Source: Hormoscilla sp. SP12CHS1 (GTDB lineage Bacteria > Cyanobacteriota > Cyanobacteriia > Cyanobacteriales > Desertifilaceae). From it: 37,189 nt of DNA. Made by a program: the position numbers and the translations under genes. Location: positions 1 through 37,189 of the forward strand of contig JACOMV010000001.1 of assembly GCA_014324065.1 (NCBI GenBank), read 5' to 3'. Positions 1 to 37,189 of the stretch are shown here, one piece after another (position 1 is the first letter of the stretch; each line of letters starts with the position of its first letter). The notes under the pieces were generated by a model. That model was not told the DNA's origin. It did no database searches and saw only the letters and a list, made by a program, of their open reading frames with translations.

Positions 1-60
1 GATGGGAACAAATACGTTTAAGAACTGGTTTACTAAATGCTGTTATTGTACTAATTAAAT

Positions 61-333
61 AGCGAACAAGCTGTAAAAGGAGCAGTAAATATAATTGAAC
101 AGTGTGAAGTGGGCTATATTATTTGCGAGATTAACAGATTTGGATTGCGAGAAATGGGCACGAATGAAACAGAACTGAGAGAATTCATGAATTCATTAGG
201 ATATGAAACTTATTTAATCACCCGAGACAAGAGTAGGCAGTTAGTTAAATTACCTGTTGGAATCTATTACAAAACATCTTCTGTTTTTGAAGTTTTTAAC
301 GTTCTATTTAGCAAGCATAATTTAATATTATAG
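61..333 (+). pseudogene. FkbM-family methyltransferase, C-terminal fragment
   Basis: Open frame from about 55 reads SEQAVKGAVNIIEQCEVGYIICEINRFGLREMGTNETELREFMNSLGYETYLI, resembling the FkbM C-terminus (..KGA..CEi..fgL..G.t..eLreFm..lGYe.yli); stop TAA at 52-54 upstream and no N-terminal domain in frame. Confidence 0.5.
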
Positions 334-541
334 CAGTTGTAGACTTGGTGAAGTCCAGATTTTGAGAGTGTTAACCGAAAAGAAAACAAGGATTACAGCG
401 TTTTTCAGGTTGATAAGCTGTCGCGCATCGCTCACTGCATATTTGGGCTAGCGCTACCGGGCACTGCGTATAAGGGTAAAATCGTGGCAACTTTTTACCC
501 ATAATAATTTCAGAGCTGATGACCATTGAAAAAAAACAAAT

Positions 542-1744
542 ATGTATCGCGAAAATGATTGGCGACCGGACGGGTATGTAACCCGACCGAAGGAGTTTTG
601 GTCCCTCGATCCAACAGTGGCCTATCTCAATCATGGGGCTTTTGGGGCCTGTCCGCTACCGGTACTAGAAAGGCAGCAATATTGGCGATCGCAGTTAGAA
701 CGCAATCCACTGGGCTTTTTTGTCCGGGAGTTGGAACCACTGTGGGATGATGCTCGCCGTCAGTTAGCGGCCTTTGTCGGAGCACCGTCGGACGAGTTAG
801 CGTTTGTTCCGAATGCGACGACTGGTGTAAATGCAGTGCTGCGATCGCTGAGTTTCAAGACCGGTGATGAGTTGCTGACTACAAACCAAGAGTACAACGC
901 TTGTCGGAATGCGCTTAATTTTGTCGCCGAACGTGCCGGTGCGCGGGTGGTGGTAGCACCAGTACCCTTCCCCATAGAGTCGCCGTCCCAAGCTATCGAG
1001 ATAGTCATGCAGCATGTCTCCTCTCGCACACGTCTAGCATTATTGGATCATATAACTAGCAAGACTGCTCTCATATTCCCGATCGCACAGCTCGTGAGCC
1101 AGTTGGCAGCGAAAAATGTTGATACCCTGGTAGATGGGGCCCATGCACCAGGACAGATACCACTGAATCTCCAAGAAATTGGCGCCGCTTACTACACTGC
1201 GAACTGTCATAAGTGGTTATCCGCGCCCAAGGGGGCAGCATTCTTATACGTGCGCCGTGACAAGCAAGCAGAAATTCGTCCCCTGACAATCTCTCACGGG
1301 GCTAATTCGTCCAGGAAGGACCGATCGCGCTTCCATCTCGAATTTGACTGGACTGGTACAGGGGATCCCACGGCCTATCTGTGCGTTCCAGAAGCGATCG
1401 CTTTCTTGGGTCAGTTGTTACCAGGTGGCTGGGCAGAACTGATGGAGCACAATCACGCTAAAGTACTAGAAGGGCGGCGGCTGCTTTGCGAAACTCTTGA
1501 TATCCCAGTGCCTAGCCCCGATGAGATGATTGGCTCGATGGCGTCACTGCCTCTACCTAATGGTTGTACTGATAAACTGTACGAGATTTTATGTGACGAG
1601 TTTAGGATTGAAGTGCCCATCGATTATTCGTCAACGCCTCCCCTGATGCGGATCTCTGCTGCACCTTACAATACTGTCGCAGATTACGAACGGTTGGCCG
1701 CAGCGCTGAAAATTTTGCGCGATCGGGGATATTTGGGTGGGTGA
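542..1744 (+). CDS. PLP-dependent aminotransferase class V / isopenicillin-N epimerase-like
   Basis: 400 aa; YLNHGAFGACPLPVLERQ, FVPNATTGVNAVLRSL, LVDGAHAPGQIPL, NCHKWLSAPKGAAFLYVR (PLP lysine motif). Confidence 0.9.
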   Translation: MYRENDWRPDGYVTRPKEFWSLDPTVAYLNHGAFGACPLPVLERQQYWRSQLERNPLGFFVRELEPLWDDARRQLAAFVGAPSDELAFVPNATTGVNAVLRSLSFKTGDELLTTNQEYNACRNALNFVAERAGARVVVAPVPFPIESPSQAIEIVMQHVSSRTRLALLDHITSKTALIFPIAQLVSQLAAKNVDTLVDGAHAPGQIPLNLQEIGAAYYTANCHKWLSAPKGAAFLYVRRDKQAEIRPLTISHGANSSRKDRSRFHLEFDWTGTGDPTAYLCVPEAIAFLGQLLPGGWAELMEHNHAKVLEGRRLLCETLDIPVPSPDEMIGSMASLPLPNGCTDKLYEILCDEFRIEVPIDYSSTPPLMRISAAPYNTVADYERLAAALKILRDRGYLGG

Positions 1745-1787
1745 GCGGTCTGGTAAGATATCCCATAAGCTTTACTCTCTTAAAATT

Positions 1788-2270
1788 ATGGTTAATAAGA
1801 TCCTGGTTGCCTTAGATAGCTCCGACTTCGCTCGTCATGTATTCGATCGGGCCCTCTTCCTGGCCAAAGCTAGCAATGGTAAAATGATGCTCCTGCACAT
1901 ACTATCTCCAGAAGCTGAAGATAGTCCAGTTAGTCCTGAGATTATCAGTATGGATGTGAATTCCCTAGCGACTGCTGAGCTGATCCGGAGCTATCACCAG
2001 CAGTGGGAGGCGTTTGAACAGAAATGCTTAGACCTACTCAGATCCCTTACAGAAGAAGCTACTGCTGCTGGAGTTCCCACTGAGTTTACTCAAACTCCTG
2101 GCAGTCCGGGGCGATCGATCTGCAATTTTGCCAAGAGTTGGGAAGCTGACATACTGGTTATGGGACGCCGGGGACGATCGGGTTTGAGCGAACTCATCAC
2201 ACTCGGTATTGTCGTAATTATGTCATCCATCATGTTAAGTGTTCTGTTTTTCTGGTCCAAAGTTGAATAA
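1788..2270 (+). pseudogene. Universal stress protein (UspA family) with a probable 1-nt frameshift near the 3' end
   Basis: MVNKILVALDSSDFARHVFDRAL...DILVMGRRGRSGLSELITLG; the expected final strand is in the +2 frame (NYVIHHVKCSVFLVQS*, 2216-2266). Confidence 0.85.
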
Positions 2271-2541
2271 TGATAATGGTTCACATTATGATTCATTTGC
2301 TATTTATCATACAAGCATTTAGCTTGAGCTGAATGCTGAATGCTTGTCCCGTTTACTTTGATTCCAAATCTCTCACAATCGATTGAAAGCATTTAAAGTA
2401 ATTTTATAATTCTGTCAATAACGACTATTCTTCTATCCCTTGTTTACTTGCCATTTATTCCATTTTACTCGCTGTTAAGTGTATATATTTCACCCCAATA
2501 TTCCCGCGAGAACCTTTTAATTTATGAGCTTCTTTCTTGAT

Positions 2542-2964
2542 TTATTCAAAAGCATGAGATGCGATCGCCTCTCGGAGGCCCTCTAAATAAGTATTAGCCG
2601 TTTGACTAAACAACTGCAACAGTTCTAATTCAAATTCCGGATCGTTATCTGAAAGTCGATGCAATAATTCCCAATCCATTTCCAGTGCTTCTGTGTCGGG
2701 AACTGCAAGATCGCAGATAATGGGACCATCTGCCGATCGCGTAGCGTGCGCGCAGCGCATGCGGTTGGCGCGACTCCAACGTTCTAGCATAGCTGCTAAC
2801 ATTGCCTTTGATACTGGCTTACTCAGATAGTCATCCATCCCGGCATTGAGACATTTTTCTACGTCTTCTTTCATCGCATTTGCCGTCATCGCCACGATCG
2901 CGGGAGGCTGACTATACAGACGATGAATTTTTCTGGTGGTTTCATAACCGTCAAGGATAGACAT
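2542..2964 (-). pseudogene. Hybrid histidine kinase relic (receiver domain C-terminal half + truncated HPT domain)
   Basis: CQMSILDGYETTRKI...AIVAMTANAMKEDVEKCLNAGMDDYLSKPVSKAML (receiver), then an HPT-like start ending before the phospho-His. Confidence 0.75.
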
Positions 2965-3021
2965 TTGGCAGCCAATTTTGAGCGAGAATAGATCGGAGAA
3001 CTAAATTATCAGGAGACCGTG

Positions 3022-3531
3022 ATGTTCTTGTCCCGCACGCGCAAAACTATAGCACCGTTCCTGCTAGCCACATTGCTCCTAGTGACATCCTGTGTGGCAG
3101 ATCCGCCCCAAGCCCCATCCAGAAGCACCCAGCAGCCGCCGACTGCTCAGTCGCGAACTTCAGCTGGACAGCCAGTGGCAGGGGGTCAACTCAACAAATT
3201 CTTCCCTGCTTCTACAGGTGGCTTCAGTCGCGTCTTTACCCAAGAGAAAAAAGGCTTTGCCCAGGCCAACTTGAAAAAAGACAGCAAAACAGTGGCCCTG
3301 TTGTCAATCTCTGATACAGCCAACAATCCCAGCGCTGTCAGTAAATTCAATAGCAGCAGCAAGAGAATTGCTGGCTATCCTGCCGCTACCGTGGGCTCGA
3401 CCAAAACCTCGATCTTGGTGGCAGATCGCTTCCAGGTCTCGGTCCAGTCCCGGGACTCCTCCTTTACGGCGAGCGAGCGGGAAGACTGGTTGACAAAATT
3501 TAACCTCAGCGGTCTGGCCAGACTCCGCTAA
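3022..3531 (+). CDS. Putative lipoprotein of unknown function
   Basis: N-terminal hydrophobic helix plus lipobox LVTSC, Pro/Ser/Gln-rich linker, then a compact domain. Confidence 0.7.
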   Translation: MFLSRTRKTIAPFLLATLLLVTSCVADPPQAPSRSTQQPPTAQSRTSAGQPVAGGQLNKFFPASTGGFSRVFTQEKKGFAQANLKKDSKTVALLSISDTANNPSAVSKFNSSSKRIAGYPAATVGSTKTSILVADRFQVSVQSRDSSFTASEREDWLTKFNLSGLARLR

Positions 3532-3579
3532 ACTCAAGCTACAGCCTGCAGATAACAAGCATCAGAGAAGGAGGAAATT

Positions 3580-4470
3580 GTGAGCAAATCGATTATCGAA
3601 TTGGCCGATCGCCTGCCAGAGCAGAACATCACCACCATGTCCCTGCGAGCGCTAGATTATATCGTGCCAGGGGAGTGGAACAACATCATTGGCTTTAACA
3701 ACATCATTGAAGACACAACTGGCGAGACAGATCCAGAGATCGTTCAGCAGATCAGGGAACGGGCGGTCTATCTGTACCATCATTCCGACGAGGGATACGA
3801 ACGAGCCATGTGGCTGTACCAAACGGTAGATAATGCTGATACAGCCTTGGGTGCAGCAGCCTTAGCTAATAAAATAGGGCAGAAGATCGGCTTGCTGTCC
3901 TTCTTGACCAAAATCACCCCCAAAGCGGACAAAGCTCAAAGCATCGATTTGGCGATCAAATTAGTAGTGGAGATCGTTGCCTACTGCCAAATTAATGGTA
4001 TTCCTGGGGACAGCATTGGCGATTTTATCAAGTCTCTAGTTGAGGAATACAGCGGTCCCTCCCTGATGCGGATGGCCGCCCTAGTTTGCTTCGACGGCAT
4101 CCTTCCCCTCGGTCCCGATTTTATCAAGAAAGTAGGCGAAACTATCTCTGGGCTGAGCCTCTCGTCCCTAGAAGATAATCCCACTTTCAGCAGCATCAGC
4201 AATTTCATTCCTGGGGGCGATATCGGTGGCAAGTTGGGCTTTATTGGTGACAGCTTTGGCTCGGTAAGTGACTGGATGGGTAACTTTATAGCCGATCGGG
4301 GCATCACCCGACAAGGCGTCATGGACAGCCTGCAAAATTTCATTGACATTGCCGATGACAAGTTAGACTATGTCGGGGCTTTTCTGGATCTGACCACCAA
4401 CTACATGGAACATACTGGCACTCAAACCCTGGCTCGCAGCTTGATCGATCGCGCTTTTGCAGAAATTTAG
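3580..4470 (+). CDS. Conserved cyanobacterial-type hypothetical protein
   Basis: 296-aa ORF, GTG start, GGAGG ribosome-binding-like motif upstream (aaggaggaaatt). Confidence 0.72.
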   Translation: MSKSIIELADRLPEQNITTMSLRALDYIVPGEWNNIIGFNNIIEDTTGETDPEIVQQIRERAVYLYHHSDEGYERAMWLYQTVDNADTALGAAALANKIGQKIGLLSFLTKITPKADKAQSIDLAIKLVVEIVAYCQINGIPGDSIGDFIKSLVEEYSGPSLMRMAALVCFDGILPLGPDFIKKVGETISGLSLSSLEDNPTFSSISNFIPGGDIGGKLGFIGDSFGSVSDWMGNFIADRGITRQGVMDSLQNFIDIADDKLDYVGAFLDLTTNYMEHTGTQTLARSLIDRAFAEI

Positions 4471-4535
4471 TTGTAGGTTGAGCCTCAGCTCGATCGATCG
4501 CGCTTTTGCAGAAATTTAATTTTAGGTTGGGTTTC
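4438..4535 (+). repeat. 49-bp imperfect tandem duplication spanning the stop codon of the upstream CDS
   Basis: agcttgatcgatcgcgcttttgcagaaatttagttgtaggttg... at 4438 and agctcgatcgatcgcgcttttgcagaaatttaattttaggttg... at 4487. Confidence 0.9.
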
Positions 4536-4555
4536 GCTGGCGAGCAACCCAACCT
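4523..4555. repeat. Dispersed palindrome TAGGTTGGGTTT..AACCCAACCTA; second copy at 9270
   Basis: Inverted arms read directly. Confidence 0.85.
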
Positions 4556-4574
4556 ACGGGGGGATCTTTCTTCT

Positions 4575-5273
4575 CTAATTGAAGATATTCTCAGATTGCT
4601 GAGATGGCACTCTTTCCTTGCCGCCAGTTTTGACTTTGGCTTTGGCCTTGGCAGCGCTGCGTTTTAATGCTTGCAGTCGCGCTTCGTATTTAGCCCGCTT
4701 CCGCTTTTTGGGGGTTTGTTCAATTAACACCTTTAAGGCGCTACCCAGACTCTTGTAGGCGTTGGGAAGAGTGTAACCAAAGCGAGTGGCGATCGCGATC
4801 GCCTTCTCATCTGCGGCGATGGAGTCATTTAATACCCGATCGCCATTATTTTTCTGATACAAGCGGTAGCCGGAAATGCCGCAAAGCCCCAGGGCCAAGA
4901 TCAGCAGCAAGCCATCTTGTACCCAGAGTTCGCCCACCGCACCCCCTAACCCGATCGCCAGGGCGGCCATTTCCCAACCATCTTTAGGAATGGTGTCATT
5001 TTGTATTCGTCCCACTTCGTGCCAAAATAGCAGATTCCGCTGGTCGATCGCCAGCTGGTCCCATTTTGCCAGGTCAACTTGGATTTCCACTTCATCATTG
5101 CCAATTTCCTCAGAGCGGATCAATGGTGGACCCACCTCAGTGCTTCCTTCCACCATCACCCAACTCTGCAATTCCGGCGGCAGTAAGCCTTTCAAGCGCC
5201 GCCGTTCATTCATTTCTGCTCTAGCAGAGGAGGTTGCATAGGAGGAGCTCATATCGGACCTCAGAAAATTCAA
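4575..5273 (-). CDS. DUF3318 domain protein
   Basis: MNERRRLKGLLPPELQSWVMVEGSTEVGPPLI...VDLAKWDQLAIDQRNLLFWHEVGRIQNDTIPKDGWEMAAL resembles the cyanobacterial DUF3318 family. Confidence 0.85.
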   Translation of the reverse strand: MNFLRSDMSSSYATSSARAEMNERRRLKGLLPPELQSWVMVEGSTEVGPPLIRSEEIGNDEVEIQVDLAKWDQLAIDQRNLLFWHEVGRIQNDTIPKDGWEMAALAIGLGGAVGELWVQDGLLLILALGLCGISGYRLYQKNNGDRVLNDSIAADEKAIAIATRFGYTLPNAYKSLGSALKVLIEQTPKKRKRAKYEARLQALKRSAAKAKAKVKTGGKERVPSQQSENIFN

Positions 5274-5408
5274 CTACATTAATCAGCTTCTATTTTGGAG
5301 TATATCTCAATAGTGCTGTCGGTGGTAGTCTGGCGCACAAGTTCCCAAAGATCCCGTACCAGGTCACCCGCAGACTGAGATCTTGCACCATTGGAGATTG
5401 GCTTCATG

Positions 5409-5462
5409 GCCCGCCGTGGGTTCAAACCCACGGCTAATAGCTAAAGTCGGTTGAAAACCGAC
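5409..5462. repeat. Two palindromes inside element A: GCCGTGGGTTCAAACCCACGGC and AGTCGGTTGAAAACCGACT
   Basis: Read directly. Confidence 0.85.
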
Positions 5463-5491
5463 TGAAAACCTTATAGATAAAGTGTTTTGCC

Positions 5492-5540
5492 CTGGTTCCC
5501 TGGCTCCGCCTGGGAACGAGTTATGGAGGCTCCGCCTCTA
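5492..5540. repeat. GGTTCCCTGGCTCCGCCTGGGAACG-type palindrome followed by GGAGGCTCCGCCTC
   Basis: Same family at 13025, 14183, 14857, 29643, 29732, 32326. Confidence 0.85.
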
Positions 5541-5667
5541 GTTGCAAATGGTGCAAGATCTCAGTTTTAACCGACTAATAATTCGTAGGGTGGGCATCGC
5601 CCACCACCGCCCACCAAAGTGCGATCGGACGTACATCTCTACCCTTTTGTGCCGATCGCACCCCATC

Positions 5668-5774
5668 GGGTGTGGTCAAAAGTAGTTGATCGGGAAGAAA
5701 CCCGGTTGATTCTCGAAACCTGGTTTCTGGCTCACGCGCCTGCCCCTGAAACCAACTGGTTTTGACCACACCCC
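5668..5774. mobile_element. MITE-like element B, copy 1 (TIR GGGTGTGGTCAAAA)
   Basis: gggtgtggtcaaaagtagttg ... caactggttttgaccacacccc; flanks are contiguous in sister repeats at 7642, 9728 and 10769. Confidence 0.75.
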
Positions 5775-5810
5775 ACCCCATCCGATATACTTTACCATAG
5801 GGGCGATCGC

Positions 5811-6074
5811 CTAAACCACTTCCGCCATCAAAAACCGTCCTTCAACTCTTTCATATTCATCTTCTAGCAACCACATTTTAACCTCTTGATAGCTAGAACT
5901 TGTGAATACAATCTTATAGCCTTCAGTCGGGTAAAAAATGCAAAAATTACTCTCATCATCTCCCAATAACATTAACACATAGGGAGGAACAGAAGTTGGA
6001 TCTACCCAGAGATCCGTAAAGTTCCAGTTATTCGCTAGGTCTGGTGCGGGGGATAACATGATATTTGTCTCCAT
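5811..6074 (-). CDS. Small protein of unknown function; possible immunity protein
   Basis: 87 aa, overlaps the toxin-like ORF upstream; full-length decayed paralog at 10811-11074 and a C-terminal relic at 9770. Confidence 0.6.
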   Translation of the reverse strand: METNIMLSPAPDLANNWNFTDLWVDPTSVPPYVLMLLGDDESNFCIFYPTEGYKIVFTSSSYQEVKMWLLEDEYERVEGRFLMAEVV

Positions 6075-6291
6075 TTATTTTTATTTCACCATAATGTAGA
6101 GTAATTAGACTGCCATCATCACCACTAATTCTGTAACCAATTGGTTTGGCAAAGTAAAGTCCATAGCGTTCATGATTCCGGACAACCCCTGTAAACTTTC
6201 CTTGTTCGATGATAGCTTGAGCGACTCTCATCATTGTATCTCGATCGTTGAAAACATGAGCTGCTTCTTTTCGTCGCAACAACTTTTGCAT
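6028..6291 (-). CDS. Toxin-domain-like fragment (resembles a polymorphic-toxin C-terminal domain, possibly DUF6972-like); likely N-terminally truncated
   Basis: AAHVFNDRDTMMRVAQAIIEQGKFTGVVRNHERYGLYFAKPIGYRISGDDGSLITLHYGEIKINGDKYHVIPRTRP; the frame extends upstream as DSRHQHVAKHLPDTPQ before a stop, with no standard start. Confidence 0.5.
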   Translation of the reverse strand: MQKLLRRKEAAHVFNDRDTMMRVAQAIIEQGKFTGVVRNHERYGLYFAKPIGYRISGDDGSLITLHYGEIKINGDKYHVIPRTRPSE

Positions 6292-6381
6292 CTGTGGAGT
6301 ATCTGGAAGATGCTTGGCGACATGCTGGTGTCTAGAGTCAGTTCCTGGTCAATTCCACTCATTCAAGGTTACAGTTCTCCA

Positions 6382-6442
6382 TAGCCTGCCTGCGCAGGCT
6401 TTGTTTGTGTAGCGGCTTCATTAATGAAGCCGCTATGCCCAC
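6382..6442. repeat. Hairpin repeat H, copy 1 (AGCCTGCCTGCGCAGGCT + TAGCGGCTTCAT-TAATGAAGCCGCTA)
   Basis: Homologous to 10339-10394 and 11408-11467 with different but self-complementary stems. Confidence 0.85.
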
Positions 6443-6720
6443 TTGATGCTATTAAACTCCACTGGTGCCGATCGCCCGCCTCCCCATTTGGGGCGGGTTA
6501 ATACCGACTATACCTTTATCCTATATGACTTTACCCTCCCCGTCAAGAAAAATTTTTGACTCTCTCATCCCCCCTCTTGTCGGAGGTAATGATGGCGGTT
6601 ACCGGCGGGGTTTGCATCTGGGTGCGATCGGGTGTACTTACAGCTTCGTCTCTGGTGCCGATCGCCCTTGGGGCCAGTTGCTGTACTGTAACCAGCTATC
6701 TGGGCGATCGCACCCGTGAG
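6443..6720. repeat. Segmental repeat S, copy 1
   Basis: Diverged copy at 10395-10720 (gat.ctattaaactcc.ctg.tgccgatcgcc...tctcatc..cctcttgtcggaggt...gtgcgatcgggtgtacttaca.cttc). Confidence 0.75.
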
Positions 6721-6726
6721 TTTTCC

Positions 6727-7614
6727 CTACTTTCCTGAATAAGTTATGTATCCCCAGAGCAAACAAGCATATTGTAACCTTGCCAAGGTCTGATTTAAGA
6801 AATTATTTTTCTTGGCGCTAAACATTTTCGGCATTAAATCAATAGCATAAAGATTGCTAATCATCTTGTTACTCTGGCCATAGCGGATAAATCTTTGGCA
6901 AAATCTCAGTATGCCATCCTCAAAGTTATGATAAGTTACTGAATTTAACGCATAACATAACTCACCGATTTCTAACAATCTCCAACCTCAATCTATATCT
7001 TCTCCGGCGGCCATCTTAATCCTCTCGTTGAAGCCTCCTATTTTTGACAGGGCTTTTTTCCAAACCAAGGCATTGGCAGTAATCAAATATTCAGGTCTAA
7101 TTATCCCCTCCTCTGCAATTACTGTAAAGGGCATAATAATTTCTTGACTTTCATAATATCTTGACAAAATATATTCCCCCCAGGCTTTAACATTGCCTGC
7201 ATAGCCGATGGAGCCATTCATAGCCTGAAGATAGCCTTGAATAAATGATTCAGAAGGAATGCAGTCACTATCTTTAAATAAAATCCAATCACCTTTGGCA
7301 TGTTTAATTCCTACATTCCTGGCAGCAGCGGGACCTGTTTTTGAGCATTTCAGCAAGCGGATAGGAAATGGTTTTACTTGGTATTGCTGAGGGATGGTAA
7401 TCTCTGGCTGGGAATTATTGTCAACGATGATAATCTCTTGGGGATAGAGGAGGGAATTGTGTGTCTGAAAAAACTCCTCCAAGAATAAATCTATTCCTTT
7501 CTGATTATTTCTGACTGGGATAACTATCGAAATATCAGATGCTTGGATTTGTCCCGATGCTATTAAATTGGCTTTCTTTTGGGGCTTAAAGCCTAACTTG
7601 GTGATTAAAGTCAT
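6727..7614 (-). pseudogene. Glycosyltransferase family 2, in-frame TGA at 6988-6990
   Basis: ISIVIPVRNNQKGIDLFLEEF...KGDWILFKDSDCIPS...NERIKMAAGEDID-*-GWRLLEIGELCYALNSVTYH; reading continues in the same frame after the stop. Confidence 0.85.
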
Positions 7615-7641
7615 TAGTCCTCCGTAAATCTATATTCACCC

Positions 7642-7718
7642 GATCGCACCCAACCAGATATACTTTCCCATCGGGGCGAACGCTGCGCGAAAAATCGGGC
7701 ACGCCACTTCCGCCATAA
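7642..7718. repeat. Tail repeat R (copy 2), interrupted by acgctgcgcgaaaaatcgggc
   Basis: gatcgcacccaaccagatatactttcccatcggggcga..cgccacttccgcc; sister copies near 5774-5830, 9728-9815, 10769-10860. Confidence 0.8.
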
Positions 7719-7721
7719 CAA

Positions 7722-7810
7722 GGGGTGTGGTCATGCATTTGTTGCATTAGGCGATCCCCCCCAGCTGGGGGGGATCGGAATCTTTACCCAACGGGGTTTT
7801 GACCACACCC
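7722..7810. mobile_element. MITE-like element B, copy 2
   Basis: ggggtgtggtcatgcat ... acggggttttgaccacaccc; inner palindrome GCGATCCCCCCAGCTGGGGGGGATCG. Confidence 0.7.
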
Positions 7811-7913
7811 GTTTTCTGGAGCCCGTGTGATATGCGGAAAATCGCTCTCTTCCTTATGCTGTCTGCATTTTGCAGTACCACATCCATTTTATAAACGCTA
7901 TAGCAAGGGATAT

Positions 7914-8291
7914 TTAACCGCTTTCGAGGGCATAAGGAATCAGAACAAAATCATAGCGATCGGGCGGAAAGTCACGAAAATTGCGAGTAACAAGGGTGAG
8001 TTGATAAATCTGGCAAAAGGCGGCTTGAATAGCATCGGGGATCCTCCACCCCTCTTGACGACGCAATAATGCGGCTAAGTCCGCTACTGCCACCGTCATT
8101 TCCAGGGTTGTAAACTGGTCTAGAAATTGGGCTGCAATCTCAGCATCAGGTGGTTCAAACCCTACTATAACTTCTGCTCTAGTAATTACGGAAATAGCAC
8201 TTTACCCTTGGGACTGGAGCAGATACTTTGTAGCCGCAGGAATATTGTTAAAGTGGTCGATTAGGATAACCGAATCCAGCAATAATCTCAC
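7914..8291 (-). pseudogene. PIN-domain toxin (VapC-like), in-frame TAA at 8202-8204
   Basis: GTG start overlaps the antitoxin stop: MRLLLDSVILIDHFNNIPAATKYLLQSQG-*-SAISVITRAEVIVGFEPPDAEI...TVAVADLAALLRRQEGWRIPDAIQAAFCQIYQLTLVTRNFRDFP. Confidence 0.85.
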
Positions 8292-8524
8292 GCCCACTCC
8301 CCCCGAATTATTTGCTGGTATTCCAACCCATCGGACCCCTTCCAGATGCCCCTGGTTTGCTCTAAGAGAAGCTCAAAAGAGGGATATTCTGCTTTGTCTT
8401 CTTCTTGGCGCATTCGCTTAACGGCTTGACCGATTAAGGCGGCGATCGTCGTTTTATTTTCTTTGGCTTTCATTTCTAGCCAGCGCAGATCTGCGGGCTC
8501 TAGGATAATCTCGTTAGGGCTCAT
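8288..8524 (-). CDS. VapB-like antitoxin
   Basis: 78 aa, MSPNEIILEPADLRWLEMKAKENKTTIAALIGQAVKRMRQEE; directly precedes the PIN toxin with overlapping stop/start. Confidence 0.75.
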   Translation of the reverse strand: MSPNEIILEPADLRWLEMKAKENKTTIAALIGQAVKRMRQEEDKAEYPSFELLLEQTRGIWKGSDGLEYQQIIRGEWA

Positions 8525-8841
8525 CTGCTTGCACTAATGTTAGTATAGTTCAATGATATAGCAATCTCTCAGAAATCGCCAACTGGCTCGCTGTACCATA
8601 TGCTCAAACATCAAGTCTCTTTTTCTATTTTTCCATTTTCCCTCTTGACCTCCAGACCAATATCAGCCTCGCGATCGCGAACTAGCATTTCGTAATTTGC
8701 AACGTAAGGAGCGGAAAATAGGTGCTAGACTGGCGATTTATATTTAGAATAATGACAGCGACCCCTAAACCCCCTCTTGTTTCTGAGGAGGCGGCGAGGG
8801 GACTGAAACACACCTTATCACAGCAAAAGGATTTCCTCCAA

Positions 8842-9252
8842 ATGAAGACTGTCATAAAACGTCGAACGGCGATGGTCATACTCGCGATCGTGCTCGCGTT
8901 GTTCACAACCTTTACGCTTGTTTTGGCTCAAGGCTTGCCCGGCGTCCAGGTTCTCTATGCCCTGAAGCCCAGCGGTCAACTGTCGTACTACAGCTATAGC
9001 GGCCTGCCGAATCCCAGCAACTTCCGCAACGACGGTCGGGAGAGGGCAATCTCGAACGGCTGGAACATGTACAGCAAGGTTTTCTCGGGAGGTCCGGGAG
9101 TTCTCTTTGCCCTGAAGCCCAGCGGCCAACTGTCGTACTACAGCTATAGCGGTTTGCCGGATCCCAATAACTTCCGCAACGGCGGTCAGGAGAGGGCAAT
9201 CTCGAACGGCTGGAACATCTACCAGAATATCTTCGGTGGGTGGTCTCTATAA
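8842..9252 (+). CDS. Secreted two-blade tachylectin-like beta-propeller protein
   Basis: Signal-peptide-like N-terminus (MKTVIKRRTAMVILAIVLALFTTFTLVLA) then two near-identical units LYALKPSGQLSYYSYSGLPNPSNFRNDGRERAISNGWNMYSKVFSGG / LFALKPSGQLSYYSYSGLPDPNNFRNGGQERAISNGWNIYQNIFGGW. Confidence 0.75.
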   Translation: MKTVIKRRTAMVILAIVLALFTTFTLVLAQGLPGVQVLYALKPSGQLSYYSYSGLPNPSNFRNDGRERAISNGWNMYSKVFSGGPGVLFALKPSGQLSYYSYSGLPDPNNFRNGGQERAISNGWNIYQNIFGGWSL

Positions 9253-9269
9253 GCGCTACTTCCGGAGTT

Positions 9270-9303
9270 GTAGGTTGGGTTGAGGCCAGCAAACCCCAAC
9301 CTG
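9270..9303. repeat. GTAGGTTGGGTTGAGG..CCCCAACCTG palindrome, same family as 4523
   Basis: Read directly. Confidence 0.8.
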
Positions 9304-9657
9304 TGAGATTTAGCAGTATATCTCATTATAGCGAATTTCCCCCACTCACTTGTAGGGTACATCTCATTTTTGCGGCGGGGCTATTCACCGGTAACCCATA
9401 AACCCGGACTGGTAGCCCTCTAACCCGGTATGGTATTAGAGTCCCCAGAAACCCGGTTTCTTATACCATTTTTTTAACTACAAAAGTCGTAGGGTGGGCA
9501 CTGTCAAGGACGATCTTGTCAGTTATCTGCTAATTATACCTTGCGGCGATCGCCTGTCCAGTCTTAAGTTTGCACCCGCTCGCACCCAACCCGATAATAC
9601 CAAATGTCAAAAAGGTTGCTACACTGTGGGCGCGAAAGTTCTTTCACGCAAGCACTT

Positions 9658-9690
9658 CACCCGCAGGGGGTTTTAACCGACTAATAATTC
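9658..9690. repeat. Apparent empty target site of MITE-like element A
   Basis: tcacccgcag-gggg-ttttaaccgactaataattc; the same two flanks bracket element A at 5365-5374 and 5565-5584. Confidence 0.65.
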
Positions 9691-9727
9691 CTTTGGCGAA
9701 CTGGCGTACATTTTCGCCTCTGGTGCT

Positions 9728-9815
9728 GATCGCACCCAACCCGATATATTTTCCCATAGGGGCGATCGGCTAAACCACTTCCGCCATCAGCAACCGGACT
9801 TCAACTCTCTCCATA
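9728..9815 (-). repeat. Tail repeat R (copy 3) with C-terminal relic of the 5811-type gene
   Basis: gatcgcacccaacccgatatattttcccataggggcgatcggctaaaccacttccgccatcag; minus strand KEYGERVEVRLLMAEVV*. Confidence 0.7.
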
Positions 9816-9835
9816 CTCCTTATTACCATAACAGA

Positions 9836-10247
9836 TTAGTTAGGGTACTTCACAGTAGGAAGATGCTTACCAATATACCCGATAATCATCTTTCCTGGTT
9901 TTTCATCATATGGGAAAAAATGAATCCGCCAATATTCCTCCACGCTCATGTGCCATGAAAAAGTCCGATCTTCACCATCAGGACACCGAAATATTCTCAT
10001 TGGTCCGTAAATCTTATGGTTAAGCGTTTGATCACTCTCCTGTCTTGCATCGCCGGGTCGGGGTGGTAATAATATTAATCTCCTCTGGATCGTACAAGAA
10101 AGCATCTTGATCGTATGTGTAATCACTGTCTTCCTCCTCTCTATCGGAGGCTTCGTTATAACCTTTTGGTTGGTGCTTAGACTTTTCTGTCACAGTAAAT
10201 ACTCTCCTTGGTGTTAATGTCCATTCAGTCCCCACAATGCTTGGCAT
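9836..10247 (-). CDS. Uncharacterised small gene(s); two overlapping ORFs (10032-10247 and 9836-10126), possibly one frameshifted gene
   Basis: ORF ending ..TTPTRRCKTGE* overlaps ..ESDQTLNHKIYGPMRIFRCPDGEDRTFSWHMSVEEYWRIHFFPYDEKPGKMIIGYIGKHLPTVKYPN. Confidence 0.45.
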
Positions 10248-10338
10248 TACTATATCGGCATGTAACTTTCTGGATGTCCTGATTATATCCTACTTTCTCC
10301 CCAATATCAAATCCGAGAGAACACTTATAACACATCTT

Positions 10339-10394
10339 AGCCTGGCCAGGCTTTGTTTCTGTAGCGGCAGAATTCATTCTGCCGCAATGCCCAC
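10339..10394. repeat. Hairpin repeat H, copy 2 (AGCCTGGCCAGGCT + GCGGCAGAATTCATTCTGCCGC)
   Basis: Read directly. Confidence 0.85.
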
Positions 10395-10720
10395 CTGATC
10401 CTACTAAACTCCGCTGCTGCCGATCGCCTTCCCCATTTCGGGCTAGCTAATGCCGACCCTACCTCGATCATATATTACTTTCCCCCAAAGTGTCAATATT
10501 TTTTCCTCTCTCATTTCTCCTCTTGTCGGAGGTCATCTTGCCGTTACCGTTGGTATCTGCGTGCGATCGGGTGTACTTACACCTTCCCTACTGGTGCCGA
10601 TCGCCTGCTTCAGGCATTTTCGGCGGGATGCTAACCATACTTTATCTTATATGAATTTCCCCGAAACGTCAAGAAAAATTTTTCCTCTCTCATCCCCCTT
10701 TTGTCGAAGGCCATGATTGA
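10395..10720. repeat. Segmental repeat S, copy 2
   Basis: See copy 1 at 6443; contains an additional internal partial duplication (10620-10720). Confidence 0.7.
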
Positions 10721-10810
10721 GGTTACCGGTGGGTTGGGTGCGATCGGACATCTTTACCCTCTGGTCCCGATCGCGCCCAACTCGATAGACTTTACCATAT
10801 GGGCTATCGG

Positions 10811-11074
10811 CTAAACCACTTCCGCCATCAACAACCGTCCTTCAACTCTTTCATATTCATCTTCTAGCAACCATAGTTTCGCCTCTTGATAGCTATAACT
10901 TGCGAAAACAATCTTCTAGCCTTCATTCGGGTCAAAAATACAAAAATTACTCTTATCATCTCCCAATAACATTAACACATAGGGAGGAACAGAAGTTGGA
11001 TATACCCAGACCTCAGTAAATTTCCAGTTATTCCCTAAATCTGGTGCGGTTGATAACATGATCTTTGTCTTCAC
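10811..11074 (-). pseudogene. Decayed paralog of the 5811-6074 gene, in-frame TAG at 10916-10918
   Basis: VKTKIMLSTAPDLGNNWKFTEVWVYPTSVPPYVLMLLGDDKSNFCIFDPNEG-*-KIVFASYSYQEAKLWLLEDEYERVEGRLLMAEVV*; same length as the intact copy. Confidence 0.85.
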
Positions 11075-11083
11075 AAATCATTT

Positions 11084-11371
11084 TTAATTTCGCTCTAGCA
11101 TATGCATGGCGTAGGCCACCTCGCGCTCTAATTCTTCTCGCGTCTGGTCTGGAAATGGTGAAATATCGTAGACATCCATCAAATCTGAACGTTGCCAGCG
11201 ATCTATTCCTAACAGCTTTGCTGCTCGTCCTGCACTGATATCATGCCGTAGTAACAACTCCATCACATATGCTTCTTTAGCTTTCCGCTCAGCCGCTAAC
11301 CTCTTTGCCTCTGGAATTTCCCTAACGGCTATTGTGAATTTTACTTGAATTCCCGCTTATTGTATATTCAT
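11084..11371 (-). pseudogene. UPF0175 family protein with in-frame TAA at codon 5 (11357-11359)
   Basis: MNIQ-*-AGIQVKFTIAVREIPEAKRLAAERKAKEAYVMELLLRHDISAGRAAKLLGIDRWQRSDLMDVYDISPFPDQTREELEREV. Confidence 0.75.
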
Positions 11372-11407
11372 AACTTTCCTTGATTAATTAAACCCTCGTA
11401 TATTAAT

Positions 11408-11467
11408 AGCCTGCGCAGGCAGGCTTGGTTTATGTAGCGGCAGAATAAATCCTGCCGCTACACCCAC
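11408..11467. repeat. Hairpin repeat H, copy 3 (TAGCGGCAGAATAAATCCTGCCGCTA)
   Basis: Read directly. Confidence 0.85.
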
Positions 11468-11477
11468 AGCAAGGCTA

Positions 11478-12947
<1,470 letters not shown>

Positions 12948-13024
12948 CTACTCCGGATGACTCCTTCACCGAACTCTGTGCCCCCTCGGACTCCTCGGAG
13001 CTTTGTTCGTGTAGCCGGACCCCT

Positions 13025-13050
13025 CGTTCCCACGGCTCCGCCTGGGAACG
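13025..13050. repeat. CGTTCCCACGGCTCCGCCTGGGAACG palindrome in the chlL-chlN intergenic region
   Basis: Read directly. Confidence 0.85.
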
Positions 13051-13078
13051 GGTTCGGGCGTGATGATGCACCCCAAGA

Positions 13079-13945
13079 TTAGACCATCATCAGATCTAAT
13101 TCTTGTTCCTCGGTCTTAGCTGCTGGTTGCTGCGGGTTCAGGTAGAAGTCCGACAGCAAGGAGAATAACTCCCGATCGGGGGCATCATTAGGCACCACAC
13201 CTTCAGGCTGTGCGAGGATTTGGTCGGCAATATTCAGGTAATAGTCGCAAACCGGGTTGAGATAGGGGTCCGTCTCGGCCATCTCAAACAAAGTTTTACC
13301 CTTAACGCGGGAGATGCGAATATCTTCAATCAAGGGCAGAATCTCCAGCACTGGCATGGGCACTGCTTCGATATATTTGTCAATCAAGTCCCGCTTGGAG
13401 GTGCGGTTGCCAATCAACCCTGCCAGACGTAGGGGGTGAGTGCGGGCCTTTTCGCGCACAGAGGCAGCAATGCGGTTGGCGGCAAATAAGGCGTCAAAAC
13501 CATTATCCGTGACGATCGTGCAATAGTCGGAATAGTTCAGGGGGGCGGCAAAACCACCGCAGACTACGTCACCCAGAACGTCGAACAGAATCACTTCATA
13601 CTCGTCAAAAGCATTCAATTCTTTCAGCAGCTTCACTGTCTCGCCCACCACATAGCCGCCACAACCGGCACCTGCTGGAGGACCGCCCGCTTCTACGCAA
13701 TCAACTCCCCCATAACCTTTGTAGATCACATCTTCGGGCCAGACATCTTCATAGTGGTAGTCCTTTTCCTGAAGGGTATCGATAATCGTGGGAATTAGGA
13801 AGCCCGTGAGGGTAAAGGTACTGTCGTGTTTGGGGTCGCAACCGATTTGCAGTACCTTCTTGCCTCGTTTGGCCAGGGCAACTGAGATGTTGCAGCTTGT
13901 TGTAGATTTGCCGATGCCGCCTTTTCCGTAAACTGACAGTTTCAC
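13079..13945 (-). CDS. chlL: Light-independent protochlorophyllide reductase iron-sulfur ATP-binding subunit L
   Basis: 288 aa; [54 protein letters not shown], nifH-like cysteines. Confidence 0.99.
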
Positions 13946-14182
13946 GCTTATTGTCTCCTATCTTTGGTTCTTTTCGCTGGTGTCTTATCCTTTGCCACGG
14001 TAGTTTGCGCCCTCCGTGGCACATCTAAATCAGACTCTAGCTTAAATAAGTCACTCTCAAGATTTCTGTAATCTTATCTTCATAAAAATAGGTACAATAG
14101 ACAAACTATATACTATATGGCCCGATGGAGGGTTTGGGGGCGATCGCCCTCTTGGGGGGACCCTTGATGTGACTCTGACTGG

Positions 14183-14207
14183 CGTTCCCAGGCGCAGCCT
14201 GGGAACG
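14183..14207. repeat. CGTTCCCAGGCGCAGCCTGGGAACG palindrome
   Basis: Read directly. Confidence 0.85.
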
Positions 14208-14750
14208 AGGGGGCAACAGGTACCGTGTTATCCCCGACTGGCGAAGGGATTAGGGATTTTGGTTACAAATTATGAATTTTTTTCCGTGAGTGTCGATAAC
14301 TGCCGGAGGTTAATTGTCCAGGTTTCAGGGTCCGCAGGGGTTCGATGTCTCTGGAAATGGTGCTGTGCTGGGCACCCTAGCGGCCCATGGGCTATTGGCA
14401 CTACCCAAAAAACATTCTCGGGGCGATCGGGAAGTATGTGCGATCGCCCCGATTTTATATCACCGGTGCTTATTTGAGACGGATGTCAGCAATTTGCTCA
14501 CAACTTAATTCTTGGGGAGAAAGATCTTGACTCAAATTTTTAAATCCACAGACTTCCTTTTTCTCAAGGATAACTTTTTAAGGATAAGTAGATAAACGAT
14601 ACGGAAGCGCAACGACAGTAAATTTTTGTTAAGTTATTGAGATGCGCCTCTCCTGTGATGCGAGGTCAAGTCATATCTGCTATGCTGAACACATGTTTTT
14701 GTGTTTCTATGTTTTTAGTTTTGAGGGTACTTTCTTTCTCAGAAATCACC

Positions 14751-14928
14751 TAGAGGCAGAGCCTCTAGAGAACCCTGGTGGGTTGTGATTATTAACCTGG
14801 TTCCCGGAACCACAAGATAGAGGCCCTGCCTCTAGAGAACCCTGGTGGGTTAACCTGGTTCCCAGGCTCGGCCTGGGAACCACAAGATAGAGGCCCTGCC
14901 TCTAGAGAACCCTGGTGGGTTGTGATTA
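14751..14928. repeat. Three tandem units of TAGAGGC(AGAG/CCTG)CCTCTAGAGAACCCTGGTGGGT with intercalated GGTTCCC..GGAACC palindromes
   Basis: Unit starts near 14751, 14818, 14889; spacer 1 ggttcccggaacc, spacer 2 ggttcccaggctcggcctgggaacc. Confidence 0.85.
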
Positions 14929-14975
14929 TAGATAATTTTGCGATAAAAGAGAAGTGAGGGAAGCATCATGAATTA

Positions 14976-15009
14976 AGAAACCAGGTTTTTCCAGCAAAAC
15001 CTGGTTTCT
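14976..15009. repeat. AGAAACCAGGTTTTTCCAGCAAAACCTGGTTTCT palindrome (related sequences near 5697 and 9449)
   Basis: Read directly. Confidence 0.8.
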
Positions 15010-15147
15010 GGGCTCTGGGCGAGTGAATATGGCAGCGATGTGCGATGTGCAGTGCGGCGCGCACGCTCCGGGAACCCTCCGCTGAGCATATCGAAAGCCA
15101 ACATTTCGATGCACCCGAAGTGAGCGGTATGGCCTGTCGGAACGGGA

Positions 15148-15834
15148 ATGACAAATAAAAAACCAGATCCAAATTACCTATTGCGGCTGATGCCCATCGG
15201 GGTAGGTGCCCTAGGGGGTACGCTGCTGATGATTAACCGCTTGGCGACCCCCCAGCTGACGGCTTCCCAGACCCGTTCTGATGCCTTGGGGGTGATGATC
15301 GGCGCCGTGCTGATCTTAACAGGTCTGCTCTGGCAGCAGGTACAGCCGGTAACCCCTGATGCCGTGCAGCTGGTGGGTGAAGAGGGTTTTGAGTTGGCAC
15401 CAGAGTTGCCAGACCAGGTGCTAACTGAACTTGCCTGGGCCTCCAATTTGTTGCTGACCAATACGGCAACCCGATCGCTCCTGGTCTATTATCAAGGAAA
15501 GGTGCTATTGCGTCGCGGCATCTTGGGCCCATCGGCCCCAGTCCAGCCTGGCCCGATCGTCCAACGGGTTCTAGACAAGCAAAAACCCGTCTACCTGGTG
15601 AATCTGAAGCTTTATCCTGGCAAAATTGAATTTGATTATTTGCCTCATAACACACAAGGCGTAATTTGTCAACCCATCGACAAGGAGGGGGTGCTGATCT
15701 TGGCAGCAAATGCCCCGCGATCGTACACCCGTCAGGATGAAAAATGGATAGAGGGGATTGCTGATAAACTGGCAGACACCCTACTAGGCTATTTGTCAAG
15801 AAAATTGGATCCCGGTAGTGATGTAAAAAACTGA
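15148..15834 (+). CDS. Cofactor assembly of complex C subunit B-like (CCB2/CCB4, DUF2930) protein
   Basis: Two N-terminal TM segments then a GAF-like domain: LVGEEGFELAPELPDQVLTELAWASNLLLTNTATRSLLVYYQGKVLLRRGI. Confidence 0.8.
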   Translation: MTNKKPDPNYLLRLMPIGVGALGGTLLMINRLATPQLTASQTRSDALGVMIGAVLILTGLLWQQVQPVTPDAVQLVGEEGFELAPELPDQVLTELAWASNLLLTNTATRSLLVYYQGKVLLRRGILGPSAPVQPGPIVQRVLDKQKPVYLVNLKLYPGKIEFDYLPHNTQGVICQPIDKEGVLILAANAPRSYTRQDEKWIEGIADKLADTLLGYLSRKLDPGSDVKN

Positions 15835-15837
15835 AAT

Positions 15838-16377
15838 ATGAGTACAGTAGTTATTTATTGGCTGTTAGTGGTGGTCATGCTTGCGGGCATTATCGGATCC
15901 TTTGTTCCCAGTCTTCCCGGAGGCATCTTGATTTTAGCGGCGATCGCCATTTGGGGCATGCTGAATGGTTTGAGCACGGTCACCTGGGCCCTGGGATTTA
16001 CTTTCATAGTAGTGCTGCTGAATATCGTGACTGATTTTGTCGCAACTTATGTGGGAGCAAAACAGGCAGGTGCTAGCAAATGGGGGCAAATTGGGGCGAC
16101 CATCGGCTTAGTGCTAGGAATTTTAGGGTTATTGCCAGCTTTGCCCTTTGGCGGACCCTTGGTGGGAATGTTGGTCGGACCCCTGTTGGGCGCATTTGTC
16201 TGCGAGTTTCTCTACCGCAAGAATTTGGAGTTCGGGCCGCGAGTTCAGCTAGCCTTTAGAGCAGGAATTGGTAAGGTAGTGGGTTCCCTGGTGGGAAACT
16301 TGATTCAGGGCTTTTTGGCCCTCTCTGCTGTCGTGGTTTTCTTGCTCACTACCTGGCCCCCGGGAGCAGGTACTTAA
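15838..16377 (+). CDS. DUF456 family membrane protein
   Basis: GIIGSFVPSLPGGILILAAIAIWG...DFVATYVGAKQAGASKWGQIGATIGLVLGI. Confidence 0.88.
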   Translation: MSTVVIYWLLVVVMLAGIIGSFVPSLPGGILILAAIAIWGMLNGLSTVTWALGFTFIVVLLNIVTDFVATYVGAKQAGASKWGQIGATIGLVLGILGLLPALPFGGPLVGMLVGPLLGAFVCEFLYRKNLEFGPRVQLAFRAGIGKVVGSLVGNLIQGFLALSAVVVFLLTTWPPGAGT

Positions 16378-16379
16378 GC

Positions 16380-16410
16380 AATTCAAAATTCAAAATTCAA
16401 AATTCAAAAT
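16380..16410. repeat. AATTCAAA microsatellite (about 4 units)
   Basis: aattcaaaattcaaaattcaaaattcaaaat. Confidence 0.9.
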
Positions 16411-16534
16411 GGGGAAAGCAATTTTGAACTTGGGTCTCAGCTTTTCGACCTATGCAATTTAATAGCGCGACAAGGGAAATTTATCGCCAAACTAAACGTC
16501 ATCACAAGAGAACTATCCAAATTATACCATACCT

Positions 16535-16864
16535 ATGGCCAGCAACGTTGTTAAAGACCCCAACTTCCCCATGCAGCACATTAAAATAACCGATCTAAAA
16601 AATACTGCCAAGATAACCGAGATTGTCAAGGAGTCAGATCTGCTGATTATCAGTAATGGCGAAACCGTGGCTTATATGCTGACACCGGAGCATTACGAAG
16701 CCTTGATTGCTAACACGAGGGAGGCTTGCATCGATGCGATGGAGACATTCCTGGTAAACTATCATCGCTCTCAGGCAAATCTGCATCGATTAGCTGAGGC
16801 AATGGCAAGCTTCGACCCTAGGGTAAATAGTGAGCGATCGTACCATCATGTCCGTGATGATTAG
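16535..16864 (+). CDS. Phd/YefM-type antitoxin, apparently without an adjacent toxin
   Basis: MQHIKITDLKNTAKITEIVKESDLLIISNGETVAYMLTPEHYEALI. Confidence 0.7.
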   Translation: MASNVVKDPNFPMQHIKITDLKNTAKITEIVKESDLLIISNGETVAYMLTPEHYEALIANTREACIDAMETFLVNYHRSQANLHRLAEAMASFDPRVNSERSYHHVRDD

Positions 16865-17030
16865 ATTTTTCACTCCAGCGTAGCCTGTTGCACAATCACG
16901 GGATAATGGGTCTCTTTGCATAAGTCTTAAACGTAGACTATAAGCCACTTTCAGTAGCGACGTTAGGAGCGTGTAGCCTGTGTAAACAATGGCATCATCC
17001 CCAAAATGTGCAACACGCTACGCCGATCAT

Positions 17031-17498
17031 TTTTTTCTGACTTCCTTGGCATCCGTGCTAGCCTTTGTCCCCTGGATTGTGGTAATTGTTGTTAACTTGG
17101 AAAAGGTTGTATATGCGACCATCTGGTAAAATAAAACCCAAAGACCCCCGTTAACTCTTTATGTAAAAAGTTGGTTAGGTAATATCACTCGTCAGTTTGT
17201 AGATTTTGGCTTAAGTTCGGACAATTCATCCTTAGCAGTAAAAGCATTTCTACCCATAATTATAACGATCGTGCTCCTGTCGATCTATGCAATGTATTTT
17301 GCCTATAAATCTAGCCCGAAACGAATCTCTCTATTTTTAGTGGCCTTAAGCGTAGTGCCCTGGTTAGTGCTGGCATTGCCGGATTTGATTTCCGGACATT
17401 CCAGAGGGTTTCAGGGAAGTGTTTTTATACGATCGGACCCCAAGCTTAATATCGGAAATAGAGCAGCAGTACAATCTAGTGCCAGTCAGCAAGAGTAA
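17031..17498 (+). pseudogene. Glycosyltransferase family 39-like membrane protein, internal fragment with in-frame TAA at 17127-17129
   Basis: HFFLTSLASVLAFVPWIVVIVVNLEKVVYATIW-*-NKTQRPPLTLYVKSWLGNITRQFVDFGLSSDNSSLAVKAFLPIIITIVLLSIYAMYFAYKSSPKRISLFLVALSVVPWLVLALPDLISG in one frame. Confidence 0.7.
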
Positions 17499-17557
17499 AA
17501 ACCCCAAGACTGGGCTAGCATGGCTGTGAAAAATGGAAAAATAGTCATAAATTAGGT

Positions 17558-18544
17558 ATGAAAGCCAACTTCAGAATGGTCAAGGGCCTTAAACCCTACC
17601 TGGGATGGGTATTATTGGGTGGGACTATATTCTTCTTGGCCAAAGCCTTGAAGGATAACTGGCAGGAAGTGCTAGGGATCGAGCTGGGGAAGTCAGGGTG
17701 GGGATATATGGCGATCGCCCTTTTGGTAACGCTGCTAGCCCATATCTGGTCAGGCTGGGTCTGGAGTTGGATTCTGCGGTTCCTTGACCAACCGGTAGAC
17801 AGTATGTGGTGCGTGGGGGTTTACCTGAAAACTAACATTGCCAAGTATTTGCCTGGGAACGTTTGGCATTTCTACGGTAGAGTTAGGACAGCAACCGCAG
17901 CAGGAGTTCCCCTGACAGTAGGGACTCTGAGCCTGTTAATGGAACTGCTACTGATGGCAGCAGCTGCCTTATCCATCGCCGCCATCGGCAGTCCACTCTT
18001 AAATCAGGGGTTGACGAGGGTGTCGATGGTTGCTATGATATTGATGGCAGTGCATCCTTGGGTTTTGAACCCACTGCTGAAGCAGTTGGCTTTATTCAAG
18101 GGCAGTGACCAGACGTTCAGGGTAAACTGCTACCCCCTGCTGCCATTGCTGGGAGAATTGGGCTTCTTAGAACTACGAGGCATGGGATTTTTGTTAACTA
18201 TGCATGCTTTCGGCCCCCTCAGTCCGCTCCAGATCCCGCAACTAATGAGTGCTTTTAGTTTATCATGGCTGCTAGGTCTGGTGCTCCCAGGAGCCCCCGG
18301 AGGAATTGGAGTGTTTGAAGCAACGGCGATCGCCCAACTGTCTGGAGAATATTCCCCAGCCATTGTGCTTAGTGCTGTCGCCCTGTATCGTCTTGTCAGT
18401 ATTCTGGCAGAAGCATGCGGTGCTCTTTTGGCCTGGCTGCATCAACCAGGACCTCTCGTGTCCGAGAGCGCCCACCATGTCGCTCACCTGCCCGGCAGCG
18501 ACATGGGTGGGCGTCTCTGGACACGATCGGAAAGGCCCGATTAG
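17558..18544 (+). CDS. UPF0104/YbhN-like (lysylphosphatidylglycerol synthase TM domain) membrane protein
   Basis: KTNIAKYLPGNVWHFYGRVRTATAAGVPLTVGTLSLLMELLL...SWLLGLVLPGAPGGIGVFEATAIAQLSG. Confidence 0.85.
   Translation: MKANFRMVKGLKPYLGWVLLGGTIFFLAKALKDNWQEVLGIELGKSGWGYMAIALLVTLLAHIWSGWVWSWILRFLDQPVDSMWCVGVYLKTNIAKYLPGNVWHFYGRVRTATAAGVPLTVGTLSLLMELLLMAAAALSIAAIGSPLLNQGLTRVSMVAMILMAVHPWVLNPLLKQLALFKGSDQTFRVNCYPLLPLLGELGFLELRGMGFLLTMHAFGPLSPLQIPQLMSAFSLSWLLGLVLPGAPGGIGVFEATAIAQLSGEYSPAIVLSAVALYRLVSILAEACGALLAWLHQPGPLVSESAHHVAHLPGSDMGGRLWTRSERPD
18457..18525. repeat. Long inverted repeat within the 3' end of the UPF0104-like CDS
   Basis: CGTGTCCGAGAGCGCCCACCATGTCGCT ... AGCGACATGGGTGGGCGTCTCTGGACACG, 12-nt loop. 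Confidence 0.85.
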
Positions 18545-18562
18545 ATATAACGAACAGTCCCT

Positions 18563-19540
18563 ATGCCAGAACCCCCTGTCAAGCCAGAATTATCAGTGGT
18601 TGTGCCAATTTACAATGAAGTGGAGAGCTTGCCCCACCTGATAGAGGCGATCGGCCTGAGCTTGAGAGGAACTCAGCCGAGTTACGAAATCATCTGCGTC
18701 GATGACGGCTCAACCGATGGGTCAACCGCCTTACTCACCCAACTGGCAGAGAAGACCCCAAACCTCAAAGGCATCCTGCTACGCCGTAACTACGGTCAAA
18801 CTCCAGCAATGGCCGCTGGGTTCAAATATGCCCGAGGCCAAGTCATTGTCTCCTTAGATGGGGACTTACAGAACGATCCTGCTGATATTCCCCTGCTTGT
18901 CAACAAGTTGGCCGAGGGGTATGACCTAGTGAGCGGTTGGCGTCAAAACCGGCAGGATGCTGCCCTCACCCGCCTACTTCCTTCCCAAATTGCCAACTTC
19001 CTGATCGGGAAAGTCACTGGGGTAAAGCTGCACGACTATGGTTGTTCCCTCAAAGTTTACCGTGAGGAACTGGTGGCGGACATGAATCTCTATGGAGAGT
19101 TGCACCGATTTTTACCCGCCCTAGCATTTATTGAAGGAGCGAGAATTGCCGAGTTACCAGTCCGTCACCACGCCCGCCGCTATGGTCGCAGTAAGTATGG
19201 CCTGGGACGGACATTCCGGGTGTTGATGGATTTATTAACCATTTGGTTTATGAAAAAGTTTCTTACCCGCCCCATGCATATCTTTGGCTCGATGGGTTTA
19301 CTCTCCCTGCTGTTGGGAGTGGTCCTCGGGGCATATCTGACGGTCCTCAAGCTGGCCTTAGGACAGGAGATCGGCGGCAGACCACTGCTGATTCTGGCGG
19401 TGGTACTCCTAGTGACCGGAGTGCAACTGTTTTGCTTCGGTCTGCTGGGGGAACTGTTGATGCGGACTTACCACGAATCTCAGGACAGACCTATCTATAG
19501 AGTGAGAGCGGTGGTAGGCCAAAATGTTACGATTAGTTAG
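18563..19540 (+). CDS. Glycosyltransferase family 2, DPM1/GtrB-like polyprenyl-phosphate glycosyltransferase
   Basis: LSVVVPIYNEVESLPHLIEAI...YEIICVDDGSTDGSTALL...VSLDGDLQNDPADIPLL, two C-terminal TM helices. Confidence 0.93.
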   Translation: MPEPPVKPELSVVVPIYNEVESLPHLIEAIGLSLRGTQPSYEIICVDDGSTDGSTALLTQLAEKTPNLKGILLRRNYGQTPAMAAGFKYARGQVIVSLDGDLQNDPADIPLLVNKLAEGYDLVSGWRQNRQDAALTRLLPSQIANFLIGKVTGVKLHDYGCSLKVYREELVADMNLYGELHRFLPALAFIEGARIAELPVRHHARRYGRSKYGLGRTFRVLMDLLTIWFMKKFLTRPMHIFGSMGLLSLLLGVVLGAYLTVLKLALGQEIGGRPLLILAVVLLVTGVQLFCFGLLGELLMRTYHESQDRPIYRVRAVVGQNVTIS

Positions 19541-19669
19541 TGAGAGTGGCGCTCGTAACTGCTACCAAATTTCTTAGTATTTTTGAGCAGACCTTTGCGG
19601 AATGCCGAGATATTGCTATGTAGTCTCTAGTGTGAGTATGAGTCTGATGGTCAGAACATGACAGTTGTA

Positions 19670-20935
19670 TAGGCGAGGCAGCCAAAGCCGCAAGGTGTGT
19701 CGATCGATACTGTTAGGCGTTGGGCTGATGCTGGGAAAATCCGTCCGAGCGCGTTCGCCGAGTGGTCAGGTGGCGTTTTGAGACGAACTATCAAAAAAGA
19801 TAGGTCAAGCAGAATGAGGACATTGACATATACTAAAGGTTTACCTACTCCAGCAGAGGAACTAAACGAACTCGGATTTACGACCTTTGAGATGTTCCTA
19901 AATGCTTACGCTCCTATATACCGTCTTGCTGTGTATGAGACGGTCAATCATTTATTGTCTGGAGAAACCTTTAATAAATCTCAGTGGAACAGTCACTTGC
20001 AGCAGACTTATAGAATTAACAAGCGTCATGCTAACGGTGTCATCGCAGATGCTGTAGGTCAAGTATCGTCAGCAAAAGAATGTAGACAAAACCATATAAA
20101 GCAACTGCAAGGTAAACTGAAATCTACTCAAGAATGGATTCGCAAGGCCCAGAGTCAATTAAATTTAGCCAGAAAGTTCTACACAAAAAAAGACTGGCAG
20201 CACTCTAAGACTGGCTGTATATTCCCGATAGCCAGTTCGTTGCAGTACCGCGATACTAATTGGCAGCACTTGCGTTTTCAAATTCACCAAAAGAAGCGGA
20301 AAGCCTGTTTGCTAGAGCGGAAAATAAGTTATCTAAAATTAAAGCAGTACGAAGTAAAAGTACCGCACAGTCAGGGTTTCGTGGTTGGCTGCAAGGCTGA
20401 AAAATTGGGTAATCAGGTTTGTCAATGGGATGGAAAGTACATAAAGTTTAGAGTCCCTGCATGTTTAGAAGATCGGTTCGGTGAGTATGTAACAACTCGA
20501 TTGGGATCCTATGAGCGGAAGATAAACAGACTGCCCAATACAGGAGCAAAAAGCTGGCATTTTTACCGCAAAAATGGTAAGTGGAATGCCGCAGTGCAAT
20601 TCACTCCAACCCCAGTCGAGCGAGTGTCGCGGCATTCGGCTTACGGCTGCATCGGAATTGACATGAATCCCGGATCGATCGGATGTATGTCGATAAGGAT
20701 GGAAATTTAAAGTCTAAAGGTCAGATACCGCTGCAAATGGGATTACCTCACGGTCAGCAAGATGCTCAGATTGTCGATGCTTGCTTGCAGTTGGTAGCTT
20801 TGGCTAATACTCGGAGATGCCCGATAGTTTGTGAGAATCTCGACTTTTCTAGGAAAAAGGAACAGTTGAAAGAATGTGGTAGCAAATACGCTCGGATGAT
20901 ATCAGGTTGGGCTTACAGTCGCTTTTTCCAGCTAC
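19670..20935 (+). pseudogene. IS607-like remnant: TnpA N-terminal HTH scraps fused to a frameshifted, C-terminally truncated TnpB-like nuclease
   Basis: GVSIDTVRRWADAGKIRP (TnpA HTH) then TnpB-like with RuvC-I GCIGIDMNPGSIG, frameshift near 20680 to MYVDKDGNL, RuvC-II IVCENLDFSRKK; stops before RuvC-III. Confidence 0.75.
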
Positions 20936-21788
20936 TTGAAAGCCCGAGAAGATATCCCCGGAGACAAACGCCTGGTTGCCTATATAGTTCCAGGGGAAAC
21001 GGTTCCCACCGTCAGCGAACTGCGGGAGTTTCTCAAGGAAAAGCTACCGGACTACATGGTGCCATCAGCCTTTGTCACTTTAGAATCTCTCCCCCTAACT
21101 CCCAATAGCAAAGTCGATCTCCGTGGGTTGCCAGCACCAGTCGGAAGTCTCTACCTTTGTCGCACCCAGAGACTCAACTGAACTCCAACTAGCCCAAATC
21201 TGGGAACAAGTTCTCGGCATCCAACCTATAGGAGTAACAGACAACTTTTTTGAGTTGGACGGTCACTCCTTGCTGGCAGTGCGCTTGGTTGCAGAAATCG
21301 AAAAAGTCACTTCATATAAACTGCCGTTGGCTGCCCTGTTTCAATTCACAACTATTGGAGAACTTGTCAGGGTTCTCCAACTTGAAGTTGTAGCAGATAG
21401 CGCCAACTCCAATCTATCTCCCGAGTTGCCGCCACTGGATGCAGATGACCTTCGCGCCTTGTTAGCTATCATAGCCAGTCGAAAAGGAGCGCGACCTCGA
21501 CCGGATTCTCTCATGGTTGCTATCCGTCCCACAGGCTTGAAGCCGCCGTTGTTTTACTGCGCTAGTGATTTCACAGAAATATTGACCCTGGCCCGCTATC
21601 TAGGTGAAGAGCAACCGCTTTATTTGCTAGAAGGCGGCGTTACGGTTGTCAGAAGAAAAGGCAAACGGACAGAGGATGATATGAAAGCGATCGCCGCTCG
21701 TCACCTTCGCGATATCCTAGCGGTACATCCAGAAGGACCATATCTGTTAACAGGATATTCCTTTGGCAAATTCGTAGCGTCAATATGA
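20936..21788 (+). pseudogene. NRPS terminal-module remnant: adenylation C-terminus, carrier domain, truncated thioesterase
   Basis: AREDIPGDKRLVAYIVPG..LPDYMVPSAFVTLESLPLTPNSKVDLRGLPAP; frameshift near 21145; APRDSTELQLAQIWEQVLGIQPIGVTDNFFELDGHSLLAVRL (carrier Ser); TE ends at LLTGYSFGKFVASI*. Confidence 0.85.
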
Positions 21789-22186
21789 ATATACAGTTCT
21801 AACAACCGTCTGTACTCTTCATCCGTACCATCAGCTAACAACCCTTCGGCACTGTTTTCAATATTTGCCAACAATCAGGTTTTCGGCAGAGAAAGAATTG
21901 CTTCTCGGCACAGTTTGATATCCGATTTTTCGGGAACCGTGTGGGAGACGCTTGCTAGATCCACTAACTCATCCAATAAACTCTGACGTTCTGGCAAAGC
22001 GAGGTAAAAGAACATTCGCAATGCCGTACCTCTTTCAGCATGGTTTTGTAATCGTTTTTGGACTATTGCTACCCTCTCCGTACAACCCTTGAGAAACTCT
22101 TGGCGACTCTGAATGTAGGCAAGTTCTCTAGTAACAACTGACTGCCACAAATCTATATTTTTTGCGGTCTGTTGCTGACTTAACAT
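21786..22186 (-). pseudogene. Hypothetical protein, in-frame TGA at 21875-21877 and truncated at the NRPS junction
   Basis: ..REAILSLPKT-*-LLANIENSAEGLLADGTDEEYRRLLELYIHID in one frame. Confidence 0.6.
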
Positions 22187-22683
22187 AGTTTATACTTTTG
22201 GGGTTTGTATTTTATCTTAGCTCTTTTTTCCAACATCAACCCACCCGCTACCAAGAATTTTCTCTACAAACTCTGTAAACAACATTTCTCGACTAGGGTA
22301 GATAGTATGATGAGTAGGCGAGTGGGAACCACCAACATCTCGACCATCAGCGACTACATCAAGACAATAGAGTATCTTTATCTAGTTTATGATAGTGTCC
22401 TGTCAAAGGCGCATACTGAATATCGCCAAAAGTCGGTTGTGTTGGTTCTCCGGACATCGCGTTCAACAGCAATGTCCTTACCAGGACGAGGTGGACGAGG
22501 ACGCTGTCTGTTGCCAAATGCGTATAGCGTTGTCGCGATCGCAACTTGCTTGACTGCATTAACAGACAATTTGCGTCAGATATTTGACCATTTGTATTAT
22601 TATCGATCGCCACTGGTATTTAATCGTAAAAAATGTTTTTTTATATTAACAGTTGTAAAGCAGCAAAAAATTACCCCTTCCTC

Positions 22684-25600
22684 TTAATGAATAGCGACTT
22701 CTTTTGCCATTAAGAGATGTTTTTGTAATTGCGATCGATTGTTATACATCCGACAGACTTTGGCATAGGCTTTTGCGGCCATCTTGGAGGCATTTTCCTC
22801 TGATAAGCATTTTAGCATCGCTGCTGCTAAGGCTTGCGGATCTCCTGGGGGGACTAGGTAGCCATGTTCGCGATCGCCTATCATTTCTACTATCCCATAT
22901 ACTGCCGTACTGACTATCTTTAACTCAAAGGCCATCGCCTCCAGCAGGACTCTCGGGAATGATTCTTCAAAGCTAGCACATATAAATATATCACTCATGG
23001 CATAAAAGTCATATATCTCCCGCGTCTCTTTATATATCTTTACATTCGGCATGTTTAACTTCTTTAACTGCTTTTGCACGCAGTTAAAATAGACCTCCTC
23101 TCTCGGCGGTCCTACTATGATAAAATCTAGATGGGCAAATCCTGGGTATTGCTTTACTAATTGCCCGATCGCCTCTATAAAGATAAGTTGTCCTTTCCGT
23201 TCGCAGATGGTTCCTACCAAGGTGATGACTGTGCGATCGACCTCTATCCCGTATTTCGCCCGCAACTCCGACTTAGCATGTGCCTGACGGTATTCGTTGA
23301 TGCGATCGATATCCAGTCCGCCATGAATGGTGCGGAAATTTCCGCGCACGTCCAATTCGTGAAATATGCTGCGGGTGGCGTCGGCCACAAACACCACTCG
23401 ACTGGCATTTTTGAAACAATCTGGCAATAATTGCCCGATCGCGCTTTCTGGGGATTCGCCAAAAAATTTAGCAATACTTCTGGGGATATTACTACTTTCA
23501 TGAATGTGCCAGATACTGGGCAAGCCAAATAGATGGGCTAACTCTATTCCCCAGAAACTCACTATCGTATTAGATATTACTAGATCGAACTGGGTGATGT
23601 CAAGGCTTTCTCCCAGGTTTTTCAGGCGCTGGCGATATTGCTTTAAGTCCGGGTCAATTACCTTGAGGTTATCTGGGATAATTTTAACGGGAATATTCAG
23701 GGATTCGTAGTCCCAACGCAAGGGACCATCCTCTAAGGAGATGACAGTTACCTGAAAGTCCCCTACGGTAGCGAAATACTTGGCAAAAGCATAGGCCATT
23801 AGCGGGGCACCTTCTAGGTTCAGGTTATGGGTGATTAACAGGATATTTAAGTTGGATATTCTCTCGGCGTGACCGAAATGCCGGGGGTTGAGTTCCATCC
23901 CGATCGCCTTAATTTCATTTTCGATTTCGATATTTTCGTTAAAGAAGGGGTCCCGATATCCCAGATGCTTAATAATGAAGCTAAGATGTTCTCGGGGATT
24001 GTAGTCTATATTTTTTCGGGAAGCACTCTCACGATGAATTAAAGTAGCTTGGGGCGTATAAACAATCCGTTTCCCCAATTTACACACTCGCAGACAGTAA
24101 TCTACGTCGTTAAACTCGACAGCTAAATTTTCCGCATCAAATCCCCCCAATTCTCGATATCTAGCAGTAGAAGTTAACATACATGCCCCTGTTACTGCTG
24201 AGACATTGCGGGCCGCATGGGGTAAAAATATATAATCCAAATCAGTTTGGGGTTGACCCTTAAATAAATTCCCTGCCAGTCCCTGATTTGTTCCCACCAC
24301 AACTCCGGCATGTTGAATTGTCCGATCGGGATATAGCAATCTCGCCCCTACCACTGCTACCCCCTCTACCGACATCCATCCTACCATGTCTTCTAGCCAA
24401 CCTGGGGCGATCGCCTCGATATCGTTATTCAACTGTAGCATCAGGGGAGTATCCACCTCTGCCGCTGCTAAATTCACCAACCTGGCATAATTAAATTTCC
24501 TATCCGGGCTATCGGGGCGGATTACCCGGCAAATTTGTTTATTTTCCAATTGTTCCAGATACTGGCGAGTTTTGACTGACTCGGAACGGTCATCTACAAT
24601 TATAATTTTGACAAACCGCTGGTCTACAGTTCTTTCCAGACTGGAGATACATTTAGCTAACAGATCTACTCTGTCCCGGGTGGGAATGACGATCGTGACC
24701 GAATTTTCTGCTAATATTGAACTATCCCATGCTAACTGATGCAGGCATAAGCCTCGCTGTTGGAAAATAGCTGGCAAGAATGGTTTCGCTTTTATTCCTC
24801 GGCGGGCGATCGCCTCTTCGATGGCCAGATATGCGTTATCAAATACATATTGTTTTTGCCTGCCGTGGGAAGCAGTACTTTCCGGATGCACGCGCCAATG
24901 ATAACAAATATGGGGAATATGTCTAATTCTCTCATTTGTAGTCTGTTCGGTGACTCGTAAAAATAAGTCTAAATCTTGGGCCCCTTCAAATCCCTTCCGC
25001 ATCCCCCCCACTCGGTCAATCAAACTTTTTCTGATCGCGGTCAGGTGATGAGTATAATTATGAGTAATTGCCATTTCCAGACTCCACCCCCCTTTCATTT
25101 GATAGTCAAATCTATAACCTTTGCCGTCTATTTTATCCTCATCGGTATAGATCCAGTCTACATCAGGATATTTGTTGATGCATTCGGCAACATGCAGTAA
25201 GGCATCGGGGGATAAGAGATCGTCATGGTCTAAAAAGGCGATAAAATCACCGGTGGCCAGGTCTAAGGCGGAATTAGTCGCGGCGGCAATGTGACCGTTT
25301 TCCTGCCTAAAAATGACTTTAATTCTGGGGTCGGATGCTTGCCCTCGATCTAAGATTTCTTTAACATGAGGCAGAGTGGAAGCATCATCGGCCAAACAGA
25401 GTTCCCAGTGGGGATATATTTGGGCGGTGACAGAGGCGATCGCCTCCCGAAGAAATTGCGGGGGCGTATTATAGACTGGGACAACAACACTAATTTTGAC
25501 ACCTGTATGTTGCAGCTTTTCGGCATCTGCTTGCATCCGCGACAGCAACTTGGGAGTCAGGCGATTTATTTCTATCCATCGCTGATAGGGGTCTTGCTTT

Positions 25601-26244
25601 TGCCAGGGATGAATGACATTGGCATATTCTACGGCCACATTCAGATATTCTACAGCATTAAGTTGTCGGTAGTAGCGGCGCAGATAGCGCATCCAGGCCA
25701 GGGGAGACAGGGGGAGGCGTCCTTGTTTATAGGCAACCCATGCTTTGCGTGCGGCACCAGATAAAAATAGGTATAGGTTTAAGCTGCGACTATTATCTTG
25801 GACCTGCGCCTGGACTGTTAGGTCTCGCTTAAAGCAACAAAGGCGATCGCCATTTTCCATAATTGCCCAAATCTCAATCTTTACTTTACCCGTATAATTC
25901 CGGTCTAGAAGAATATTCCACCCGAACCCGCTTGCTTCGGCGCCAGCAATTTCTGGGAAAACTTGGGCGACATCAGGTCTGGCGATCCCATAGATTATCT
26001 GTTCTTCGGGAAAACCCGATCGCACTAGCATCAAGGCGGTAATTTTCACCTGTTTGTGCAATATCCATCCCGATACCCCCAGGGTGCCGTTTACATTTTT
26101 CTCCATCACCTGGGGAGATTCTAAATATCCCAGTAATTCTCCTGTCAGGTTCATCTGTTGCTGTCTTAGTTTAATCATCAATGATTTCAGGGGTTTCAGC
26201 CTTTTATTTACTGCTTTGATTATTTCTTTAATATTTTTCGCCAT
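22684..26244 (-). CDS. Multidomain glycosyltransferase: N-terminal beta-rich domain + GT2 + GT2 + GT4
   Basis: ISVVVPVYNTPPQFLREAIASVTAQIYPHWELCLADDAST; VTIVIPTRDRVDLLAKCISSLE..VDDRSES; LNILLITHNLNLEGAPLMAYAFAKYF..LICASFEESFPRVLLEAMAFELKIVSTAVYGIVEMI-type GT4 C-terminus. Confidence 0.92.
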   Translation of the reverse strand: MAKNIKEIIKAVNKRLKPLKSLMIKLRQQQMNLTGELLGYLESPQVMEKNVNGTLGVSGWILHKQVKITALMLVRSGFPEEQIIYGIARPDVAQVFPEIAGAEASGFGWNILLDRNYTGKVKIEIWAIMENGDRLCCFKRDLTVQAQVQDNSRSLNLYLFLSGAARKAWVAYKQGRLPLSPLAWMRYLRRYYRQLNAVEYLNVAVEYANVIHPWQKQDPYQRWIEINRLTPKLLSRMQADAEKLQHTGVKISVVVPVYNTPPQFLREAIASVTAQIYPHWELCLADDASTLPHVKEILDRGQASDPRIKVIFRQENGHIAAATNSALDLATGDFIAFLDHDDLLSPDALLHVAECINKYPDVDWIYTDEDKIDGKGYRFDYQMKGGWSLEMAITHNYTHHLTAIRKSLIDRVGGMRKGFEGAQDLDLFLRVTEQTTNERIRHIPHICYHWRVHPESTASHGRQKQYVFDNAYLAIEEAIARRGIKAKPFLPAIFQQRGLCLHQLAWDSSILAENSVTIVIPTRDRVDLLAKCISSLERTVDQRFVKIIIVDDRSESVKTRQYLEQLENKQICRVIRPDSPDRKFNYARLVNLAAAEVDTPLMLQLNNDIEAIAPGWLEDMVGWMSVEGVAVVGARLLYPDRTIQHAGVVVGTNQGLAGNLFKGQPQTDLDYIFLPHAARNVSAVTGACMLTSTARYRELGGFDAENLAVEFNDVDYCLRVCKLGKRIVYTPQATLIHRESASRKNIDYNPREHLSFIIKHLGYRDPFFNENIEIENEIKAIGMELNPRHFGHAERISNLNILLITHNLNLEGAPLMAYAFAKYFATVGDFQVTVISLEDGPLRWDYESLNIPVKIIPDNLKVIDPDLKQYRQRLKNLGESLDITQFDLVISNTIVSFWGIELAHLFGLPSIWHIHESSNIPRSIAKFFGESPESAIGQLLPDCFKNASRVVFVADATRSIFHELDVRGNFRTIHGGLDIDRINEYRQAHAKSELRAKYGIEVDRTVITLVGTICERKGQLIFIEAIGQLVKQYPGFAHLDFIIVGPPREEVYFNCVQKQLKKLNMPNVKIYKETREIYDFYAMSDIFICASFEESFPRVLLEAMAFELKIVSTAVYGIVEMIGDREHGYLVPPGDPQALAAAMLKCLSEENASKMAAKAYAKVCRMYNNRSQLQKHLLMAKEVAIH

Positions 26245-26266
26245 GTCAGATCTCCGGTAATTATTC

Positions 26267-28219
26267 TCACTCAGTTGTTAAACCCATCCACCTTTTCACC
26301 TTAAACCATCTTTTCCGTAATCGCCAAAACTTGCTGGTTTCCATGGCAGCTATTTGACCTTCACATGCAAGCAGTTTTACCTGAGTTTGGTCCAACTGCG
26401 ATCGCGTTTCCGACAGTTGCATTCGCGTCTCCTCCAACTGCAACTTCAACTCTTGCGCTTCTGTCTGTAGCTGCTGGTACTGGGACTGGGTTGCTTGCAG
26501 TTCCCCTTGAGTTTGCTGAAGTTCCGCGCGATTTTTCGCGCAGGCGTAGCCGTGTTCGCCCGCCGTTTTTTGCAGCAGTTTAATTTGATTTTTCAGACTA
26601 CCTATTTCCAACCAATCTCGAAAACCCCAGTCTTGCGCGGAGTAGGATTTTACATATTGAGACCAAGACCAACTCGGTTCTCCATGCATTTGTCCCGCCT
26701 TAGCATCCAACGCTAGATATATATCTAATGCTGCCGTCCAGTATTTTTTGATCAACACCGGTCTATGAGTCTGACCAACTGACTGCCCCAATATATCTGG
26801 TGCTATTATATCATATCTTGGTTCAGTTAAATTGAGCTGAAATTTTTCATTAATTGTCTGGATCAATAACTGAGGATTACTGACAATTTGGCTCATGTTA
26901 GCTAGCAGACAGCGAGCGGGGACGCGATCGTAAAATTCTAGCATCTTTTGGTTATAATGCATCCAGAGTTCCACGGCCTTTTCCGGGTAAGCTGCGATGA
27001 TTTCGTCCGTCCCCCGGCGGTAAAGGGAGTCAACCACCTCCCAAGGCGATCGATAGACGAGGATAAAAATCGCATCCGGGAGTAACTGCAACCAGAAGTC
27101 CAAAAACAAAGTCGTCCTCGGATCCTTCCAACCCCAGAGGGAATGCACTGATTTTTGCTTTGTCAGGTCTTGGGCTATTTTAACATAGCGATCGGCCACA
27201 TGCTGACTGTCCTGGAAAGTCAGGCCATCTTCGTCCAGAGACTGCGAACGCAGAACCTGCTTGTGAAACTCCACAAAATCTACATCTTCAAAATGACCTT
27301 TATCATTTCCCACATCTACCCCGACTAACCTGTCTCCCAAATATACTCCCGCACTCTGGAGTACAGAAGCAGTTAAAGATGTTCCCGAACGATGCATCCC
27401 CGCGATCGCCAGCACTTTTGATTCCATTGCCGATCCTAAACCATCACTTCCTTTACCTATTATATATATATCTTGGTGTCCACACAATCCTTGCGGTCGG
27501 AGCTGATATTTTACCTCACCACATTGCCCGATCGCTTTCCTGACAAAGCTTTCCCTCACATAAGTTGTACCATATTCTTGCCCATCCAGGGACTGACTCT
27601 CACTCTGGGGGATAAAATGAATTCCTCCCACCATCTTACCAGGAAATAGGGTCCAGTCGTGGACGCTGAAAATCAACAATCCATCAGCAGACAGCAAACT
27701 ATAGAGTTTTTGCAACCAACTAGCAAAGGGTTTTTCCGGAACATGGCTAAAAAAGGAACTTGCCAGAATCACATCAAACCGGTCCTGGGGATGATAATCT
27801 TGAGGATTAGTCGTCGAAACTATGCCATTGACTCCAAATTGCGCTATTTGAAATTTTACCGCTGCGGCGTCAATGTCCGACACCCAAATTCGGGCAAGGG
27901 GCATTTCCTGGATCAGAAAGCGAGTCAAGCGTCCGTAACCGCAGGCAAAATCTAGGAAAGAGTCCAGGCGATCGAATCCCCCCCTGTACCTCACGATTAT
28001 CTCCCGAACTGCATCCATAATGCGGCTGCCATTTCTATAGTAGCGCAGGCATGCTGATGCCCGATCGCCTTTAGCATTATTTAAGGCATACAGATACATT
28101 TCGTCCCGAATACTGATTCCAGACTTAAATGACCCTGGGTACTTAACCTTCTCTCTAATCAACTCTTGAATAACTAAGTTACTCTCATCTGGATATAATA
28201 TCCCTTCTGACTCCATCAT
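26267..28219 (-). CDS. Fusion: SAM methyltransferase + sulfotransferase-like + coiled coil + basic/aromatic C-terminal tail
   Basis: LDFACGYGRLTRFLIQEMPLARIWVSDID; LAIAGMHRSGTSLTASVLQSAGVYLGD (PAPS-like P-loop), WGWKDPRTTLFLDFW; heptad-rich AELQQTQGELQATQSQYQQLQTEAQELK..; SKFWRLRKRWFKVKRWMG. Confidence 0.85.
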   Translation of the reverse strand: MMESEGILYPDESNLVIQELIREKVKYPGSFKSGISIRDEMYLYALNNAKGDRASACLRYYRNGSRIMDAVREIIVRYRGGFDRLDSFLDFACGYGRLTRFLIQEMPLARIWVSDIDAAAVKFQIAQFGVNGIVSTTNPQDYHPQDRFDVILASSFFSHVPEKPFASWLQKLYSLLSADGLLIFSVHDWTLFPGKMVGGIHFIPQSESQSLDGQEYGTTYVRESFVRKAIGQCGEVKYQLRPQGLCGHQDIYIIGKGSDGLGSAMESKVLAIAGMHRSGTSLTASVLQSAGVYLGDRLVGVDVGNDKGHFEDVDFVEFHKQVLRSQSLDEDGLTFQDSQHVADRYVKIAQDLTKQKSVHSLWGWKDPRTTLFLDFWLQLLPDAIFILVYRSPWEVVDSLYRRGTDEIIAAYPEKAVELWMHYNQKMLEFYDRVPARCLLANMSQIVSNPQLLIQTINEKFQLNLTEPRYDIIAPDILGQSVGQTHRPVLIKKYWTAALDIYLALDAKAGQMHGEPSWSWSQYVKSYSAQDWGFRDWLEIGSLKNQIKLLQKTAGEHGYACAKNRAELQQTQGELQATQSQYQQLQTEAQELKLQLEETRMQLSETRSQLDQTQVKLLACEGQIAAMETSKFWRLRKRWFKVKRWMGLTTE

Positions 28220-28243
28220 CTACCGTTCTCACTCCTCCCCAGA

Positions 28244-29581
28244 TCAACTCAAACTAGGTTCAATCTTAAAGTCTATCGTCCCATTGCCACAGGATTTTCC
28301 CTGCGATTTTACTCTAAAAATAGCTGCATCTATACAACGGGCTAAGTAAACGAATTCTCCATCCACCATACCAGATACTCCGGCATTCAAGAAATAAACT
28401 CCCGGATGCAGCATGCAGTGAAATTTAAATTTCACCTTTACGACTTGCTCCGCCTCAAAATCCACTATTTCGTGAAAGAAAAGAGAATAAGAAGCCCCTC
28501 CCAACTCCAATCCACTGACAGTTTTAATCAGCATGCCAAACCGGACATTCTGGGCGGGCCGCAAAAATCGAACTTCATAGCTGTAAAGGTATTCCCGACG
28601 CCCGATCAAATGATTTACTAGCTGACCGGTGGCGATCGTAGTTATCCCGGGATTAATAATTTTTGCCCCCTGGCTAATGTAGGATATCGTGTTTTCCGGA
28701 TTTAGGGAAGGGTCGTAAAATTCTGGCGTCTCTTCTTCAAGATTACCATTTAAGTGGATATTCTTTGACTCTATTATTAGATTAGTCTCAGCCAGCAACT
28801 TGTCATTGGCTTGGCGGAGTTCTTGTCGTAGAGATGCTACCCGAGCGCCCGGAGCATAAATAAACTCCTGATATTTAGAAACGACAAACTTAGGAGTCCC
28901 CTGCAAGAGCATTTCGCCGCCGTCCAGTAAAATAGCCCGATCGCACAATTCCACGATGGTCGCCGCAGCATGGGAGACAAACAAAATCGTCCCCCCCCGA
29001 TCTCGAATATCTTGAATGCGAGCAAAACACTTACGTTGAAAAGCTTCATCCCCCACGGAAAGAGCCTCATCCACTATCAAAATATCAGGTTCAGCGCTAG
29101 TAGCGACAGCAAAAGCCAAGCGAACGAACATGCCACTAGAGTAAGTTTTAACAGGTTGTTTTAGGAAATCACCAATATCAGCAAAAGCGGCGATGTCATC
29201 AAATTTATCCTCTATATCCCGGCGACTCAAACCCAACAGCTGTCCATTAAAAAAGACATTTTGCCGACCGGTAAACTCCGGGTTAAAGCCGCTGCCAAGT
29301 TCTAAGAGAGCCGAAATTCTGCCTTGCACCTCAACTGCACCCGTAGTCGGCGTGAGAGTAGCAGCAATAATTTGCAGCAGGGTACTTTTTCCAGAACCAT
29401 TGCGTCCGACAATACCCAGAGTCTGTCCTTTGGGGACTTCCAGATCGAGATCGCGCAAAGCCCAAAACTTATGTGCCAGACTTTTACCAGGAAACAGGAG
29501 CTGTTTCAGGCGGTCCGCCGGACGGGCATAGCGCTGAAAGCACTTGGATATTTTCTTTAGTGAAATGGCAATTTCACTCAT
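28244..29581 (-). CDS. wzt: Polysaccharide ABC transporter ATP-binding protein with C-terminal Wzt-like carbohydrate-binding extension
   Basis: GIVGRNGSGKSTLLQIIAATLTPTTGAVEVQGRISALLELGSGFNPEFTGRQN; YSSGMFVRLAFAVATS; about 200-aa beta-rich C-terminal region. Gene symbol by family. Confidence 0.9.
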   Translation of the reverse strand: MSEIAISLKKISKCFQRYARPADRLKQLLFPGKSLAHKFWALRDLDLEVPKGQTLGIVGRNGSGKSTLLQIIAATLTPTTGAVEVQGRISALLELGSGFNPEFTGRQNVFFNGQLLGLSRRDIEDKFDDIAAFADIGDFLKQPVKTYSSGMFVRLAFAVATSAEPDILIVDEALSVGDEAFQRKCFARIQDIRDRGGTILFVSHAAATIVELCDRAILLDGGEMLLQGTPKFVVSKYQEFIYAPGARVASLRQELRQANDKLLAETNLIIESKNIHLNGNLEEETPEFYDPSLNPENTISYISQGAKIINPGITTIATGQLVNHLIGRREYLYSYEVRFLRPAQNVRFGMLIKTVSGLELGGASYSLFFHEIVDFEAEQVVKVKFKFHCMLHPGVYFLNAGVSGMVDGEFVYLARCIDAAIFRVKSQGKSCGNGTIDFKIEPSLS

Positions 29582-29642
29582 TCTTTCTGGCTGTAATCTC
29601 AAGTTGAGTGTAGGGTGGGTTCTCGTTTCATCTCGTTACCAG

Positions 29643-29756
29643 GGGAAGCCTGGTAACGCGGCTTTAGAGGCGGAGCCTCCAGGCTAGTCTAGAAGCAATG
29701 ATTCCGACTGGAGGCTCTGCCTCCCGAAGACGTTCCCTGACGAAGGCAGGGAACGA
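29643..29756. repeat. Cluster of palindromes between wzm and wzt: CGTTACCAGGGGAAGCCTGGTAACG, GAGGCGGAGCCTC, GGAGGCTCTGCCTCC, CGTTCCCTGACGAAGGCAGGGAACG
   Basis: Read directly; compensatory differences between copies. Confidence 0.85.
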
Positions 29757-29786
29757 GCGAACCCAGACGGGTTTTGTACCAATTAT

Positions 29787-29819
29787 CGGTGTCTTCCGCA
29801 TGCTCTTCGGAAGACACCG
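29787..29819. repeat. CGGTGTCTTCCG-catgctctt-CGGAAGACACCG hairpin
   Basis: 12-bp perfect stem, 9-nt loop; related degenerate copy at about 32490-32543. Confidence 0.9.
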
Positions 29820-29861
29820 CCCGTCCCTTTAGGGCGGGGCGGGCCAGAACGATAGTCTAGT

Positions 29862-30662
29862 CTAGAGGACATCAGCAAAAGCTGGGCGCAGGCGTTGATA
29901 AACCCAGAAGCCACCTGAGAAGACTAAGATAGAAACAAATGTGGCGATCGCCCATTCGGCCACATGCTCTACCTGTCCCGTGAGAATTAGGTCGCGATAG
30001 ACCTGGACGATCGCCGCCAAGGGGTTAAGCCAAAGCACCCAGGCCCGCCAAGGTTCGGGAATCACATTAGCAGGATAGACGATCGGGGTGACATAGAACC
30101 AGAGATTAATCAGGACTGCAAGGGTTTGGGGCACATCCCGGAGAAACACGGTCAATCCAGCGGCCAAGTAACCCAGGCCCATGGTCAGCAACAGCTGGGG
30201 CAACCAGACCAGGGGCAAAAGCCAGATAGTACCATAAAGGGTCTGGGAGAACAAGCTAGTGAAGATAATTAAGGCCAGCATTCCCAATCCACTTTCAATA
30301 AAAGCCGCAAAAATCGGCACCAGAGGCAACAAGGCCAAAGGAAAGACTACCTTCTTGACCAAATTTGGCTGGGCGATCGCAGAAGTAGAGGCTTGCAAGA
30401 GGCCAGTAATAAAGGTCGTCCAAGGCAGCAAGCCAGCGAACAGCCACAGGCCAAAGGTCAAATTGTTAGCCGGTACACCAGACAAACTGAGCTTCACCTT
30501 GAGGACGATCGAGAAGACATAGGTATAGATCAGCAACTGTGACAGCTGGTTCAACAAAGGCCACAAATTACCCAGAACGGAGCCCTTATATCGGGCTTCC
30601 AAATCCCGCTGCACCAGAGTCAGCAACAGATTAGCTTTCGGCGACCACCGGTTATAAGTCAT
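29862..30662 (-). CDS. wzm: ABC-2 type polysaccharide export permease
   Basis: LLLTLVQRDLEARYKGSVLGNLWPLLNQLSQLLIYTYVFSIVL...FWVYQRLRPAFADVL. Gene symbol by family. Confidence 0.92.
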   Translation of the reverse strand: MTYNRWSPKANLLLTLVQRDLEARYKGSVLGNLWPLLNQLSQLLIYTYVFSIVLKVKLSLSGVPANNLTFGLWLFAGLLPWTTFITGLLQASTSAIAQPNLVKKVVFPLALLPLVPIFAAFIESGLGMLALIIFTSLFSQTLYGTIWLLPLVWLPQLLLTMGLGYLAAGLTVFLRDVPQTLAVLINLWFYVTPIVYPANVIPEPWRAWVLWLNPLAAIVQVYRDLILTGQVEHVAEWAIATFVSILVFSGGFWVYQRLRPAFADVL

Positions 30663-30679
30663 TCCTAGTTAGTACTTTA

Positions 30680-30743
30680 GGTTCGCAGTAAGACACACTT
30701 TACGGCTTACCGGCTTGAGGACTTTAGTCCTCACTACGAACCT
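30680..30743. repeat. AGGTTCGCAGTAAG...CTCACTACGAACCT inverted repeat with inner GAGGACTTTAGTCCTC
   Basis: Read directly. Confidence 0.8.
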
Positions 30744-30882
30744 GCATGATAAATATCGATCTCAATCGCAGAAAATAGCCCATGCAGTTTACATCATAGG
30801 ATCCAGGGGACTTCTACGACGAACTTTTTGCCACTGCCAGCATGCCACGCCCAGAATCTGCGGCTTTGATAGAAACGAGTGC

Positions 30883-30928
30883 GCGATGTGCGAGGGGTAG
30901 TGCGATTAGCGCTCCCCGAGTACATCGC
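30883..30928. repeat. AGTGCGATTAGCGCT-core hairpin, copy 1
   Basis: gcgatgtgcgagggg-t-agtgcgattagcgct-ccccgagtacatcgc. Confidence 0.85.
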
Positions 30929-31243
30929 TGCGCGCAGGCTACGAGATCGACAGTCTATCAGAGGGGGAACTCTGGGGTAGCTTGCAGACAGTTTCCCTGA
31001 GAGGAAATTAGATAAAGTTCTTGATGTTACCCTTTGATTTGACTCCTCAACATAAAGTTACAGACAAAATCAATTCGGCTCTTCTCAACCTAGTATGCCA
31101 AACTTATAGCTAATGCGGCTGAAACCCTTCTACCTTTGCTGGTTCCAACGCTGTTGTGCCTTGCTATGAAAGTCTATCGCGTTCTACGACAACCTCAAAC
31201 CCAGGCTTTGAGGTTCTTTTGAGGGCAATGAACGCATACCATT

Positions 31244-31821
31244 TTACGAAGAGCCATAAATTCCATCTTGCTGTAACCAAGTTCGGTCCGGTTCCAAAAT
31301 TTGCCTAATTTTCCCCTCAATATAACGGGCAATTTCATACATGGTGGGGATATTATGGAGATTCACCTCTTGTTGCACTTTAATGTCTTTGCGCAATCCC
31401 GCAATCACCGCTTGCGTGATTGACAGGTTTACCGATGTACAGAGTATAATTACTCTTTCACCAGGCAGGGAAAAATCAAACAGTTTCCGGTAGGTGGAAA
31501 TATAATCTACTCCGGCATTGGTACGAGAGTCAGCGGCTTGGGTGTGGTCAAAAACAGTTGGTACGGGGATATCCTCGCGGGGTGCAGGGCGAAGCCTGAG
31601 GAGATTACATATGTCAATTTATGTCATAATTCGCGGAAGAATGCTTCGCCCCTACAGGGGTAACCGACAGCTGGGAGGGCCCATAAACGATCGACGGGTT
31701 TTGACCACCCCAGCTGCTTCGATATCCCCCAGAGGGGACACAGCCAGACCGGAAGTTCGTAGAGCCACCAGAACAAGCCACACGACAGCGATTTGGTTGT
31801 GATGCCAAGGCAATATGTCAT
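31244..31821 (-). pseudogene. Proteasome-type protease (Anbu-like), interrupted by about 0.28 kb of foreign sequence and C-terminally truncated
   Basis: ATG at 31821: MTYCLGITTKS; resumes at about 31540: AADSRTNAGVDYISTYRKLFDFSLPGERVIILCTSVNLSITQAVIAGLRKDIKVQQEVNLHNIPTMYEIARYIEGKIRQILEPDRTWLQQDGIYGSS*. Confidence 0.75.
31540..31711. mobile_element. MITE-like element B, copy 3, inside the Anbu-like gene
   Basis: gggtgtggtcaaaaacagttgg ... cgacgggttttgaccacccc. Confidence 0.65.
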
Positions 31822-31993
31822 AAATGCCAAATTGTCAATTGCGAATCGCAAATCGTCAATTTATAACATGATATTTGTAGCAATATATAAATATTGCTCG
31901 CCAGAAACTATGCGGGGGAGTGGTCAGGAGGCATGGTACGTGGTCACTGCCCACTGATAACTGCTCAATGGATGCGGTGGTGGAGATCAGAAA

Positions 31994-32030
31994 GGGCACC
32001 GACGACTGGCCGTGTTTCGTCTCGGTGCCC
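31994..32030. repeat. GGGCACCGACGA...TCGTCTCGGTGCCC hairpin
   Basis: Read directly. Confidence 0.8.
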
Positions 32031-32307
32031 TCACTGGTTCGCTCCTCACACGGTTCTTACTATAACCCACTAATATCTATTTGTCACCCCCTAAAGCAAA
32101 TTTTTTTTTCAAACTTTAAATTTCGCTGGGAGCAAAAACGCCCAAAACCTCTGATAGCAACAATTTCAGGATTTGCTGAAAGAATAAAATTAATCCCAAT
32201 CTCGCAGTCGCTAACTGCGGTGTCTGGGTTTTTACCTCCCCCCAAATCCGACAAGCACTCTCAAAAGTCAGAAAACTCTGACTTAAAGACTGGACTAATT
32301 GGACAGC

Positions 32308-32370
32308 GATGTCTCGGGAGTAGTGCGTTCCCAGGCTCCGCCCGGGAACGAGGCGCTCTCCCGAGACATC
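32308..32370. repeat. AGTGC/GCGCT-core hairpin with a second palindrome in its loop
   Basis: GATGTCTCGGGAG-t-AGTGC-[GTTCCCAGGCTCCGCCCGGGAACGAG]-GCGCT-CTCCCGAGACATC. Confidence 0.9.
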
Positions 32371-33129
32371 GAAGGTGCGGACTTGGGGTGGGCGGTCGGG
32401 ACAACAAAGTCCATCCACCGTTGCTAACAACTGGCAAATCAGCTGGCGCTCATCTGGATGCACCAGTCGTAGTTGACCCTCGCAGGTGAGCCGTCGTCTT
32501 CCGCATGCTCTTGTCCTGAAGGACTCGGCATGCTCCAGACACCGGCCAGTCAATCGGCCCGATCGCCCGCCAGCCGATAGCGCTACGCTGGGGGCGCAGC
32601 CATGTGTCGCCGACGGTGGATTGAGCAAGAGGGCGATTGCTCGCAGCGGAGGGGGCGTTACCCGGGGATCTGGCGCACGCATCGACCCTGAGCGATCGCC
32701 GTTCCGCAGGAGGGAACAGCAGGACACGTAGCCCTGTGCATGAGCATATTGCCACTGGAATATCTTGTCCGCCGGCGGTTGCTGAGAGGATGACCGGACA
32801 GACATAACCCACTCAGAATTGATTGGGTTATGTCTGTGTAAAAAATTGCAGCCAATGGGCTAAACTAGAATCTCCGAGACTCAGCTGAATCCAACCAGGA
32901 CTCACCGTCGCATGTATTCCAGATGCGACCAGAAGACATCACAGTGGGGAAAATCCTCTGAGTTGATGGCTGCTCTGGGAAACTCAACTCTGACGTAGAA
33001 ACCACTGATTTACACAAAACAATTTTTCTTTGGTCTAGAAAAAGTATTTTTTGCTACTCTATATATGGGACAAATGATGAAGAAAACACTTACCAGGGAG
33101 ATTTATATCTGGGTAAGTTCTATCCGGTG

Positions 33130-33172
33130 CGGTGTCTCCCGACCCTTACTCGCACATGCATAGGAGACACCG
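33130..33172. repeat. CGGTGTCTCC...GGAGACACCG hairpin upstream of the Crp-family gene
   Basis: 10-bp perfect arms. Confidence 0.85.
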
Positions 33173-33301
33173 GGCGTTAATTTGGCTTGTTTGATTGTAG
33201 CTAATGTACTCGTTGGAACTCTTGGATTTACGATTTGCAGCGTTGCTGGTTGTGGGTTAACAACCAAAATTATACCATCCTACCTCTACAATTGGTCGCC
33301 T

Positions 33302-34018
33302 ATGTTTTCACTTTCTCAAGAATCAGAGGCATCTCGGCCCTTTTTAACTTGGCAACGGATTATCGACTGGGCCCAAGAACATTACAGGTGTCGGGATTTT
33401 AACAAAGACGATAAGGTTCCGGTGCGTCCGGGGTTACTCTATTTAGTACAACTGGGTGCTGTCCGACTGGTGAGCATTTCCCAAGTCAGTGCCACCGCTA
33501 CTAGCACTTCGTCGCGATTCACTCGCCATCGAGATCTGAGCGACTGGACGCCAGAAGAATCTTTTTTAGGTTTTGTCGGAGCTGGACAGCCTTTTGAGAT
33601 TGTAGCACATTCGCCCTTTACTATCGAAAGTTATGCCCATATAGACAAAACCTCTGTGGTGTGGATGTACTGGCAAGATTTGGATAACTGGCCCCACTTC
33701 CGGCGAGAGATGATGGATGCTTTTCGTTATCAGCACCAGCGGAAGCTATTGTTGTTGAGTACCCTGGGACAGCGGCGTACTATTGACCGGCTGTTAGGAT
33801 TTCTCACCCTGTTGGTTGAGGAATACGGCGAATCCTGCGAAAACGGTTACTGTCTGCCTTGGTCATTAACTCATGCCCAAATTGGTAGCGCCATTGGTTC
33901 TACCCGCGTCACGGTTACCCGCTTGATGGGCAAGTTGCGATCGAAGGGGTTGATCCGCACTGAGGGAGATAATCAGATTTGTTTACCCATCCCTGATAAC
34001 GCCTCCTCTCGAAAGTGA
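33302..34018 (+). CDS. Crp/Fnr family transcriptional regulator
   Basis: cNMP-binding-like N-terminus and winged HTH: GYCLPWSLTHAQIGSAIGSTRVTVTRLMGKLRSKGLI; ATG at 33302 preferred over the ORF-track start. Confidence 0.85.
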   Translation: MFSLSQESEASRPFLTWQRIIDWAQEHYRCRDFNKDDKVPVRPGLLYLVQLGAVRLVSISQVSATATSTSSRFTRHRDLSDWTPEESFLGFVGAGQPFEIVAHSPFTIESYAHIDKTSVVWMYWQDLDNWPHFRREMMDAFRYQHQRKLLLLSTLGQRRTIDRLLGFLTLLVEEYGESCENGYCLPWSLTHAQIGSAIGSTRVTVTRLMGKLRSKGLIRTEGDNQICLPIPDNASSRK

Positions 34019-34093
34019 TATTAATGGTTAGTTGTCAAATGTAGGGTGGCAGTGCCCACCTTACGCTTACGTTACTGGTAGCAGCATCGGCAC

Positions 34094-34331
34094 TTATTCC
34101 CACTCCAGGGTCAAATTAGGCATTAGGCGCTGCAAATTTGTCAAGGACTTGCCCTGCCAGGGGATGTCTTTATAGCCAATTACCAAAATGGTAACATTTT
34201 TTTCTGACGTACCTTGATGACAAATTTGGAGAGCATACTGATGCCAGAACTATTGAGAAATTCTAGCTGACGCAGGTTGAGCGTAATCTTCGGGGGCATA
34301 CCTTCAATGAAGTCACCGAATATCTCAGTCA
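34094..34331 (-). pseudogene. STAS-domain (anti-sigma-antagonist-like) protein, N-truncated and frameshifted in an A7 run
   Basis: MTEIFGDFIEGMPPKITLNLRQLEFLNSSGISMLSKFVIKVRQKK then the next frame NVTILVIGYKDIPWQGKSLTNLQRLMPNLTLEWE*. Confidence 0.75.
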
Positions 34332-34574
34332 TAATTCATCCTCAAACGCCAACTCTTTGTTGTAAAGCTTTTGCAAGATCAACAGCTTGAACATCAGCAC
34401 CACATCAATGGGTTTACGACCAGCGTTGCTCTTTTTATGCTTTTGACGAATCTGCTCTAAGATGGGTCTAAACTCTTCCCAGAGAACGATTTCGTTAAGT
34501 TTGATTAAAAAGTCGTTTTTCTGGTTTAGTTTTTGGTATCGTTTGGTTAGGTCCGGCAGTACTGATGGGGCCAT
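34329..34574 (-). mobile_element. IS5-family transposase N-terminal fragment
   Basis: YQKLNQKNDFLIKLNEIVLWEEFRPILEQIRQKHKKSNAGRKPIDVVLMFKLLILQKLYN. Confidence 0.85.
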
Positions 34575-34816
34575 TGCGCTTCACCTGGGTAACATCTGTT
34601 CTTTAGGATCGTACTACTATGGTAGCGCTCAATCAATTTTTCGAGGTGCCCCATAGTTGAACTGCACCCTACTGTTATACTCCCAAAGGGATCGACTTGC
34701 GCTTTAAGGTATTGAATGTAGGTCCTAAAAAGCGCAGTTTTTAGCCGCTCAAACTGAGGATACCATCATAGTAATCCAGCCAGGCGAGGGTGAGGTTTTT
34801 CTCCGAATTCATCCGG

Positions 34817-34877
34817 CAGTATCACTTGACATCCGTGATATGATAATATATTAGATCGCGGATGTCAAGTGATACTG
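34817..34877. repeat. Perfect 19-bp inverted repeat, 23-nt AT-rich spacer
   Basis: CAGTATCACTTGACATCCG-tgatatgataatatattagatcg-CGGATGTCAAGTGATACTG. Confidence 0.95.
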
Positions 34878-35070
34878 GCTGCACGTTATCGTAAATTGTG
34901 CGGTTTATAACGCTTCCGTTTGCTTCGCCCTTGCACAACTGAGATGCACCCGATCGATCCGCCCAAAATGATTCCCCATATTCCCATGCTAATCCCTGGG
35001 GAGTCCAGCAGACTACCCAGAGCAATAAAAAAAAGCCGCTTCAAAACCAGTAAATACGCTGCGCTGCTGC

Positions 35071-35112
35071 GATGCCTCTCGGGTAGTACGAATAGCGCTC
35101 CCTCCAGACATC
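35071..35112. repeat. AGTRCGA..TAGCGCT-core hairpin (degenerate copy)
   Basis: gatgcctctcgggtagtacgaatagcgctccctccagacatc. Confidence 0.75.
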
Positions 35113-35218
35113 GTAGGTCCGGCTGGGACTGGAGGTGCCGGTCCTACTGTAGGCGGGGGATAGGACTCTCTAGGCCTTTGCTATACTTTCTGCTGGGTGG
35201 TAGAGTTTTGATCGTGAT

Positions 35219-35243
35219 TCGCCGCCGCCGCCGCCGCGGCGGT
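35219..35243. repeat. (GCC)n triplet tract ending in a GCCGCGGC palindrome
   Basis: gccgccgccgccgccgcggcgg; minus strand reads MTTAAAAAANHDQN. Confidence 0.85.
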
Positions 35244-35315
35244 GGTCATCGGTAAATTTTCCGATTGTTCTGCTGCTTGTTCTGCTGCTAACACCGATCT
35301 GGGTAGTGCGATTAC

Positions 35316-35358
35316 GATGTCCCCTCTTTAGTGCGATTAGCGCTAAAGAGGGGACATC
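35316..35358. repeat. AGTGCGATTAGCGCT-core hairpin, perfect 16-bp stem, overlapping the rbcR stop codon
   Basis: GATGTCCCCTCTTTAG-tgcgattagcg-CTAAAGAGGGGACATC. Confidence 0.95.
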
Positions 35359-36296
35359 AAGATCCCAGGAGACACAGCAGCAAACCCGGGCAGAATCTCC
35401 CGGCTAAAAGCCTCTGCGGCCTTAGAGCGGTAGCGATTAGGGTTAACAATCACAGACAGCATCCGCTGCACCACCACCCCCTCAATTCTGGATCGATGGA
35501 AGAGTTCCATCTCCAACTCCTTCTCAATTGCCGCAACTGAGACAAAAGCGGCCCCCAATCCCGCCTGTACCGCATTTTTAATCGCTTCGATCGAATTCAA
35601 CTCCATCTCAACTTTGAGATTGTTAGTGTCGATGCCACAACGGGTGAGTACCTGGTCAATCACCTTGCGAATGGTCGATTGGGAATCTAAGGCAATAAAC
35701 TGGAGTTGGTATAGATCGTCCTTTTCGATGGTATGGGAGGCCGCTAGAGGATGAAATACGGGTAAGATTAAAGCCAGTTCATCTTGAGCATAGGGAGTAA
35801 TTTCTAAAGACTCTTGCAGTTCGGGGGGAACCTCCCCACCAATGATCGCCAAATCAACTTGTCCATTCGCGACGCTCCAACAGGTGCGGCGAGTAGAATG
35901 AACGTGTAATTGCACGGCCACATCCGGATACCGAGACCGGAACAAACCAATCATCCGGGGCAGTAGATAAGTCCCTGTCGTCTGAGAAGCGCCAACAATC
36001 AAGGTGCCACCTTGAAGATTTTGTAGATCCTCGATCGCCCGAGAGGTTTCCCGGCAAAGCGAGAGGATTTTTTCTCCGTAGTTGAGCAGCAGATGGCCAG
36101 CTGCCGTCAGTTGAGCGCGTCGGCCCCCCCGGTCGAACAAAGGCACCTCTAACTGCCGCTCCAAGTTTTGCACTTGTAGACTAACTGCCGGTTGCGATAC
36201 ATAGAGACTGTCAGCAGCACGCTTGAAGCTGCCCTCAGCGGCGATCGCTTTCAGAATGCGTAACTGCTCCAAAGTGAAACGAAGGTCATCAGACAT
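35343..36296 (-). CDS. rbcR: LysR-type regulator RbcR (Ycf30-like)
   Basis: [77 protein letters not shown] at 36296 preferred. Confidence 0.92.
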
Positions 36297-36338
36297 ATTT
36301 GCTATACCTAAAATCGTCACCATCTACTCCCTAAGCGC

Positions 36339-36378
36339 GGTGTCTCCTGGTGCTAGTCGCACAACTCCTGGAGACACC
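36339..36378. repeat. GGTGTCTCC-tggtgctagtcgcacaactcct-GGAGACACC hairpin upstream of rbcR
   Basis: Minus strand carries a GTGCGACTAGCAC apex related to the AGTGCGATTAGCGCT core. Confidence 0.85.
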
Positions 36379-36508
36379 GAGGGATGAACAGACACCGACG
36401 ATCGGCAGTCAGCTGTCAGCAGTCAGCAGTCGGCTTATAGGTCGGGGCCTGTTTTACGGGACATCACCGACTGGTAAGAGGGTGAGAAAATGAGAGAATG
36501 ATTCGGTC

Positions 36509-36549
36509 TATCTCCACAGGTAGTGCGAATCGGCGCTCCGGTGGAGATA
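36509..36549. repeat. AGTGCGAATCGGCGCT-core hairpin
   Basis: TATCTCCACAGG-t-AGTGC-gaatcg-GCGCT-CCGGTGGAGATA. Confidence 0.88.
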
Positions 36550-36676
36550 CGGCAGGGTTCTCAATCGGTCGCTGGCTGTTGTACAGATGTACCACAATTG
36601 TTACCCTTAAGAACCTCCCCACAATAACTTTGTGGCATGAAACGGCAATAAAATAAATAGACATACTCTGATATCT

Positions 36677-37135
36677 ATGTCACCGGAGCTAGTCGAGGAC
36701 TTTCTGAATTTACCAGGAATTGCGGGTGTGGCCCTCATGGATAGGCGATCGCGCCCCTACTTTTATGGCGTGGATAGCACTCTGAACTTCCAGCAGAAAG
36801 AAGCGCTAGCTCAGGGCATCCGCCAGCTGTGCGAGACGACGCCCGATAGCTTTGAGTCTTTTGAATTTCAATTCGCAGCACACCAAGTATATATTTACAA
36901 ACTAGCCTCCGGCATGATCCTGCTGGTGCTGACTAGCAGCGATCTAGTCTACTCCGATTATTTACCAGATCTGCAAAGACTCAAAGCAGCATTGATCGCC
37001 GACCTCTCCACGGGTGTAGCCACCTTTCGCCTGCTAGCTGGTAATATCTCCCTGTCGGGTCAAGAGTACTGGAAGCCTGCTGCCGACAACGGAACCAAGT
37101 CCGGGCCAACGGGTGTAATTAAAAGTGACACTTAG
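36677..37135 (+). CDS. Conserved hypothetical protein, possibly Roadblock/LC7-like
   Basis: LPGIAGVALMDRRSRPYFYGVDSTLNFQQKEALAQGIRQLCETTPDSFESFEFQFAAHQVYIYKLASGMILLVLTSSDL. Confidence 0.6.
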   Translation: MSPELVEDFLNLPGIAGVALMDRRSRPYFYGVDSTLNFQQKEALAQGIRQLCETTPDSFESFEFQFAAHQVYIYKLASGMILLVLTSSDLVYSDYLPDLQRLKAALIADLSTGVATFRLLAGNISLSGQEYWKPAADNGTKSGPTGVIKSDT

Positions 37136-37189
37136 GCATTATTAACCGGTCCGGTAGTTCTACCTCTGTATCACCGGCGGAGTTCTGAT

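What the first reader, a model, noticed from the sequence alone, without database searches (positions are those of the whole stretch)
5375..11467. Duplicated flanks around different toxin/antitoxin-like cargoes: a cassette-like accessory region
Three stretches share the layout R tail - 5811-type gene - cargo - hairpin H (plus segment S in two). Unit 1: R about 5774, intact 87-aa gene 5811-6074, toxin-domain-like cargo 6028-6291, H 6382, S 6443-6720. Unit 2: R 9728, C-terminal relic 9770-9815, unrelated cargo 9836-10247, H 10339, S 10395-10720. Unit 3: R 10769, full-length pseudogene 10811-11074, UPF0175 cargo 11084-11371, H 11408. A fourth R (7642) lies 3' of a VapBC pair. Flanks are homologous while cargo differs, and all cargo genes are on the minus strand. 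This resembles modular toxin/immunity arrays, but the exchange mechanism is unknown.
Basis: partly seen in the sequence, partly recalled or inferred. Interest (0 to 1): 0.75.

Follow-up and report, generated by a model that had tools for sequence, protein, structure and literature searches.

The report
Displaced toxin–immunity units beside chlN
In a sponge-symbiont cyanobacterium, a small toxin-and-antidote gene unit next to a chlorophyll gene was copied several times, and in the copies the toxin was replaced by other defence genes while the antidote stayed behind, giving a local defence-gene hotspot that has since begun to decay.

Summary
In detail: three units with homologous flanks (R, the 5811-type gene 'I', H, S) and different cargo lie between chlN and a DUF3318 gene in a Hormoscilla (sponge symbiont) genome. 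Unit 1 is DUF6972 plus I. The predicted DUF6972 fold matches the YxiD tRNase toxin. In 386 genomes, 38 of 38 intact DUF6972 genes have intact I directly downstream, while 52 of 90 intact I genes lack intact DUF6972: the asymmetry expected of toxin and immunity gene. The unit-2 'unrelated cargo' is what a 2.9-kb deletion left of a Menshen anti-phage operon, complete in both congeners. Unit 3 is a broken UPF0175/DUF3368 VapBC plus an orphan I; R4 ends a PIN-type VapBC. R and S occur nowhere else in the genome, S carries a promoter-like motif reading into the cargo, and H is an ordinary dispersed repeat. So these are local duplicates of a promoter–toxin–immunity unit, not mobile cassettes. chlN–DUF6972–I synteny reaches Nostocales, where other TA and defence genes fill the same interval. 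Best model: the toxin is displaced, immunity is kept, and shared flanks allow exchange (Menshen alleles 42–75% identical in protein between flanks of mostly 90–98% DNA identity). Toxicity, neutralisation and promoter use are inferred, not shown.

The parts
4575..5273 (-). DUF3318 gene, far-side neighbour of the interval, kept in Nostocales too
5774..5810 (-). R1, 3' border of unit 1
5811..6074 (-). I1, intact 87-aa immunity/antitoxin candidate, no Pfam family
6028..6354 (-). DUF6972 toxin candidate of unit 1; 1-nt deletion near the start compared with G002, so the open frame from an ATG is 6028-6291
6381..6442 (.). H1, palindromic dispersed repeat
6443..6725 (-). S1 with promoter-like site 6546-6518 reading into unit 1
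6727..7614 (-). broken glycosyltransferase; an intact relative lies between chlN and DUF6972 in Dolichospermum
7635..7720 (-). R4 with about 18 nt of the I 3' end
7914..8297 (-). VapC (PIN) of unit 4, in-frame stop in the window, open in G002
8288..8524 (-). VapB-like partner of the PIN gene
9721..9769 (-). R2
9770..9815 (-). C-terminal relic of I directly after the NsnC stop
9836..10057 (-). 3' end of NsnC (Menshen)
10057..10065 (.). deletion junction; about 2.9 kb of NsnABC missing compared with G002
10065..10306 (-). 5' end of NsnA (Menshen)
10333..10394 (.). H2
10396..10747 (-). S2 and S2', tandem copies with promoter-like sites 10496-10467 and 10672-10644
10758..10810 (-). R3
10811..11074 (-). 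I3, orphan immunity copy with one TAG; open in G001 and G002
11084..11371 (-). UPF0175 antitoxin gene with an in-frame stop near its start; its DUF3368 toxin is present in G002 and absent here
11406..11467 (.). H3, between chlN and unit 3
11478..12881 (-). chlN, anchor gene

Best explanation
The resident of this spot is a two-gene toxin–immunity unit. First comes DUF6972, about 111 aa, a stand-alone RNase-type toxin with a YxiD-like (BECR/Ntox50) fold; overlapping its end is I, about 85 aa, its immunity protein or antitoxin. S supplies the promoter and R marks the 3' end. In a Hormoscilla ancestor the unit was copied in tandem beside chlN. In the copies the toxin was displaced by other TA or defence cargo (UPF0175/DUF3368 VapBC up to the I start codon; the Menshen operon up to the last codons of I), while I or its 3' end and R stayed. 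The shared flanks then allowed homologous exchange (Menshen alleles) and deletions, and in this genome most of the array is decaying. Shown: homology, synteny, co-occurrence, fold prediction, the deletion, allele divergence. Inferred: RNase activity, neutralisation by I, promoter use, order of events.
For: Intact DUF6972 always has intact I downstream (38/38), intact I often lacks intact DUF6972 (52/90), and no incomplete I stands beside an intact DUF6972; discordant pairs 20:0. Confident model (pLDDT 94) whose top PDB match is the YxiD toxin domain, E 2e-4; invariant K17-H18 aligns with YxiD K446-H447, whose alanine mutants lose activity. I1 and I3 are homologous up to the I start codon, where the cargo changes. 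Menshen complete in congeners and ending at an I relic that is nearly identical in all three genomes. Menshen identity drops between conserved flanks. The chlN–DUF6972–I order is kept in other families. Parallel cases: caspase gene in place of DUF6972 before I (L121), AAA gene against a DUF6972 stump (L118), methylase followed by an I relic (L106, L118), TIR genes before I (L155), BrnT before I (L170).
Against: No experiment. Most orphan I genes inspected lie beside ordinary genes rather than defence cargo. The I model has no fold relative and only moderate confidence. H is not specific to the array. The window genome is a 573-contig draft, so some broken frames may be sequence errors. Related genomes make the co-occurrence counts non-independent. 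Direct YxiD sequence similarity is weak (E 0.75).
Confidence: 0.62

Rival explanations
1. Passive accumulation: chlN–DUF3318 is simply a tolerant insertion spot. The I/R/S/H flanks were duplicated by chance, TA and defence genes landed there independently, and the I copies are leftovers with no role in how cargo arrived.
For: Other genera carry TA genes at the chlN 3' end without I (L088, L090, L092). Most modules of the window are broken. H is a dispersed repeat. Most orphan I genes have ordinary neighbours.
Against: Cargo ends coincide with I or R in three of four units. Similar I-bounded cargo occurs in unrelated cyanobacteria. The Menshen allele boundary coincides with the I relic.
Confidence: 0.25
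2. Mobile gene cassettes with R and H as recognition borders, moved by a site-specific recombinase.
For: Repeated order of R, I, H and S around different cargo.
Against: R and S exist only at this locus in the genome; H is widespread without such cargo; no integrase among the ORFs of at least 150 aa read in the window (by eye); synteny at chlN is old and fixed.
Confidence: 0.05
3. I is a general partner protein: a broad antitoxin or chaperone that serves whichever toxin lies upstream, so cargo is chosen to suit I rather than displacing its partner.
For: A short N-terminus, BrnA-like by eye, fused in frame to I downstream of a BrnT toxin in L170; I domains at the C-terminus of 208-254-aa proteins; I3 looks conserved in G001 and G002 although DUF6972 is gone there (few differences).
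Against: Unit 2 kept only a fragment of I; the other toxins have their own antitoxins; no intact DUF6972 lacks I, which points to a specific pair.
Confidence: 0.08

Closest known systems
Orphan immunity gene arrays of Vibrio cholerae T6SS clusters (PMC5361080)
   Same: Toxin replaced by incoming modules, old immunity gene retained, homologous recombination proposed
   Different: There successive effector–immunity pairs of a secretion system; here a stand-alone toxin–immunity pair displaced by TA and anti-phage operons, beside a chlorophyll gene
YxiD–YxxD toxin–immunity pair of Bacillus subtilis (PMC12700104; PDB 9v8i)
   Same: Predicted fold of the toxin domain, the K-H motif, toxin with a separate small partner protein
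   Different: YxiD is the tip of an LXG secreted protein; DUF6972 stands alone; no fold match of I to YxxD was found
CdiA-CT/CdiI of Yersinia kristensenii (PDB 5e3e; PMC9086364)
   Same: Second-best fold match of DUF6972; RNase toxin with immunity protein
   Different: TM only about 0.5; delivered by a large CdiA protein
Menshen anti-phage system (NsnABC; PADLOC; PMC10952713)
   Same: Cargo of unit 2 in congeners, three genes with DUF262/GmrSD_N and AAA proteins
   Different: Deleted to its two ends in the window
VapBC-type pairs (PIN; UPF0175/DUF3368, PADLOC PDC-S70)
   Same: Cargo of units 3 and 4
   Different: Broken in the window; unit 3 is followed by an orphan I
Defence islands and hotspots
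   Same: Variable TA and defence genes between conserved neighbours (chlN and DUF3318)
   Different: Modules here border a copy or relic of the same immunity gene

Membership tests
Two-gene toxin–immunity / type II TA module (DUF6972–I) | Two small adjacent co-directional genes, conserved as a pair | tested here: met
   38 of 38 intact DUF6972 genes adjoin intact I, mostly overlapping
Two-gene toxin–immunity / type II TA module (DUF6972–I) | Toxin not kept without its partner while the partner may be kept alone | tested here: met
   20:0 discordant pairs, 32 further I genes with no DUF6972
Two-gene toxin–immunity / type II TA module (DUF6972–I) | Toxic activity neutralised by the partner | not testable with these tools
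   needs expression tests
BECR/Ntox50 toxin (YxiD-like) | BECR-type fold | tested here: met
   Model pLDDT 94; Foldseek best hit 9v8i_B E 2e-4, TM 0.66/0.68
BECR/Ntox50 toxin (YxiD-like) | Active-site residues | tested here: inconclusive
   K17-H18 invariant and aligned with K446-H447; H102 invariant but its match to H521 or H528 was not established
BECR/Ntox50 toxin (YxiD-like) | Significant match to Pfam Ntox50 | tested here: inconclusive
   Only 3 of 36 members at E <= 1, best 0.063
Polymorphic toxin of a delivery system (CDI, LXG, T6SS) | Toxin domain at the C-terminus of a large delivered protein | tested here: not met
   Full-length frames are 106-161 aa
Orphan immunity array | Immunity genes retained without their toxin | tested here: met
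   I3 in G001 and G002; 52 of 90 intact I genes in the phylum sample
Menshen | NsnA, NsnB and NsnC in order | tested here: not met
   Met in G001 and G002; in the window only the ends of NsnA and NsnC remain
Mobile gene-cassette / integron-like array | Borders recurring with other cargo elsewhere, and a recombinase | tested here: not met
   R and S only here; no integrase seen by eye
Defence island / hotspot | Several defence/TA modules clustered between conserved neighbours and variable between genomes | tested here: met

The most novel reading that the evidence does not exclude
The immunity gene I acts as an evolutionary landing pad: across cyanobacteria, new TA and anti-phage operons are captured between an existing promoter and I, turning a toxin–immunity pair into an expression site for successive defence systems, with I kept as immunity against relatives that still carry DUF6972 or built into a new antitoxin (as in the BrnT-linked fusion).
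Probability: 0.15. Interest if true: 0.75.

Novelty: new variant of a known kind. Interest (0 to 1): 0.52.

Why it matters
It gives a testable function to two uncharacterised families: DUF6972 (no paper found in the library searched) as an RNase-type toxin, and I (no Pfam match) as its immunity protein. It names a conserved cyanobacterial interval, chlN to DUF3318, where defence genes turn over, and shows the 'toxin replaced, immunity kept' pattern, known from secreted effectors, with TA and anti-phage cargo.

Tried and rejected
R+H as a mobile cassette signature: rejected. Known RNA families in the region: none at gathering threshold. DUF6972 on viral contigs: no relative found. Fold relative for I: none at E <= 0.001; sequence relatives of I in the PDB: none significant. 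One Pfam scan failed on a mis-framed reference and was repeated with another protein. VapB/VapC of unit 4 had no PADLOC match. A published chlN defence hotspot: none seen in one search. Considered and dropped: that unit 2 holds a new small gene pair (it is a deletion product), and that R is a terminator (none predicted there).
Full report
Where it is. The window is the whole of contig C1 of a 5.0-Mb, 573-contig draft genome. Hormoscilla are cyanobacterial symbionts of Lamellodysidea sponges (PMC6520454, PMC7313196). The stretch lies between chlN and a DUF3318 gene, both on the minus strand; read in that direction each unit is S–H–cargo–I–R.

The observation. All the repeats are there and far above chance (best self-match 395 bits against at most 29.2 in shuffles). 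R and S are found only at this locus in the genome. H is one of about 27 related copies scattered through it, with none for the reversed control pattern, so H by itself is not a border of anything special. S of unit 2 is two tandem copies. The S copies of the window, and the one in G001, carry the same promoter-like pair, TTGAC[GA] followed by a TATAAGAT-like box, pointing at the cargo. That is a consensus match, not proof of a promoter.

The resident unit. The unit-1 cargo is DUF6972 (PF22319, E 1.4e-39), followed by the 5811 gene, called I here, which has no Pfam family. In 386 genomes of the phylum all 38 intact DUF6972 genes are followed directly by an intact I on the same strand, mostly overlapping. 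Of 90 intact I genes, 38 have an intact DUF6972, 20 a broken one and 32 none. No incomplete I stands beside an intact DUF6972. A toxin that cannot be kept without its antidote predicts exactly this. The genomes are related, so the counts are not independent, but the direction is uniform. A smaller search of 99 relatives agrees: 41 of 46 DUF6972 hits adjoin I and the other five are partial matches.

What DUF6972 looks like. The AF2 model is confident (pLDDT 94). Its only PDB match at E <= 0.001 is the toxin domain of YxiD (9v8i_B, TM 0.66/0.68), followed by CdiA-CT of Y. kristensenii (E 0.012, probability 1.00). A profile search by sequence also puts YxiD first, weakly (E 0.75), and lines up the invariant K17-H18 of DUF6972 with K446-H447 of YxiD. 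YxiD is a tRNase with a BECR fold and an Ntox50 assignment, and alanine at K446, H447, H521, K524 or H528 abolishes its activity (PMC12700104). H102 of DUF6972 is invariant too, but its match to a YxiD histidine was not established here. Full-length DUF6972 frames are 106 to 161 aa, so it is a stand-alone protein and not the tip of a delivered one. The I model is moderate (pLDDT 80) and has no fold match at E <= 0.001.

What the other cargoes are. Unit 2: both congeners hold a complete three-gene operon that scores as NsnA, NsnB and NsnC in PADLOC (E 4.5e-81 to 1e-128 with the best models); that Nsn means the Menshen system is own knowledge, and Menshen is described with a DUF262 gene (PMC10952713), which NsnA matches (GmrSD_N). 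The window keeps the first part of NsnA and the last part of NsnC, joined at about 10057-10065, with about 2.9 kb missing compared with G002. Unit 3: UPF0175, followed in G002 by a DUF3368 PIN toxin, a pair that PADLOC lists as candidate PDC-S70. The window and G001 lack the toxin, and in the window UPF0175 has an in-frame stop near its start (read directly). I3 follows; it is open in G001 and G002 but has one TAG in the window. Unit 4: a VapB-like gene and a PIN-domain VapC, the latter open in G002 and stopped in the window, ending at R4 with about 18 nt of I.

How old and how exchanged. I1 and I3 differ more from each other (90-94% DNA identity) than their orthologues do between genomes (95-97%), so the duplication is older than the split of these three genomes and the copies have not been homogenised since. 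Between G001 and G002, chlN and the other flanks are mostly 90-98% identical in 150-nt blocks, lower in some intergenic DNA. Over most of the Menshen operon the blocks fall to 44-75%, with an 82-99% patch inside NsnB; in protein NsnA, NsnB and NsnC are 52, 75 and 42% identical. Identity returns abruptly at the NsnC stop, where the I relic and R2 begin, and the I relic is nearly identical in all three genomes. One insertion followed by allelic replacement between the shared flanks explains this most simply.

The same place in other genera. chlN is followed by DUF6972–I in Oscillatoriales/Microcoleaceae MAGs (L111, L113, L114, L116) and in Dolichospermum, Anabaena and Trichormus (L107, L108, L110); Anabaena, Aphanizomenon and other relatives keep I with a truncated or lost DUF6972 (L109, L118, L121). 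Several of these keep DUF3318 at the far end. In Dolichospermum L107 a glycosyltransferase stands between chlN and DUF6972, as a broken one does in the window, which suggests that unit 1 is the ancestral copy. The interval fills with different genes: YafQ- and YoeB-type toxins, PIN toxins, a DNA methylase with an Mrr-like domain, HNH, XisH, DUF4160, a caspase-like protease, an AAA protein. In L121 the caspase gene stands where DUF6972 should be, directly before I; in L118 the AAA gene abuts a DUF6972 stump; in L106 and L118 the methylase is followed by a C-terminal I relic, as NsnC is here. Elsewhere two TIR genes precede I in L155, and in L170 BrnT is followed by a short N-terminus, BrnA-like by eye, fused in frame to I. 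Members of the same family but other genera have other TA pairs at the chlN 3' end and no I there (L088, L090, L092). Most orphan I genes inspected lie beside ordinary genes, so capture of defence cargo is a tendency and not a rule.

Reading. The closest described process is the growth of orphan immunity arrays in Vibrio cholerae, where incoming modules replace the effector and the old immunity gene is kept, together with frequent homologous recombination (PMC5361080). Here the incoming cargo is TA and anti-phage operons and the resident is a stand-alone toxin–immunity pair. The mobile-cassette reading lacks borders that recur elsewhere and a recombinase. The passive reading (tolerant spot, chance duplications, decay) remains the main rival.

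Limits. Everything is computed. Toxicity and neutralisation are inferred. The window genome is a fragmented draft, and single-base breaks may be sequence errors. G001 is estimated 7% contaminated.

Noticed in passing
5374-5565: A 192-bp element with perfect 19-bp inverted ends (ACTGAGATCTTGCACCATT), MITE-like, between DUF3318 and unit 1.
   Followed up: no
5668-5773 and 7724-7811: Small elements with GGGTGTGGTCA / TGACCACACCC inverted ends, one beside R1 and one directly beside the I remnant of R4; the second may have cut I there (for the first; the second read by eye).
   Followed up: partly
L050:10709-11473, L069:6960-7586, L071:5989-6615: The I domain also forms the C-terminal part of 208-254-aa proteins, one of them in the window's own genome (contig C209).
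   Followed up: no
L170:1264-1990: BrnT toxin followed by a short N-terminus, BrnA-like by eye, fused in frame to I.
   Followed up: partly
L045:17081-17524: In G002 a tandem array of about 79-nt units, each holding a 35-nt match to H, lies on the other side of chlN.
   Followed up: no
8722-9252: Plus-strand tachylectin-like ORF with an internal 150-nt repeat, between units 1 and 2; shorter in G002.
   Followed up: no
19697-20710: ORF that starts like an IS607-type resolvase and continues like a TnpB protein; read by eye, possibly a fused or decayed transposon.
   Followed up: no
L059:6632-11081: In another family two nearly identical I copies, each followed by the same 150-aa and 59-aa ORFs, flank a HepT/nucleotidyltransferase pair.
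   Followed up: partly
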